From Puniceicoccales bacterium Verruco_01 (GTDB taxonomy: Bacteria > Verrucomicrobiota > Verrucomicrobiia > Opitutales > Oceanipulchritudinaceae), in assembly GCA_001604565.1 (NCBI GenBank), contig LVBV01000031.1, positions 62,001-126,000 on the forward strand: a stretch of 64,000 nucleotides of DNA, in the 5' to 3' direction. Both the position numbers and the translations under genes were made by a program. The notes below the pieces were generated by a model, which had not been told where the DNA came from, did not search any database, and saw only the letters and a program-made list of their open reading frames with translations. Below are positions 1 through 64,000 of the stretch, one piece after another. The stretch's first letter is position 1. Each line of letters opens with the position of its first letter.

Positions 1-12
1 TGCGGCGCCGAA

Positions 13-1089
13 TTACTCCGCCAAGCAGCGCACCGCCGCCGCGATCATCACGGCCTCCTGTTCGGCGGGCCTTTCGATGGCTTCCGAGAACGCGCGGACC
101 ATCTCCATCTGGATGTCGATGAGCTTCTTCACCTTCACCTTCCGCGCCGTTTCCATGAGGCGGGAAAGATAGTACGGATTCTGCGAGAAGACGTTCGCCG
201 CGCTCTTGACGCCTTCCGGGAAGTCACTGCCGAACTTCGCCTGCGCGGCGGCGAGACTCGTCTTGTTCACCCCGCCCCGGAGGAGCCCCGCGTCGGAAAG
301 GACGCGTAGTTGCAAAAGGAGCCTAGCGCGGTTCTGTAGGGCGCTGATGAGGGGCCGGATGTCGTTCCCTGCGAAGAAGTGCCTGCGGATGGCGGCGAGT
401 GCCTGTGACAAATCGAGTGAATAGAAGGCGTCCACGGCCTCGAAGAAATCGCCCTCGCCGAAGGGCGGGACGAGCGCGCCGACCATCTCCATCGTGATCG
501 GCTGCCCGTCCGCGTAGAGGGCCAGCTTGCGGGCCTCCTCCATCGCGAGGCGGCTGCTGCCGTGGATCTTTTCCACGAGGGCGTAGGCGGCGTCGGGATC
601 CATCTTCCCGCCGCATTTGGAAAGTTCCTCATCGAGGATCCGCAGCGCCGGGCTTTCGCCCTTGTCGTCGCCGAGGACCTGCACGTTGCCGAGCTCCGAA
701 AGTCTCTTGAATTCCTTGCGCCGCCGGTCCACGGGGGAGGCCGTGACGAGGACGCCCACCTCCGCCGGGTTCACCTTTTCCAGCACGCGGGCGATCTTTT
801 CGAGCGCCGTCTTCGCGCCCTCGGTCCGTCCGAGAACGGTATCGGAAAAAAACGACACGGCGCGCAGCCACACGCACTTCTTCCCGCCGAACATGGGCAT
901 CGTCATCACCGCCGCGGCAAACCCCGCCGCCGCTGCGTCCGCCTCGGCCACCGTGCCCGCCGCGCCGTCCACAATCTCGCGCGAATAGGGGTCCTCCACC
1001 TCGCGGCAGAGAACTTCCCACACCTTGCCACCCTCGCGCGCCACGAGGTAATCGTCGCCGCCGCAAACAAGTGTGAAGGAGCCCGCCAT
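13..1089 (-). CDS. holA: DNA polymerase III subunit delta (HolA)
   Basis: This is the clamp-loader delta subunit, which opens the beta sliding clamp during replication. About 358 residues read from the ATG at 1089, in line with the family length of about 340. The features that identify it are the N-terminal FTLVCGGDDYLV block, the central DRRRKEFKRL segment (sensor/AAA-like region) and the C-terminal helical collar containing FFAGNDIRPLISALQNRARLL. The frame stays open to 1191, but that extension runs into a terminal-inverted-repeat element (1177-1338), and the conserved fold begins at MAGSF, so the ATG at 1089 is preferred. The family assignment is confident from overall pattern. The exact start is less certain. 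Confidence 0.88.
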   Translation of the reverse strand: MAGSFTLVCGGDDYLVAREGGKVWEVLCREVEDPYSREIVDGAAGTVAEADAAAAGFAAAVMTMPMFGGKKCVWLRAVSFFSDTVLGRTEGAKTALEKIARVLEKVNPAEVGVLVTASPVDRRRKEFKRLSELGNVQVLGDDKGESPALRILDEELSKCGGKMDPDAAYALVEKIHGSSRLAMEEARKLALYADGQPITMEMVGALVPPFGEGDFFEAVDAFYSLDLSQALAAIRRHFFAGNDIRPLISALQNRARLLLQLRVLSDAGLLRGGVNKTSLAAAQAKFGSDFPEGVKSAANVFSQNPYYLSRLMETARKVKVKKLIDIQMEMVRAFSEAIERPAEQEAVMIAAAVRCLAE

Positions 1090-1176
1090 GCCCCCACTCT
1101 GCCAGATCGCCGCCGCCAGCGCAAGGAGGGCCTCCGCCCGGATGAGAAACGTCCTCCACCGCGATCGTTTCCTATA

Positions 1177-1338
1177 GGCCACCTCGAACAACTGGTTTCG
1201 TCGCGAGATGAGGATTTGCGGATGGATGGCAAGGCTTCGGAAGTGAGTAGGAATGGACGAATTACGGCGAACTTCCGAAACGCAGCCAGTCGCCGCAAAG
1301 ACCGTTCGCAGCAGAAATCAAAGTTGTTCGAGGTGACC
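1177..1338. repeat. Terminal-inverted-repeat element, copy A (MITE-like)
   Basis: A 162-base intergenic unit bounded by a near-perfect 17-base inverted repeat. The left end reads GGCCACCTCGAACAACT. The right end, reverse-complemented, reads GGTCACCTCGAACAACT, with one mismatch. The interior shares long identical blocks (GATGGATGGCAAGGCT, CGCAGCCAGTCGCCGCA, GACCGTTCGCAG) with the copy at 45640-45802. No protein is evident. A non-autonomous mobile element or a dispersed structured repeat are both possible. Confidence 0.8.
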
Positions 1339-1383
1339 AATATTTTCGTTTGCTCGCGGGCGCCTCTCTTTTATAGTAAACAA

Positions 1384-2427
1384 ATGAACATCACGCCCGA
1401 ACGGCTCCGGTTTCACCGTCTTGCACAATCCGGTCTCTCGCAGCCTTTTGCGAATGCGGAAGAGTGCGTGAGGGCGCTTGTCGGCGTGCAGGCGCAGATC
1501 CCGCAGGCCGCGGCCCTCGCCGTCGCGGTGCGCACGCGCGGTCTGACCCTTGGCGCCTTTCAGGACCTGCTTTACAACTCGAAGCGGCTCCTGCGTACCT
1601 GGGGACAGCGGCATACGATGCACGTGTACGACGCCGCCGGGTGGCCGGAGTTTGTCGCCGCCTTCCGCACGCGGCATTCCTGGGCGTGGGGGCTCTTCCT
1701 CGAAAAAGGCGGGACGGACGAGGGCTTCGAGGCGCTTCTTGCCAAGGTGGACCACGTCCTTGCGGAGGATAGACCACTCTCCCGCGCGGAGCTTGCCCCA
1801 AAGATCGGCGTCACGCTCTCCTCGTGGGGCGACATCCTCGTGGAGGCGGCCTACAGGGGGATTCTCTGCGACGCCGGGGGAAACCGCTTCGCCCACGGGC
1901 GGAACTGGGCGGCGGTTTCCGCAGTAGGGACCGACCCCCAGGCGGCGGACGCAGTCCTCCTGCGGCGCTACCTTGCCACCTACGGCCCGGCCACGGCGGC
2001 GGACCTCACGCACTGGTACGGCGCGGCGCGCCTTGGCGGAGCCCTCGCCCGTGTCGGGACGGTGGAGGTCGCCTGCGGGAAAAAGCGGTTCCTCGCCCTG
2101 CCTGAAATTCTTCCCACTCTTGAAAGGGAGGCGGACCCGCGACTGGCGCAGCCGATCCTCCTCTACCGCTTCGATCCGCTCCTACTCGCCTACCGGGACA
2201 AGGACTGGATCGTGCCGAAGGCCCATCAAAGGAAGGTCTGGCAGAACGCGGGACACGTGAACGGAGTCCTCCTAGAAAACGGCCTCGCCGTCGGCACCTG
2301 GAAATACGTGAAGAAAGGCGACATCTATCCCATCGAGTATTCACCCTTTGCGGGAAAACCCACGGCCCGGCAGAAGAAGGCCATTCGAGCCCACGAGCAA
2401 TTCCTCGCGGACTTCTTCGCGGGGTAA
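1384..2427 (+). CDS. Winged helix DNA-binding domain-containing protein (HTH_42/AlkX type)
   Basis: A 347-residue protein of the HTH_42 superfamily (pfam06224, the AlkX/YcaQ group). Some members bind DNA or act on alkylated or crosslinked DNA; most are uncharacterised. Visible family marks are the N-terminal LVGVQAQIPQAAALAVAVR block, the LLRTWGQRHTMHVY segment, the central YLATYGPATAADLTHWYG winged-helix region and the C-terminal LLYRFDPLLLAYRDK motif. The frame is open much further upstream, but homology begins at MNITPERL, and the earlier stretch crosses holA and the repeat element. It stands alone and converges on the batA-like gene 30 bases downstream. A role in DNA repair or in regulation cannot be decided from sequence. 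Confidence 0.85.
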   Translation: MNITPERLRFHRLAQSGLSQPFANAEECVRALVGVQAQIPQAAALAVAVRTRGLTLGAFQDLLYNSKRLLRTWGQRHTMHVYDAAGWPEFVAAFRTRHSWAWGLFLEKGGTDEGFEALLAKVDHVLAEDRPLSRAELAPKIGVTLSSWGDILVEAAYRGILCDAGGNRFAHGRNWAAVSAVGTDPQAADAVLLRRYLATYGPATAADLTHWYGAARLGGALARVGTVEVACGKKRFLALPEILPTLEREADPRLAQPILLYRFDPLLLAYRDKDWIVPKAHQRKVWQNAGHVNGVLLENGLAVGTWKYVKKGDIYPIEYSPFAGKPTARQKKAIRAHEQFLADFFAG

Positions 2428-2457
2428 CAGCATGGAATCGGTGAATGCGCAAGGCCG

Positions 2458-3492
2458 CTACGGCAGGGTGCGCAGCCTCGTCCTTGCGAGGATCTGCTCC
2501 AGAAGAAGGAGCGCGAGGCCCGCGGCCAGAGGCAGGGGCCACTTCTCCTCATAGTCGGTGCGGTAACTCAGCTTCACCTCGTTCTTTTCGAGGCGGTCGA
2601 TCTCCGTGTAGATCTCCTTGAGCTCGCCCGCGTCGCGCGCGCGGAAGAAGCGCCCGTGCGCCTTATCGGCAATCGTCCGCAGCACCGTTTCGTCGAGGGG
2701 ATAGTCCTGCCGGTCGATCGCCGCGCGCCCGAAGGCGTCGCGCACGATGTTGCCTTGGCGGTCCACAAGATAGGTGGGGACGACACCCCCCACACCCACG
2801 GCCACGGTGTAGATTTTGATCCCGAGGGCGGCGGCGGCCTCGGCATATCGCTCCGGCGGGACCTTCGCGGGGACGGAATCGTTGCCGTCGGTAAGGAGGA
2901 TGATGACGCGGCTCTTGGCCGTGTCGGCCTTGAGGCGCGCAATGGCCATCGCGATCGGCGGACCGATGCTCGTGCCGGATTCCACGATGCCGACTTCGAT
3001 GCGCTTGAGGTTCGATTCGAGCCACTGGTGATCGAGGGTCAGGGGACTGGCCAGATACGGCTCCGACCCGAAGGCAACCAGGCCCATCCGGTCCGCCGGG
3101 CGCTTCCCGATAAACTCGCTCACCACGTCCTTCACGACCTCCAGCCGTGTTGCGCGGCTTCCCTTCCAGTCCAGGTCCAGCGCCAGCATCGAGCCGGAGA
3201 TATCCACGGCCAGCATGATGTCGATGCCCTCGGAGGAAGTCTCCGCCGTCTCGCTGCCGAAACGCGGGCCGGCGAGCGCCACGACGAGCAGGGCTAACCC
3301 AAGCGTCCGCAAAAACGCGAGCACATGGATGGACCTTGCCCGACCCGTCCGGACGGAGGCCGCGCGCGCCCGTTCCGCCGCGGGGAAGAAGAGCCCCGGC
3401 CTTTTCCGACGCCTCTCCAGCACCACCCAATAGACGAGAGGTAGCAAAAGAAGGAGGAAGAGAAAGGCGGGAACCTCGAAATCGAACCTCAT
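2458..3492 (-). CDS. VWA domain membrane protein, BatA-like
   Basis: A 344-residue membrane-anchored von Willebrand A protein of the BatA/aerotolerance class. Hydrophobic segments lie at about residues 8-23 and 56-76, and a C-terminal one at about 318-335. The VWA domain starts near residue 90 and carries the MIDAS motif DISGS at 97-101, a SGTSIG threonine loop and LLTDGNDS. It is last in an operon with moxR, a DUF58 gene and a small membrane protein. Its ATG overlaps the upstream stop as ATGA. Such operons are linked to envelope stress and chaperone-like complex assembly; the substrate here is unknown. The stop codon is TAG. Confidence 0.87.
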   Translation of the reverse strand: MRFDFEVPAFLFLLLLLPLVYWVVLERRRKRPGLFFPAAERARAASVRTGRARSIHVLAFLRTLGLALLVVALAGPRFGSETAETSSEGIDIMLAVDISGSMLALDLDWKGSRATRLEVVKDVVSEFIGKRPADRMGLVAFGSEPYLASPLTLDHQWLESNLKRIEVGIVESGTSIGPPIAMAIARLKADTAKSRVIILLTDGNDSVPAKVPPERYAEAAAALGIKIYTVAVGVGGVVPTYLVDRQGNIVRDAFGRAAIDRQDYPLDETVLRTIADKAHGRFFRARDAGELKEIYTEIDRLEKNEVKLSYRTDYEEKWPLPLAAGLALLLLEQILARTRLRTLP

Positions 3493-4013
3493 GCCGCGCC
3501 TCCCTTCCCGCCCTGCGCAAAGAGTGCCGCGAGGGCTGTGCGCGCGTCGGCAAGGAGCCTCTCCTTCTCCACCGCCTTCCCGGCAAAGAGGATCGCCTCG
3601 CACTCGGCAAGAATCGCGACGATTCCCGCCGCGCGCACGGCAAAGGGTCCGCCCGCAAGCGCCGCCGCGATCTCACGCGCGGAAAGACTCGTTGCATCCA
3701 GTCCGCAAGCGGCGGAAAGCGCCTCGCGCAGAATGGCCGCCAGCTCGCGAACGAAGGCCGCATCCGCCGCTTTCCCCTCAAGAGCCGCGAGGCGCCGCTT
3801 CGCGACGTTTTCCGGCAACGCCGCGAGAATCATCTTCTTCCGCATCCGGCGCCGGTAAATCCATACGGCAAGAGCCACCGCGAAGAGGAAAAGCAGCCCC
3901 GCCAGCAGAATTGCCGCGAGCGGGCTAAAGACCCACGAGGGCTCCGTCTCGGGCACCTTCCCGTGGATTTCCGGCGCGGCCAGTTCCGCAAGGATGGGAA
4001 GCCTCGCATTCAT
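3489..4013 (-). CDS. Small membrane protein of the MoxR/BatA operon
   Basis: A 174-residue protein with one clear transmembrane helix at about residues 29-50, preceded by a short probably exported N-terminus and followed by RRRMRKK (positive-inside). The remainder is an alanine-rich helical cytosolic domain. It overlaps the DUF58 gene by 4 bases upstream and the batA-like gene by 4 bases downstream, so translation is probably coupled. Position and architecture resemble the DUF4381-type proteins found between DUF58 and VWA genes in these operons, but I see no decisive motif. Function is unknown beyond membership of the complex. Confidence 0.75.
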   Translation of the reverse strand: MNARLPILAELAAPEIHGKVPETEPSWVFSPLAAILLAGLLFLFAVALAVWIYRRRMRKKMILAALPENVAKRRLAALEGKAADAAFVRELAAILREALSAACGLDATSLSAREIAAALAGGPFAVRAAGIVAILAECEAILFAGKAVEKERLLADARTALAALFAQGGKGGAA

Positions 4014-4909
4014 CGCGCGAGTGCCCTCCCCTCCATGTAGCGCCGCAGGACGCGCACCACGTCCGCATCGCTCGGCACGGCCATGTTACCGGCCCCACAG
4101 CTGCGCAGGAGCTTTTCCCACTTGCGGCGGTCGTCCTCGGCATACCCGGCGTAGCGGTTCTGGAAGCGTTCGTCCTTCGTATCCACCTCCACGCGCGCGC
4201 CCGTCTCGGGGTCTTCCAGAAGAACGCGGCCCACCTTCGGCAGCTCCGCGTCGCGCCGGTCGGAAAGGTCCGCCACCACCATGTCGTGCCGCGCCGCCGT
4301 GACGGCGAAGAGCCGCGCGAGGGCGCTCCCTTCCTCGGGAGGCTTGTCGCAGGACAAATCGCTCAAGTAGAAGACCATCGCGCGCCGGTGCAGGATGTGG
4401 TTGATAAAGTCGAGCGCCGCCGCGCGGTCCGTGCCACGTCCCTGCGGCTCGGCAAAAAGAATCTCGCGGACAAGGCGCAGGACGTGCTGACTTCCCTTGC
4501 CCGGGGCGATGTAGCGCTCCACCTTGTCCGTGAAGAGGACCAGGCCCACCTTGTCGCCGTTCCGCAGTGCCGAAAACGCGAGGATCGCCGCCAGTTCCGC
4601 CGCCTTCTCCCTCTTGCTCGCCTCCACACTGCCGTAGAGTTGCGACGCGGAAAGATCCACGGCGAGCAGCATCGTGAGCTCGCGCTCCTCGCGGAAAATC
4701 TTCACGAAGGGCCGGTCCATGCGCGCGGTGACGTTCCAGTCGATGGAGCGCACGTCGTCACCGGGGCAGTATTCGCGGATTTCCTCGAAATCGAGGCCCT
4801 GTCCGCGGAAGACGCTGTGGTAGCTGCCGACGAGCGAATCGGTCACCGCCCGACGCGTGCGGATCTCCACGCTCCGGACTTTTTTCAGAATGTCGCGCTG
4901 GGAAATCAC
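4010..4909 (-). CDS. DUF58 domain-containing protein
   Basis: A 299-residue soluble DUF58 protein. The signature is plain: TRRAVTDSLVGSYHSVFRGQG, followed by the FEEIREYCPGDDVRSIDWN block and then the VWA-like core with LLAVDLSASQ (a modified MIDAS). DUF58 proteins partner MoxR ATPases and VWA proteins in envelope-associated complexes. It starts 10 bases after the moxR stop codon and overlaps the next gene by 4 bases, so it sits inside a four-gene operon. Length and domain order are normal for the family. Confidence 0.92.
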   Translation of the reverse strand: MISQRDILKKVRSVEIRTRRAVTDSLVGSYHSVFRGQGLDFEEIREYCPGDDVRSIDWNVTARMDRPFVKIFREERELTMLLAVDLSASQLYGSVEASKREKAAELAAILAFSALRNGDKVGLVLFTDKVERYIAPGKGSQHVLRLVREILFAEPQGRGTDRAAALDFINHILHRRAMVFYLSDLSCDKPPEEGSALARLFAVTAARHDMVVADLSDRRDAELPKVGRVLLEDPETGARVEVDTKDERFQNRYAGYAEDDRRKWEKLLRSCGAGNMAVPSDADVVRVLRRYMEGRALAR

Positions 4910-4918
4910 GGCGGATGA

Positions 4919-5917
4919 CTACGGCACCGGGATCGCGTTGAAGATGCCCTGCACCACGGCCTCGGGGGTCACTTCCTCGGCCTCGGCCTCGTAGGAAAGG
5001 AGCACGCGGTGGCGAAGCACGTCGGCGCCGATCGTCTTCACATCGTCCGGCACCACGTAGGCGCGGCCCTCCAGATACGCCCACGCCTTGGCAGCGAGGG
5101 CCAGGGCGATTGTCGCGCGGGGGCTCGCGCCGTAGCGGATGAGGCCCTTGAAGCGGGCCGCACCCGCCTTCTCCGGCTCGCGCGTGGCCGTCACCACCTT
5201 CACGATGTAGTCGCGCACCGCGTCGCTAAGGTGAATCTCGTCCACCACGGCGCGCGCCTCCATGATCTGCGGCAGTGTCACGACGGGCCTCACCGGGTCG
5301 AGCCCCGCCGTGCGGGCCATGCGGTCGAGGATCGCACGTTCCTCCGTGGCGGAGGGATAGCCCACCTTGAGCTTCAGCATGAAGCGGTCCACCTGCGCCT
5401 CCGGGAGCGGGTACGTCCCCTCTTGGTCGATGGGGTTTTCCGTCGCAAGGACGAGGAAGGGCGAAGGCAGAAGATGCGTTTCGTCGCCAAGGGTCACCTG
5501 ACGCTCCTGCATGGCCTCCAGCAGCGCGCTCTGCACCTTGGCGGGGGCACGGTTGATTTCGTCCGCCAGCACGATGTTCGCGAAGACGGGGCCCTTGCGC
5601 GTGGTGAAGACGCCATCGCGCGGGTTGTAAATGAGCGTGCCCACCACGTCCGCCGGGAGGAGGTCCGGCGTGAACTGGATGCGCGAGAATTTGGCGGAAA
5701 GGGCGCCCGCTAGGGTGCGGACGGCGAGGGTTTTGGCAAGACCCGGAACGCCCTCCAGAAGGACGTGACCGCCGGTCAGAAGCCCCACGAGGAGGCGGCT
5801 CACCATGTATTTCTGGCCGATCAGGACCTTGCCGATTTCCTCCCCGAGCGGGGCGACCCATTGCGACGAGGCCGCGACCCGCGCGGAGACTGCGCCGATG
5901 TCGGGGGAGTTGTTCAT
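4919..5917 (-). CDS. MoxR family AAA+ ATPase
   Basis: A 332-residue MoxR-type AAA+ ATPase, probably a chaperone acting on partners encoded in the same operon. Walker A is GVPGLAKT at residues 56-63 and Walker B is LADEINRAP at about 117-125. Sensor 1 follows in LVLATENPIDQEGTYPLPEAQVDRFM, and a C-terminal lid carries a GASPRA sensor 2 motif. The start is the ATG at 5917; upstream codons in the same frame run through the terminator of the neighbouring gene. It is the first gene of the moxR-DUF58-small membrane protein-batA operon and ends with TAG. Confidence 0.93.
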   Translation of the reverse strand: MNNSPDIGAVSARVAASSQWVAPLGEEIGKVLIGQKYMVSRLLVGLLTGGHVLLEGVPGLAKTLAVRTLAGALSAKFSRIQFTPDLLPADVVGTLIYNPRDGVFTTRKGPVFANIVLADEINRAPAKVQSALLEAMQERQVTLGDETHLLPSPFLVLATENPIDQEGTYPLPEAQVDRFMLKLKVGYPSATEERAILDRMARTAGLDPVRPVVTLPQIMEARAVVDEIHLSDAVRDYIVKVVTATREPEKAGAARFKGLIRYGASPRATIALALAAKAWAYLEGRAYVVPDDVKTIGADVLRHRVLLSYEAEAEEVTPEAVVQGIFNAIPVP

Positions 5918-5939
5918 GCGGAAGTGGGACAGGTTTGTG

Positions 5940-5986
5940 GAAAAAAGGTGCCCACCGCTGCGGCGAAAACCGAAGCGGCGGGCACC
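5940..5986 (-). terminator. Rho-independent terminator of the 423-residue gene
   Basis: On the minus strand a long stem (GGTGCCC-x-CCGCT paired with AGCGG-x-GGGCACC) is followed by a U-run (AAAAAA on the plus strand at 5940-5946). It lies between the stop of the 6052-7323 gene and the start of moxR, so it separates the two transcription units. Confidence 0.8.
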
Positions 5987-6051
5987 ATTCATTCCCCCGG
6001 TGGCGGCATTCTTCAAGACAATTGCCGCAAGGAGCGTTCCGGCAACGCCGG

Positions 6052-7323
6052 TTACACGATCCGCGCCTGCGCGGCAACGGCGAGGAGGTTGTTGCAGGTC
6101 TTCGTGGAAGCGGAGTCGATCCGGAAGGTCAGCTTGATGCCCTCGCAGGTGTAGGAGATCTCCGGCAGGTTGCAGACGGGGATCTTCGCCTGACCGAGCG
6201 CCTGGGCGACGAGCGGGCCGAGAACGGCGTTCAGCGCCGCCGTGAGCCCCGCGCCGACGAGGTTCACAAGCCACGCCAGATAGTTCGGCAGACCCCAGTC
6301 GTAGGAGAAGGAGATCGTCGGGATGTTCTCGGCACACAGGAACAGCGTGCTCCCCTCCACCGAAGGCCGGAATTTGATGGAAACGCCCGCCGTGGCGCGC
6401 GGCCCGAAGGAAACGGGAATTCCAAAGACCTCCACGGTGAGCTGGGCGAGCGCCTGCACGGTGATCGTCCCGGTGATACTACCGTCATCGTTGATGACGA
6501 TGGGGTCCGGCGAAAGCACCTGCGCCGCCACCCTGCCGGAGAACGAGTAGCCGCCCCCACCCCACTTGAAGGAATCCGATGGCCCGAGCGGAAAGACCTT
6601 CCCCGCCGCCGCGTGGAGAATCGCCGTGTCCACGGCCACGAAGAGGCAGCCCGCGGGCCAGCCGGTCTGCGGCGCGGGCACGTCGGGCTGCGCGGTGCCG
6701 AGCGCCGCCGTGGCGGTGACAAGCTCCTTCCCCGCACAGGGCACCGGCAGACTGATCGCCGCTCCGCCGAATTCAAGCGGTTCCACGGCAAAGGGAGTCA
6801 ACACCTTCTCGTTCAGGTACGGGATGAGGAATTCCGGCACCACGGCCTCGTTCAGGATTTTCTCGACGAAGGGAATTTCAGGCAGGGAGATCCTCCCGGT
6901 GGCGATCCGGAGGGTCACCTTGTTTTTGCCCGCTTCCACGCTTGTCGCCACCGACGCGCAGGCGGAAAGGGCTGCCTTCACCGTCACCGGCGCGGCACTG
7001 CCGGAGAATTCCACGCTCACGGCCACGGACGGCAAACTGACGGAAAGCGTGGCCGGGGCGATTCCCTCCAGAAACGCCTCGCGATCCTTCCCGGAGACGG
7101 CACTGTCCCGCGCGGCGAAAGCCGCCCGGAGCATCGCCTTGGCGGAGTCGTCCGCCGCCGCAAATACCGGCGCCGCGTCGATGTCCACATCGACGCATTT
7201 GACTCCGTACTTGCCGATTGTGAAAACCGTCTTGAAGAGCTTGGGATACAGGCGTCCGTACGCCTGGGAAACGAGCGCGCTTAGCGTCGCATAATCCACT
7301 CCGGCAACGAGATCGTAATTCAT
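6052..7323 (-). CDS. Hypothetical beta-rich protein
   Basis: A 423-residue protein I do not recognise. It has no signal peptide (it starts MNYDLVAGVDYATLSALV) and no transmembrane helix of usual type. It is rich in alternating valine/serine strands and short amphipathic segments, for example SVSLPSVAVSVEF and TITVQALAQLTVEVFGIP. A C-terminal hydrophobic helical segment (YLAWLVNLVGAGLTAALNAVLG) is followed by a cysteine-containing strand region. The long strands flanking an amphipathic helix recall lipid-binding TULIP/P47-type proteins, but this is a guess from texture. It is a single gene with its own terminator, divergent from the aldo/keto reductase gene. Confidence 0.7.
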   Translation of the reverse strand: MNYDLVAGVDYATLSALVSQAYGRLYPKLFKTVFTIGKYGVKCVDVDIDAAPVFAAADDSAKAMLRAAFAARDSAVSGKDREAFLEGIAPATLSVSLPSVAVSVEFSGSAAPVTVKAALSACASVATSVEAGKNKVTLRIATGRISLPEIPFVEKILNEAVVPEFLIPYLNEKVLTPFAVEPLEFGGAAISLPVPCAGKELVTATAALGTAQPDVPAPQTGWPAGCLFVAVDTAILHAAAGKVFPLGPSDSFKWGGGGYSFSGRVAAQVLSPDPIVINDDGSITGTITVQALAQLTVEVFGIPVSFGPRATAGVSIKFRPSVEGSTLFLCAENIPTISFSYDWGLPNYLAWLVNLVGAGLTAALNAVLGPLVAQALGQAKIPVCNLPEISYTCEGIKLTFRIDSASTKTCNNLLAVAAQARIV

Positions 7324-7505
7324 GTGTCTTCCTCTTATTTGATCCGGATCCCGTGAAGGTCGCGACGATCGCGACGAACCCGGAAACCGGAACTCGGTTA
7401 TCTAATATTAATTAAGCATCAACAAGCAAGTGGTTCCGCGACGGGTTTGCCATGAAAGACGCTGTCCGACTTTACCTGCCCGGTTTTCGCGGTATCGTGA
7501 ATTTC

Positions 7506-8495
7506 ATGGAAGCAAGACGGCTGGGAACACTCTCCGTCGGGGCCATCGGCCTCGGCTGCATGGGCATGAGCGAATTCTACGGAGCCCGCGACGACGCGGT
7601 CTCGCTTCAGGTTCTCGCAAGGGCTCTGGAAAGGGGGGTCACCTTATTCGACACCGCCGACATGTACGGCAGCGGCCACAACGAGGAACTGCTGGGCCGA
7701 TTCCTGCGTGAGCATCCCGGCTCGCGGGAGAAACTGACTCTCGCCTCCAAGTTCGGCATCCGCCGCATGCCGGGGGAATACAAGAGGACCATCGACAATT
7801 CCCCTGAGTACATCCGGAGCGCCTGCGAGGCCTCGCTCAAGCGTCTCGGCGTGGAGGCGATCGACCTTTATTACGTCCACCGTCTGGAAACAGGCCGCCC
7901 GGTGGAGGAAACGGTGGCCTTCCTCGCCGCCCTCGTGAAGGAGGGCAAGATCCGCGCGATCGGCCTCTCGGAGGTTTCCGCCGCCACGCTGGAGAAGGCG
8001 CACGCGGTACATCCCGTGGCCGCCGTGCAGAGTGAATACTCCCTTTGGAGCCGCGGCCCGGAAAAGGACGGGGTGCTCGCCACATGCAAACGACTCGGAA
8101 TCGGATTTGTGGCGTATTCGCCCTTGGGCAGAGGCTTTCTGACGGGCACCGTGAACATGGACGCCCTGCCCGCGAACGATTTCCGGACCATCCTGCCGCG
8201 TTTCCAAAGGGCCCGAATGGACGAGAACACGCGCAGGCTCCTCTTCGTGAGAGAGCTCGCACGCATCCACTCCGCCACGCCCGCGCAGGTGGCCCTCGCC
8301 TGGGTTCTTTCCCGCAAGTGGGGCATCGTGCCGATCCCGGGCACCAAGAAGCTCAAATATCTGGAGGAAAACACCGCGGCGGAAAAGGTGAAGCTCACGC
8401 AGGCCCAGATCGCCGGACTGGAGGAGGCCTTCCCCTGTAATGCCGACTACGGCGCGCGCTACACCCCCGAGGGCATGCAGGGCATCGGTCTCTGA
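7506..8495 (+). CDS. Aldo/keto reductase
   Basis: A 329-residue NAD(P)H-dependent aldo/keto reductase that reduces carbonyl groups. The tetrad is visible: Asp49 and Tyr54 in FDTADMYG, Lys82 in LASKFG and the histidine of YYVHRL. Nucleotide-binding elements SPLGRGFLTG and a C-terminal IPGTKK loop follow. It resembles the YakC/AKR13-type group (N-terminal GLGCMGMSEFYG). An upstream in-frame ATG at 7452 would add 18 residues, but homology starts at MEARRLG. The physiological substrate cannot be told from sequence. It is monocistronic, and the next gene runs in the opposite direction. Confidence 0.9.
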   Translation: MEARRLGTLSVGAIGLGCMGMSEFYGARDDAVSLQVLARALERGVTLFDTADMYGSGHNEELLGRFLREHPGSREKLTLASKFGIRRMPGEYKRTIDNSPEYIRSACEASLKRLGVEAIDLYYVHRLETGRPVEETVAFLAALVKEGKIRAIGLSEVSAATLEKAHAVHPVAAVQSEYSLWSRGPEKDGVLATCKRLGIGFVAYSPLGRGFLTGTVNMDALPANDFRTILPRFQRARMDENTRRLLFVRELARIHSATPAQVALAWVLSRKWGIVPIPGTKKLKYLEENTAAEKVKLTQAQIAGLEEAFPCNADYGARYTPEGMQGIGL

Positions 8496-8514
8496 CGCGG
8501 GAAAGTCCGCCGCG

Positions 8515-10116
8515 TCACGCTCCGTCCACGCAACAGGGCGTTCCCGGCTGGTCGAGGAGTCTTTGCGGCCCCACGGCCTTGGCGAAGGGAGAGGCATGCA
8601 TCACGCGGAAGGGATGGGTCACCCCGGGATGGGCGGCGGCGATCTCCTTCTCGCGCAGGCGGATCACCGCGCCCTGCACGAGCAGGCTCGACGCCTCGCC
8701 CGGGCGGTTCACCGCGTCGCAGAGAAAATCGTAGCAGACAAGTTCAAAAACGTTCGTGCAGGTGGCGAATTCCCGGTGCTCGAAGAGCATCACGCGGATG
8801 CTCTCCCCGCCGAAGCTGAAGCCGCTTTCCACGACCGGGGCAAGGTCCTTCGGCAAGGAAAAGCCCTGCGGACGAAGCGAGGCCCGGGGAATCGCGATCT
8901 GGAGAACCTTGCTGTGCCCGTTCTCCTCCAGATAACGGCGCAGGGACCCCTGCAACATGTTCTGCAACTCCGCGAACATCTCGCACACGTCGCTCTCGCC
9001 GGAATCCTCCTGCCCGAGAAGCTCCGCCGTCACGGCCTTGCCGGCCTTCTCCCCCGCCACAAGCACAAGGTCCATCCAGACCGGCTCCGATGGGATCGCC
9101 ACACCCACCCACGAGGCGAAGGCGGGGCCCTCCGGCAGCGGCAGCGGCGGCAGCTCCGTCTTGAGGGTCACGCCCATGCCGGAAAACACCTTGAGGATCA
9201 GTTCGTCGAACTCGAAGGGATGGATGATCTCCTCGTCGGCCAGCTCGGCCTCCTGCACCTGCTCCGCTCCCGCAAGAACGGCGCGCTGCTCCTCGTCGTG
9301 CGGATCCGGCACGGGCGTCTCCGCCTTCGGGGGCACGTCGCCACCGCCAAAGAGGATTGCGTCGATGTCGGACTGCGACGGTTTTGCCGCGGAAGCGACG
9401 GGCCGCGCCGGTTCGTCCAGAAGGGAGTGGATCTCGCCGGCCTTCGCGGGGGGCTTGCGGGGCGGCTCCGCTTCCGGAACGATGCGGATGCCCCGGTAAA
9501 CCGCGCCGCCGGAAGGTGCGGGAGCGACCCTCTGCGCGGGCTTTTCGGCAGGCTTTTCCGCCGGTTTTTCCGCGGGAGCCTCCACCGGAAGGGATGCGGT
9601 CTTTGCCGGGGCCGCGTCCTTTTTGCGCGATGGGTCAAGAAGTGCGGCGTTGGCCTCGCGCAGCACATTCGCGCGGCGCTCCACGGGCGATGAAAAATTC
9701 GCAAAACCCCGGAGCGCCTCCTGAATGCGCCCCAGTTCCCCCTCCAGCTCCACCACCCGCTCCGCCGCGTCGAAAGCCAAGTGAAAGGCCGCCGCCGTCA
9801 GGGGCCTGCGCACCACGCCGTCCACGCCCGCCCTGCGGCAGAGTTCGACAAGTTCCATGTCCGCCACGTCGGTGACGAGGATCACGTACACGCCGGTCTT
9901 GCGCCCCATCGCCGAGAGGAAGCGGCAGACGTCCAGCCCCCGCAGACGCGCGAGCGTATTGGAAAGCACCGCGATCCTCGGGCCGCCTGGGCTGCTCAAG
10001 ATCTTCGCCGCGTCGAAGCCGTCCTCGCTGTTGCGCACGGTGTGCCCGCGCTCGCGCAGGGCCGTCTCCACCAGAACGCGGGAGGCAATTTCGTCGTCTG
10101 CAACGAGGACCTGCAT
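8515..10116 (-). CDS. Degenerate receiver domain fused to a CheX/CheC-like domain
   Basis: A 533-residue protein. Residues 1-120 form a receiver-like fold starting MQVLVADDE, but the usual phosphoacceptor Asp position is occupied by Ser52 in IAVLSNTLARLRG, so it is probably not phosphorylated. A Pro/Ala/Lys-rich linker with repeated AEKPAEKP follows. Next comes a short SQSDIDAILFGGG motif like the FliM N-terminus that binds CheY, then a C-terminal domain with TAELLGQ...SDVCEMFAELQNMLQGSL resembling CheX/CheC-type phosphatase folds. I infer a signalling adaptor, possibly binding a CheY-like protein. The start at 10116 is the ATG giving a complete receiver strand. Confidence 0.8.
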   Translation of the reverse strand: MQVLVADDEIASRVLVETALRERGHTVRNSEDGFDAAKILSSPGGPRIAVLSNTLARLRGLDVCRFLSAMGRKTGVYVILVTDVADMELVELCRRAGVDGVVRRPLTAAAFHLAFDAAERVVELEGELGRIQEALRGFANFSSPVERRANVLREANAALLDPSRKKDAAPAKTASLPVEAPAEKPAEKPAEKPAQRVAPAPSGGAVYRGIRIVPEAEPPRKPPAKAGEIHSLLDEPARPVASAAKPSQSDIDAILFGGGDVPPKAETPVPDPHDEEQRAVLAGAEQVQEAELADEEIIHPFEFDELILKVFSGMGVTLKTELPPLPLPEGPAFASWVGVAIPSEPVWMDLVLVAGEKAGKAVTAELLGQEDSGESDVCEMFAELQNMLQGSLRRYLEENGHSKVLQIAIPRASLRPQGFSLPKDLAPVVESGFSFGGESIRVMLFEHREFATCTNVFELVCYDFLCDAVNRPGEASSLLVQGAVIRLREKEIAAAHPGVTHPFRVMHASPFAKAVGPQRLLDQPGTPCCVDGA

Positions 10117-10296
10117 GAAAAAGTGATGATATCCGAAGAGGATGTTCCTGTAAAGGCCCGGCACCATGGCGGGGACCGGAGGGCGCCAGTACGGAAACGC
10201 ATCCGCCGAACCATTCTATAATCGCACGGAACAGGCGCAAATAAATCAAAAAGAGCCATTTGTGCGAAAAAGACACGTCTTGTCGGGATCAGGGTA

Positions 10297-10330
10297 CAAA
10301 AAGAGCCCGGTCCGCAAGGACCGGGCTCCT
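10297..10330 (-). terminator. Rho-independent terminator of hppA
   Basis: A perfect 11-bp stem GAGCCCGGTCC/GGACCGGGCTC with a GCAA loop. It is followed on the minus strand by a U-run (ACAAAAA on the plus strand) and lies directly after the hppA stop. Confidence 0.9.
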
Positions 10331-10354
10331 GAAAGAAGAACCCAGGCGCGATTG

Positions 10355-12592
<2,238 letters not shown>

Positions 12593-13008
12593 TGTTGGAG
12601 ATTGCTAGTCACCTTTCGGCAACGGTTTACAGAAAAGAGAACGCGCGCCGCACGTGGGCGGACGCGCATTTCCAGAACCTTAATTCTTGTCGCTTGCCCC
12701 TGTAAACGCCAGAAGAAAAGTGATGGCCCGGAGGCACCAAACCACTGATCGCCTGTCATTTGTGGACAATAAAAAACGGGGCGGTTTCCCGCCCCGCTTT
12801 CCGTGCCCCTGTCTGAGATTGAAATGGCTCTGGTGAGTGCTTGAGCACAAGCTCCCATCGGATGGCGGTCCTTTTTTCGGGTGCGAATACAAATCAAGAC
12901 ATGTGTCTTGTCACACGCCTTTCTGATTCTCAAATGCCGGACCGTCCCAAACAGTCGATGGTATGAAAGTCCCTAGCGGACTATTTCATCCACGTCTGTA
13001 GCGCGGGC
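12593..13008. other. Intergenic region upstream of hppA
   Basis: About 416 bases without a recognisable gene. It holds the hppA leader, the minus-strand terminator at 12771-12796 and an inverted repeat CAAGACATGTGTCTTG at 12895-12910. The rest probably forms the 3' untranslated part of the small transcript from 13009-13116. I saw no convincing reading frame on either strand. Confidence 0.6.
12771..12796 (-). terminator. Terminator downstream of lasso-like precursor 1
   Basis: On the minus strand, stem CGGGGCGG/CCGCCCCG with an AAA-type loop, followed by a U-run (AAAAAA on plus at 12771-12776). A 26-base stretch covering hairpin and A-run is identical to the terminator at 13265-13292, so the precursor gene is bracketed by two copies of the same terminator in direct orientation. 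Confidence 0.85.
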
Positions 13009-13116
13009 CTAGGATTCCTCTGATGCAAAGTCAGTTCCCGCGCCGCCATTGCCCCGGGTTTCATTTCCCATATCCAACTTCAAAAGTACGGGAGTCTGCC
13101 AGATTGTTTTGTCCAT
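13009..13116 (-). CDS. Lasso-peptide-like precursor peptide 1 (RiPP, orphan)
   Basis: A 35-residue peptide. The leader begins MDKTIWQTPVLLKLD and ends T-R; the predicted core is GNGGAGTDFASEES. Features seen: W-x-x-P-x-L like the Y-x-x-P-x-L leader motif bound by lasso RRE proteins, Thr at -2, Gly at core position 1, Asp8 placed to close an 8-residue macrolactam, and a C-terminal Ser as in paeninodin-type peptides. From the Trp to core Asp8 it aligns without gaps with the peptide at 50378-50479. A good ribosome site (TGGAGA, about 9 bases before the ATG), a promoter at 13205-13233 and a terminator at 12771-12796 make it a self-contained unit. No lasso B or C enzyme is nearby. Being a RiPP is inference from pattern. 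Confidence 0.68.
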   Translation of the reverse strand: MDKTIWQTPVLLKLDMGNETRGNGGAGTDFASEES

Positions 13117-13204
13117 GTTGATGATCTCCAAGCGTGATCGTTTGATTCGCGAGTTCACCGGGAACCTAAATGGCCCAGACGGTACGTCAACACCGGAGGA
13201 GCGA

Positions 13205-13233
13205 ATTATGCAAAAGTCGAAATTCCTTGTCAT
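13205..13233 (-). promoter_or_regulatory. Sigma-70-like promoter of lasso-like precursor 1
   Basis: Minus strand: -35 ATGACA (13233-13228), a 17-base spacer, and -10 CATAAT (13210-13205), each matching consensus at 5 of 6 positions. The predicted transcript starts near 13198 and leaves a leader of about 80 bases. GACTTTTGC (13218-13210) immediately precedes and overlaps the -10 and recurs at the same distance upstream of the second precursor. Confidence 0.6.
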
Positions 13234-13264
13234 AAGCGCACATAGAAAACCGCTGACAGACTGC

Positions 13265-13292
13265 AAAAAAACGGGGCGGTTTCCCGCCCCGT
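13265..13292 (-). terminator. Terminator of the ECF sigma operon
   Basis: Minus-strand hairpin ACGGGGCGG/CCGCCCCGT followed by a U-run (seven A on plus at 13265-13271). It lies 47 bases after the stop of the 115-residue membrane protein and just before the precursor promoter, so it isolates the two transcription units. Confidence 0.88.
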
Positions 13293-13338
13293 CCTCCATT
13301 AGACACAATCCGGTTTCCACGCAGGCTCCAAACTTTCC

Positions 13339-13686
13339 TCAGCGAAATTTCACACGCAGGGCGAAGACGATCGGCAGGAACGTGCAGAGCGACACCAGCA
13401 CATAGATCATGGGGTTCACCGCGCCCGCCTCCAGCGATCGCGCCAGTTCCGGCAGCTTCCGGATCGTCTCTCCGGCAAGAGAGCTGATACCGTCCCAGGC
13501 GAGGGCCCCGAAGACGGCGCAACCTGCAAGGGCACCGCCAAGGACGATCAGCGTGCGCCGGATAGCCGTGGAGGAGCTTCGGCGCGGAAGGGAATCCATC
13601 ACCGCCCGCGTAAAGCCGTTGTCCTCCAGATAGGGCATCTCGTCCTCTCCCAGCATTTTCTTGAGAATCTCGTCTTCCTTGTCCAT
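13339..13686 (-). CDS. Small membrane protein co-transcribed with ECF sigma factor (possible anti-sigma)
   Basis: A 115-residue protein starting MDKEDEILKKMLGEDE. An acidic N-terminal segment of about 40 residues is followed by two transmembrane helices (about 44-66 and 92-110). It begins 10 bases after the stop of the ECF sigma factor gene, the place where membrane anti-sigma factors are usually encoded. No zinc-binding anti-sigma motif (HxxxCxxC) is present, so it would be an atypical anti-sigma. The assignment rests on gene order and topology. Confidence 0.72.
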   Translation of the reverse strand: MDKEDEILKKMLGEDEMPYLEDNGFTRAVMDSLPRRSSSTAIRRTLIVLGGALAGCAVFGALAWDGISSLAGETIRKLPELARSLEAGAVNPMIYVLVSLCTFLPIVFALRVKFR

Positions 13687-13696
13687 GATGTTCCTT

Positions 13697-14227
13697 TCAT
13701 GCCCGTGCCGCGTAGGCGGCCAGAACGCCCCGAAGGGCCTGCTTCGCGCGAAGAATGTGTGTCTTGAGGGTTCCCACGGGGCAGCCAACGACACCCGCCG
13801 CCTCCTCGTGGGAGAGTCCCTGTTCGTAGCAAAGGTAGAGGGCCGTGCGCTCCTCGCCCCGCAGGCGGGCCACAGCCTCGCGCACGTCGAGCGCGGCTCC
13901 GAACTCGGGCAGCGCCGCGTCCGCCTCTTCGGGGATCTCGGCCACCGGGGTTTCCCTGCGCTTGCGGCAGTACTGGCGGAAGCGGTTGTAGCCGATTCCG
14001 AGGAGCCACGTGGAGAAGCCCGAAGCCCCCGCATATTTGCGGATCGAGCGGTAGGCCTCGATGCAGGCCTCCTGCGCGAGGTCATCCGCCAGGGCTGTGT
14101 CTCCCCCGGTCAGCCGGCGCAGGAACCCGCGCAGGGCCGACTGGTGCCGGCGGACGAGCTCGGCAAAGGCGTGGCGGTCATCGGTGGCGATGACCCGTGC
14201 CACAAGATCTGTATCCTTGAGTTCCAC
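13697..14227 (-). CDS. ECF RNA polymerase sigma factor
   Basis: A 176-residue sigma-70 family protein of the extracytoplasmic-function type. Region 2 is at about residues 20-85 (AFAELVRRHQSALRGFLRRL, then DLAQEACIEAYRSIRKY, then FSTWLLGIGYNRF). Region 4 is at about 115-170 (LCYEQGLSHEEAAGVVGCPVG, TLKTHILRAKQAL). Regions 1 and 3 are absent, as expected. The gene is followed by a small membrane protein and a terminator, the usual sigma/anti-sigma layout. The inducing signal is unknown. Confidence 0.93.
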   Translation of the reverse strand: MELKDTDLVARVIATDDRHAFAELVRRHQSALRGFLRRLTGGDTALADDLAQEACIEAYRSIRKYAGASGFSTWLLGIGYNRFRQYCRKRRETPVAEIPEEADAALPEFGAALDVREAVARLRGEERTALYLCYEQGLSHEEAAGVVGCPVGTLKTHILRAKQALRGVLAAYAARA

Positions 14228-14273
14228 AGTGGTTTCCCGAGAACGTTTCAGGGGTGTGGGATTCGGCGTGAGC

Positions 14274-14744
14274 CTATTCTGCGTTGCCTGCGGAAGAATT
14301 CTTCTTCGCCTCGGCGGCGCGTTCCTTGCGCGTCAAAAACCAATTGGCGAGAAGCGCCACGCCGACAAGGCCCGGAATCGCCCCGGCCCAGCGAATCGGG
14401 AAGGCGTCCTGTTCCTGCATTCCCATGGACTGGAAGAAGATGAAGATGCCGATGCCGACGGCGATGAGGATGAGGCCGGTCTTGCGATCGTCGCTCTTCT
14501 TCTTTTCGGGCTCCTCGGGGATCTTGAGCATCTCCGGGGGGATGGGCTGGCCCTTTTCCACCATCAGGCGGAGCGTCTCGTGCTGCATCTGACGGGCGCG
14601 CGTGTGCTTGCGGGAGTTGATCGCCATGACGCAGACGACAAAAGCGAAGGGCATGACGATCACGACGATCGGGATGCACAGGGCCAGCGCGCCCTCGATG
14701 GAGGCAATCGGTGTGAGAGAGGAGGCGAGGAGAATCGAGTTCAT
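14274..14744 (-). CDS. DUF6249-like membrane protein
   Basis: A 156-residue protein. The N-terminal segment MNSILLASSLTPIASIEGAL leads into a transmembrane helix (about 22-43), then a charged cytosolic stretch (QHETLRLMVEKGQPIPPEML) followed by two more helices. The helix, then MVEKGQPIPPEML, then two-helix layout matches DUF6249, which is often encoded next to ECF sigma genes. It starts with AAGGA before the ATG at 14744 and precedes the sigma gene by 46 bases, so it may be co-transcribed with it. Function is unknown. Confidence 0.8.
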   Translation of the reverse strand: MNSILLASSLTPIASIEGALALCIPIVVIVMPFAFVVCVMAINSRKHTRARQMQHETLRLMVEKGQPIPPEMLKIPEEPEKKKSDDRKTGLILIAVGIGIFIFFQSMGMQEQDAFPIRWAGAIPGLVGVALLANWFLTRKERAAEAKKNSSAGNAE

Positions 14745-14937
14745 TGTGTGTTCCTTATCTGAATGTGTTTGCATCCGTGAGTGGCGCAAACACGCCCCGC
14801 CGGATTCAAAAAAATCTCCGCCGCTGCAGAACGGCATCCCCCGCGTACGTTTCTTCAGGATGGCGCCAGCGAAGCTCCGCGTAAAGACGAAGCCAGCTCT
14901 TCCACCGGCAGGGGGAGCGCGCTTTAGCCAGCGGCTT

Positions 14938-15006
14938 GGGGGACGAGAGTCCCCCATCCCGATGCGCCCGCAGGCGCATCCACAGGTGAAGGGGCTTCGC
15001 CCCTTC
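14938..15006. repeat. Cluster of three perfect hairpins downstream of yicC
   Basis: Three consecutive perfect hairpins: GGGGGAC-GAGA-GTCCCCC (14938-14955), GATGCGCC-CGCA-GGCGCATC (14961-14980) and GAAGGGG-CTTCG-CCCCTTC (14988-15006). The last shares its final base with the yicC stop codon. No U-run follows on the minus strand, so a simple intrinsic terminator is unlikely. An mRNA 3'-stabilising structure or a REP-like unit fits better. Confidence 0.7.
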
Positions 15007-15896
15007 TATTCCACGTTCTGCACCTGCTCGCGCTGGCGCTCCACCTCGTTCTTGGCGTCGAGGACAAGGCGCGTCACGGCGAGGTTGTTGGCCTTGGAAC
15101 CGATGGTGTTGAACTCGCGGTTGATCTCCTGAATCAGGAATTCAAGCTTGCGGCCCACGCTCTCGCCGTCGGAGCGCGCCGCGACAACTGTGGTCTTGAA
15201 CTGTTCAAGGTGACTCTCCAGCCGCGTCATCTCCTCGGAAATGTCGGTTCTGTCCGCAAAGAAGGCCAGCTCCTTCAAGAGGCGCTCGTCGGAAAGGTCC
15301 AGCTCCAGCCCGAGCTGCCGCAGGCGGGCAAGAAGCGTGTCGCGGTAGGCGGCCACGGTTCCGTCCGCGTTCTTTCGGATGGCGTAGACAAGGTCCAACA
15401 GGCGCTCGTTGCGCTCCAGCATGTCCTTCTCGGTGGCGGCGCCCTCCTTCCCCCGCATGGCGAGAAACGCGGCAAGGGCCTGCTCCAGCGCGGTCAGCAC
15501 AAGGCCCTCCACGGCGGCGGCATCCTTCTTCACGGCATTTTCCTCGCGGGTCATGAGCACCACGCGCAGGATCGTCTCGTAATCCATCTGCTGGGTGCGG
15601 AAGCCTCTTGCGCGGGCAATCTCGCCCAACTTGTCCAGCGTGCGGTGCACGAGGGCATCGTCCACGGCCAGATCCCCGGCCTTCGAGGTATCGTCGATCG
15701 CCACGTTCACGCGCACGGCGCCGCGCGAGAGGGCTCCGCGGACGCGCTCGGTGACGCTGCGTTCCAGAGTCGCCCATTCCTTGGGGAGCGAGACGGACAC
15801 ATCGAGGCTCTTGCGGTTCACCGACGATAGTTCCACGAGGACTTCGCAGCCCTCGCCCGACGCCGTGCCCCGCCCGTATCCGGTCATGCTCTTCAT
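15006..15896 (-). CDS. YicC family endoribonuclease-like protein
   Basis: A 296-residue YicC protein. The family marks are the N-terminal MKSMTGYGRG and VELSSVNRKSLDVSVSLP, a helical middle and the highly conserved C-terminus GRKLEFLIQEINREFNTIGSKAN. YicC proteins have been reported to act as endoribonucleases and to help degrade small RNAs. Length is normal. The gene lies 28 bases after the trpB stop, so the two could share a transcript, though no functional link is obvious. Confidence 0.94.
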   Translation of the reverse strand: MKSMTGYGRGTASGEGCEVLVELSSVNRKSLDVSVSLPKEWATLERSVTERVRGALSRGAVRVNVAIDDTSKAGDLAVDDALVHRTLDKLGEIARARGFRTQQMDYETILRVVLMTREENAVKKDAAAVEGLVLTALEQALAAFLAMRGKEGAATEKDMLERNERLLDLVYAIRKNADGTVAAYRDTLLARLRQLGLELDLSDERLLKELAFFADRTDISEEMTRLESHLEQFKTTVVAARSDGESVGRKLEFLIQEINREFNTIGSKANNLAVTRLVLDAKNEVERQREQVQNVE

Positions 15897-15923
15897 GGAA
15901 AACTCTCCTCTTCTGCGACCAGC

Positions 15924-17174
<1,251 letters not shown>

Positions 17175-17239
17175 GGGAAAAGGATGAGCGGAAGTGTGAC
17201 GAAAGAAGGATGCCCGATTTCGGCAACCGTGGAGAGATT

Positions 17240-18442
17240 TTATTTGCCGAGTTTCTCGTAAAGTTCCATGCAGGCGCGGCCTCCGTGGTAGGGGCATTTC
17301 CAGAAGCTGGCCATCGGGATGTCCGCATAGGGCTTGCCCTCGTCGTCCACGCGGAAGTACCACTCGCCGATCTCCTTGTTGCGCAGGTGGCTGCGTCCGT
17401 AGTCCCAGACGCGCCACGCGGCGTTGTAGAACTTCTTCTTCCCCGTGAGGCGCCACGCGCAAACGAAGCCCAGCGCCGCCTCCACCTGCGGCCACCAGTG
17501 GCGGTCGCGGTCGATCCTCCCGTCCGGGAAGCCCTCGTAGTAGATGCCGCCGTCCGGCGCAATGCCCTCGCGCAGCGTCGTCTCCGCCACGTGGACGTTC
17601 ATGTCGAAGACCTTCTTGAGCAGGGCCGCGTCACCCACGTCCTCCGCCGCGCGCTGGAGGAGCCACACGGCCTCGATATCGTGCCCGTAGGAAACGGTGG
17701 GGCTCAGGCTCTTCCATTCCTCGTCAAAGAAGAGTTCAAGATGCCCGGTGTCGGGATTGTAGATGTGATCGACGTGGATGCGGACCAGCTCCTTCAGCCG
17801 TGCGCGCAAAAATTCCGACGGGGCGACCTCAAAGAGCCGCATGTACGCCTCCAGCACGTGCAGGTGCGTGTTGAAGCTCTTGGGGACGTTCATGTCGCGC
17901 GAGGAAAGGCGGATGTCGGCCATCGGCTGCCACGAGCGCGAGCGAGCCTCCCAGTAGCCGGAGTGAACGGGCTCGGTGCCGAACTTTTCCACGCAATCGA
18001 CTATCGCGAGGGCCTCCTCCAGCGCCTTGCTGTCACCGGTCAGGGCGTAATACTCGGCAAGGCCGTAGATGGAAAAACCCTGCGCGTAGATCTGCTTCTT
18101 GTCGTCCTTCGGAGCTCCGTCGCAGTCGAGGGCCCAGTACGTCCCGCCGAATTCGCGGTCGATGAAGTGCGCCGTGAAGTAATCGTAGGCCAGCTTCGCG
18201 GCGGCGGCGTAGTCGTCCCGCTTGAAGATGCGGGCGGCGGCGGAGAAGGTCCAGAGGATGCGCGCGTTCAGGATCGCGCCCTTGTCCGCTCCCGGCACAG
18301 GGACGCCGGACGGGTCGATCTCGCCGTAAAAACCGCCTTTGGCCTGGTCAAAGGAACGCTTGAGCCAGAAGGAGAGGATCACCTGATGGAGCTCACTCTC
18401 CGCCGTGGCGGCAAATTCAATGGGAGATGGAATCGGAATCAT
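17240..18442 (-). CDS. AGE/cellobiose 2-epimerase family protein
   Basis: A 400-residue (alpha/alpha)6-barrel sugar epimerase of the N-acylglucosamine 2-epimerase superfamily, closest in style to cellobiose 2-epimerase. Visible marks: [55 protein letters not shown] and [14 protein letters not shown], which hold the usual catalytic histidines and aromatic stacking residues. The ATG at 18442 is preferred over an upstream GTG at 18469. It could epimerise beta-1,4-linked disaccharides at the reducing end, a step in mannan or cellulose-oligosaccharide use. Substrate is inferred, not shown. Confidence 0.85.
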
Positions 18443-18516
18443 TCGCAAGGAAGGGTGTGGGAGCGCCACTTAAGCGCGGGGCAGGCAAAATTGCCAGCAA
18501 GAAGCCGCGCGAGGCA

Positions 18517-19173
18517 TCACCAACGGTCCACGAGGCTCACGACGCAGGCGTCCCGCGTCTCGCGGACGAGGAACTGCGTTGGGACACGCCGCCTGGCCCC
18601 GTCGCTCGTCGTCAGGTCCAGCATGACGGAAACCCGCCACTCTCCCGCCGCATTGCCGCGCTTGACCTCCCAATCCGCGCCCTCTTCGGAAGGCGCAGCG
18701 CCGGGATAGCTTGCCGCGAGGTACACCTTCACCGCGGTCTTGATGCGCAGGGACGGCATCACCATGCCCGGCACCTCGCTCGTCATCGTCCGCCAGATCG
18801 GCCAGCTTGCGCCGAGGCCCGACTGATACTCCCGGATTCCCGCAAGCGCCGCCCAGATTCCGCAGAAGACCGGGTAGGCAAAGAGGACGAGAAGGACCAC
18901 CTCGCGCCAGAGGGGTTTGTTCGCACGTTTGTCCATCGCACTCCAGCCGTTTACGATCGCCGCCTCCCAGGGCTCCAGCTTGGGCAACAGAGCCTGCCGC
19001 CCCGTCCTGCCGAGGAGCCGCCATTCCTCGCGCGAAAGGCGCGGGCCGATGTTGGCGAGCGGCCTCATCCCGGCAAACATCGCGGCGGCCTCCACCGGAC
19101 CCAACCCCTCGATGGCGGCAAGGCGGTTGGCGCGGGGCATGTTCTCCCAGTCTTCCTGTCGGATCGGATCCAT
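18517..19173 (-). CDS. Hypothetical membrane protein
   Basis: A 218-residue protein with no family I recognise. Residues 1-75 are soluble and helical ([20 protein letters not shown]). One strong hydrophobic segment lies at about 88-107 ([21 protein letters not shown]). The C-terminal 100 residues look like a beta-rich domain, possibly periplasmic ([18 protein letters not shown]). It is divergent from yifB, with about 135 bases between the starts. Its reading frame extends into yifB antisense, but that part is a shadow. Confidence 0.65.
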
Positions 19174-19308
19174 GGCTTGCGGCCCCGTCGCGGGACCTTG
19201 GACGGCCAGCGTAGGGATGCGCCCCGCCCTGTCAACGCACACGCATTTGCAGGGAATGTGAAAATGTTTTTCTTGCAGTATCCTTCCGTGGCACGTATCC
19301 ATTCGTTC

Positions 19309-20856
19309 ATGCCGCTTGCGGTCGTGAAGTCCGGCGCGTTGCAGGGAGTGAGCGCCGCTCCCGTGGAGGTGGAGGTGAACACCGGCGAAAGCGGCGAGCC
19401 GCGGATGGTCCTCGTGGGACTGCCGGACGCCGCGGTGAAGGAGTCGAACGACCGCGTGGCGAGCGCGCTGGCCAACAGCGGAGCACGGCTTCCGCAAACG
19501 CGCACCACCGTGAACCTCGCCCCCGGCGACATGCGCAAGGAAGGCGCGATGTACGACCTTCCCATCGCGCTCGGCATCCTCGCGGCGACGGCCCAGATGC
19601 CTTTGGCGCACGAAGGCATTTTGTCCGAATACCTCGTCGCGGGGGAGCTGGCCCTTTCCGGCGAGGTGCGCCCCGTGCGCGGGGGCCTGCCGCTGGCGCT
19701 CCTTGCACGGGAGGCGGGCCTGCGCGGGATTCTCCTGCCGGAAAAGAGCGCGCGGGAAGCGGCGCTCGCGGAGGGAATCGCCGTCCACGCGGTGAAAACC
19801 CTCGACGAGGCCCGTGCTTTTCTGGAGGGGCGGCTCGCCCTGCCGCTCGTCCCCTCCCCTGTTGCGGACGGCGTGCCGGAGGAGCCGGACTACGATGTGG
19901 ATTTTTCCGAGGTCAAGGGGCAGATGGCCCTGCGCCGCGCCGTGGAGGTGGCGGTGGCGGGCGGGCACAACATCCTGATGATCGGGCCGCCGGGAAGCGG
20001 CAAGAGCATGGTCGCCAAGCGCATCCCGACGATCATGCCGGAGCCCTCGCTTGCCGAATACCTTCAGATCCTCGCGATCCACAGCGCCGCGGGCATGACC
20101 TTGGGGGACGAGTCGCTGCACCTCTGCCGCCCCTTCCGCAGTCCGCACCACACCATTTCCGACGTGGGGCTCTTGGGCGGCGGGACGATCCCGGGACCGG
20201 GCGAGATTTCCCTCGCGCACGCGGGCGTCCTCTTCATGGACGAACTGCCGGAATTCAAGCGCGGCGTGCTGGAGGTTCTCCGTCAGCCCCTTGAGGACGG
20301 CGAGGTCACGATCTCGCGCAGCGCGGGCAAGATCACCGTGCCTTCGGCCTTCATGCTCGTCGCGGCGATGAATCCCTGCCCCTGCGGCTACTTGGGCGAT
20401 CCCCGACACGAGTGCCGCTGCTCGCCCGTGCAGATCCAGCGCTACCGCTCCCGCGTCTCGGGTCCGCTCTTGGACCGCATCGACATCCACGTGGAGGCCC
20501 CCGCCCTCTCCATCGAGGAAATGCGCAGCGCCAAACCCGGCGAATCTTCCCGCGCCATCCGGGAACGCGTCCGCGCCGCCCGCGCCGTGCAAAAGACCCG
20601 TTTCGAGGGAAGCGGGGCCACCTGCAACGCCCGCATGGCCCACCGCCACCTGCGCGAGTTCTGCCCGCTCTCGCGCGAGAATGGCGACCTCCTCCAGCAA
20701 GCCATGGAGCAATTAAACCTCTCCGCAAGGGCCTACGATCGCATCCTCAAGGTCTCCCGCACGATCGCCGACCTCGACGCCTCAAAGGACATCCGCCCCC
20801 AGCACCTCCTGGAGGCGATCCATTACCGCTCTCTGGACCGGGCGGTGTTTTATTAA
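19309..20856 (+). CDS. YifB/ComM family Mg-chelatase-like ATPase
   Basis: A 515-residue YifB/ComM-like AAA+ protein. In naturally competent bacteria ComM acts as a helicase for branch migration during transformation. The N-terminal Lon-protease-like fold carries [14 protein letters not shown] and [12 protein letters not shown]. Walker A is GPPGSGKS at residues 226-233. Then follow [25 protein letters not shown] (Walker B), a cysteine-containing [11 protein letters not shown] loop and a C-terminal DRIDIHVE block. The start [14 protein letters not shown] matches the usual family start. An ATG at 19264 with an AGGGA upstream would add 15 residues. Length is typical. Confidence 0.93.
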
Positions 20857-20918
20857 GGTTCGATCTCTACCTTTTCCCGCGCTTGCTTTCTGCACGTTTC
20901 CGGCGGCATAGTGCGCGC

Positions 20919-21755
20919 ATGACTCCGCTCCTCTTCACGCTTTGCGCGGCGCTGGCCTCGGTGTTTGCGGGGTTTGTGGGGTCGCTTGTCGGGATCGGCG
21001 GCGGGGTGATCGTGGTGCCGGTGCTTACGCTGGCCCTCGGTGTGGACATCCGGCATGCGATCGCGGCGTCGATCGTGGCGGTCGTCGCCACCTCCAGCGC
21101 GGCGGCGTCCACGTATGTGCGCGAGCGGATGGCGAACCTGCGCCTGGGCATGTTCCTCGAACTTTCCACCACGCTTGGCGCGATGACGGGGGCGCTCGTC
21201 GCGGGGTATCTTTCGCCGAAGTTCCTCTACATCCTCTTCGGGTGCCTCGCCTCATGGACTGCGTGGCATATGGCGAAGAAGGCGAAGGACGTGGCGGAGG
21301 CCCTCCCGCCGGATGCGCTGGCGGACAAGCTTCTGCTCCACAGCTCCTTTTTCGACAAGGCGCAGAACCGGGAGGTCGCCTACCGCGTCACGCGCTCGAA
21401 GCTCGGCCTCGGCGTCGGGGCGATCGCGGGCGTTTTGAGCGGGCTCCTCGGCATCGGCGGCGGCGCGGTGAAGGTGCCGGTGATGCACCTGGCGATGGGC
21501 GTCCCGATCAAGGCGGCCACGGCCACGAGCAACTTCATGATCGGCATTACGGCGGCGACGGGCGCGGCGGTTTACTTCGCGAGGGGGGACCTCCTCCCCT
21601 TCGTGGCGGCGCCGGTGGCGGTCGGGATCATCGCGGGCTCCAAGCTCGGCTCGAAACTCCTCGGGCGGACGGAGAGCCGCCTCATTCGCGGCCTCTTCGT
21701 GGCGGTCCTTGGCGTCATGGCCCTGCAACTTCTCTACAAGGGGGTAACGCTGTGA
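20919..21755 (+). CDS. TauE/SafE family sulfite/organosulfonate exporter
   Basis: A 278-residue inner-membrane permease of the TSUP (TauE/SafE, pfam01925) family, which exports sulfite or small organosulfur and organic anions. It shows the two repeats, each starting with the GLVGIGGG-type motif: GSLVGIGGGVIVVP at the N-terminus and GLLGIGGGAVKVP after the central loop. About eight transmembrane helices are evident. It overlaps the following DUF1634 gene by 4 bases, a common fusion-like pairing. Substrate is inferred from family only. Confidence 0.92.
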   Translation: MTPLLFTLCAALASVFAGFVGSLVGIGGGVIVVPVLTLALGVDIRHAIAASIVAVVATSSAAASTYVRERMANLRLGMFLELSTTLGAMTGALVAGYLSPKFLYILFGCLASWTAWHMAKKAKDVAEALPPDALADKLLLHSSFFDKAQNREVAYRVTRSKLGLGVGAIAGVLSGLLGIGGGAVKVPVMHLAMGVPIKAATATSNFMIGITAATGAAVYFARGDLLPFVAAPVAVGIIAGSKLGSKLLGRTESRLIRGLFVAVLGVMALQLLYKGVTL

Positions 21756-22150
21756 AGGACTCTTCCGAAATCCGCACCGAGATCCTCATCAGCGAGATCC
21801 TGCGCTGGGGTGTCCGTGCGAGCCTTGCCCTGATTTTAGTCGGCAGCGTCCTCTTCTTTGTCCAGAGCGGCGACTGGGCGGGGGCGGACGCAAAGGCGAA
21901 GCTCGCGCCGCTCATTTCAGGGGGCGGCTCCTTCCCGCTCTCCCTCGGCTGGCTTGCAAGCGGCGTCCTGTCTCTCGACGGGATGGCCGTCACCGTCCTC
22001 GGCCTGGCTCTCCTCATCGCGACGCCGGTCCTGCGCGTGGCGGCGGCGGTTGTGTCCTTCGCTCTTGCCCGGGATCTTGCCTTCACGCTCATTTCGGCGG
22101 CGGTTCTCGTTTTTGTCGTGGCGTCCTTCTTCCTCGGCGCAGTCGGTTGA
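21752..22150 (+). CDS. DUF1634 domain-containing membrane protein
   Basis: A 132-residue membrane protein with three predicted helices (about 21-39, 64-88 and 100-130). It starts at a GTG overlapping the TauE stop (GTGA). DUF1634 proteins are frequently encoded immediately after TauE-type exporters, and this one has the typical SEILRWGVRASLALILVG opening. I infer an accessory subunit of the exporter. There is no catalytic motif. Confidence 0.88.
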   Translation: MKDSSEIRTEILISEILRWGVRASLALILVGSVLFFVQSGDWAGADAKAKLAPLISGGGSFPLSLGWLASGVLSLDGMAVTVLGLALLIATPVLRVAAAVVSFALARDLAFTLISAAVLVFVVASFFLGAVG

Positions 22151-22181
22151 ACCCGGCGGTTTTTCCGCTGTCAGAAGTCCC

Positions 22182-22676
22182 ATGCAAATTCTCCCCTGCA
22201 CTCCCGAAAATCACGCGGAAATGTTCGCTGTGGTGAACGATTCCGCCACCGCCTACCGCGGCCACATTCCTGCCGACGTGTGGCATGAGCCCTACATGCC
22301 CCTCGCGGAGCTGGAAGAGGAGATCGCCGCGGGCGTCCGCTTCTGGAAGGCCGTGGACGAGGCCGGTGCGATCCTCGGCATCATGGGGATACAGGACGTA
22401 AAGGACGTGACCCTCATCCGCCATGCCTACGTGCGCACGGCGGCGCGCGGCAAGGGCGTCGGCGGGGCGCTCCTCGAACACCTGCTCCCGATGACAAACA
22501 AGCCCGTCCTCATCGGCACGTGGAAGGCCGCGACGTGGGCGATCTCCTTCTACGAAAAGCACGGCTTTGAAAAAATCCCGACCGAGGCGGAGAAGGACCG
22601 GCTCCTTTCCACCTACTGGACGATCTCCGGCAGGCAGACCGAGACCTCGCTCGTCCTGCGGCAGAAGAAGGCCTGA
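22182..22676 (+). CDS. GNAT family N-acetyltransferase
   Basis: A 164-residue GNAT acetyltransferase. The acetyl-CoA-binding motif A is AYVRTAARGKGVGGALLEHLL (R/Q-x-x-G-x-G/A type), and the C-terminal motif B is ISFYEKHGFEKI. The N-terminal part (VVNDSATAYRGHIPADVW) resembles uncharacterised GNATs annotated as YhbS/PhnO-like. It starts at ATG 22182, 31 bases after the DUF1634 gene, so it may be in the same transcript. The acceptor substrate is unknown. Confidence 0.88.
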   Translation: MQILPCTPENHAEMFAVVNDSATAYRGHIPADVWHEPYMPLAELEEEIAAGVRFWKAVDEAGAILGIMGIQDVKDVTLIRHAYVRTAARGKGVGGALLEHLLPMTNKPVLIGTWKAATWAISFYEKHGFEKIPTEAEKDRLLSTYWTISGRQTETSLVLRQKKA

Positions 22677-22695
22677 GGCGCGCTTTGGGACGCCT

Positions 22696-23190
22696 TCAAT
22701 TTCTGCTTTGGGGAACGCCCCGCAGCTTCTCCATCACAACCAGCGTCACGCCCTCGGGCGTCCCCCGGCGGGAAACCTCGCGATAGCTGTGCTTCGCATA
22801 CAGGCGGATGTTTTTCTCGCTATAGACGCTCGTGAAAATCTCGCAGCGCGCGGCGTCGGGGAAAAGGCCCTCCAGCGCGGCGATGAGCGCGGAGCCGATG
22901 CCCCGGCCCTGCAAACCGGGCTTCACCGCAAGGCGGCCAAGGTGGATCGTACCGTCCCGGCAGTCCGCCCGGCCCGTGCCGACGATCGCCCCGTCCGCCA
23001 CCGCCTTGAGGAGCACCCGCACCCGCGCCGTAGCGCGAAGCTCTTCAAGCGTCTCGCAAAGCGGGGCGATCGCAAAGTTGCCGGTCAGCTCGGCCTCGCT
23101 CCGGAAGGCGGCGTGCAAAAGCGCGAGGATTTCCGGCAAGTCCTCCTCCCGCGCGTGTTCGATTGTCAGAGGCTCCGACTCCTTCGCCAT
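22696..23190 (-). CDS. GNAT family N-acetyltransferase
   Basis: A 164-residue GNAT acetyltransferase with motif A in LAVKPGLQGRGIGSALIAALE and motif B in IRLYAKHSYREV. It converges with the preceding GNAT gene, leaving only 19 bases between the stop codons. The ATG at 23190 is preferred over a GTG three codons upstream. It is of the common small soluble class that acetylates amines; no specific substrate can be named. Confidence 0.88.
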   Translation of the reverse strand: MAKESEPLTIEHAREEDLPEILALLHAAFRSEAELTGNFAIAPLCETLEELRATARVRVLLKAVADGAIVGTGRADCRDGTIHLGRLAVKPGLQGRGIGSALIAALEGLFPDAARCEIFTSVYSEKNIRLYAKHSYREVSRRGTPEGVTLVVMEKLRGVPQSRN

Positions 23191-23262
23191 GAAGCCCACC
23201 CTATCCCGTCACGATCCGCGGAAAAGGAAAAACCGCGCCTGCAAAATCCCCCAACGACAAAC

Positions 23263-23290
23263 TTGACCAATCCGCGCCCGGCATTACTCT
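23263..23290 (+). promoter_or_regulatory. Promoter of tRNA-Ser
   Basis: -35 TTGACC and -10 TACTCT with a 16-base spacer, placed 17 bases before the first base of the mature tRNA. Confidence 0.5.
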
Positions 23291-23307
23291 CCCACCTTTC
23301 GGCTCAC

Positions 23308-23397
<90 letters not shown>

Positions 23398-23402
23398 GTT
23401 TT

Positions 23403-24518
23403 CTGGCTCGGGATTCGCGCGAGATCATCACAGGCCAGATGCGCGTCGTCATCGCGTCGATGACGATCGAGCAGATCAATTCCGACCGCGAGAAGCTGAT
23501 CGGCCTCATCACTCAGGGCGTGGACGTGGAGCTGCGCAAGGTGGGCCTACACCTAATCAACTGCAACATCACCGACATCACGGACGCCTCCGGCTACATC
23601 GACGCCCTCGGCAAGGAGGCCGCCGCCAAGGCGATCAACGACGCGAACGTTAAGGTCGCTCAGGAAAACCAGCGCGGCGCCATCGGTCAGGCCGAGGCGG
23701 AACGCGAGCAGGCGATCCGAGTGGCCGAGGCGCAGGCCGCCGCCGCCATCGGTCGCAACAAGGCCCAGCAGACGATCCTCGCCTCGCAGGCAGAGCTGGC
23801 CGAGCGCAAGGCCGAGGCCGACAAGCGCGCGGAAATCGCCGCCAAGACCGCCAAGGCACAGGCCGATCAGGCCGCCTTCAACGCCGAAAAGATTACACAG
23901 GACGCGCGTCTGGCCCGCGACGAATCCTTCGCCAGGGCGGACCGTGTCGCGCAGGCGAACGTGGACAAGGAACAGGTCCGCGTCGATGCCGAGGCCAAGG
24001 CGCAGATGGTGCGCATCGAGGCCGAAGGCCGTGCCAACGCCATCCGCGCGCAGGCCTAGGGCGATGCCGACGCCACGGTCGCCCGCGCCAAGGGCGATGC
24101 GGAGGCCACGATTGCCCGCGCCAACGCCGACGCCGAGGCGATCCGCGTGAAACTCATCGCCGAGGCCGACGGCAAGAAGGCCCTCCTCGACGCTCAGGCC
24201 GAGGGTCTCGCGAAATTCGCGAATGCCGACGCCGCCGTGCAGATTCTCGTCGCCCAGCAGATTCCCGAGCTTGCCAAAACGCAGGCGGACGCCGTCAAGT
24301 CGCTCAAGATCGACAAGGTGGTCGTCATGGGCGGCGCGAACGGCAATACCGGCGCGGGTTCCTTCGTTCAGGATCTTTTCCGCAACGTCCTGCCGCTGCA
24401 CGAGACCGCCGAGGCCGCGGGCGTCACCCTGCCGGGGCTCCTCGGCACCCTCAAGAGCGACAAGGAGCCGCCCACGCCCGAACAGAACGCCCCGGCACAG
24501 CCTCCGCGGCAGAGGTAG
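23403..24518 (+). pseudogene. Flotillin/SPFH-like gene, 5'-truncated and with an internal amber stop
   Basis: The frame encodes the second half of a flotillin-like membrane-scaffold protein: LARDSREIITGQMRVVIASM, then a conserved DITDASGYIDALGKEAAAKA block, then a long Ala/Glu/Lys-rich coiled coil and a C-terminal NVLPLHETAEAAGV tail. The N-terminal hydrophobic hairpin and most of the SPFH domain are missing. Recognisable homology starts within about 6 bases of the tRNA-Ser 3' end, as if recombination occurred at the tRNA. A TAG at 24057-24059 interrupts the coiled coil in the same frame. If Gln (CAG) stood there, the heptad pattern would continue. The 5' piece could start at ATG 23439. I treat it as decayed. 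Confidence 0.82.
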
Positions 24519-24624
24519 TTCTCCGCTCCCGGAACGCCTCAGAACCCGAGCGCAGACGTTCTCCGGGCCGGTGAATGCTCCGCCCGTGTGCGGGGGGAGT
24601 CTGCGGGAGACACCCCGTTTCAGA

Positions 24625-24657
24625 ACAAAAAAGGGGGCGGCCCGGCGGCCACCCCCT
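24625..24657 (-). terminator. Rho-independent terminator of the porin gene
   Basis: Minus-strand hairpin (AGGGGG-x-GGCC paired with GGCC-x-CCCCCT) followed by a U-run (six A on plus). It lies 28 bases beyond the porin stop codon. Confidence 0.85.
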
Positions 24658-24685
24658 GTGGTGATGATGTCTGCAAACTCGAAGA

Positions 24686-25813
24686 CTAGAATTTGAACTG
24701 ACCAAAGATGCCGATCTCGTTGTACTTGGCCATCGCCGAGGAGCTCGGCTGGTTGTCGATTTTCTCGTACTTGTAAACGAGGGCGATATCGACGCCCTTC
24801 ATGGCGTGGTACTGGAGGCCGACGTTGAAGTAGTTGTCCTTCTCGGAGGAGGCGAGCGTCTTGCTCGGCTTCGCGTAGTCGTAGCGGGCGAAGACGGAGA
24901 AGGGCCCGTGGATGGTCGCGTTGCCGAAGACGGAGAAGCCGTCCGCCTTGTCCTTGCTGGTGGAGGCGGTGTAGCCCCAGTTCTTTTCGGTGAAGTATTC
25001 CACACCGATGCCGAACTTCTTGGTGGTGTAGGCGCCGACGAGGCTGAGGCGGTTGGCCGTGTTGGAAGCCGCGACGGTCTCCATGTCCTTGCCCTGCTTG
25101 CCGGTGTAGGCGCCGAGCCCGAAGATCAAGCCCTTGGTCGGCTCGATGGAAACGCGGCCCTCGTAATCGACGCCCTTGCTGCGGGCGGGCTTCTTGTAGC
25201 CGCCGCCGTTCACCGCGGCGACGTTGTAGCTAAACATACCGCTCTTGCCCAGAAGGTGCAGGCCCCAGTCGGCGGAGTTGCCCAGCTTGAGGCGGTCAAC
25301 CACCGTGCTTTCCACATAGCGGAAGCCGTAGAGGTCCTCGTCGAACGGAATCCACGGCATGTTCGCCGAACCGACCTGGATGATCGCGAGGGGATCGAGC
25401 GTGGCCTGGACATAGGCCGTCTTGATGTAGGTCGAGACGTTGCCGTTCGAGCTGGAGTAGCTGGAATCGGTGTTGATGTTGATCAGCCACATGCTGTTGA
25501 ACTTGTGGGTGACGCCGAAATAGAAGCGCTTCACGTCCGTCCCGAAGCCGCTCGCGTCGAGCTTGTCGCCCGCCTTGTTCTTCGAATCGACGTTCGTGAA
25601 ATCGAAGTAGATCCTGCCGCTGATTTCCGTGCTGGACTCGTCGGCCTTGGCAGCCGTCGCACCCGCCTGCACCTGTTTCGCATCATCTGCCGTCAGAATG
25701 CCCTTCTTGACGAGAAGGTCGGTCAGCGTGCTGTCCGTTTGTGCCGAAGCCGCGGTGGCGGCGAGTGTCAGCGTGCCGAGCAGCGCATACCACTTGTTGT
25801 GATGTGAGAGCAT
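24686..25813 (-). CDS. Outer-membrane porin-like beta-barrel protein
   Basis: A 375-residue exported protein. The signal peptide is about residues 1-24 (KWYALLGTLTLAATAASAQ). Next comes a short helical segment (LTDLLVKKGILTADDAKQV), common at the start of OprO/OprP-type porins, then alternating beta strands to a C-terminal Phe (EIGIFGQFKF), the usual signal for barrel insertion. It is a single gene with its own terminator and a 570-base upstream region. The resemblance to phosphate-selective porins is in layout only; the solute is unknown. Confidence 0.83.
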   Translation of the reverse strand: MLSHHNKWYALLGTLTLAATAASAQTDSTLTDLLVKKGILTADDAKQVQAGATAAKADESSTEISGRIYFDFTNVDSKNKAGDKLDASGFGTDVKRFYFGVTHKFNSMWLININTDSSYSSSNGNVSTYIKTAYVQATLDPLAIIQVGSANMPWIPFDEDLYGFRYVESTVVDRLKLGNSADWGLHLLGKSGMFSYNVAAVNGGGYKKPARSKGVDYEGRVSIEPTKGLIFGLGAYTGKQGKDMETVAASNTANRLSLVGAYTTKKFGIGVEYFTEKNWGYTASTSKDKADGFSVFGNATIHGPFSVFARYDYAKPSKTLASSEKDNYFNVGLQYHAMKGVDIALVYKYEKIDNQPSSSAMAKYNEIGIFGQFKF

Positions 25814-26386
25814 AGTCGTGTTTGTCTGGGTCGTTGTTATGGTCAGCCTGCCGAAGCCCGGCGATAGCGCCGGTCGGCGTCCGGGATCCGAATATCGAAC
25901 CCCGTTCTTTTTGGTTAAGTTGGAGATTCGCCGCCTGCGGATACGATCCGCAAACGTGCAGCCAGATGCTGCCATAGCTTTGTTACTATTCCACGACACA
26001 ATTGTTACGTAACAGCTACAGTAAACATCCGGCCTTCCATTTCCAACCCAGCGGAAGACACTTTTAAGATGTTGAAATGCAGCGAGTCATGAAACAATTC
26101 CAAGAATCGTCCACTCCCGTTACATGCGCGGAAGCATGCGAATCCAGTTACCGGCAAGGCGACGCGCCAGTCGGGTTTTCAACGCAATAACACCCCGCCA
26201 TAAAGTCGCGGTGGATCGCTTCATCCATCACGCATACAACAATTGTCACCTCTCATCTTCCTGTAAATATGCCGAACTTCATGCGCTTGCATTCATGCCG
26301 TAACGCGCACGTAACACGATCGTGATATTCGGCGCGTAATGCTTCGCAACATCATGTCGTCATTCGTTCTTGTGTTTGTGCGACCA
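25814..26386. other. Long AT-richer upstream region of the porin
   Basis: About 570 bases with no convincing gene and lower GC than its surroundings. It contains a perfect 12-base palindrome TGTTACGTAACA (26003-26014) and several further GTTAC/GTAAC words (around 25982, 26121, 26147, 26300 and 26311), suggesting a repeated regulator-binding motif. A 33-codon frame at 26089-26190 lacks a good ribosome site. The region probably holds the porin promoter and control sites. Confidence 0.45.
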
Positions 26387-26565
26387 AGAGCTGGTTTCAA
26401 AAGGCACGAAGCGCGCCGTTTGCCGCGCCATCGGGCCGCGGCTCTTTTGAGCCCGGGCCGCGTTGGGAAAGCGAATCGGGGCCCTGGCCCGGTTTCGCTT
26501 TTCCGCCTTGCCGCCTCTCAAAAGTGCCTGCTGCGGCACACTCCGGGACTTTTGAAACCAGCTCT
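26387..26565. repeat. 179-base element closed by a perfect 17-base inverted repeat
   Basis: The ends are AGAGCTGGTTTCAAAAG and its exact reverse complement. Inside, further hairpins are visible: GGCTC-TTTT-GAGCC, a long GGAAAGCGAA/TTCGCTTTTCC stem and GTGCC/GGCAC. The right end overlaps the yeiH stop codon (TAG on the minus strand at 26564-26566). A multi-branched RNA in the yeiH 3' end, a large terminator or a small non-autonomous mobile element are all possible. There is no coding sequence. Confidence 0.7.
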
Positions 26566-27523
26566 ACCCGATCCAGCCGCGCGTGACGGCAAGATACGTC
26601 CCGACGGAGACGAGGGCCCAGAGGGTGACGCCCTGCAAGAGCGGCCTTGCGCCCACCTTTTTCAGCATCGCAGGCGTGAGACCGGCGCCGATGAGAAAGA
26701 GGGTGAGGACGAGGCTCTGCCGGGCGACGGCGCTCACACCCATCCAGAGACGCGGCGCGGGAAGGACTGCCGCGAGAATCGCCGCAAGGACGAAGCCCAC
26801 GATGAAAAACGGCACGCGCGCCTTGGCGTCACCCTTGGTGACAAACCCAGCCACCATCACCGCCGGGGCGATCCAGACGGCGCGGGTGAGCTTGACGGTC
26901 GTTGCGATGCCGAGGGCACCGGCCCCGTAGGCCGACGCCGCGCCGACGACGCTGCTTGTGTCATGCACTGCCACGCCCGCCCACACGCCGAACTCGGGGC
27001 CGCTCATCCCGGCATAGTGCCCGAACATCGGGAAGAGGAAGAGCGCGGCGGCGTTGAGGGTGAAAACGGTGGCGAGGGCCACGGCGCTTTCGTCATTGTG
27101 CGCCTTGACGACCGGGGCCATCGCGGCAATGGCGCTGCCCCCGCAGATCGCCGTGCCGAAGCTGACCAGCGCGCTCGTCCGCGTCCCCGTGCCGAAGAGC
27201 CGCCCCAGCAGCAGGCCGCAGGAAACGGTGAGAACGATGCCGACGGCAGTGAAAAGGATGGAGCCGCGCCCCACGCTCCAGACCTCGACAAGGTTCATGC
27301 CGAAGCCAAGGCCCACGACGGAGACCTGGAGGAGAATCTTGCTGATCTTCCCCGTCTCTTTGTGCCACGGGTTCCCGAGCGCGAGGCTGAAGGCGATGCC
27401 CGCCGCGAGCGCCGCGCCGGTCGAGACAACCGGCAAAAGGCACGCCCCCGCAAGGACGAGAAAGGCCGCCTTCCGCCAAGTGAAGGAGGCCCGTGTGCTC
27501 TCAACTACGTCAACCGTTTCCAT
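26564..27523 (-). CDS. YeiH family putative sulfate/sulfite exporter (UPF0324)
   Basis: A 319-residue inner-membrane protein of the YeiH/UPF0324 family (pfam03601), with about ten hydrophobic helices. Typical segments are GIAFSLALGNP, VGLGFGMNL, FGTAICGGSAIAAMAPV and VHDTSSVVGAASAYG. The family is associated with sulfite or cysteine-derived sulfur export. The gene is divergent from a LysR regulator, an arrangement known from the enterobacterial yeiE-yeiH pair. The 84-base intergenic region holds two palindromes for control. Confidence 0.93.
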   Translation of the reverse strand: METVDVVESTRASFTWRKAAFLVLAGACLLPVVSTGAALAAGIAFSLALGNPWHKETGKISKILLQVSVVGLGFGMNLVEVWSVGRGSILFTAVGIVLTVSCGLLLGRLFGTGTRTSALVSFGTAICGGSAIAAMAPVVKAHNDESAVALATVFTLNAAALFLFPMFGHYAGMSGPEFGVWAGVAVHDTSSVVGAASAYGAGALGIATTVKLTRAVWIAPAVMVAGFVTKGDAKARVPFFIVGFVLAAILAAVLPAPRLWMGVSAVARQSLVLTLFLIGAGLTPAMLKKVGARPLLQGVTLWALVSVGTYLAVTRGWIG

Positions 27524-27570
27524 CCCCGCAGTGTAGCAGAGGCGCTGTCATAAGCGTGAATGAATAAAAA

Positions 27571-27595
27571 TGATTGTTTCAATCAGTCGGATTGA
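27571..27595. promoter_or_regulatory. LysR-type operator between yeiH and its regulator
   Basis: Two overlapping inverted repeats: TGATTG-TTT-CAATCA (27571-27585) and TCAATC-AGTCG-GATTGA (27579-27595). The latter matches the T-N11-A dyad typical of LysR-type regulators. They sit in the divergent promoter region only 13 bases before the LysR start codon, so autorepression together with control of yeiH is likely. Confidence 0.65.
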
Positions 27596-27607
27596 TAAAT
27601 TCCCCAT

Positions 27608-28486
27608 ATGGCGCTCACTCTACGGAAGATCGAGATTCTGGCGGTGCTGGCCCGGGAGGAGTGCGTGTCCGCGGCGGCGCGGCGCCTGGGTCTCACGCAA
27701 TCCGCCGTCAGCATGGCTCTTGCAGAACTGGAGAGGGAGGCGGGCGGGCCGCTCTTCCGCCGGGCCGGGCGGCGCATGATTCCGGGGGAGCGCGGGCGGC
27801 TTCTCGCGGAGGAGGCGGGGAAGGTCCTCGGCCTCGTGGGAAAGATGGAGGAGATGATCGAACCCACCGGCGAGCTGCGGGGCGTGCTGCGGATCGGCGC
27901 CTCCACGACGATCGGCAATTACCTCCTCCCCGCGCTTCTGGCTGCCTTCCGGGAGGCGAACCCCCTCGTGCGCCTCGCGATGGTCGTCGGCAACACCTCG
28001 GAGATCGCCACAAAACTGGAGGCGGGGGAGCTGGACCTTGCCTGCGTGGAGGGCCCGGTCCGCAGCGCGAACCTGAAGGTGACGGACTGGCGGGGCGACC
28101 GCCTTGCCGTGCTCGCCGCGCCGGGGCACCCGTGGACGGGAAAAGCGCCCTCCCCCGCGGATCTCGCCGCCGCGCCGTGGATCATGCGCGAGAAGGGCTC
28201 CGGCACGCGCGAGGTGTTCGAGGCGGCGATGCGCGCCGCCGGGATCGCCCCAAACGTACTCATGGAGCTCGGTCACACCGAGGCGATCAAGAAGGCCGTG
28301 GAGGCAAACCTCGGCGTCGGCTGCCTCTCGAAGCTCGCCGTCGCAAGGGAACTGGCCGCCGGGACGCTCGCGGAAGTGCCCGCGCCCCTCGACCTCGCGC
28401 GCCGCCTGACGATCTTAACCGACGCAAGAGAGGCTCCGGGAAGAATCGCCGCCGCGTGCCGGGCGTTTCTGCAATGGAAAGCATAA
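27608..28486 (+). CDS. LysR family transcriptional regulator (YeiE-like)
   Basis: A 292-residue LysR regulator. The N-terminal winged helix-turn-helix is clear (ILAVLAREECVSAAARRLGLTQSAVSMALAELE). The effector domain starts near residue 90 with GVLRIGASTTIGNYLLPALL. The serine/threonine-rich GASTTIGNY segment resembles CysB/CysL/YeiE-type sensors. Divergent placement next to yeiH and a LysR-type dyad between them argue that it controls yeiH. The ligand is probably sulfite or a related sulfur compound, by analogy. Confidence 0.92.
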   Translation: MALTLRKIEILAVLAREECVSAAARRLGLTQSAVSMALAELEREAGGPLFRRAGRRMIPGERGRLLAEEAGKVLGLVGKMEEMIEPTGELRGVLRIGASTTIGNYLLPALLAAFREANPLVRLAMVVGNTSEIATKLEAGELDLACVEGPVRSANLKVTDWRGDRLAVLAAPGHPWTGKAPSPADLAAAPWIMREKGSGTREVFEAAMRAAGIAPNVLMELGHTEAIKKAVEANLGVGCLSKLAVARELAAGTLAEVPAPLDLARRLTILTDAREAPGRIAAACRAFLQWKA

Positions 28487-28573
28487 AAACCTCCCCGCCC
28501 AGTTTCCTTGCGCGGCTGCGGGAAATGCGTTTAGGTTCGGGGGCTCACACACATTTCAAACGACACTTTCCTC

Positions 28574-30544
28574 ATGACGGGCACACTCGACTCCATCCGC
28601 GCGGCGGCTGCCGCGGGCAAGATCCTTCCCTCCACCCTCGCGAACCTTGAGGCGTGGCTTTCCGCGGGCTTCCTCCCGGCCTGGGCCGTGGCGAGTCTGG
28701 ACGAGCTCGTCGCGGGGGAAAAGTGGGACGAGCTCAACAACCGCTTCTTCAAGACCATCGCCTTCGGCACCGGCGGCATGAGGGACCGCACGATCGCCTA
28801 CCTCCCGACGGCGGCGGAGACCGGCACCCTTTCGGAGGTCGGCACGCCCGCGCACGCGGCGGTGGGAAGCACGATGCTGAACGACTTCAATATCATCCGC
28901 GCGTCGATCGGCCTGTACAACTACTGCGCCGGGTACTTGCACGCCAAGACGGGCCGCGACGAGAAGCCGCGCATTGTCATCGCGCACGACGTAAGGCACT
29001 TCTCCCACCACTTCGCGGAACTGGCCGCCAGCACCTTCACGAAGATGGGGGGCCGCGCCTACCTCTTCGACGGCCCGCGTTCCACCCCGCAGCTTTCCTA
29101 TTCGGTGCGCTACCTGCACACGACCTGCGGCGTCGTCATCACCGCCTCGCACAACCCGCCCGCGTACAACGGATTCAAGGCGTACTTCGAGGACGGCGGA
29201 CAGGTGGTCTCCCCCCATGCGGAGGGCATCATCACGGAGGTGAACAAGGTGGACCTCGCCAGCCTCACGCGCTTCATGGAGAAGGACCTGACGAATGTCG
29301 TCGTCCTCCCCAAGGGCGCGGACGAGGCCTACATGGCGGCGCTGGAGGAAAACTTCACCGATCCGGATCTCATCAAACGCGAGCGCCCGAAGGTGGTGTA
29401 CACGGCCATTCACGGCACCGGCGCTGTCGGCACCCCCGCCGTCATGCGCAAGGCGGGCGTGGACCTCACCTGCGTCGAGGAACAGATGGTGATGGACCCG
29501 CGTTTTCCCACCGTCAAGAGCCCGAATCCCGAGGAGGGCGCGGCGCTCAAGATGGGGATCGACCTTGCCGAAAAGGTGGGCGCGGACTGCGTTCTTGCGA
29601 CGGACCCGGACGCCGACCGCATGGGCGTCGCGATCCGCGGCCATGACGGGGCTCTCAAGCTCATCACGGGCAACACGATCGGCTCCCTCATGGCGGAATA
29701 CCGCATCCGCGCCTTCAAGAAGGCGGGGCTCATCCCGCAGGCGGGCTCGCCCAGCGCCTGCATGATCAAGACCTTTGTCACGACGCCCCTGCAGGCGGAC
29801 ATCGCCCGCGCCCACGGTCTCAAGCTCATCGACACGCTCACGGGCTTCAAATACATCGGCGACAAGCTTGCCTACTACGAGAAGACCCTTGCGAAAAAGC
29901 TCTACGAGGCGGAGGGTCTCGTCCTCGACTACGACAAGTGCAGCCCGGAAGCGCGGCGCAAGCTCCTGCTCCAATACTCGACGCTCTACGTCTTCGGCGG
30001 GGAGGAAAGCTACGGCTACCTCGCCACGGACCGCGTGCGCGACAAGGACGCCAACGCCGCCGCGATCGTCTTCTGCGAGATGATGGCCGCCCTGAAGGCC
30101 GAGGGAAAGACCGTGCAGGACTTCATCGACGAGCTGTACCTTGCCTACGGCTACTACAAGGAGGAACTCCTCAACATCTACTACGAGGGCGCGTCGGGAT
30201 CGCAGAAAATCGCGAACATTCTCGCTAGCTACCGCGCGAATCCGCCCAAGGAGATCGGCGGAAAGAAGGTCGTAGAATTCAAGGACTTCGGCACGACCAC
30301 CTTCAAGGACGCCGACGGCGTGGAAATCCCGCGCCAGGACTTCTACTTCGTGGAGCTGGAGGGCGGCTACTGCTACGCCGTGCGCGGCTCCGGCACCGAA
30401 CCCAAGATCAAGTTCTACTTCTTTGGCCGCGAGAAGGTGGAATCGAAGGCCGACCTCGAAAAAGCCTCCGCCGCCGTCAGCGCCACCATCGCCGCCCTCA
30501 AGGGGGCTGTGGACAAGGACGCCCGCACAAGGGCCGAGGGGTAA
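28574..30544 (+). CDS. Phosphoglucomutase/phosphomannomutase (phospho-sugar mutase)
   Basis: A 656-residue alpha-D-phosphohexomutase interconverting hexose 1- and 6-phosphates. The catalytic serine is in TASHNPPAYNGFK (about Ser192), the metal loop is ATDPDADRMG (about residue 350), the sugar loop is FGGEESYGYL (about 475) and the phosphate loop is RGSGTEPKIKFYF near the C-terminus. The N-terminal FGTGGMRDR is typical. It is slightly longer than the roughly 580-residue average of the PgcA/PGM2-like group owing to an insertion near residues 430-465. It probably links sugar catabolism with glycogen and envelope precursors. Confidence 0.94.
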   Translation: MTGTLDSIRAAAAAGKILPSTLANLEAWLSAGFLPAWAVASLDELVAGEKWDELNNRFFKTIAFGTGGMRDRTIAYLPTAAETGTLSEVGTPAHAAVGSTMLNDFNIIRASIGLYNYCAGYLHAKTGRDEKPRIVIAHDVRHFSHHFAELAASTFTKMGGRAYLFDGPRSTPQLSYSVRYLHTTCGVVITASHNPPAYNGFKAYFEDGGQVVSPHAEGIITEVNKVDLASLTRFMEKDLTNVVVLPKGADEAYMAALEENFTDPDLIKRERPKVVYTAIHGTGAVGTPAVMRKAGVDLTCVEEQMVMDPRFPTVKSPNPEEGAALKMGIDLAEKVGADCVLATDPDADRMGVAIRGHDGALKLITGNTIGSLMAEYRIRAFKKAGLIPQAGSPSACMIKTFVTTPLQADIARAHGLKLIDTLTGFKYIGDKLAYYEKTLAKKLYEAEGLVLDYDKCSPEARRKLLLQYSTLYVFGGEESYGYLATDRVRDKDANAAAIVFCEMMAALKAEGKTVQDFIDELYLAYGYYKEELLNIYYEGASGSQKIANILASYRANPPKEIGGKKVVEFKDFGTTTFKDADGVEIPRQDFYFVELEGGYCYAVRGSGTEPKIKFYFFGREKVESKADLEKASAAVSATIAALKGAVDKDARTRAEG

Positions 30545-30557
30545 GCCAAGACCAGTT

Positions 30558-30587
30558 TTGACATTGTGGAGGCAATGATATACATTG
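30558..30587 (+). promoter_or_regulatory. Promoter and operator of the RelB/DinJ-type module
   Basis: -35 TTGACA (30558-30563), a 17-base spacer and -10 TACATT (30581-30586). The inverted repeat CAATG-ATATA-CATTG (30573-30587) overlaps the -10, and ACATTGT occurs twice. This is the usual autoregulatory layout where the antitoxin binds its own promoter. Transcription would start about at the ATG at 30596, implying a nearly leaderless mRNA. Confidence 0.6.
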
Positions 30588-30595
30588 TCACTGCA

Positions 30596-30877
30596 ATGAA
30601 AGCTGCGGACGTTCGGGCGAAACAACAGAAAAGCGGCACCTCCCTTCAGGTTCGGCTGCCCGCCGGTCTGCGGACGGAGGCCGACGCGGTGCTTGCGCAG
30701 ATCGGCATCGACATGCCGACGGCCGTGCGAATTTACCTTAACCGGATCGTCCAGACGCGCAGCATTCCCTTCCCGCTCGAAGCCCCGGAGGTCCGTGTGG
30801 AGGCCGTTACGGTAGACAAGGAGACGCAGGAAAAGATGGACGAGGTCGCAAGGGTCTGGAAACAGCGCAAGGCTTGA
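30596..30877 (+). CDS. RelB/DinJ family antitoxin
   Basis: A 93-residue ribbon-helix-helix antitoxin. The DNA-binding part is SLQVRLPAGLRTEADAVLAQIG followed by IDMPTAVRIYLNRIVQTRSIPF, which is the RelB/DinJ (pfam04221) pattern. The C-terminal tail (about residues 60-93) would wrap the toxin. ATG 30596 is favoured because earlier starts lie inside the promoter and operator. It is followed 2 bases later by a gene for a likely toxin. Confidence 0.88.
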   Translation: MKAADVRAKQQKSGTSLQVRLPAGLRTEADAVLAQIGIDMPTAVRIYLNRIVQTRSIPFPLEAPEVRVEAVTVDKETQEKMDEVARVWKQRKA

Positions 30878-30879
30878 CG

Positions 30880-31257
30880 ATGGCCGTCATTCTCGCACGC
30901 GGTATCCTCAGGCGGGAATTCGGAGGGGAAGTCCCTGACGACGCCCGCGAGGTGCTTCTCCGAGCGGCGCGAACGGACCTTGCCACACCGATCGGCGGAA
31001 CGGGCCTCCCGCCGGGGACAAGACTTCTCAAAGCCTACGCCACCTCGAAAGGCGGCGCGCGGCGGATCGTCTTCCTCCTCAGCACGCAGGACGGCGACCT
31101 CTTTCTTTTGTTCTACAGGGGCAAGAACGACCGGATCGGCAGGAACATCACCATCAGGAACCCCGAGTTCAAAAAACAGCTTCTGAAACACCTCGACATC
31201 CTCCGCGACGACATCGAGACAGGCAATTTCGACATTCTGACTCAGGAGACGACCTGA
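30880..31257 (+). CDS. Putative toxin partner (RelE-like fold suspected)
   Basis: A 125-residue protein encoded 2 bases after the antitoxin, with AAGG as ribosome site. It does not match YafQ or RelE clearly. The middle (GGARRIVFLLSTQDGDLFLLFYRGKNDRIG) has the alternating strand pattern and basic residues of RelE/HigB-type ribonucleases, followed by a C-terminal helix (FKKQLLKHLDILRDDI). Position after a DinJ-like gene is the main evidence for a toxin role. The exact family is uncertain. Confidence 0.7.
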   Translation: MAVILARGILRREFGGEVPDDAREVLLRAARTDLATPIGGTGLPPGTRLLKAYATSKGGARRIVFLLSTQDGDLFLLFYRGKNDRIGRNITIRNPEFKKQLLKHLDILRDDIETGNFDILTQETT

Positions 31258-32069
31258 TCCGGCGAGGGTTCCTCCCGTTCCCGGTAAAGCGTAAGCGGAA
31301 ATGGCGGAACTACACCCTCGCCCCGCCTGTCGGGAAGGCGAAGCGATTCGCACTTATCTCCCGCGCGGCGCTTGCCGCGTTGTGCCTGTTTTCCACTTCC
31401 GCCCTCCGCGCGCAGCCTTCGCCGGAAGAACTGGCGGCAACCGTTCTGGCCGACATGGCACGCCGGGACGCCCAACCCTTCGCACCCTATTCCGTGCATG
31501 TGGAGGAAAAGGCGGGCGGCAAAACGCTATCCTACGATGTTCAGGTACCCTCCGAGTTTGTCCGCCATCATACGCTGATCTCAAGCGACGGCAAGGCGGC
31601 CACGCCACAGCAGGCAGCGGACTTCGCGAAAGAGCGGGACACTTCCGAGGCTCCAAAGCAAGCGAAGGGCGAGATCCGCATCGAGCACCTCTCGGATTTG
31701 ATCGACGCCGGCTCTCTCATCTTCGAAACGATGGACGGCACGAAGGCCCGCTTCGCGTTCACGCACGAGCAGGCATTCTCCGACGACGCGACTGTGAAGC
31801 TATGCGGGAAACTCGTTTTCGACACGGTGCTGGGACATGTGACGCATCTGGAGCTCTTCAACACCACACCCTTCAAGCCGGACCCGAAGGCAAAGGTCCG
31901 CACCTTCTCCTTTGCGCTGGATTTCGCAAAAATCGAGGGCACCGACCGCGTCGTTCCCACGGCAATCCACAGTCATGTCGAGGGCCGGGCACTCTTTGTC
32001 ATCTCCTTCGACGAAACGGCGGAGGTCTTCTTCAGCGACTACCGTTCTCTAGAGGCAACGCAGTCGTAA
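31254..32069 (+). CDS. Exported hypothetical protein, probable CTG start
   Basis: About 271 residues if started at CTG 31254. That codon overlaps the toxin stop (CTGA) and has GGAG 5 bases upstream. The first 35 residues are basic. A signal peptide follows (KRFALISRAALAALCLFST then ALRAQ), and then a soluble domain of about 210 residues with DAGSLIFETMDGTKARFAF and HSHVEGRALFVISFDET. An in-frame TTG at 31380 would cut through the signal peptide, so it is unlikely. No ATG or GTG is available. I recognise no family. Overlap with the toxin gene suggests coupled translation. Confidence 0.6.
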   Translation: MIRRGFLPFPVKRKRKWRNYTLAPPVGKAKRFALISRAALAALCLFSTSALRAQPSPEELAATVLADMARRDAQPFAPYSVHVEEKAGGKTLSYDVQVPSEFVRHHTLISSDGKAATPQQAADFAKERDTSEAPKQAKGEIRIEHLSDLIDAGSLIFETMDGTKARFAFTHEQAFSDDATVKLCGKLVFDTVLGHVTHLELFNTTPFKPDPKAKVRTFSFALDFAKIEGTDRVVPTAIHSHVEGRALFVISFDETAEVFFSDYRSLEATQS

Positions 32070-32105
32070 GCACCGGTCATGCAGCCTGATTTCCGGCTCC
32101 GCCGG

Positions 32106-32558
32106 CTACTTTCTGCGGAGGAACCATACGGTGAAAGCTGCAATCAGGAGGGCGACGGCGCCCAGCACGATCCTTCCGGGCAGGGCAATTCCCGGATTCA
32201 GGAGGACCGCCACAAGGGCGGCGATGAGGACGATCGCCATCTTGAGCGCCACCCTGCGTGCAACCCGCGCGCCAAAGGAATTCTCCCGCCGCTACCTCTC
32301 CGCCGCGAAGGCGCGGGCCAGCTCCGGTGGCGGTTCCTGCATCGGCGCGCTCTTCAGGAGCTTTTCCACATCGGGATACGACACGATCAGCTCCGAAATC
32401 GTCACCGTGACTTCCTAGAAAGCCCCGGAGGAAACGACAAGGTTCTTGCGCACCGGATAGCGCGTCAGATAAACAAGCGCCGCCTCCCGAGGGGACGTGG
32501 CGGCAATCCGGAGCGTGCGGTCGGAATCGGAAACGGGATGGACGGTGTAGGTTTTCAT
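32106..32558 (-). pseudogene. Small membrane-protein gene interrupted by two in-frame TAG codons
   Basis: From ATG 32558 the frame reads MKTYTVHPVSDSDRTLRIAA and onwards for 47 codons to TAG (32417-32415). It continues open (EVTVTISELIVSYPDVEKLL) to a second TAG (32294-32292), then through RRENSFGARVARRVALKMA and a two-helix membrane segment ending WFLRRK and a TAG at 32108. All three parts share one frame and look coding: an N-terminal cytosolic domain, a charged linker and a membrane anchor. Gln codons (CAG to TAG) at both sites would restore a 150-residue protein. Decay is the simplest reading. The family is unknown. Confidence 0.62.
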
Positions 32559-32709
32559 GACGGAGGCGTTTGAAGCCGCAAAAACACATCAAAATCCTGT
32601 TGTTTTGCCCGGCTCCCGCAACAAAGTATCCCGAGCCGTTTTCGCTATCGGCGGATTTTCGTCTCATTTCCTCCTTTTCTTCGCGTGTGCGTCGTGTGAT
32701 GATTTGTGC

Positions 32710-33582
32710 ATGATCCGCCCGTGGATACTGGCTGCTCGGCCCAAGACGCTGCCTGCGGCGGCCTCGCCGGTTTTGGTTGGCGCGGCGCTGGCGTATGGCG
32801 ACGGCGTGTTCAACCTCACCCCGGCGCTGCTGGCGCTTGTCTTCGCTCTCTTGATCCAGATTGCGACCAATTACGCGAACGACTACGGCGACTTCTCAAA
32901 AGGTGCGGACACGACGGCGCGTCAGGGCCCGGCAAGGGCGGTGGCGAGCGGCATGGTGAGCGAGAAGGCGATGCTCCGCGCGGCATCGATGGTCTTTGCG
33001 GCGGCCTTCATCGAGGGGTGCTTCCTCATCCCCTACGGCGGATGGGCGCTCGTGGCGGTGGGTGCGCTGTCGGTCGCCTGCGGGCTCGGGTATTCGCTCG
33101 GGCCGTGGCCCCTTTCCTATAACTATTTCGCGGACCTTTTCGTTCTGGTCTTCTTCGGGGTTGTGGCTGTGACGATGACGTACTTCGTGCAGGCGGGGTC
33201 GATTCCGCCTGATGCGCTCATCGCCTCGCTCGCGCCGGGCGCTCTCTCGGTCAACATCTTGGCCGTGAACAACTACCGCGACCACGACGCGGACAAGGCG
33301 GCGGGCCGCAGGACTCTTGTCGTCCGCTTCGGACACCGGGCGGGGGCGTGGGAATTCCTTGCGATGCTCTCTCTTGCCCATGCCGTGCCGATCGCCCTCT
33401 GGTGCATGGGGCGGAGCTTCATCGTCCTTTTCCCGCTCCTTTCGCTCCCGATGGGCCTGATGCTGCTGCGCCTCCTCGTCAAGAGCCGCACGAAAGCTGA
33501 GTTTGGCAAAACCTTGGGCGGGACGGCGGCGTATCTCTTTGTCTTCTCGCTGCTGTTCTCCGCTGGGCTTCTCGCCTCGTGA
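32710..33582 (+). CDS. menA: 1,4-dihydroxy-2-naphthoate polyprenyltransferase (MenA)
   Basis: A 290-residue UbiA-family prenyltransferase of menaquinone synthesis. It attaches the polyprenyl tail to dihydroxynaphthoate in the inner membrane. The N-terminal WILAARPKTLPAAASPVLVG is characteristic of MenA. The first Asp-rich motif is NYANDYGDFSKGAD and the second is NNYRDHDADKAAGRRT. Eight to nine helices fill the rest. The start at ATG 32710 fits the family; the open frame upstream crosses the broken gene. No other men gene is nearby. Confidence 0.94.
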   Translation: MIRPWILAARPKTLPAAASPVLVGAALAYGDGVFNLTPALLALVFALLIQIATNYANDYGDFSKGADTTARQGPARAVASGMVSEKAMLRAASMVFAAAFIEGCFLIPYGGWALVAVGALSVACGLGYSLGPWPLSYNYFADLFVLVFFGVVAVTMTYFVQAGSIPPDALIASLAPGALSVNILAVNNYRDHDADKAAGRRTLVVRFGHRAGAWEFLAMLSLAHAVPIALWCMGRSFIVLFPLLSLPMGLMLLRLLVKSRTKAEFGKTLGGTAAYLFVFSLLFSAGLLAS

Positions 33583-33669
33583 CAGTTGGCCAAAAAACGG
33601 GAACAAAGTCGTCTTCCCGATAATCTTGCTTGAAGAGGACTCTCCTGCGTCCATACCAATAGTTTTGTC

Positions 33670-34194
33670 ATGCGTCTCCTGTCACGATTCTCTCTTCTTG
33701 CTTTCTTATTCCTGCTCTTCCCGGCGCAGGGATCCCATGCGGCGTCGTCCACGGTCCAGAGACAAATCCGGCAGGCGATGACGAACATCCCGGCCCTCAT
33801 GGAGTTCGGCGAGCTGTACACAAACGGATTCTATTTCCTCAAAAAGGAGAATGGCCGCGACCTCTTGCAGGTGCGGACCCTCATCAACCCCGGCTACGAG
33901 CTGGTCATGTCCGTCCCCGTGTACAAGCCCGAGGGCGACAAGCCGCTCCGACAGAAGTCCCCGGCGGAGGTGGAGCTCTGGGAAATCCGTTCCATCCATT
34001 ACGGCGCGAGCGGCAAGCTGGAGGTGGAGCGTGTGTATCCGCAGACGCTCATCAGCCCCGAGGACTGGATCAAGCTCTACGATGCAAGGGGCGACTTCCA
34101 TGCCATCGGCGTCACCATGCGCCCGGGCCTGCCGATCGACAACCTCCTGGAATACCGCGACCAGCTCCGCAAGGAGGCCGATGTCAGCTGGTAG
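33670..34194 (+). CDS. Exported hypothetical protein
   Basis: A 174-residue protein with a clear signal peptide (residues 1-24, LLSRFSLLAFLFLLFPAQGSHA). The mature part is a soluble mixed alpha/beta domain with no motif I recognise (VELWEIRSIHYGASGKLEVERV). It overlaps the start of the RNase III-like gene by 14 bases, so the two are probably translated together. Function is unknown. Confidence 0.75.
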   Translation: MRLLSRFSLLAFLFLLFPAQGSHAASSTVQRQIRQAMTNIPALMEFGELYTNGFYFLKKENGRDLLQVRTLINPGYELVMSVPVYKPEGDKPLRQKSPAEVELWEIRSIHYGASGKLEVERVYPQTLISPEDWIKLYDARGDFHAIGVTMRPGLPIDNLLEYRDQLRKEADVSW

Positions 34195-34507
34195 CGCCTT
34201 CACCACCCCCGGCGAACCCCGGGAGGAGGCCGCGATCCGCGAAGAGGCCTGGATCGGCGACGCGGTGCTGGCCCTCTATGCGAGGAGCTGGATTCTGGAG
34301 AACACCCCGGAAAGCGCCGACCGCACGGACCTCTTCATCCGCATGACGAGCAACCGCTTCCTCACCGCCTTCGGCGAACCGACAAGGGTGGAGGCAAGGA
34401 TCGGCAGGGTCTATGCGGAAGGGGGCCTCCCCGCCGCCTTCGCGCTCCTCGACGAAACGATCCTCCCGCTCTTCAAAAAACAGAACGCGGAAGCGGGCCG
34501 GCGGTAA
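34181..34507 (+). CDS. RNase III domain-like protein (Mini-III-like)
   Basis: A 108-residue protein with an RNase III-type helical core: EEAWIGDAVLALYARSWIL resembles the family signature (acidic pair plus FLGDAVL). It continues with LFIRMTSNRFLTAF and a C-terminal helix. There is no double-stranded RNA-binding domain, as in Mini-III enzymes that trim 23S rRNA ends. The second acidic metal-binding pair is not obvious, so catalytic activity is uncertain. A strong ribosome site (AAGGAGG) precedes ATG 34181, inside the 3' end of the preceding gene. Confidence 0.75.
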   Translation: MSAGSAFTTPGEPREEAAIREEAWIGDAVLALYARSWILENTPESADRTDLFIRMTSNRFLTAFGEPTRVEARIGRVYAEGGLPAAFALLDETILPLFKKQNAEAGRR

Positions 34508-34510
34508 GCC

Positions 34511-37500
34511 CTACCCCGCCTGCTGCTGCCTTGCGGCTCTTTCCATGGCCCTTTTGCGGTAGTCCACCTCGCGCTTCTGGACGGGCTTGGCCTCCACGAT
34601 CGCGTCGAGGCAGGCCGGGTGCTTGAGAAGTTCGCTGAAGTCGTCCGCCGTCACGCGCCAGCAGAGGGAGCTCGCGATTTCCGCCACCGCGATCTGGTTT
34701 TCCCCGACAAGGAACCCCGCCTCCACGATGGTGCTGCCAAAGTGCGGCAGGACGATCTCGTGCAGCCGGTTCAAAAAATCCTTCGCGCGCGGCCCGGGCT
34801 CGATCACCCACGTGACCTTGCTCACTAGTTCCTCGACGGACTTTTCAAGGTCGTTCACGCTCTCGGCCACAAGCTGGCTCTCGCCGTCGCGCCGGGAAAC
34901 CGTGCCCTCGATGGAGACGAGCGTCCCCGCCTCGATGGGGTTCTTCGGCTCGCGGTGACTTTCGAGGTATTCGGCGTCGCCCGCGTCATTGGCCTTCTTC
35001 CACGCCTCCAGCCGTTCGGAGAAGGGGTCCATCTTGCGGGCGTACGCCTCCGGATAGAGGTTCACCTGATACGTTGCCTCGCGCGTGCCCACCATCAGGA
35101 TCGCCCAGGCGCGGTTGTCCTTCTTGGTGATCTTCTTCGCCATCGAGAGGATGACGCCCGTGAGGCGGAATTCCGTGCGGTCCGGCACGTGGAGGAATTC
35201 CTCGCCCGAGAAGGTGTCGAGCCCCTCGGAGAGTCCCTTGAAGCGGTTCATCGGGTGCCCCGAGACGTAGAAGCCCAAGAGCTCCTTCTCGTACTGCAAC
35301 TTCTCGGAAGAGGGCATCTCCACGACGTTCAGCACCGGCCCAGCGCCGCCGAGGGACGCGGGCTCCTCCGAGCCGAAGAAATCGAAGAGGCTCCCCTGCC
35401 CGCGCGCCTTTTCCTCCGCATCGCGCGCCACGTTCTTCATCACGATGTCGAGACCCGCCAGCAGCGTCCCGCGATCCTGACCGAGGCGGTCGAAGGCACC
35501 CGTCTTGACGAGGGCCTCCAGCACGCGGCGGTTCACCGCGCGAGCGTCCACGCGGCGGGCAAAGTCGTGAAAGTCGCGGAAGGGGCCGTTTGCCGTGCGC
35601 TCCTCGCGAATGGCCTTCGCCGCGCCCTCGCCCACGCCCTTGATGGCGCCCAGGCCAAAGAGGATCGTGTTGTCCCTCGGGAGCGGGGTGAAGGATTCGT
35701 CCGAGCGGTTCACGTCCGGCCCCGCGACAGTGATGCCCATCGCGACGGCCTCGGAGATGAAGTCCTTGAGCTTGTCCGCGTTGCCGAGCTCGCACCCGAG
35801 TAGCGCCGACATGTACTGCACCGGATAGTGCGCCTTGAGGTACGCCGTGCGGAAGGAAAGGACCGCGTAGGCCGCGCTGTGGCTCTTGTTGAAGCCGTAG
35901 CCCGCGAATTTCTCCAGCAAGGCGAAAATTTCCTCCGCCTTCTCCTGTGGAATTTGGTTCGTCTCCCACGCTCCCTTGACGAACTTGGCCTTCTCCGCGG
36001 CCATGACCTCCACCTTCTTCTTGCCCATCGCGCGGCGGAGAATGTCGGCGCCGCCGAGGGTGTAGCCCGCGATCTTGCGCGCGGCCTCCATCACCTGTTC
36101 CTGATAGACCATGATGCCGTAGGTCTCGCGGCAGACCGGCTCTAGGAGCGGATGCGCGTACTTGATCGTGCGCGGGTCGTTCTTGCCCGCGATATAGGTC
36201 GGGATGAGGTCCATCGGCCCCGGACGATACAGGGCGATGAGGGCCACGATCTCGTCGATCGAGCTGATGCGGAACTGGCGGCAGAGGCTCTGCATTCCGC
36301 CGGATTCCAGCTGGAAGACGCCGACCGTCTTGCCGGAATTCAAGAGGTCAAAGGTCTTCTGGTCCTCGAAACTGATCTTGGAAATGTCGAATTTGGGGTC
36401 CGCCGTCGCGCGGATCATCTTCTCCGCATCGGCGATGACGGTGAGGTTCTTGAGGCCCAGAAAGTCCATCTTGAGGAGCCCGAGCTCCTCCACCGGCTCC
36501 TTGGGATATTGCGTCGTGAGGGCCCCTTCCTGCATCGTCATCGGGACGAATTCGACGAGCGGCCTGTCGCCGATGATGATGCCGCAGGCGTGCTTGCCGG
36601 TGTTGCGCACCATGCCTTCCAGCACGCGCCCGCGCTCGATCATCTTCTGCGCCGTGGCGCTCGAACGCACCTCGCTCGCCAGTTCCGCGCTCTTTTCGAT
36701 GGCCTTGTCGAGTGTGATGTGGATGTCGTCCGGCACCATCTTCGCGATGCGGTTACTCTCCGTGAAGGGCACGTCCATCACGCGCGCCATGTCGCGCACG
36801 ACCGCCTTCGCGCCGAAGGTGCCGAAGGTGATGATGTTCGAGACACATTCCTCCCCGTACTTGCGGCGGACGTATTCCACCACCTCGTCGCGGCGCCGCA
36901 TGCAGAAGTCCACGTCGAAGTCCGGAGGCGAGACGCGCTCCGGGTTGAGGAAGCGCTCGAAGAGCAGGCCGAAGCGGATCGGGTCGATATCCGTGATGTG
37001 AACGCAGTACGCCACGACACTGCCCGCGCCGGAGCCGCGCCCCGGTCCCACGGAGATGCCGTTCTTGCGCGCCCAGTCGATGAAGTCGTGGACGATGAGG
37101 AAGTAATCGGAGAAGCCGGTGCCCGCGATGATGGAAAATTCGTAGTCAAGCCGGTCGCAGATCATGGGCGCAAAGTCCGCCTGCTGTCCCGCCTTCGGCA
37201 CATACGCCTCCGGGTGGAAGTAATCCACGCCGTAGCGTTCCGCCAGCCCTGCGACGCAGATGTCGAAGAGCATCGAGCCCTTCTCGCGGATGTTCGCCAT
37301 CTCCGCCGGTTTGAAGGAAAAGTCCGGCTTCTTCCCCGCCGCTTCCTGCAACTTGTGCTTGAGCGTGGTGTAGCGCTCCATCAGGGCGTCCATCTTGGCC
37401 TGATTCTTCGGCGTGAAACCCGCGGGCAGGGTGAAAACCGGGTAATGGTTCGCGCCGAAGGGCAGCAACACATTGCACATCTCTGCCACCGCAAGGGTGT

Positions 37501-38437
37501 TGTCCATCACCTCGGGAATCTCCCCGTAGATGAGCCCCATTTCGCTGCGGCTCTTCATGTAGAATTCCTGCCGCGAAAAGCGGAAGCGGTTCTCGTCGAT
37601 GAGGCGCGAGCCCGTCTGGACGCAGAGCATCGCGTCGTGCGGGTCGGCGTCCGTCTTCATCACGTAGTGGATGTCGTTCGTGCAGACGCAGCGCAGGCCG
37701 AACTCCTTGGCGATCTTGAGGATATCGCGGTCCACGGTGATCTGCTGCTCAAGGCCGTGGTTCATGAGCTCCGCGAAGTACCTCTCCCTGCCGAAGATGT
37801 CGATGAAGCGGCTGATCCAGCGGCGCGCGCCGTCCCAATCCCCGCGCAAAAGGTGCTGCGGGACGACCCCCTGCAAACAGCCGGTCAGCCCGATCAGGCC
37901 CTTGGAATACTTCGCGAGCGTCTCAATGTCGATCCGTGGCTTGTAGTAATAGCCCTTCGTGTGCGCCAGCGACACGATCTTCGAGAGGTTCTGGTACCCC
38001 TCGAAGTTCTCCGCCATCACCCCCATGTGGAAGGTCTTGAACTTGAGCGAGTCCGCCACTTCGTCGGACTCCTCATTCTCCGCGCTCTTCCCGCGCCTCT
38101 GCGGGTGCTCGGTCATCGGGTGGTCGATCACCAGGTACAGCTCGCACCCCAGGATCGGCTTCACCGCGCCGTGGAGCTCCTTGTCCGCGCGCTTGTAGAA
38201 GTCCGCAAGGCCGAAGAGGTTCCCGTGGTCGGTCAGGGCGAGAGCCGGCATGTTGAGCGCCTTCGCGCGCGCGAGCAGTTTGCCCACCCGGGCGCAGCCG
38301 TCCAAGAGGCTGTAGTCCGAATGCGTGTGCAGGTGCACAAATGGCTTCTCCTGCGGGACTTCCGGCAGCGGCGCGGGGGCGATTTCCGGCGCGGCGCCCG
38401 CGGGCGACTTCGGGGCTTCTTCCATCGCCGGAATCAT
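34511..38437 (-). CDS. dnaE: DNA polymerase III subunit alpha
   Basis: A 1308-residue replicative polymerase of the DnaE1 type. The PHP domain opens with HLHTHSDYSLLDG at about residues 35-47 and ALTDHGNLFG. The palm contains GRGSGAGSVVAY and the catalytic PDFDVDFC aspartates. The fingers follow, then LYRPGPMDLIP, the helix-hairpin-helix and OB-fold regions (SIEGTVSRRDGESQLVAESV) and a C-terminal basic tail. It is longer than the E. coli enzyme (1160), partly from an extra Ala/Pro-rich N-terminus. The ATG at 38437 has AGG five bases upstream; ATG 38425 is an alternative. Confidence 0.96.
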   Translation of the reverse strand: MIPAMEEAPKSPAGAAPEIAPAPLPEVPQEKPFVHLHTHSDYSLLDGCARVGKLLARAKALNMPALALTDHGNLFGLADFYKRADKELHGAVKPILGCELYLVIDHPMTEHPQRRGKSAENEESDEVADSLKFKTFHMGVMAENFEGYQNLSKIVSLAHTKGYYYKPRIDIETLAKYSKGLIGLTGCLQGVVPQHLLRGDWDGARRWISRFIDIFGRERYFAELMNHGLEQQITVDRDILKIAKEFGLRCVCTNDIHYVMKTDADPHDAMLCVQTGSRLIDENRFRFSRQEFYMKSRSEMGLIYGEIPEVMDNTLAVAEMCNVLLPFGANHYPVFTLPAGFTPKNQAKMDALMERYTTLKHKLQEAAGKKPDFSFKPAEMANIREKGSMLFDICVAGLAERYGVDYFHPEAYVPKAGQQADFAPMICDRLDYEFSIIAGTGFSDYFLIVHDFIDWARKNGISVGPGRGSGAGSVVAYCVHITDIDPIRFGLLFERFLNPERVSPPDFDVDFCMRRRDEVVEYVRRKYGEECVSNIITFGTFGAKAVVRDMARVMDVPFTESNRIAKMVPDDIHITLDKAIEKSAELASEVRSSATAQKMIERGRVLEGMVRNTGKHACGIIIGDRPLVEFVPMTMQEGALTTQYPKEPVEELGLLKMDFLGLKNLTVIADAEKMIRATADPKFDISKISFEDQKTFDLLNSGKTVGVFQLESGGMQSLCRQFRISSIDEIVALIALYRPGPMDLIPTYIAGKNDPRTIKYAHPLLEPVCRETYGIMVYQEQVMEAARKIAGYTLGGADILRRAMGKKKVEVMAAEKAKFVKGAWETNQIPQEKAEEIFALLEKFAGYGFNKSHSAAYAVLSFRTAYLKAHYPVQYMSALLGCELGNADKLKDFISEAVAMGITVAGPDVNRSDESFTPLPRDNTILFGLGAIKGVGEGAAKAIREERTANGPFRDFHDFARRVDARAVNRRVLEALVKTGAFDRLGQDRGTLLAGLDIVMKNVARDAEEKARGQGSLFDFFGSEEPASLGGAGPVLNVVEMPSSEKLQYEKELLGFYVSGHPMNRFKGLSEGLDTFSGEEFLHVPDRTEFRLTGVILSMAKKITKKDNRAWAILMVGTREATYQVNLYPEAYARKMDPFSERLEAWKKANDAGDAEYLESHREPKNPIEAGTLVSIEGTVSRRDGESQLVAESVNDLEKSVEELVSKVTWVIEPGPRAKDFLNRLHEIVLPHFGSTIVEAGFLVGENQIAVAEIASSLCWRVTADDFSELLKHPACLDAIVEAKPVQKREVDYRKRAMERAARQQQAG

Positions 38438-38559
38438 CGCAGCCTGTTCCCCACCGCGCAAGCACGGCTTCTTCACAATGCCCCGCGCCACTTGACAGCC
38501 GGTAGGCAAAGTGCAAACATCCCGCCATTCTGATATTCGTTTATTCGGCTCAGAATCCC

Positions 38560-40128
38560 ATGACCCTCCCACACCTCCTTGTCGCGGCATCGCGCACCAC
38601 CTGGCCTGCCGTCGCATTCTCCAGCCTTGTCTCCTCCCCGCTCCTGGGCGGCGACGGCTCTTTCGACAGCCCCTGGCTGAACGGCGAAGTCACGGCCACG
38701 ACGCTCGACAGCGGCACGATGGAGGCGACCTCCTTCAACCTCATCAACTCGCCCGAGGGCACCTTCCTGAGCGACATGGTCGTGCGCGTCGGCCTGCTTT
38801 CCTCGCGCAACATCCTAACCGTCGATTCGGGCGCGTATGTGGACAGCACCTCCTGCACGGTGGGCTTCGGCAGCAAGGACGATCCCTCCGCCGGAGGACG
38901 CAATTCCGTGATGATTCAGGGCAAGGGAGCGGGCGACATCGCCACGCGCTGGGACTGCGACGGCGGCTTCACCGTGGGGTATTACGGCAGCCGGAACCTC
39001 CTGCGCGTTTCCAGCGGGGCGGCGATCTCGGGAACCAGTCTTTACGTCGGGCAGTCCGCCGGAGCCGAGGCCAACGAATTCCAGATCGCCAACAAGGGAT
39101 CGACGGCCTCCTTCAGCGGGAACATCGCCGTGGGCTCCTTCGGGGCGGACAACGCGATGACGGTTGTGGACGGCGCCAAGGTGACCTGCCAGTCGATTTC
39201 CTTCGGCGGGACGGAAGGGCCGGGATACGGCGACTTCGGGAACTGCACGCTCGTCGCGAGGGGAACCCTCTCCGTCTGGGGAACGGGCAGCACGCTCAAC
39301 GTCGTCGGCGGCACGAAGCTTTCCGTGGGGGATGATTCCGGCCAGTTTTCCGCCATCGGCGACACGACGCAGAACTCCGGCAACGTCGTCTCGGCAGCCA
39401 ATCCGGCAACCGAAATCCGTTTTCTCGACAACCTGCTTCTCGGCGGGGTCGACGACCACGGCAACATCGGCACGGGGAACCGGCTGGAGATTTCCGACGG
39501 CGCGTTGATCCTCGTGGGCAATTCGTCCGACGACTCCCTCACCCTGCGCGCCGGCAACTTCATCCGCCTTCACGGAGGGTTTCTGGCCCTCTATGGCGAC
39601 AAACGCTCCGCCGTCGCCTCCGCGATCGCCGCCGGAAACTTCCAGATTTACATCGAGGGCACCTGGGGCACCGCCGGTGCGGAATCCCTCCACGTCGCTT
39701 ATTTTGACAACACCTCGCCCACTGCGAATGGCGAGGGCCTGACGGAGACCGGGCACGAGGGCCTCTCCGGCTACACGGTGGTGAGCGACGCGGCGATGCC
39801 CCTTGTCTGGGCCAACGCGGTCGCCTCAAGCGGCGGTTGGTACTCTTCCTACTGGTATGGAGCGTTTTACACGGTTCCGGCCAGCTTCGACGGCTGGATC
39901 TGGCACGCGGCGCACGGCTGGCAGTGGGTGTATGACAATGGCGACGGTTCCGTGGTCCTCTGGGATTGTGCCTCGGGGACGTGGTGTTACGTGAACCGGA
40001 GCTGGTACCCGGCGCTGTACAACTATGCCGACGGCAAGTGGTATTACTACCTGCGCGGCTCCGCGCCGGATCGCGTCTTCTGGAACTGGGAGAGCGGCGG
40101 CGAAGTCGTCGAAAACCCGGGAGAGTGA
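38560..40128 (+). CDS. Passenger-like surface protein with Trp-rich C-terminus
   Basis: A 522-residue probably exported protein. The N-terminus is weakly hydrophobic (LLVAASRTTWPAVAFSSLV) and may be a signal. Residues 30-380 show repeated autotransporter-passenger-like strands of the N-x-L-x-V-x-x-GA type (SRNILTVDSGAYV, SRNLLRVSSGAAI, DNAMTVVDGAKV). The last 120 residues are rich in Trp and Tyr (GWIWHAAHGWQWVYDNGDGS, WYPALYNYADGKWYYYL), a domain often seen at the C-terminus of secreted verrucomicrobial proteins. There is no beta-barrel translocator. It probably acts at the cell surface; ligand unknown. Confidence 0.72.
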   Translation: MTLPHLLVAASRTTWPAVAFSSLVSSPLLGGDGSFDSPWLNGEVTATTLDSGTMEATSFNLINSPEGTFLSDMVVRVGLLSSRNILTVDSGAYVDSTSCTVGFGSKDDPSAGGRNSVMIQGKGAGDIATRWDCDGGFTVGYYGSRNLLRVSSGAAISGTSLYVGQSAGAEANEFQIANKGSTASFSGNIAVGSFGADNAMTVVDGAKVTCQSISFGGTEGPGYGDFGNCTLVARGTLSVWGTGSTLNVVGGTKLSVGDDSGQFSAIGDTTQNSGNVVSAANPATEIRFLDNLLLGGVDDHGNIGTGNRLEISDGALILVGNSSDDSLTLRAGNFIRLHGGFLALYGDKRSAVASAIAAGNFQIYIEGTWGTAGAESLHVAYFDNTSPTANGEGLTETGHEGLSGYTVVSDAAMPLVWANAVASSGGWYSSYWYGAFYTVPASFDGWIWHAAHGWQWVYDNGDGSVVLWDCASGTWCYVNRSWYPALYNYADGKWYYYLRGSAPDRVFWNWESGGEVVENPGE

Positions 40129-40144
40129 CGAACTCCGGCCCGGA

Positions 40145-40471
40145 TCACTGCCGACCGGCCTGCTCCATGTGCGGCCCACGCTCCGGCCCGCCCTCGTCGT
40201 CGCCAATCGCCGCGAAGGCGATGAGCGCCACGGCGGCGACGATCGCGATCCAGCTGCGGCGCAGCTTCAGATACGAGGCGATCTGCCGGAAGTTGACGAT
40301 GAAGTGAACAAGGCCCGCAACGACGAAGAGAATGCCCAGGATTTCGTGAATCTCCCGGATCGTCCCGCTGTGGACGCGGAAGAACATGAGAAGTCCCGTG
40401 GCGGAAATCGCGAGAAAGGCGATGGTGAGAAACGGGGAAAGAACGGTTTTGATGGAGGTTGGAATCTTCAT
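40145..40471 (-). CDS. DUF4405-like membrane protein
   Basis: A 108-residue membrane protein with three helices (about 9-30, 42-62 and 71-88). The spacing of histidines (RVHSGTIREIHEILGILFVVAGLVHFIVN) resembles DUF4405, a cytochrome b561-like fold, so heme binding is possible. The start is ATG 40471. The gene stands alone between leuB and the surface protein. The charged C-terminal tail (GDDEGGPERGPHMEQ) is unusual. Confidence 0.78.
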   Translation of the reverse strand: MKIPTSIKTVLSPFLTIAFLAISATGLLMFFRVHSGTIREIHEILGILFVVAGLVHFIVNFRQIASYLKLRRSWIAIVAAVALIAFAAIGDDEGGPERGPHMEQAGRQ

Positions 40472-40530
40472 TGACAAGTTTTGATCTGCACCGATCAGAC
40501 CCAACTCCCAATAACCGGTTGCGAAAATGA

Positions 40531-40563
40531 TGACCGCCGGAAGGAATCTCCCTCCGGCGGTCA
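40531..40563. terminator. Hairpin downstream of leuB
   Basis: Strong inverted repeat TGACCGCCGGAGG-type (40531-40544 with 40551-40563, one bulge). It lies 20 bases beyond the leuB stop. Runs of A and T are short on both sides, so it may terminate weakly in both directions. Confidence 0.55.
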
Positions 40564-40582
40564 AAAGGACTGACGAGAACAA

Positions 40583-41683
40583 CTACAGGCGCTCCGCGAT
40601 GGCGGCGGCCATTTCCGCCGTGCCGACGCTCTTTCCGCCGAAGGCGATGTCGCCCGTGCGGGTGCCGGAAGCGACCGCGTCCTTCACCGCCTTCTCGATG
40701 GCGGCTGCGGCCCCGGTCAGGCCGAAGCTGTGGCGCAGCATGAGGGCGGAGGAAAGGATCTGTGCACAGGGATTGGCGATGCCCTTGCCCGCGATGTCCG
40801 GGGCGCTGCCGCCAGCGGGCTCATAGAGGCCGAAACGCTTGCCGTGGCTGTTGATGCCGAGTCCCAGCGAGGCGCTCGCCATCATGCCGAGGGAGCCGCA
40901 GACAACGCTCATTTCGTCGGACAAAATGTCGCCGAACATGTTCTCGGTGAAGAGCACGTCGAACTGGTTCGGGTCGCGCACAAGCTGCATCGCGGCGTTA
41001 TCCACGTAGAGGTGGTTCAGGGCGATGTCCGGGGCGTGCTTGGCAAAGTAGGCCGTCACGGTCTTCCGCCAGAGGACGGAGGTTTCCAGCACGTTCGCCT
41101 TGTCCACACTCGTCACCTTTTTGGAGCGCGCGCGCGCCGTGTCGATCGCCACCTGCGCGATGCGCTCGATCTCGCTTGTCTTGTACACCATCGTGTCGTG
41201 AGACTCGGTCTGGCCGTCGTCGAGGATGCGCGTCGCCTTCTCGCCAAAGTAGATGCCGCCCGTGAGCTCGCGGATGCACACGATGTCGATCCCATTGGGG
41301 ATGCGCTCGCGGCGCAGCGGCGAGGCGTCCGCGATCTCCGCGTACAGGAGGCCGGGGCGCACGTTCGCAAAGAGGCTGAATTTCTTGCGCAGGGGCAGGA
41401 GCGCGCCGCGCTCGGGCTGCTCGTTCGGGGGCAGTTTCTCCCACTTCGGGCCGCCGACCGAGCCGAACAAAATGGCGTCACTCTGCTTGCAGAGCTCCAC
41501 CGTGGAATCCGGCAGCGCCTTGCCGTGGTTGTCGATCCCGGCTCCGCCGACATCCGCCCAGGCGTACTCCATCGCGAAGTCGAACTTCTTCGCCGCGACG
41601 CCGAGCACGTCGATCGCCACCTTCATCACCTCCGGGCCGATTCCGTCGCCCGGCAACACCGCAAATTTGATCTTCGTAGTCAT
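40583..41683 (-). CDS. leuB: 3-isopropylmalate dehydrogenase
   Basis: A 366-residue NAD-dependent enzyme of leucine synthesis. It oxidises 3-isopropylmalate to 2-isopropyl-3-oxosuccinate. The N-terminal [13 protein letters not shown], the substrate arginines in [26 protein letters not shown], the metal-binding [10 protein letters not shown] and the C-terminal [17 protein letters not shown] are all intact. The start is ATG 41683. No other leu gene is adjacent. Length is normal. Confidence 0.96.
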
Positions 41684-41824
41684 CGTGAAGGGCGGAGAAT
41701 GACACAGCGGTGCGCTTCTTCGCAACAGCGGAATTCGCCCGCGGCCACCGGAGCGCGAAGCCCGGCAACCTGACGCGCACGATCCGGTCCGCGCCTTCCG
41801 GCCCCGTCCGCGGCGCGGGTACGC

Positions 41825-41855
41825 AAAAAAGCGCGGAGAGAAACCCTCCGCGCCT
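41825..41855 (-). terminator. Terminator of the RRM protein gene
   Basis: Minus-strand stem AGGCGCGGAGG-type (GCGCGGAG with CTCCGCGC) followed by a U-run (AAAAAA on plus at 41825-41830). It lies 26 bases after the stop codon. Confidence 0.85.
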
Positions 41856-41880
41856 TGAAATGGGTGATGACCCGATAGGA

Positions 41881-42315
41881 CTAGTAGCCGCCCTCGGAAT
41901 CGCCGAAGTCACGACGGCCACCGCCGCCGGGACCGCCGCGTCCGCGACCACCGAAATCACGGCCACGGCCACCGCCGAAGCCGCCGCCACGGGGACCGCC
42001 GCCGAAGCCGCCACGGGGCGCGCTCGGGCCGAAGTCACGACGCGGAGGACGAGGGCCGGTGCGCTCTTCACGGGCGCGGGCCTCGTTCACAGTGAGAGGA
42101 CGACCGGCAAATTCCTTGCCGTTGAGGTCCACCAGGGCCTTCTTGGCCGCTTCGTCATCCTCGAAGGTGACGAACGCGAAACCGCGGGGACGGCCCGTTT
42201 CCCTGTCCTTGGGCATGAAGACTTCCTGAATCGCACCATAGGGGGCGAGGAAATCCTGCAACTCTTGCTCGGTAGCCTGGAAGTTCAGGTTACCCACGAA
42301 TATCTTTGTGCTCAT
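41881..42315 (-). CDS. RRM-domain glycine-rich RNA-binding protein
   Basis: A 144-residue RNA-binding protein. One RRM occupies residues 1-82, with RNP2 KIFVGNL at 4-10 and RNP1 RGFAFVTF at about 44-51. A Gly/Arg-rich tail (RGG-type repeats) extends to residue 144. Proteins of this layout occur in cyanobacteria, bacteroidetes and verrucomicrobia and are often cold-induced RNA chaperones. It is monocistronic with a terminator and a long leader. Confidence 0.93.
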
Positions 42316-43642
<1,327 letters not shown>

Positions 43643-43660
43643 CCGGCGGCTGGAAAAGGC

Positions 43661-43683
43661 CCCGGTGAGCGCCCGGGATTTTT
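43661..43683 (+). terminator. Probable terminator of obg
   Basis: Stem CCCGG/CCGGG with a 7-base loop followed by ATTTTT, 18 bases after the obg stop. The stem is short but well placed. Confidence 0.5.
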
Positions 43684-43849
43684 GAGAAGCCTGTCGGGCC
43701 CGGCCCCACGCGAAACGAACGCCTCAAGAGGGGAAACGAACCGGAAACAATCGCAACGACCGGCAAAAAGGGGCCGCGGGAAAGCGGCTTCAAATCCTGA
43801 CAACGCTTCTTGCACTCGGTGCGGCTCGGGCCTAACCTGCGTCACAGCA

Positions 43850-44344
43850 ATGGACTTCGACCGATCGCTGTTCATCCGTGGCAACAGGGCGATGGGGCTG
43901 GCTCTTGTCCAGGCGGGGCTTGTTTCGCAGCAGAACCTCGACCAGGCGAACGCCCGCCTCATCGACTGTCTTCGTTCCGGCGCTCTCAAGGGAGCCGGAA
44001 TCCTGCCGATTCTGACCCATGAGATGAACGCCCTGCCGGAAAACTTTCTCTTGCAGCATCAGGCCGCGCAGATGGGCATCGGCCTCATTGACCTAGGTTC
44101 CTATCAGGTGCGCACCCCTCCCGGCACGGACGCCGCGATGTGCTGGGCCACATGGACGCTGCCGATCGACGAGCGGGAAGGCATCCGTTTCCTTGCCAGT
44201 GCCTACTATCTTTCCCAGCCGGTGCGCGAAGCGTGGGAGACTCTTTGCGGCGGACCGGTCGTCTGGTATGCCGCCAGCCTTGAAACCCTGATCGCCGCGA
44301 TCGAAAAGATGGAAGGCTCGCCGACGACGGCTGAAGCGAAATGA
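43850..44344 (+). CDS. MshEN/GspE-N-like domain protein
   Basis: A 164-residue soluble protein. Residues 12-65 (MGLALVQAGLVSQQNLDQAN, ALKGAGILPILTHEMNALPE) resemble the N-terminal helical domain of type II/IV secretion ATPases (GspE_N/MshEN), some of which bind cyclic di-GMP. The middle (MGIGLIDLGSYQVRTPPGTD) matches the Y-x-L-DL part of that domain. No ATPase follows. It overlaps the next gene (a receiver/NtrC-like protein) by 4 bases, so the two are probably functionally linked. The assignment is tentative. Confidence 0.65.
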   Translation: MDFDRSLFIRGNRAMGLALVQAGLVSQQNLDQANARLIDCLRSGALKGAGILPILTHEMNALPENFLLQHQAAQMGIGLIDLGSYQVRTPPGTDAAMCWATWTLPIDEREGIRFLASAYYLSQPVREAWETLCGGPVVWYAASLETLIAAIEKMEGSPTTAEAK

Positions 44345-45639
44345 CGCAGCACAACATCCTGATCGTGGATGACGACCCGATCTTCAGCAGCCTGCTCGGC
44401 GACGTGTTCAAGCAGGCCGGTTATGCTGTGGAAAGCGCCTCCAGCGCCGACGCCGCACTGGAAACGCTCAAGGCGGGCACCGCCTTCGACCTCGTCGTGA
44501 CCGATCAGCGCATGCCTGGCACAACCGGCACGGAATTCGTCAAGAAGCTCCTGCAACTGCGTCCCGGCCTGCCCGTCGTGATGGTGAGCGGCTTCCTCAA
44601 GAGCGAGGATATCCGCCAGCTGATCCGCGACGGCATCGGCGGAGTCTTCATCAAACCGCTGAACATTTTCCAGCTCCTCAAACGCGCCGCCCTGCTGATC
44701 GAAAAAAGCCACGCGGGCGCCACCCGAGACGAAAAAAGGGACGACGCCGACGAGGCAGCGGAGGACGATTCACAGCTCCGATTGCTGCGCGGAGCCCGCG
44801 GCGCGGCGGCCACGCGCTTCTTCCGGCAGATGGAGGGGCTGCGCGGCGTTTCGAGCAACCTTGTGGCCGTCGGCGCCCCGGGCACGGATTTCGACGCCCT
44901 CGCGCACGATCTGGCAGACCCGCAGCTGGACACGGTCTTCCCTCTGCGCCCGTCGGATCTGGACGATCCAGAACTTCTGGCCTCGCGCATGGGCGGGCTG
45001 GCCACGCGCTCGCCGGGCCGGTTGATGCTGGTTCTCGACCGCATCGGGGAACTCACGCCGGAGCGGACCGAAACGGTCTTTGCCATCAGCCGCTGCGCGG
45101 CGCCCTTCGACCGTACCGGTCTTTCCACGCGTTTTCTCTTCTGCCTGGATTCCGACCCCGACGAGCTTTTCAGCGCGGGCAGGCTGGATGAAAACCTCTA
45201 TCTCTTCATGGGGACGATGGAACTCAAGGTCCCCGCCCTTGCGGAGATGACCGAGGACATCCCGGCGATCTCGCAGGCTATGCTGGACCGCGCGCCGGGG
45301 GCCCGCTGCCTGCTTTCCGACGCCGCGGCGGAAGCCCTCAAGACGCTGGACTGGAGCGGGGGGATATTGCGGCTGCAAAGCGTGCTTGCGGACGCCGCCG
45401 CCGCCACCGAAGGGGCGACGATCGACGCGGAGACGATCCGGCTCGCCCACGGGGGTGCGCTTTCCGTCGCCGAGGCCGCGCAGGTTTCGGACCTGAGGGA
45501 ATATCTCGCCGCCGAGGCCGGGGAATACGTCCTAGCCATGTCCGCCCTTCTTGGAGACCTTCCCCGTGTCGCCACCGCCCTGGGCCTGACGGCGGAGAGC
45601 ACCCGGCAGCTGATCGCCCGGGTCGGAAAAAAGAATTGA
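44341..45639 (+). CDS. Response regulator with degenerate NtrC-type domain (copy 1)
   Basis: A 432-residue protein. The receiver domain (residues 1-125) is intact with Asp55 in LVVTDQRMPG and Lys in FIKPL. The rest follows the NtrC AAA+ scaffold without its engine: ATRFFRQMEGLR... has no Walker A or GAFTGA loop. The second half is recognisable in RFLFCLDSDPDELFSAGRLDENLY, VPALAEMTEDIPAI and LDWSGGILRLQSVL, and a Fis-like HTH tail ends VATALGLTAESTRQLI. It therefore cannot activate sigma54 in the normal way and may act as a DNA-bound phosphoswitch. Confidence 0.82.
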   Translation: MTQHNILIVDDDPIFSSLLGDVFKQAGYAVESASSADAALETLKAGTAFDLVVTDQRMPGTTGTEFVKKLLQLRPGLPVVMVSGFLKSEDIRQLIRDGIGGVFIKPLNIFQLLKRAALLIEKSHAGATRDEKRDDADEAAEDDSQLRLLRGARGAAATRFFRQMEGLRGVSSNLVAVGAPGTDFDALAHDLADPQLDTVFPLRPSDLDDPELLASRMGGLATRSPGRLMLVLDRIGELTPERTETVFAISRCAAPFDRTGLSTRFLFCLDSDPDELFSAGRLDENLYLFMGTMELKVPALAEMTEDIPAISQAMLDRAPGARCLLSDAAAEALKTLDWSGGILRLQSVLADAAAATEGATIDAETIRLAHGGALSVAEAAQVSDLREYLAAEAGEYVLAMSALLGDLPRVATALGLTAESTRQLIARVGKKN

Positions 45640-45802
45640 GGCTCCCTCGAACAACCGATCCCGTCGCGAGAACGAGGATTTGAGGATGGATGGCAAGGCT
45701 TTGGAAGAAAGCCGTTTTGAATAAAATCCGGCGAACATCCAAGACGCAGCCAGTCGCCGCAGAGACCGTTCGCAGTAGAAATCAAAGGCGTTCGTGGCGG
45801 CC
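45640..45802. repeat. Terminal-inverted-repeat element, copy B
   Basis: A 163-base unit beginning directly after the stop codon of the preceding gene. It shares GATGGATGGCAAGGCT, CGCAGCCAGTCGCCGCA and GACCGTTCGCAG with the copy at 1177-1338, in the same order and orientation. Its terminal inverted repeats are more diverged (about 11 of 17 bases pair), so it seems older. Confidence 0.78.
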
Positions 45803-45875
45803 TTGAGACTCCTGATGCGGAAGGGCTCCCAAATGGATTGCCTGACCGCCACATCCTTCGCATGATGGGGAAACA

Positions 45876-47138
45876 ATGTCCCAGCGACCCGGCGAGATTC
45901 TGGTGATCGACGACGAGGCAGGCTTCGCGGAGCTTATCGGCAACATTCTGCGCGAGGAGGGCTTTGCCGCCGTCACCTTCTCGAAACCCGAGGAGGCCCT
46001 CGCGTGGATCGACTCGCACCGCTGCGAACTGGTGGTGGCCGATTACCAGATGCCCGGTCTTGCCGGCGCGGATTTCATCGCAAAGGTGCGCGAGAACCAT
46101 CCGAACATGCCCTTCGTGATCGTCTCGGGGAACATGAACACCCGCGAGCTGATCGGAGTGGCGAACCTCGGCGTTGCCTCGGTGCTGGAAAAACCTCTGG
46201 ACCGCGAAGCTCTTGTGACCTACGCGGCCCGCTTCTGCGCCCGGACGAAAAAGGCGGCTCACCACGCCACCGCCCACCCGGCGCCGCACGCCGCAGCCGC
46301 CGCACCCGTCGCCGACCCCTACCCCGCCCAAAACTTGCGCTCCGCCCAGACGAGCACCGCGGCGCGCGCGTTTCTCCAAGCGCTCTGGGAGGCCCTCCGC
46401 GGTCATAACGGCGCAACGCTCTCCCTGCCGATCGGCGGCGAACTGGAACTGGTCGTCGCCGACATCGAAGAGTGGTTTTCCCTGCAACCCCCTGCTATCC
46501 GACTCTCGCCGCTCATGATGAATCTGGACACGGCGGCTCTCGGCGACGCGCGGGCCCTCGTGATCGTGGACGGACGCTACTCGGCGGAGGATCTCGGCAA
46601 GGCGGTGAACAAACTGCGGGGGGATCTCGGCGGGACCCTGCCGGTGCTCGTCCTCTGCCGCGCGGACGCCGCCCGGCCCTGCGACGGTCTGCCGCTTGTC
46701 GCCCTGCCGCCACTTTGTGTCCGCGTGGGGGACATCGCCACCTACGCGCGCACGATCTTCGAGAGGGTCGGCTCGACGGTCTGCCTCACGCCCGACGCGG
46801 CGCGCCTGCTTCTCAACTATCCCTGGCCGGGCAACTATTACGAGCTGATGGGCGCCCTTCGCCGCGCCATGCTCGCCGCACCGGAGGAGAAGGTGGACGC
46901 CTCCATTCTTTCCGCTGCGATCTCCTCCGGCCACGGCGCCGCCGCGCCGGATGCCGCCTTCACCACGCTGGAGACCTACCTCGAATCCCGGCAGGCGCAA
47001 TGGTTCGCCGAGCGTCACATCGCGGACATCGCGGGCGCCGCCAGAGCCGCGCAGTTGCCGGAGAGCGCCTTCAACCCCGTCTTCCCGGTCGGAGGCCAGC
47101 GCCTTCTCTTCCCCGGGGTGCTTCATCCGGAACAGTGA
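45876..47138 (+). CDS. Response regulator with degenerate NtrC-type domain (copy 2)
   Basis: A 420-residue paralogue of the gene just upstream. The receiver (residues 1-125) has Asp56 in ELVVADYQMPG. An Ala/Pro/His-rich linker follows. The remainder keeps only the back half of an NtrC-type AAA+ domain: LPPLCVRVGDIATYARTIF and LNYPWPGNYYELMGALRRAM, where normal activators have WPGNVREL. No Walker A, Walker B or GAFTGA is present, and the C-terminal HTH is only vaguely visible. Tandem arrangement with the other degenerate protein suggests a duplicated, repurposed regulator pair. Confidence 0.8.
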   Translation: MSQRPGEILVIDDEAGFAELIGNILREEGFAAVTFSKPEEALAWIDSHRCELVVADYQMPGLAGADFIAKVRENHPNMPFVIVSGNMNTRELIGVANLGVASVLEKPLDREALVTYAARFCARTKKAAHHATAHPAPHAAAAAPVADPYPAQNLRSAQTSTAARAFLQALWEALRGHNGATLSLPIGGELELVVADIEEWFSLQPPAIRLSPLMMNLDTAALGDARALVIVDGRYSAEDLGKAVNKLRGDLGGTLPVLVLCRADAARPCDGLPLVALPPLCVRVGDIATYARTIFERVGSTVCLTPDAARLLLNYPWPGNYYELMGALRRAMLAAPEEKVDASILSAAISSGHGAAAPDAAFTTLETYLESRQAQWFAERHIADIAGAARAAQLPESAFNPVFPVGGQRLLFPGVLHPEQ

Positions 47139-47172
47139 CGGGACCGGGATCGCCCCGCCTCCGGATCAAATG

Positions 47173-47214
47173 TAAAGACCGTTCGCCATAGCAGGATAAC
47201 CATTCGTTGTTCCC
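47173..47214. repeat. Partial third copy of the inverted-repeat element
   Basis: About 40 bases resembling the right end of the repeat: AAAGACCGTTCGC, then a gap, GCAGGATAACCA and TTCGTTGTTC, compared with AAAGACCGTTCGCAGCAGA and GTTGTTC in the full copy. The left part is absent. It lies 34 bases after the copy 2 regulator. Confidence 0.5.
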
Positions 47215-47256
47215 GTGGCGACATCCCCGACCACGCCGGACAGGATGACCGGCGAC

Positions 47257-48192
47257 ATGAAACATCCTTTGCTTTTCAAATCATTTCTCTGTGTTGCGCC
47301 GTTTCTGGCGCAGGGTTCCCTCCTCGCGCAGGAGACCGTCTCCCTGGGCGATCAGGCCGGGGCCACCTGCCCCGTGAGCTTCTCGAACAGTCTCACCTGC
47401 ATGAGCAGCGGGAGAACCGACATGAAGGGCTCCGGCAAGGGGCTCGACGGGATTTCCTCCAGCCACGTGGGCGAAAGCTTCGGCTGTTCGATCACCGTCA
47501 CTCCAAAACTGTCGTTCGAGGCAGGAATGACCTACAACGGCAACTTTTTCGACGCGCACGTCGAAGGCGCCGCTCCGATGGTGAAGCAGCTGCAAGGCCT
47601 GTCCTCCTCGTTCGTCGCGAATTACAAACTGGACTGCGGGTGGACGGCCATGGGCGGCCTGGGGAACGGCTGGTACAACTCCGGCTCGCGCTTCGACAGC
47701 CACGGAGTCGGAGTCGAGGCGTTCGCCGGGGCGATGAAAGTCTGGAACGAAAGACTGACCGTCGTTTTCGGACTCGGATACAACTCGCTGGCGAAGGACT
47801 GCCACCACGTCATGCCCGGATTCGGCATCCACTACGCCTTCTCGCCCTCGTGGAGCCTCTCCGTCGGTTATCCGGAAACCGCCCTCACGTGGAAGGCGAA
47901 CGACCTGTTCGATCTTTCCCTCGTCGCCGAAGGGGTGTGCCAGACGTATTTCGTGCACGCCGGCGACATCGAAGGCAACCGCAAGACGACACCGCTCAAA
48001 AGCGGCAAGATGGAATACACCGACGTGCGCGTCGGCCTGCGCGCGAATTACACGGTGATGGAGGGTCTCGCATTCTTCGTCACGGGGGGTTACCTCTGCA
48101 AGCGCGAGTTCGATTTCTTCGATCAGGACTACAAACTGGAATCCGGAAGCGGAGCCCCCTACGTTTCCATTGGCATGACGGGGAGCTTTTGA
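47257..48192 (+). CDS. DUF6268-like outer-membrane beta-barrel protein
   Basis: A 311-residue exported protein. The signal peptide is residues 1-25 (LLFKSFLCVAPFLAQGSLLA). It continues with alternating amphipathic strands (FGCSITVTPKLSFEAGMTY, GWTAMGGLGNGWYNSG) and ends with Phe (YVSIGMTGSF). The layout fits the DUF6268 outer-membrane barrel family common in Verrucomicrobia and Bacteroidetes. ATG 47245 is an alternative start. It precedes a LytS-type kinase but is probably separately transcribed. Function is unknown. Confidence 0.76.
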   Translation: MKHPLLFKSFLCVAPFLAQGSLLAQETVSLGDQAGATCPVSFSNSLTCMSSGRTDMKGSGKGLDGISSSHVGESFGCSITVTPKLSFEAGMTYNGNFFDAHVEGAAPMVKQLQGLSSSFVANYKLDCGWTAMGGLGNGWYNSGSRFDSHGVGVEAFAGAMKVWNERLTVVFGLGYNSLAKDCHHVMPGFGIHYAFSPSWSLSVGYPETALTWKANDLFDLSLVAEGVCQTYFVHAGDIEGNRKTTPLKSGKMEYTDVRVGLRANYTVMEGLAFFVTGGYLCKREFDFFDQDYKLESGSGAPYVSIGMTGSF

Positions 48193-48237
48193 TTTGCATC
48201 GGATCGTCAACAGAACTGTTTCAGGCCGTCACGAAAG

Positions 48238-49464
48238 GTGCGCGGAGCTTTTCCGCGCGCCTTCGTGCGCTCATCGCCGGTGAACACCTTCAGGGAAATC
48301 CTTCCGCCCACGCCCCACTCCGTTTACACGCTGAAACGGCGCTGGCTCGGCACGAAGGTTTACTGGATCCGCCAGATACTGGGATGGGGAATGGTGCCTG
48401 CGACGCAGCTCGTCGTCTTCCTGATTTTGCCCGACGATTGCGTGACCCTGCCCGAAAAGAGCCTCTTTCTTGTGTTTCTGGCCCTTGAAGGGATCTTCTT
48501 CTCCCATCTGCTGCGCATCGTGTACCTGCGTTGCCGGGACAGGGGCGCAGGCTGGAAGAAACTGCTTACGGTGACCGCCGCGAGCTGTTACTTCGCCGCA
48601 GTCGGCATGACGGCAACCACCTACGCCATCGTGATTCTCGGCAATCCGGAAGACCCTGCGAAATGGGATCTTCAGTCCGAGAGCGGCATCCCGGACTTCA
48701 TCAATTTCAGCATCGGCTGCTGGATTTCCCTTCTCTTCTGGTCGGGGTGCTATTTTGCCACCCTAGCCTTCCGCCAGTACCGGCAAAGCTCGTACAGGCT
48801 CCTGCAGATGGATGCGGCGCTCAAGGAGGCAAAACTGCGGGCCCTGCGGGAACAGATGAACCCGCACTTCCTCTTCAACAGCCTCAACACGATCCGGGCG
48901 ATGATTCCGCGCGAACTGACGGCTCCGCGCGACGCGGTGACGAACCTCGCAGACTTCCTGCGCTCGTCGCTCACAAGCGACAACACGCCGACGATTCCCC
49001 TCGCCGACGAACTCGAAGTGGTACGCAACTATCTCTCCATCGAGAAACTCCGGCTGGAGGAACGCCTCCGGGTGGACATGGAGATCGACCCCGCCGCGAC
49101 AAACTGGCCGATCCCGCCGTTCCTCCTGCAGACGGTGGTGGAAAACGCCGTCAAGTACGGCGTGGCGCGCAACGAAATCGGCGGGCCCATCCACATCCGC
49201 GCGACGATCCGGGAAAGCTTCCTGCGTCTGACCGTGATCAACCACGGCACGATCGGGAAGGATTCGGAATCCACCCGGACGGGCATACGCAACTCCAAGG
49301 ACAGGCTCGCCCTGCTGTACGGGCCCTCCGCGAGCCTTGCGATGGAACAATCCGCCCCCGGCGAGGTGACGACCTCCATCATTCTGCCCCATTCCTCCGC
49401 CGAAGAAAGTGACGGACAACCACTTCCCCTTCCCTGCAATGACAATCCGGACTGTGATCGTTGA
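48238..49464 (+). CDS. LytS/YehU-type sensor histidine kinase
   Basis: About 408 residues. The N-terminal half contains four transmembrane helices (about 52-66, 76-94, 110-134 and 158-178) with no extracellular sensor domain. The kinase half has the His_kinase (pfam06580) motif EQMNPHFLFNSLNTIR, phosphoacceptor His210, and an ATP-binding domain with LQTVVENAVKYGV (N-box) and GIRNSKDRL. The start is a GTG at 48238; GTG 48280 is possible. Its last 26 bases overlap the LytTR regulator, so the two form a classic two-component pair. Confidence 0.9.
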   Translation: MRGAFPRAFVRSSPVNTFREILPPTPHSVYTLKRRWLGTKVYWIRQILGWGMVPATQLVVFLILPDDCVTLPEKSLFLVFLALEGIFFSHLLRIVYLRCRDRGAGWKKLLTVTAASCYFAAVGMTATTYAIVILGNPEDPAKWDLQSESGIPDFINFSIGCWISLLFWSGCYFATLAFRQYRQSSYRLLQMDAALKEAKLRALREQMNPHFLFNSLNTIRAMIPRELTAPRDAVTNLADFLRSSLTSDNTPTIPLADELEVVRNYLSIEKLRLEERLRVDMEIDPAATNWPIPPFLLQTVVENAVKYGVARNEIGGPIHIRATIRESFLRLTVINHGTIGKDSESTRTGIRNSKDRLALLYGPSASLAMEQSAPGEVTTSIILPHSSAEESDGQPLPLPCNDNPDCDR

Positions 49465-50188
49465 CGACGAGAGACTGGCGCGCGAAGAACTGCGCGGGCT
49501 GCTGGCCGCTCACGAATACGTGGACATCCGCGGCGAGGCGGACAGCCCCAGAACCGCGCTCGCGCTCGTCCGCGAGATAAAGCCCGACCTGATCTTTCTG
49601 GACATCGAGATGCCGGGGATGAATGGCTTCGACTTTCTGGACGCCCTGCCGCCTCCTCACCCGTGCATCATCTTCGTCACCGCGTACGACGCCTTTGCGG
49701 TGCGCGCCTTCGAGGTCAACGCAATGGACTACCTCATGAAACCGGTGCGCCCGGAACGGCTGGGGGCGGCGCTCGACAGGGCGCGGGCCCGTCTTGCCGC
49801 AGCACCGGAAGACGGGGCGGAACCCGACACACCTCCGCAGCAGGAACGGCCCTTCCGCGAGGACGACCGCATCTTTCTGCGCGACGGGGACCGCTGCTGG
49901 TTCATCCCGATCGCGGACCTTCGCCTGCTGGAGGCGGACGGCAACTTCACGCGGCTGCACTTCCGTGGCGACAAGCCGCTCCTCTACCGCACCCTTTTCT
50001 CGCTGGAGAAACGCCTGCCCGAGTCCCTCTTCGTGCGCGCCAACCGCTCGCAGATCGTCAACATCCGGCACATCGTCGGGGTTCATCCGTGGTTCAGCGG
50101 CGGGGTGAAGATCGTTCTGACAGACGGGACCGAAGTGGAATTCTCCCGCAGACAGACGCGTGCGCTCAAGACGCGGACGGGAATCTAA
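49439..50188 (+). CDS. LytTR family response regulator
   Basis: A 249-residue regulator. The receiver is at residues 1-120 with Asp55 in LIFLDIEMPG and Lys in MKPVRPE. The LytTR DNA-binding domain is at about 145-245 (IFLRDGDRCWFIPIADLRLL, EADGNFTRLHF, FVRANRSQIVNIRHI). It is paired with the upstream LytS-type kinase. LytTR regulators bind direct repeats upstream of targets such as cell-wall, competence or bacteriocin genes. The small lasso-like precursor lies 190 bases downstream on the opposite strand. Confidence 0.94.
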   Translation: MTIRTVIVDDERLAREELRGLLAAHEYVDIRGEADSPRTALALVREIKPDLIFLDIEMPGMNGFDFLDALPPPHPCIIFVTAYDAFAVRAFEVNAMDYLMKPVRPERLGAALDRARARLAAAPEDGAEPDTPPQQERPFREDDRIFLRDGDRCWFIPIADLRLLEADGNFTRLHFRGDKPLLYRTLFSLEKRLPESLFVRANRSQIVNIRHIVGVHPWFSGGVKIVLTDGTEVEFSRRQTRALKTRTGI

Positions 50189-50377
50189 CAAGGCGCTCCC
50201 CAATTTACCCTGAAATGGCTTGAACCGGGGCACGAAATTACTGACCTGCGGACAAGAGGAGCGCTGGTTTTCGGACGAAAAGACGACCGACCTCCAGAAC
50301 CCGGATATACGTGCTCAAGACGGTGCGCAGAACGCACACCGCTGAAAAACGACTACAGCCTCGGCGGAGCGGACCGA
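50189..50377. other. Region between LytTR gene and precursor 2
   Basis: About 190 bases with no gene seen. It contains an imperfect hairpin GGTGCGC-AGAA-CGCACACC at about 50319-50343, which could lie in the 3' end of the small minus-strand transcript. No U-run follows it. Confidence 0.4.
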
Positions 50378-50479
50378 TCAGGAAAAAATGCCGGCGTCTG
50401 TCAAGCCGGGGCCTCCGGCTTCCGTGGCGGACGGGATGTCAAGAATTCGAACCGAAGGGGAATTCCAAGTCTTCTTCAT
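50378..50479 (-). CDS. Lasso-peptide-like precursor peptide 2 (RiPP, orphan)
   Basis: A 33-residue peptide. The leader MKKTWNSPSVRILDIPSATE precedes the predicted core AGGPGLTDAGIFS. Features: MKK-x-W, then W-x-x-P-x-V, L-D-I, Thr at -2, Ala1 and Gly2, Thr7-Asp8 (an 8-residue ring if Ala1 links to Asp8) and a C-terminal Ser. The leader P-S-x-x-x-L-D and an A-G-x-P-G core start resemble paeninodin precursors as I remember them. Trp, Pro, Leu-Asp, Thr and Thr-Asp align gap-free with precursor 1. Ribosome site AAGG precedes the ATG by 6 bases. No maturation genes are adjacent. The function is inferred. Confidence 0.68.
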   Translation of the reverse strand: MKKTWNSPSVRILDIPSATEAGGPGLTDAGIFS

Positions 50480-50571
50480 GTCAGGCCTTGAAGGAGTTAG
50501 TGCCTCTTCATCCGGACACGGGATGTGCCACGGCGTGTAAGTAAGAGGCGCATCGGGTGGAAAATCATCCC

Positions 50572-50580
50572 GCAAAAGTC
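50572..50580 (-). promoter_or_regulatory. GACTTTTGC element upstream of precursor 2
   Basis: The nonamer lies 93 bases before the ATG; the same nonamer lies 94 bases before the ATG of precursor 1, where it adjoins the -10 box. T-runs precede it in both. Here TTGACT would make a -35, but no good -10 follows, so the promoter is not certain. Confidence 0.4.
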
Positions 50581-50707
50581 AAAAAACGCCGGCCACAAAT
50601 CACGACAGCCACGTTTTTCATCACCGCTCGAAAAGACCGGGAAAGGATTGTCCCAAGCCAGGAACCGTCAGGACAAACCCGCGCGGCAGTCTGGTTCAAG
50701 CCACTCG

Positions 50708-52159
50708 CTAATGCCCGTGGCGGCGCGGGGAATGCGGCCTGGCCTCCGCCTCGCAGAGCGGCGCCTTGCGCAGGAGCGCCAGCATCTCGTTCACGCGGAT
50801 GGGCTTGGCGAGGAAGGCGTCCATGCCGGCTTCGATGCAGCGGTCGTGATCGGGCTTTCCGGCGGAGGCGGTGAGAGCCACGATGTAGGGGTGCAGTCCC
50901 CTGGGCGAAAGCATCCGGCGGAGCTTGCGCGTGGCGTCGAGCCCGTCCATCACGGGCATCTGCATGTCCATGAGGACCACGTCGTACTGCTTCTTGTGGA
51001 AGGCGTCCAGAACCTCCTGCCCGTTCTCGGCAAGATCAGGATTGTAGCCCGCCCTCTTGAGCAGGAGCATCGCCACCTTGCTGTTGACGGCGTTGTCCTC
51101 GGCCAGCAGCAGGCGCACCTTCGCCGGGTCGACCGCCTTTTCCGACGCGGGGGCGCATTCCTCGGCCTCGTCGACCGCCCCGTCCAGAGGCGGCGGGAGA
51201 AGTTCCGCCGTGAAGAAGAAGGTGGATCCCTTCCCCGGCTTGCTCTCCACCCACATGCGCCCATTCATGAGCTCGCACAGGCGGCTGGAGATGGCCAGTC
51301 CCAGTCCCGTGCCGCCGTATTTGCGAGTGGTGGAGGCGTCCACCTGCGAGAAGGGCCGGAAGAGCCGGTCCATCCGCTCGCGCGGGATGCCGATGCCCGT
51401 GTCCGTCACCGAGAAAAGCAGCTTCACCTTCAGATCCTCGGCAGAGTCCACCTTCACGTCGATCGTAATGGAGCCCTTTTCGGTGAACTTGATCGCGTTG
51501 CCGACAAGGTTGATCAGGATCTGGCGGATGCGCGTCGGGTCACCCGTCAGCTTTTCCGGCACGTCGCCCGCAACGTTGCCGCGCAGCGTCAGATGCTTGC
51601 TCTCGGCCTTCAGTCGCAAAAGGTTGATCGTCTCGGTCACGAGGGCCCTTGGGTGCATGGCGATGCACTCCAGATCCACACGCCCGGCCTCGATCTTGGA
51701 AAAGTCCAGAATATCGTTGATGAGCTCGATCAGCGTCTCGCCGCTCACGCGGATCGTCTCGATGAAATCGCGCTGCTCGGCAGTGAGGTTCGTGCCCTCC
51801 ATCATCGCCGCCATGCCGAGGACCGCATTCATCGGCGTGCGGATCTCGTGGCTCATGTCCGCGAGGAACTGGCTCTTCACGTGGCTGGCGGATTCCGCCT
51901 TCAGCGCCATGTCATTGGCCTGGAAAATCGCGTTTTCGAGCTGCGCGTTTTCCTCCATCAGCTCCCGGTTGTGTTCCTCCAGACGCGCCACCGTCACCTT
52001 CAGGTCGGCAATCGTCGCCTGCGCGTCCCGATCGTCACAAACCAGCTCCCGCACGGCGCCGGTATGGCACGTAACGGATTCCTCTCCGTACGAAACCTCG
52101 GCCCCGCCGGGAACGGCAGAACGGCGACTTTCATCTGGAATGTTCACGGGGCGAAACAA
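50708..52159 (-). CDS. Hybrid histidine kinase with receiver domain
   Basis: A 483-residue soluble sensor kinase. Residues 45-90 form a coiled coil (ADLKVTVARLEEHNRELMEE). HisKA has His104 in FLADMSHEIRTPMNAVLGM. The HATPase domain shows NLVGNAIKFTEKG, DTGIGIP and GGTGLGLAIS. After a linker a receiver domain follows (LLLAEDNAVNSKVAMLLL, Asp in VVLMDMQMPVMDG). There is no transmembrane helix and no PAS or other input domain beyond the coiled coil, so it probably senses through partner proteins. It is monocistronic. Cognate partners may include the receiver proteins at 44-47 kb. Confidence 0.92.
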   Translation of the reverse strand: MFRPVNIPDESRRSAVPGGAEVSYGEESVTCHTGAVRELVCDDRDAQATIADLKVTVARLEEHNRELMEENAQLENAIFQANDMALKAESASHVKSQFLADMSHEIRTPMNAVLGMAAMMEGTNLTAEQRDFIETIRVSGETLIELINDILDFSKIEAGRVDLECIAMHPRALVTETINLLRLKAESKHLTLRGNVAGDVPEKLTGDPTRIRQILINLVGNAIKFTEKGSITIDVKVDSAEDLKVKLLFSVTDTGIGIPRERMDRLFRPFSQVDASTTRKYGGTGLGLAISSRLCELMNGRMWVESKPGKGSTFFFTAELLPPPLDGAVDEAEECAPASEKAVDPAKVRLLLAEDNAVNSKVAMLLLKRAGYNPDLAENGQEVLDAFHKKQYDVVLMDMQMPVMDGLDATRKLRRMLSPRGLHPYIVALTASAGKPDHDRCIEAGMDAFLAKPIRVNEMLALLRKAPLCEAEARPHSPRRHGH

Positions 52160-52447
52160 ATCGGTCCGCCATGTTAAGCAACGGCTGGACTTATCCTAAA
52201 CATCGGACAGGGCGGAACGGGACTAAAGGGTTGGAATGGACGCGCGAAGCAATACACGTCAATTTTCACCATTTTGTTATGCCGAAATGGTAAAGGCAAC
52301 ACGGGTTCGTCACATTTTTGGAGAGTTCCGGAGTCTTTCCCATTCCGCGATGATCATGATTTATTTACCGTTACCACTCCGCGACTTCGCTTCCGCGTTT
52401 TTTGCGAACTTGCCCGCCGCATCCCTTTCCCGCAAACTGGATGGTTC

Positions 52448-53806
52448 ATGACCTCCGTCGCGCTCATCTCGCTTGGCTGCGCCAAGAACCTCGTGGATTC
52501 CGAAATCATGCTCGGGGCCCTCGCGAAGGCAGGGTATGTCCGCGTGGAGGAACCCGCCGAAGCCGACGTGCTCATCGTGAACACCTGCTCCTTCATCGGC
52601 GACGCCAAAAGGGAGAGCATCGCGGCAATCCAGGAGGCCGCCGCCGCAAGAAAGGGAACGAGGCAGAAGCTGATCGTGGCCGGGTGCCTCGCCCAGCGCT
52701 ATCGCGGGCAGCTCCCCGCCCTGATGCCCGAGGTCGATGCCTTCCTCGGCCTCGACCAGGTGGCGAAGGTGGCAGAGATTGTGGACGAAGTCTGCGCACG
52801 CAAGCGCAGGAAGGGCGAGTCGCCCGAAGAATTCGTAAGCGACCGGCCCGCCTTCATCCCCGATTACGCCACCCCACGGACGCGCCTCACGCCCCGGCAT
52901 TCGGCGTACGTGAAGATCGCGGAGGGCTGCAACCACGCCTGCGCCTTCTGCATCATCCCGAAAATCCGCGGCGCACACCGCAGCCGCGACGAGGGCGACA
53001 TCGTGGCCGAGGTGGAGGCTCTCGTGAAGGGCGGCTGCCGGGAGATCAATCTCGTCTCTCAAGATGCCACCTATTACGGCATGGATAAATGGGAGGGCGA
53101 AAGAGCACGGCGGACAAGCGGGGTCGATTCGTCCCGCGGCGCGAGTCTGGCGACGCTCCTGCGCCGCCTCGACGCGATCCCAGGCGACTTCTGGATCCGC
53201 GTCCTCTACACGCACCCGGCGCACTGGAGCGCGGAGCTCGTCGAGACCTTCGCGAAGTGTCGCAAGGTGGTGAAGTATGTGGACGTGCCCCTCCAGCACT
53301 ATGCCGCGCCGATGCTGGAAGCCATGCGCCGCGAGACCGGGCCGGAAAAGCTGGACGGCCTCGTGAAGAACCTGCGCGAGGGCATCCCGGATGTGATGAT
53401 CCGCAGCACCTTCATCGTGGGTTTCCCGGGCGAACGAGATGAGGACTTCCGCGAGCTTTCCGCCTTCGTGGAGCGGGCCGGGATCGAACGCGGCGGAGTC
53501 TTTGAATACTCGCGCGAGGAAGACACCCGCGCCTACAACCTGCCCGGACAGGTCCATCACATGACCAAGAGGCGGCGGAAGAACCTCCTGTCCGAACAGC
53601 TCTTCCACCTTGCCGAAAAGCGGAGCGAGAGCCTTGTGGGACGCAGGATTCGCGTGCTCGTGGAGGCGCCCGGCGTCGCCCGCACCGAGTGGGACGCGCC
53701 AGAGGTGGACGGCAGCGTGGAGGTCCCCCTCACCCTGCCCGTCGGCGAATTCGCCGAGGTCCAGATCGAGGACGCCGCGGGCTACCAGCTCTTCGCAAAG
53801 GCGTAG
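52448..53806 (+). CDS. rimO: Ribosomal protein S12 methylthiotransferase RimO
   Basis: A 452-residue radical-SAM enzyme that methylthiolates Asp in ribosomal protein S12. The N-terminal UPF0004 domain has LGCAKNLVDSE and VNTCSFI with its three cluster cysteines (third in VAGCLAQRY). The radical-SAM motif is CNHACAFCIIP, and a TRAM domain ends the protein (RIRVLVEAPGVARTEWDAPE). A short insertion (WEGERARRTSGVDSSRG) lies after YYGMDK. The start at ATG 52448 follows GGATGG. Length is typical. Confidence 0.96.
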   Translation: MTSVALISLGCAKNLVDSEIMLGALAKAGYVRVEEPAEADVLIVNTCSFIGDAKRESIAAIQEAAAARKGTRQKLIVAGCLAQRYRGQLPALMPEVDAFLGLDQVAKVAEIVDEVCARKRRKGESPEEFVSDRPAFIPDYATPRTRLTPRHSAYVKIAEGCNHACAFCIIPKIRGAHRSRDEGDIVAEVEALVKGGCREINLVSQDATYYGMDKWEGERARRTSGVDSSRGASLATLLRRLDAIPGDFWIRVLYTHPAHWSAELVETFAKCRKVVKYVDVPLQHYAAPMLEAMRRETGPEKLDGLVKNLREGIPDVMIRSTFIVGFPGERDEDFRELSAFVERAGIERGGVFEYSREEDTRAYNLPGQVHHMTKRRRKNLLSEQLFHLAEKRSESLVGRRIRVLVEAPGVARTEWDAPEVDGSVEVPLTLPVGEFAEVQIEDAAGYQLFAKA

Positions 53807-54586
53807 CGGATTGCTCAAAAAGTCCCCGATACGCGCCGCCTGCGGAAGGTATCCGCGCCCGGAGGCGGCCCGACCCGGATCCCGCCGCTGAAAGTCATCC
53901 AGACGACAATCCTTGTGATTCCCTCATGAAGGACGCCCGGATCGACAGGCGCCGCCCTTGAATTTCTTCGTCACACTTGCGTTTTTCACCGGCCAGCATG
54001 CATCAGCCGGACAATACTGGCCGCTTCATAACTGTGATGCACAACTGGCGTCAGGCCTCGCCCGGAAATATTAACCAACGATAAAGAACCTGCAACCATA
54101 GCGTCCGGTTGCTGAAAAAGATGGACAAATTTCCTTTGTCGTGATTTCGATGAGAGCACAAAACTCCAATCGGGATCAGGGAACCTCACCTGAAAACGTT
54201 TGCAAACGACACATTTCCCCGCAGAAAGCGTTCATTTGTTCATTGCGATCTCTGCTCTTCCTTTGACACGCACCCCGCGACACGAAGCCAAATTTCAAAC
54301 AAGGATACAACCCTCCGTCAACACGACAACCCCAAGGATACGACGGTCAGTTATTCATAATTACACCTTTGTTCTGTTTTTCTGTTATTTGTAGCATCTT
54401 TTGTAGATAGTTTTCTATTCCGATTCGCTCGACAATCTAGGGACCCCTCCTAGCGTGATCGGTTGAGAAAATACGCATCAACAACCAACTCATCAGTTGA
54501 AATCGCCACGAGCGATGAGAGCAACCAACTCTCACCTGATGTTTCTGATGTGTATTCCACCCCAAAACCAAACCACGACAAGGAAC
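53807..54586. other. Long regulatory region upstream of the TonB-dependent receptor
   Basis: About 780 bases with no credible gene. The second half (54250-54450) is AT-rich, with poly-T tracts typical of a promoter region, and contains a LacI-type operator at 54191-54204. Short frames, such as one at 53991, lack ribosome sites and coding character. Confidence 0.5.
54191..54204. promoter_or_regulatory. LacI/CcpA-type operator
   Basis: TGAAAACGTTTGCA matches the degenerate 14-base LacI-family consensus (TG-W-AA-N-CG-N-T-N-W-CA) at 13 positions. Overlapping it is a perfect palindrome, CGTTTGCAAACG. Such sites commonly control carbohydrate uptake genes. It is about 380 bases before the receptor start codon, so the promoter may be distant. 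Confidence 0.45.
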
Positions 54587-57500
54587 ATGAATAGAAGACA
54601 AGCGCGATCCACCAAGCGTGCGATCGTTTCTGTGTGTTCGTTTCTGGCTGCGCAGATGCCTGCGTACGCCCAGACAACGTCAAGCCCCACTGATACAAAC
54701 AATACCGACAACGAAATCCTCTATTTGAGCCCGTTTGAAGTGTCCGCCGATGCCAACACCGGCTACATGACGACGGATACACTGGCGGGCACCCGTATCA
54801 GAACCGACCTGAAGGACCTCGGCTCTGCTATTTCGGTGTACAACAAGCAGTTCATGCGGGATATCGGCGCGACCGACAATTCCCGTCTGCTCGTGTATGC
54901 CACCTCGGCGGAAGTCGGCGGCGCAGGCGGCAACTTCCAGGGCGGCGGCAACACCGGCCAGGTCCCCAATGAAGGCGAAAACCTCTATCACCCGAACGGG
55001 AACACCCGCGTGAGAGGTCTTGCTGCTGCAGACAACTGCCGCGACTTCATGGTGACGGATATTCCGTGGGATTCGTACAACACGAGCCGTATTGACATTC
55101 AGCGCGGCGCCAATGCCATTCTGTTCGGCAACGGCAGCCCCGCCGGCATCATCAACGGCACGGTTGACCAGGCACAGATCGGCGGTAACTCCGGCGTGCT
55201 GGAAGGCCGCGTCGGCAGCTATGGCTCGATCCGCGGCTCCCTGAACGCAAACTACACCCTCGTCAAGGATCAACTCGCCGTCCGCGTAGCCGGTCTGTAT
55301 GACGACACCAAGTATCGTCAGGATCCCGCGTTCCAGAAGAACAAGCGTGAGTACGTCGCCTTGCGTTACGATCCCAAGTGGCTTCGTTTTGAAGGGGCTC
55401 GCACCTCGATCAAGGCCAGTTACGAGCATGGCGACATCGATTCGAACCGCCCGCGCACACTGACTCCGATCGACTGCATCACCCCGTGGCTCAAGAGTGC
55501 CGCGGAAGGCGGACTTGGCAAGCGCACCTACGACACCACGGTTACGGGAATCACCGACGAGACGGTCATCGGTGCCAATTCCAGCAATTATAGTTATGGA
55601 GCCCGATCCTCCGGCACTGTCAACTATGAACCCTACATCGGCGGCATCAGCGACGGTCCGGTGGGTGCGGTTGACCGCAATGGCAACGTCACCTACTACA
55701 TGCTCTCGCAGCACCCGGTGGGTGGCATCTCGTCAACCGGAGCGATCGATGGCGCCATCGCCGGCCTCACCGGCGCCTCGCTGTCCACCGTCGCCACGTA
55801 CAACACCTACGCCAGCAACGCCTCGATGCCTCTGGCTCCCTTCGGCGCCTACAAGGCCAAGGGTCTGACCGACGCGGGCATCTACGACTTCTACAACAAG
55901 TTGCTGGATGGCGACACCAAGAAGGAATGGGCCAATTTCGACGCGGCCCGCTTCTCCATTGAGCAGACCTTCTTCAATGACAAGGCCGGTATTGAAATCG
56001 TCTATGACGATCAGAGCTGGGACGACGGTCATACGGAGGTTCTGAACACGGGTGCGACGATCACGGTGGACATCAACAAGACTCTTCCGGACGGTTCGCC
56101 CAATCCGATGGTCGGCGTTCCCTGCGTTTACACGAATTCGCAGAGCAGCTACTCCGGCGAACGCGATCGCAAGACGTTCCGCGCCACGGCCTACTTCGAA
56201 CTCGACAGTGCTGATGTCATGGATCCTACAGGTTGGGCGGCCCGGATCATCGGCCACCACCGCTTCACTGGAATGTATCAGGATTATAAATACAACTTCA
56301 GCGGCAAGCAGTGGATCCGTTATACGACGGACGGCATCAATGACTATCTGAGCACTTCGCCGATGGAGATCAACAAGTCCACTCGTTACATGAGCGAGTG
56401 CTACTATCTGGCCGACGCCGCGGGCACCTACACGGGTATCTCCAACATCAACGGCGCGCAGGCAAACGCAATCGGCACCAGCGGTTCCATCCGTCTCTTC
56501 AATTCCAAGTGGAATTCGTCTGTCGATCCGGCTTCTCCGTACGCCAACCCGATCTCCACGGCAAGCGGGGATCAGACACAGTCGGAGAATCCCGCCAATT
56601 ACGTGGGATGGTCCAATGTTGCCATGAAGATCCTCAACGCCGATCTGGGCGACAAGGACAAGCTCTACACCGGTGCCAGCAAGAGCAGCACCAGCACGAA
56701 GTCCTGGGTCGCCGTCTGGCAGGGCTTCCTGCTCGATGAATGCCTGGTTCCGACCGTCGGCTATCGCTGGGATAGCGACACGGAAACTTCCGGATCGTAC
56801 GGCCACTACTCGAATGCTGAAGGCGGTGCGATCAACTTCAATCAGTACAACGAGGACCCGAAGAACGAAACGAACTGGGAAGGTCTGACCTGGAGCCTCG
56901 TGGCACACGTCCCCGCCAAGTGGACGAGCGTGCTGCCCGGCAAGCCGACCTTCGGCTTCTTCTACGGTCAGTCGAAGAACTTCCAGCCGATGAGCCGCCT
57001 CGACCTCTATGGCGACCCGATCTCGCCGCCTTCCGGCAGGACCAAGGAATACGGCATCATGATCAGCATGCTGGATGACCGCGTCTCCCTGCGTCTGGGT
57101 CACTACAAGACGAATGTGGCGAACAGCAACCTCGGTTCCGGCTGGGACACCAGCTGGTACTTCTCCAACATGTGGGGATGGGAAAGCACGTGGGCGTCCA
57201 ACGCCTATGATTATTATTACAACGGACAGGGCACCTGCCGTTACATCCCCAAGACCGCCTCGCAGAACGGTGGCGTAGCGCAGACTCAGGAGGAGGCCGA
57301 TGCCGAAGCCAAGGCTGCGATCAACGCGTTCTACAACAACCTGCCCTCCGAATCCATCGCAAGGTCCTTCGGTCTCGACCTCAACGCCCTCAAGAACCAC
57401 AAACCCACGGCTTATAGTTACCGCGCCAACTGGGTCACTGGTGACACGCAGTCCGAAGGCTGGGAGTGCGACCTCAACCTCCGCCTGACCAACAATTGGA

Positions 57501-58105
57501 ACGTGAGCGTGAACGTCATCAAGACCGACGCCTCGCAGGTCAACATCGCCAAGAGCGTCGAAAAGTTCCTCGAAGAACGCTGGGCGCTCCTCAACGGACC
57601 TCTCGGCAATCTGCGCATCTGGAGCCCGGGCTACGCGGCTTCCAACACGGCCAAGGCCTGGTTCCAGAGCACCCTGTGGTCCGGCTATCAGCTCTTCAAG
57701 CTGACGGAAGGCACCAGTGTTGCCGAGCTGCGCAAGTGGCGCTTCAACCTCGTCACCAGCTACGAGTTCGACAAGGGATTCCTCAAGGGTCTCACCGTTG
57801 GTGGTGGCTATCGCTGGATGGATAAGCAGATCATTGGTTATCCGTGCACGCTTGGCTCCGATGGCGGCGCCTCCTACGACATCGCCAATCCCTACATGGG
57901 ACCGACCGAGGACAGCGTTGACATGTGGCTGGCCTACTCGCACAAGATCAACGACCGGGTCAACTGGCGCATTCAGTTGAACATCAACAACCTGCTTGCG
58001 TCTCGGGAACTCATCCCTGTTGCGTCCGAACCGGACGGCACCGTCGCCACTTGGCGTATTCCGGAAGGCCGCACTTGGTCCGTCACGAACACCTTCGAGT
58101 TCTAA
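54587..58105 (+). CDS. TonB-dependent receptor
   Basis: A 1172-residue outer-membrane receptor. The signal peptide is residues 1-28 (STKRAIVSVCSFLAAQMPAYA). The plug begins with LSPFEVSADANTGYMTTDTL, AGTRIRTDLKDLGSAISVY and continues with a GANAILFGNGSPAGIINGT block. The barrel ends with SVTNTFEF, a C-terminal Phe. AAGGA precedes the ATG at 54587. The plug style is that of the large receptor families of Opitutaceae, thought to import plant polysaccharide breakdown products or siderophores. No adjacent hydrolase or transporter defines the substrate. A LacI-type operator upstream hints at sugar control. Confidence 0.93.
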   Translation: MNRRQARSTKRAIVSVCSFLAAQMPAYAQTTSSPTDTNNTDNEILYLSPFEVSADANTGYMTTDTLAGTRIRTDLKDLGSAISVYNKQFMRDIGATDNSRLLVYATSAEVGGAGGNFQGGGNTGQVPNEGENLYHPNGNTRVRGLAAADNCRDFMVTDIPWDSYNTSRIDIQRGANAILFGNGSPAGIINGTVDQAQIGGNSGVLEGRVGSYGSIRGSLNANYTLVKDQLAVRVAGLYDDTKYRQDPAFQKNKREYVALRYDPKWLRFEGARTSIKASYEHGDIDSNRPRTLTPIDCITPWLKSAAEGGLGKRTYDTTVTGITDETVIGANSSNYSYGARSSGTVNYEPYIGGISDGPVGAVDRNGNVTYYMLSQHPVGGISSTGAIDGAIAGLTGASLSTVATYNTYASNASMPLAPFGAYKAKGLTDAGIYDFYNKLLDGDTKKEWANFDAARFSIEQTFFNDKAGIEIVYDDQSWDDGHTEVLNTGATITVDINKTLPDGSPNPMVGVPCVYTNSQSSYSGERDRKTFRATAYFELDSADVMDPTGWAARIIGHHRFTGMYQDYKYNFSGKQWIRYTTDGINDYLSTSPMEINKSTRYMSECYYLADAAGTYTGISNINGAQANAIGTSGSIRLFNSKWNSSVDPASPYANPISTASGDQTQSENPANYVGWSNVAMKILNADLGDKDKLYTGASKSSTSTKSWVAVWQGFLLDECLVPTVGYRWDSDTETSGSYGHYSNAEGGAINFNQYNEDPKNETNWEGLTWSLVAHVPAKWTSVLPGKPTFGFFYGQSKNFQPMSRLDLYGDPISPPSGRTKEYGIMISMLDDRVSLRLGHYKTNVANSNLGSGWDTSWYFSNMWGWESTWASNAYDYYYNGQGTCRYIPKTASQNGGVAQTQEEADAEAKAAINAFYNNLPSESIARSFGLDLNALKNHKPTAYSYRANWVTGDTQSEGWECDLNLRLTNNWNVSVNVIKTDASQVNIAKSVEKFLEERWALLNGPLGNLRIWSPGYAASNTAKAWFQSTLWSGYQLFKLTEGTSVAELRKWRFNLVTSYEFDKGFLKGLTVGGGYRWMDKQIIGYPCTLGSDGGASYDIANPYMGPTEDSVDMWLAYSHKINDRVNWRIQLNINNLLASRELIPVASEPDGTVATWRIPEGRTWSVTNTFEF

Positions 58106-58137
58106 TCAGCTGAATCGTTGGTTTCGTTAGCCTGTTG

Positions 58138-58188
58138 GAGCCTGTCCGAAGAACCCGTGAATCCGGGTTCAAGGACAGGCTCTTTTTT
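58138..58188 (+). terminator. Rho-independent terminator of the receptor gene
   Basis: Perfect 10-bp stem GAGCCTGTCC (58138-58147) with GGACAGGCTC (58173-58182), an inner hairpin GAACCCG/CGGGTTC, then six T. It lies 33 bases after the stop codon. Confidence 0.95.
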
Positions 58189-58228
58189 GTACAGCTTTCA
58201 AAACCGCCCGGACGTCTTTCAGCGCCTC

Positions 58229-61200
58229 TCATTCCACCGTACACCCGGCTTTCTTTTCCCCGCAGCTCTTTGCCATGAAGTAGAGGACGGGCACGGCGAG
58301 CGGGCTGATGAGGATCGAGGCGAACTCGCCGAACATGAGGCTCAGCGCGAGGCCCTGGAAGATCGGGTCCGCAAGGATGACGCTCGCGCCGACGACGACC
58401 GCGAGGGCCGTCAGCAGGATCGGACGGAAGCGCACCGCGCCGGCCTCAACCGCCGCGTCGCGCAGGGACAGGCCGTGCGAGCGCCGCAGCTCGATGAAAT
58501 CGACGAGGATGATCGAATTGCGCACCACGATGCCCGCGCCCGCCATGAAGCCGATCATACTCGTCGCGGTGAAAAAGGCCCCGAAGGCCCAGTGCGCCGG
58601 AAGGATGCCGATGAGCGAAACTGGGATCACCGCCATGACGACGAGGGGGGTCCCATAACTCTTGAACCACCCGACCATCAGCATCGCGATGAGGACAAGC
58701 ACCACCGCGAAGGCGAGGCCAAGATCGCGAAAGACTTCAAGCGTGATGTGCCACTCGCCGTCCCACGTGATCGACGGGCGCGACTCGTCGGAGGGCTGGC
58801 TAAAGATCTGGATCGGAACCTTCCCGGCAGGTGCGCCGTAACGGGCGTTGTCCAGCTTCGCGAGGGCCTTGTTCATGTCGAAGATCGCGTAGGCTGGGCT
58901 TTCCACCGCACCCGCCACGTCCGCCGTGACGTACACGACGCTGCGGAGGTTCTTGTGATAGATGTTCGGCTCGCGGACGCCCTCCACGGTGCGTGCCAGC
59001 TCCATGATGGGGACGAGCGGCGCGTCGGGCGCGGCCCCGGCAAGACGCAGGCGCATCAGGGCGCGCGGGCTGGGCCGGTCGGACGAAGGGATCTCTAGGA
59101 GAACGGGAACGTCCTCGCGCTCGCTCGGCAGGTGCAGCGAGTCCACGGCGAGCCCGGTCGTGCCGATCCGCATGACCTCGGCGATGGAGGGCTCGCCGAT
59201 GCCGGCAAGCGCCGCCTTCTCCTTGTCCACCACGTAGCGAACCTGCGGCTGTGGATCCTCCACATACCAGTCCACATCGACGACGCCGGGGGTCGTTTCC
59301 ATGATCTTCTTCACGTCGACGGCAAGAGCCCGGCGGCTTTCGGTGCTCGGCCCGTACACCTCGGCTACGATGGTGGAGAGGACGGGCGGGCCCGGCGGAA
59401 CTTCCGCCACGGCCACCGCCGCGCCGTACTTCTTCGCAATCGCCGTCACGATCGGACGCGCCTTCACGGCGATGTCATGGCTCTGGAGGCTCCGGGCGTT
59501 CTTGGCGACGAGATTCACCTGAATATCGGCGGAATTCGGCCCGCCGCGCAGGTAGTAGTGGCGGACAAGGCCGTTGAAATTGAAGGGCGCCGCCGTCCCG
59601 GCGTACACCTGCATGTCGGAAACTTCCGGAATCGCCCGCAGCGCCTCCGCCATTTCGAGGGTCATGCGCGTGGTGGTTTCGAGCGTCGTCCCCTCGGGCG
59701 CATTCACGATCACCTGAAATTCGCTCTTGTTGTCGAAGGGCAGCATCTTGACCTTGACTAAGCCCAGCGCCACAAGCCCCATCGCCGCCACGAGCATCGC
59801 GACAATCGCCGCGAAGAAAGCCCAGCGCCAGCCGCGGTGGTTCATGAGAGGCTCCATCACGCGGTGATAAACCCGAGTAGACCAGTCCGGGGTGGACTCC
59901 GTCTCGAAGACGCGGGCCGCGCGCTCGGCCTCGTGCCGGGAGGCGTTGCGGGCAAAGCGCCGCTTCATGACGTGAATCGCGGCCCACGGGGTGACGGTGA
60001 AGGCGATGAGGATCGAAAAGAGCATCGCCGCCGTGGAGCCCACGGGGATCGGGCGCATGTACGGGCCCATGAGGCCGCCGACAAAGGCCATCGGCAGGAT
60101 CGCCGCGATGACGGCCCAAGTGGCGAGGATCGTAGGATTGCCCATCTCGTCCACGGCCTCGATGGCGACGCGGACGAGGCCCTTTTCCGCGGCGCCCTCC
60201 ATCCGCACGTGCCGCACGATGTTCTCCACCACCACGATCGCGTCGTCCACAAGGATGCCGATGGAGAAGATGAGGGCAAAGAGCGTGATGCGGTTGAGCG
60301 TATAGCCGTAGAGGTAAAAAACCAAAAGGGTCAGCGCCAAAGTCGAGGGCACGGCCAAGAGCACCACAAGGCTCTCGCGCCAGCCGAGGAAAAAGAGGAT
60401 GAGGAGCGCCACTCCGAAGACCGCGATTGCCATGTGCAGGAGCAGTTCGTTCGACTTTTCCGCCGCGGTGTGGCCGTAGTCGCGCGTCACCGCGATGCCG
60501 ACCGAGTCGGGGACGAGCGTCCCCTCAAGGGAGTGCACCTTCTCCATCACGGAGTTCACGACGTCGATCGCGTTGGCGCCCGGGCGCTTGGCGAGCGAGA
60601 TCGTCACGGCGTTTTCAAGACCCTGCGCGCCTTCGTACATCACGTAGTCGGCGGGCTCCGCCGGACCGTCCGTGATGGTCGCCACCTCGCGCAGATACAC
60701 GGTGCTTCCCTCGTACACACCCACCACCACGTTGCCGAGGTCGCGCGCGTCTCGCAGGAAGGTGCCGGTGTCAATCAGAACATCCTTTCCGTCAAAGGGA
60801 AGAGAGCCGTCCTGCATCTGCACGTTCGCCGCACGGATCATGTCCGCCACGCGGTCCGCGCCAATGCCGTGCGCCGCGAGGGCCGAGGGATCGAGCTGCA
60901 CGCGCAGCGTTCTCCTTGCGCCGCCGATGACCTTGGTTTCGGCCACCATGTCGATGGGCTTCACCGCCTCCTCCACCTGAACGGCGAGTCGCCTCAGCTC
61001 CATCGGGTCGAGCGATTTGCTGTGCAGGGTGAGGGCGAGGATCGGAACGTCGTCGATCGTCCGCGGCTTGACGAGAGGGAAACTGACGCCGGAGGGGATG
61101 CGGTCGAAATTGGACTGCATCTTCTGGTTCAGGCGGACAAGCGCCGCCTCGATATCCGTGCCCACCTTGTATCGGACGACGACCATCGAGCCGCCGGGCA

Positions 61201-61510
61201 TCGAGGTGGAATACAGGTATTCCACGTCCGGAATCTCCCAGAGGAGCTTCTCCATCGGGCGCGTCACATGGTTTTCCACCTCGGAGGGGCCCGCGCCGGG
61301 CATGGAGACAAAGATGTCCACCATCGGCACCTTGATCTGCGGCTCCTCCTCGCGCGGCAGGGCCAGCACCGCGAAGAGGCCCATGAGGATCGACGCAATG
61401 ACCGCGATCGGCGTCAGCTTGGAATTGATGAAAGTGGCCGCGAGCCGGCCCGCGATGCCCATCTTCGGTTCGCAGGAGGCGCCGTTGTCTGCCGTGGGGA
61501 CCTTGTCCAT
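58229..61510 (-). CDS. RND family efflux permease (AcrB/MdtC-like)
   Basis: A 1093-residue proton-driven inner-membrane transporter. It has twelve helices in the 1+5+1+5 pattern and two large periplasmic domains. Typical elements are VPMVDIFVSMPGAGPSEVE, the TM4-type ILVDDAIVVVENIVRH with paired acidic residues, and the second-half GAGIVVRNSIILVDFIELRR. The proton-relay region and the C-terminal ALAVVVGASVILADPIFQGL are present. It is encoded 1 base after the adaptor stop and forms a complete tripartite pump with the adaptor and TolC genes. Substrate is not predictable. Confidence 0.94.
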   Translation of the reverse strand: MDKVPTADNGASCEPKMGIAGRLAATFINSKLTPIAVIASILMGLFAVLALPREEEPQIKVPMVDIFVSMPGAGPSEVENHVTRPMEKLLWEIPDVEYLYSTSMPGGSMVVVRYKVGTDIEAALVRLNQKMQSNFDRIPSGVSFPLVKPRTIDDVPILALTLHSKSLDPMELRRLAVQVEEAVKPIDMVAETKVIGGARRTLRVQLDPSALAAHGIGADRVADMIRAANVQMQDGSLPFDGKDVLIDTGTFLRDARDLGNVVVGVYEGSTVYLREVATITDGPAEPADYVMYEGAQGLENAVTISLAKRPGANAIDVVNSVMEKVHSLEGTLVPDSVGIAVTRDYGHTAAEKSNELLLHMAIAVFGVALLILFFLGWRESLVVLLAVPSTLALTLLVFYLYGYTLNRITLFALIFSIGILVDDAIVVVENIVRHVRMEGAAEKGLVRVAIEAVDEMGNPTILATWAVIAAILPMAFVGGLMGPYMRPIPVGSTAAMLFSILIAFTVTPWAAIHVMKRRFARNASRHEAERAARVFETESTPDWSTRVYHRVMEPLMNHRGWRWAFFAAIVAMLVAAMGLVALGLVKVKMLPFDNKSEFQVIVNAPEGTTLETTTRMTLEMAEALRAIPEVSDMQVYAGTAAPFNFNGLVRHYYLRGGPNSADIQVNLVAKNARSLQSHDIAVKARPIVTAIAKKYGAAVAVAEVPPGPPVLSTIVAEVYGPSTESRRALAVDVKKIMETTPGVVDVDWYVEDPQPQVRYVVDKEKAALAGIGEPSIAEVMRIGTTGLAVDSLHLPSEREDVPVLLEIPSSDRPSPRALMRLRLAGAAPDAPLVPIMELARTVEGVREPNIYHKNLRSVVYVTADVAGAVESPAYAIFDMNKALAKLDNARYGAPAGKVPIQIFSQPSDESRPSITWDGEWHITLEVFRDLGLAFAVVLVLIAMLMVGWFKSYGTPLVVMAVIPVSLIGILPAHWAFGAFFTATSMIGFMAGAGIVVRNSIILVDFIELRRSHGLSLRDAAVEAGAVRFRPILLTALAVVVGASVILADPIFQGLALSLMFGEFASILISPLAVPVLYFMAKSCGEKKAGCTVE

Positions 61511-61511
61511 C

Positions 61512-62519
61512 TTACTTCACCTCCACGGGAGAATTGTTTTCAAGACCGGAAGGCGGATCGAGGATCACGCGGTCGCCCTCGGCAAGGCCCGAAAGAATCT
61601 GGACGGACTCTCCGTGGGATTCCCCGGTGCGCACGAGGCGTAGCTTCGCGCGGGATCCTTCGACAAGAAACACTCTTTCCATCTGGCCGAAGCGGGTGAC
61701 GGCTCCGGCGGGGATCAGGATTTCCGGCATCGTGCCGACCGGCCAGAGAAGACGCACGAACTGCCCGGGGCGCAGGGTGCTCGAAGGGGCAAGATCCGCC
61801 TTGACGAGCCGCGTCCGCGAACGGGTGTCCGCCGCGGGGGAGGATTCCGCAAGGATCGCCTCCTCCGGCACGCCATCCGCCAGCACGGAGAGTTTCGTTG
61901 CGAGTTCCACCTCCGGGAAGGATTCCGGCAGAGTCGCCTCCACGCGAAGGGCCCCCACCCCGTCGATCGCAAAAAGTGGCGAGCCCGGCGCGGCAAAATC
62001 GCCGACATTGGCGATCTTCCGGGTGATACGGCCTTCAAAGGGCGCGGAAATCTTCGTGTACGAGGCCAGCGCCTGCGCTTCCGCAAGAGCCGCCTCTGCG
62101 CTGCGCAGGCGTTCGGCCATGTCGTGCACCGTCTCCTGTGTCGTGGCACCTCCCGCAAGGAGGGAGGATTCGCGCTCGAAGTCGCGTCGGGCCCTGTCGA
62201 GAGCCGCCTGCGCCTGATTCACACGCGCCTCCATCTCCGGCGCGGAAAGGGTCACAAGAATCTGCCCCGCCTCCACTTTCTGGCCGATTGCGAAATCAGC
62301 AAAGGCCACCGTCCCGGCGACGCGGGCGGAAACGAGGGCCCTCTCGCGCGGTACCACGGTGCCCGGCGCCTCACAAAGGCGCGGCGCGACGCTCCGCATC
62401 ACCGTGAGGGTGGTGACGGGGACGGGTTTGCCGGTGGCGTCCGCGGCGGGTGCCTTGTCGGAACAGCCCGCGGCAAGAAACGCCGCGATGGAAAGGAGTG
62501 CGGGAAGGAGTGTTTTCAT
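61512..62519 (-). CDS. RND efflux periplasmic adaptor lipoprotein
   Basis: A 335-residue membrane-fusion protein. The lipobox LAAGC (Cys19) predicts a lipid anchor. Domains follow in the usual order: a barrel-sandwich/lipoyl half (VSARVAGTVAFADFAIGQKVEAGQIL), a coiled-coil hairpin (VNQAQAALDRARRDFERESS) and the second half-lipoyl (ISAPFEGRITRKIANVGDFA). A beta-barrel and a membrane-proximal domain end the protein (RLVRTGESHGESVQILSGLA). The start is ATG 62519. It is the middle gene of the tolC-adaptor-RND operon. Confidence 0.94.
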   Translation of the reverse strand: MKTLLPALLSIAAFLAAGCSDKAPAADATGKPVPVTTLTVMRSVAPRLCEAPGTVVPRERALVSARVAGTVAFADFAIGQKVEAGQILVTLSAPEMEARVNQAQAALDRARRDFERESSLLAGGATTQETVHDMAERLRSAEAALAEAQALASYTKISAPFEGRITRKIANVGDFAAPGSPLFAIDGVGALRVEATLPESFPEVELATKLSVLADGVPEEAILAESSPAADTRSRTRLVKADLAPSSTLRPGQFVRLLWPVGTMPEILIPAGAVTRFGQMERVFLVEGSRAKLRLVRTGESHGESVQILSGLAEGDRVILDPPSGLENNSPVEVK

Positions 62520-62538
62520 GGCAATTCGGGAAGAAAAT

Positions 62539-63846
62539 TCATTCGTTGGAAAGGACGGGGAGGCCAAGTGCCAGCCGCAGATCGGCCAGCGCGACTTGTT
62601 CCGCCGCAATTGTTTGTGCAAGATTCACCCTCGCCTCGGCTAGGCGTGTTTCCACACCGATCAGTTCCGCGGAAAGGAGCGCCCCGGCGGAAAAACGCTC
62701 GCGTGAAAGCCGCGCGCTCTCCTCGGCCTGTGCCACCTGACGGCGGCCCACTTCAAGCTGGCTCGCGGCCACCTCGTACCGGATCCGCGCGCGCTCAAGG
62801 CGCAGCTGAAGGGCGAGGTCCACCTTGCGCCGCATCTCGCGCGCCTCGTCGAGGGCGGCCTGCGCTTGCGCGATCCTCGCTCCTGTTTCTCGTCCGTCAA
62901 AGAGCGTCATCGTCATGCTGATCCCGGCGCTCCAGCTTTCCCCGCTGCCGTCTCGGCGGTAGCTTTTGTTCTCATCCACGCCCGCATAGGCGCCGATTTC
63001 GGGCCGACGTCCCGCGCGCGCGACGCGTACGGCTTCGTCCGCCGCCTGCACGCGAGCGTCCACCGCGTCCAGCTGCGACCAGTGCGCGGCAACGTCCGTC
63101 CCGGGAACAGCGATGAGGACGAGAGTCGGATCATCCTGTGCGAGAATCACTTTCTCATCCGCCTTCGCTCCGAGGAGAACCGCGAAGGATGCCCGTGCAA
63201 GGGCCTCTTCCTGACGAGCCTCCAGTAAGTTGCTCTCGGTCCGCGCCTTCTGCACTTCAAGGTTGAGGCGCTCGCTTGCCAGAAGCTGTCCGGCTTCCTC
63301 GCGCAGACGCGCCACGCGGAGGTTTTCCTCGTAACTGGACAAGGCCGCTTCCAGCGCACGGACGGATTCGCCCGCCTGCCGGATCGCGAAGTACCCGCGC
63401 ACCACCGCCGCGTCGAGGTCGGCGAGCGCCGCGTCCCTTTCGTAGGCGGCTGCCTGGCGAGCGGCTTTTGCGGCGGCGCGCCCCGCGGCGATCCGTCCGC
63501 CCGCGTAGATCGGCTGGCGCAAGTAGAGGGAAAGCGTCAGATCGTCCATCCTCCCCGGCGAGTTGAAGTCGATCGAATTATCGAAGGATCGCGTGTTCAG
63601 GATCGCTCCGAAAGCGTTCAGGGGGCTGGTCGTCTGCATGTAGGAGACCCCGGCCACCACGCGCGGCAGAGCGGCGGAATCGGCCCCGGTTCTCGCCGCT
63701 TCGGCGGCAGCCAGCCGTGCGGAGGCGATCCGGGCGTCGGGACTGGCCGTCCGTGCCGCCGCCACCGCCTCGGCGAGCGTCATCGCGGAGGACTGCAAGG
63801 CGGCAAAGCCTGCGAAACAGACAAGCAATGGTGCAAATACTTTCAT
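62539..63846 (-). CDS. TolC family outer-membrane efflux protein
   Basis: A 435-residue TolC-like protein. The signal peptide is residues 1-21 (KVFAPLLVCFAGFAALQSSA). Two OEP repeats follow, each with the strand-helix-strand pattern: long Ala/Arg/Glu-rich helices (AALADLDAAVVRGYFAIRQA, LRLERARIRYEVAASQLEV) and strands such as DLTLSLYLRQPIYAGGRIAA and WSAGISMTMTLFDGRETGAR. It lies upstream of the adaptor with a 19-base gap, so it is the first gene of the operon in transcription order. Confidence 0.93.
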   Translation of the reverse strand: MKVFAPLLVCFAGFAALQSSAMTLAEAVAAARTASPDARIASARLAAAEAARTGADSAALPRVVAGVSYMQTTSPLNAFGAILNTRSFDNSIDFNSPGRMDDLTLSLYLRQPIYAGGRIAAGRAAAKAARQAAAYERDAALADLDAAVVRGYFAIRQAGESVRALEAALSSYEENLRVARLREEAGQLLASERLNLEVQKARTESNLLEARQEEALARASFAVLLGAKADEKVILAQDDPTLVLIAVPGTDVAAHWSQLDAVDARVQAADEAVRVARAGRRPEIGAYAGVDENKSYRRDGSGESWSAGISMTMTLFDGRETGARIAQAQAALDEAREMRRKVDLALQLRLERARIRYEVAASQLEVGRRQVAQAEESARLSRERFSAGALLSAELIGVETRLAEARVNLAQTIAAEQVALADLRLALGLPVLSNE

Positions 63847-63901
63847 GCGGGTGTGTGGTGATAAGGTCGGAGAACAGAGCCGGGAATGCAAATTCCGCCC
63901 C

Positions 63902-64000
63902 CTATTTGCGGCAACAGGAATTGTCGCCTTTCAGCCAGCCCATTTTGCGAAACAGGATCTCCGGCGGACAGATGCCCGTGAAAGCGCTCTGGATAAGGTT
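63902..64000 (-). CDS. DUF2892/YgaP-like membrane protein, C-terminal fragment (cut by window edge)
   Basis: The last 32 residues of a protein entering from the right edge: NLIQSAFTGICPPEILFRKM followed by GWLKGDNSCCRK. The QSAFTGxCPxE-x-IL-xKxG pattern is the end of the DUF2892 transmembrane domain (YgaP_TM family), small two-helix inner-membrane proteins sometimes fused to rhodanese. The stop is TAG at 63904-63902. It lies 55 bases upstream of the tolC gene in transcription order, so it may head the same transcript. Confidence 0.7.
   Translation of the reverse strand, partial: NLIQSAFTGICPPEILFRKMGWLKGDNSCCRK

Follow-up and report, generated by a model that had tools for sequence, protein, structure and literature searches.

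The window analysed here, 64 kb long, covers C3:62001-126000 of a draft genome that totals 2.5 Mb in 61 contigs, with a completeness of 94.7%. On its reverse strand lies a short orphan gene for a lasso-type precursor, P2, whose place, strand and sequence are as a first-pass annotation of this DNA had given them. P2 and its surroundings comprise the following features:

48238-49464, forward strand: histidine kinase resembling LytS, with a His_kinase domain; probably the partner of the LytTR regulator
49409-50188, forward strand: LytTR-type response regulator, convergent with P2
50378-50479, reverse strand: P2, orphan gene for a lasso-type precursor, MKKTWNSPSVRILDIPSATEAGGPGLTDAGIFS, running from its ATG at 50479 to its stop at 50378
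50381-50419, reverse strand: predicted P2 core, AGGPGLTDAGIFS, delimited from the Thr(-2) rule and the Asp8 common to P1 and P3 (see below)
50420-50479, reverse strand: P2 leader, MKKTWNSPSVRILDIPSATE, in a register common to 11 other precursors
50456-50467, reverse strand: WxxP motif (WNSP) within the leader
50572-50580, reverse strand: 9-mer GACTTTTGC, 101 nt upstream of the P2 start
50708-52159, reverse strand: hybrid histidine kinase/response regulator, co-directional with P2 and upstream of it

The translation of the P2 frame has 33 residues. Its leader carries WxxP, an RRE-binding motif (PMC13381572), and has Thr as its penultimate residue (T19), followed by E20 and by A21, the first residue of the core. 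This core is predicted to form an Ala1-Asp8 lactam ring with a 5-residue tail ending in Ser, the lactam acid (Asp at core position 8) lying within the range expected for the core Asp/Glu of lasso peptides, i.e., 7-9. The paeninodin model NF033524 is the sole family match of P2, with 18.1 bits (E = 0.0016) against a curated cut-off of 27 bits, and on this score P2 formally falls outside the family. It does carry the leader-motif Trp and the C-terminal Ser that serve as sequence criteria for paeninodins (PMC13381572, PMC9266682). The ribosome-binding site of P2 is weak, and a search for a sigma-70-like promoter upstream of the gene returned no candidate. With respect to the neighbouring genes, the LytS/LytTR pair is indeed adjacent to P2, as had been noticed in the first-pass annotation, but it is encoded on the opposite strand and converges on P2. 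An operon joining the pair to P2 was rejected on this ground, and control of P2 by LytS/LytTR has no support beyond adjacency.

A second orphan precursor, P1, is found in the same window, together with several putative control elements:

12773-12795, reverse strand: terminator-like hairpin downstream of P1; the 26-nt GC-rich hairpin sequence at 12771-12796 is followed by a T run
13009-13116, reverse strand: P1, orphan precursor, MDKTIWQTPVLLKLDMGNETRGNGGAGTDFASEES, with leader MDKTIWQTPVLLKLDMGNETR and core GNGGAGTDFASEES, in ungapped register with P2
13205-13233, reverse strand: sigma-70-like promoter candidate of P1, ATGACA-17-CATAAT (consensus match only)
13210-13218, reverse strand: 9-mer GACTTTTGC, 102 nt upstream of the P1 start
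13266-13291: identical 26-nt GC-rich hairpin upstream of P1, followed by a T run

P1 and P2 align from Trp to the core Asp without a gap, in agreement with the first-pass annotation. The key positions listed there are all present in P2 (W1, P4, L9, D10, T15, A17, T23, and D24, counting Trp as 1), and in P1, where residue 17 is Gly (W1, P4, L9, D10, T15, G17, T23, D24); D10, however, is not a family-wide feature, as it is replaced by Val in P3 and by Ala in P4. These two further paralogues came from genome-wide searches, and they make the precursors a dispersed family: P3 (MNTKANWSAPLLKVLVVADETRLTVGPSTDGPELS, contig C61) was found by its spacing pattern, and P4 (MKNGTRQRAEWQSPRLTVLAIQSETKLGGLPTGYDYLFDNDSDS, contig C56) with a profile of P1-P3 (E = 6.6e-4). 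The core acid is Asp8 in P1, P2, and P3, and Asp9 in P4; in P2 and P3, the core has 13 residues, five of which lie past the ring acid. None of the four reading frames is interrupted, and each retains the W, the P, the L, Thr(-2), the ring Asp, and the C-terminal Ser. Since these conserved residues are written in differing codons (CCT/CCC/CCG for Pro, CTT/TTG/CTC for Leu, ACG/ACC for Thr, TCC/AGC for Ser), the likeness of P1-P4 lies at the protein level. More widely, the Trp and Pro of WxxP are invariant across 12 aligned precursors, and a C-terminal Ser is present in every precursor of the set.

As for transcription, the two identical hairpins bracket P1, which thus looks like a transcription unit of its own. 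An ECF sigma gene is located upstream of P1; this gene, and the hybrid kinase upstream of P2, would fit local control of the precursors, but a terminator-like hairpin sequence separates P1 from the sigma gene, and no other observation speaks for such control. The 9-mer GACTTTTGC occurs just twice in the window, at the positions given above. It is suggestive as a P1/P2 promoter motif, and a lead only, because a shared 9-mer at a similar offset turns up in about 1% of window pairs drawn at random and because GACTTTTGC is absent upstream of P3 and P4. No common repeat or mobile element was found at the four precursor loci, considering repeats within each region and a cross-comparison of the upstream 250 nt.

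A frame of just 33 codons in a high-GC genome, rich in spurious frames, could in principle look lasso-like by chance. When the W-P-L-T-T-D spacing was searched for as a DNA pattern, the genome contained three perfect matches, namely P1, P2, and P3; allowing one mismatch added just three places over the 2.5 Mb, and a reversed control pattern gave one match in total genome-wide. An independent profile, built from 11 precursors near lasso cyclases (P3 and 10 from other genomes, none from the window), was run over 1,226 stop-to-stop frames of the window and ranked P1 first (17.2 bits) and P2 second (15.2 bits), the third frame scoring 3.0 bits; its top score on 20 random (Markov) 64-kb windows was 8.4 bits. 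In addition, a 12-precursor profile run against 373 genomes of the order matched only two of them, the window genome (G000, four loci) and G010 (one locus). A weak match in a third genome, G013 (E = 0.018), was discarded, as the stretch concerned has no precursor-like frame. The many equally good random matches that the first-pass annotation had named as a refuting outcome were thus searched for and not seen, and its view that the likeness of the two loci is unlikely to be accidental is upheld by the unique spacing and by the top-two ranking with a profile that excludes both P1 and P2. Together with the cognate machinery carried by the genome (see below), these results make a chance frame very improbable.

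The genome encodes one complete paeninodin-type machinery, all on contig C61, hereafter the hub, with the B2, B1, and cyclase genes at about 47-50 kb. It comprises a B2 peptidase (NF033537, 4.5e-21), a PqqD-like RRE protein B1 (PF05402, 1.7e-18), and an Asn-synthetase-like cyclase (NF033535, 6.3e-76, below the full-length cut-off), as well as, around these three, a nucleotidyltransferase (NTP_transf_5, 2.6e-44), an HprK-like kinase, and a divergent ABC transporter. The kinase has an HprK-related match of 3e-6, far under the cut-off; LHAS, GKST, and EDD are seen in its unaligned sequence and are candidates for the H-K-D-D residues expected of a paeninodin-type kinase such as PadeK or ThcoK. B1 matches PbaB1, a paeninodin-type RRE solved with a WxxP leader (9x90), with E = 1.6e-13. 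The residues of the leader cleft are mostly kept or conservatively changed in the hub protein (Y41, M43, V46, I50, L67, Y71, F85, M89, L94), the exceptions being V71, changed to Gly, and both hydrogen-bonding residues, themselves poorly conserved, which differ. In a set of 55 relative genomes, B2 is above cut-off in just G000 and G010, and precursor matches and B2 therefore co-occur in these two genomes. This complete machinery, kinase and nucleotidyltransferase included, and the finding of P3 and P4 bear out the proposal that the precursors form a dispersed family and resemble those of paeninodins. Our preferred reading, to which we assign a probability of roughly 0.8, is that the 33 residues encoded by P2 are the precursor of a short lasso-type peptide akin to paeninodin, that the genome has at least three other such precursors, and that P2 is matured in trans by the C61 hub.

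Linkage to the hub differs among the precursors. P3 and the hub cyclase are separated by about 3 kb, and P3 heads a row consisting of a DUF6916 gene, three tail-collar genes, and a GNAT gene beside the hub, whereas P1 (C3:75.0 kb), P2 (C3:112.4 kb), and P4 (C56:75.4 kb of a 138 kb contig) are located elsewhere. The hub proteins have no homologue in the 64-kb window, which contains no remnant of B1, B2, C or K, and no match in a 15-kb stretch around P4. As far as a draft assembly allows this to be judged, P1, P2, and P4 are therefore orphans; P2 accordingly lacks clustering with B/C genes, a usual though not strictly defining trait of lasso precursors. Such isolation might also be expected if P1, P2, and P4 were relics, left by clusters that have since been lost or have moved or acquired by capture, that are no longer expressed or processed. 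Searches of two same-genus genomes found neither a P2 orthologue nor the hub, the stretches matching the neighbours of P2 being devoid of a precursor; P1 and P4 likewise have no orthologues in these genomes, and a truncated HprK-like fragment next to a precursor-plus-cyclase locus of Bacteroides ihuae is what decaying clusters would be expected to leave. However, the four frames are intact and keep their key residues with differing codons, a candidate promoter precedes P1, which is also flanked on both sides by terminator hairpins, and remnants of the machinery are missing from the window, all of which makes decay an unlikely explanation. The genome holds at least four precursors that apparently share one enzyme set.

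If P2 is a substrate of the hub, we infer a course that leads from its expression to a phosphorylated product with a biological role. P2 would be expressed from its own locus, and its WxxP leader would be bound by the single B1 RRE protein of C61. The terminal Ser of P2 is probably phosphorylated by the HprK-like kinase, as the C-terminal Ser of a paeninodin-type precursor is by the kinase PadeK (PMC9266682). The nucleotidyltransferase, whose homologue in that system has been linked to hexose addition (PMC9266682), may further decorate the phosphorylated Ser. B2 would cut after Thr-Glu, i.e., at the Thr-x site, the Asn-synthetase-like cyclase would join the N-terminal amine of the core (Ala1) to Asp8, and the ABC transporter would export the product.

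Threading of the P2 product is uncertain, since five residues make a very short tail for a lasso that is threaded. The precursors could instead be genuine hub substrates that yield an unthreaded product, either a branched-cyclic macrolactam or a linear phosphorylated peptide resembling the linear polyphosphorylated peptides (LPP). LPP clusters encode an RRE, an HprK-like kinase, an NTP transferase, and an MsbA-like exporter, and their precursors have a YxxP leader (PMC13381572). The first three functions and an exporter are common to these clusters and to the window genome, which also has a related leader motif, and the 13-residue cores of P2 and P3, with just five residues past the ring residue, would suit an unthreaded peptide. 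LPP clusters nonetheless differ in their YxxP leaders, their signal-peptidase-like protease, and their lack of a macrolactam cyclase, whereas the hub has both B2 and a cyclase and its precursors have WxxP leaders; P2 in particular reads WNSP and not YxxPxVLxHQ. As Asp8 (Asp9 in P4) is moreover kept in all four precursors, we regard an unthreaded product as possible but less probable than not.

Related loci occur in other genomes. In G010, which belongs to the same family as the window genome, a single row contains the exporter, kinase, B2, B1, N, and cyclase genes, a DUF6916 gene, three collar genes, the precursor, an unassigned gene, and a GNAT gene. The closest relatives of the hub cyclase are those of Bacteroides ihuae, a Eubacteriales MAG, and a Bacteroidales MAG (56-61% identity), against 42% for the Opitutales enzyme of the same family, which points to horizontal transfer in the history of this cyclase. 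With 100/100 support, the window-genome cyclase falls in one group with four others, each encoded directly next to a precursor. Several of the precursors share the predicted layout of P2, an 8-residue ring closed at Asp followed by a tail of 5-6 residues with Ser at its end. These close relatives form satellites made of a precursor and a cyclase:

L087:12587-14716; L085:6761-9698; L088:9831-11714; L045:45-2556: precursor-plus-cyclase satellites (B. ihuae, Bacteroidales MAG, Eubacteriales MAG)

These satellites share the precursor register of P1-P4 and their cyclases group with that of the hub; they differ in that each carries its own cyclase, the satellites of the window genome being reduced to the precursor. 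No B1 or B2 gene was found beside them in the stretches examined, whereas B. ihuae and the Bacteroidales MAG each possess a fuller hub at another place in the genome. In the Eubacteriales MAG, a 16-kb contig devoid of lasso genes carries a further, isolated precursor, MKKTWETPCFTELDVNEKTENGFRTASDGAILDS (L083, G056:C47:10016-10117). B. ihuae C3 and Proteobacteria MAG C295 were not counted as satellites, since they have full or near-full clusters of their own. The HprK-like fragment mentioned above lies at L087:14909-15061, next to the B. ihuae satellite, and gives the impression of a kinase gene in decay. A hub-and-satellite organization appears reasonably probable, in which one RRE/peptidase/cyclase/kinase/exporter set would serve locally controlled precursors dispersed over the chromosome and allow the production of several differently regulated phosphorylated lasso-type peptides, while the looser precursor-plus-cyclase form of Bacteroidales and Eubacteriales may spread horizontally.

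We take the system to work like a paeninodin-type lasso system. The precursors of that type (PadeA/PadeK, NF033524; pseudomycoidin PsmK/PsmN) have the same WxxP leader, penultimate-leader Thr, and C-terminal Ser, and the machinery is likewise made of a split B1/B2, an HprK-like kinase, a nucleotidyltransferase, and an ABC exporter. In the window genome, by contrast, the precursors are unlinked, an 8-residue ring with a 5-residue tail is predicted, and phage-tail-collar genes accompany the cluster. The host differs as well, being a member of the Verrucomicrobiota, whereas paeninodins have been described as restricted to Bacillota (PMC13381572); paeninodin-like systems are thereby extended to Verrucomicrobiota and other phyla. 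Small natural substrates of this kind, with an 8-residue ring and a 5-residue tail, could be used for probing the minimal length of a lasso.

The proposed relation of P1, P2, and P4 to the C61 hub follows the same logic as that of the prochlorosins of cyanobacteria, in which one LanM serves many unlinked precursors. Prochlorosins are lanthipeptides, with another leader type, another enzyme, and more precursors than the window genome. Their precursor genes are found far from the one modifying enzyme (PMC7268733). For lasso peptides, no report of unlinked precursors was found among the open-access papers searched. Lasso-peptide mining usually seeks precursors beside B and C genes. If dispersed precursors do mature in trans, such peptides are missed by cluster-based searches and by present counts, and a single host would offer a natural test of one RRE/peptidase/cyclase set on several cores.

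Rows of three phage-tail-collar (PF07484) genes were also observed beside lasso hubs of Verrucomicrobiota, Bacteroidota, and Desulfobacterota, an association for which no paper joining lasso peptides and tail-collar genes was found among the open-access ones searched:

L010:4481-7278; L039:6949-10916; L050:5297-7907; L056:15343-18514; L082:10814-12548; L084:3493-5173: tail-collar rows

At the Opitutales loci, the collar genes are accompanied by DUF6916 and a GNAT gene.
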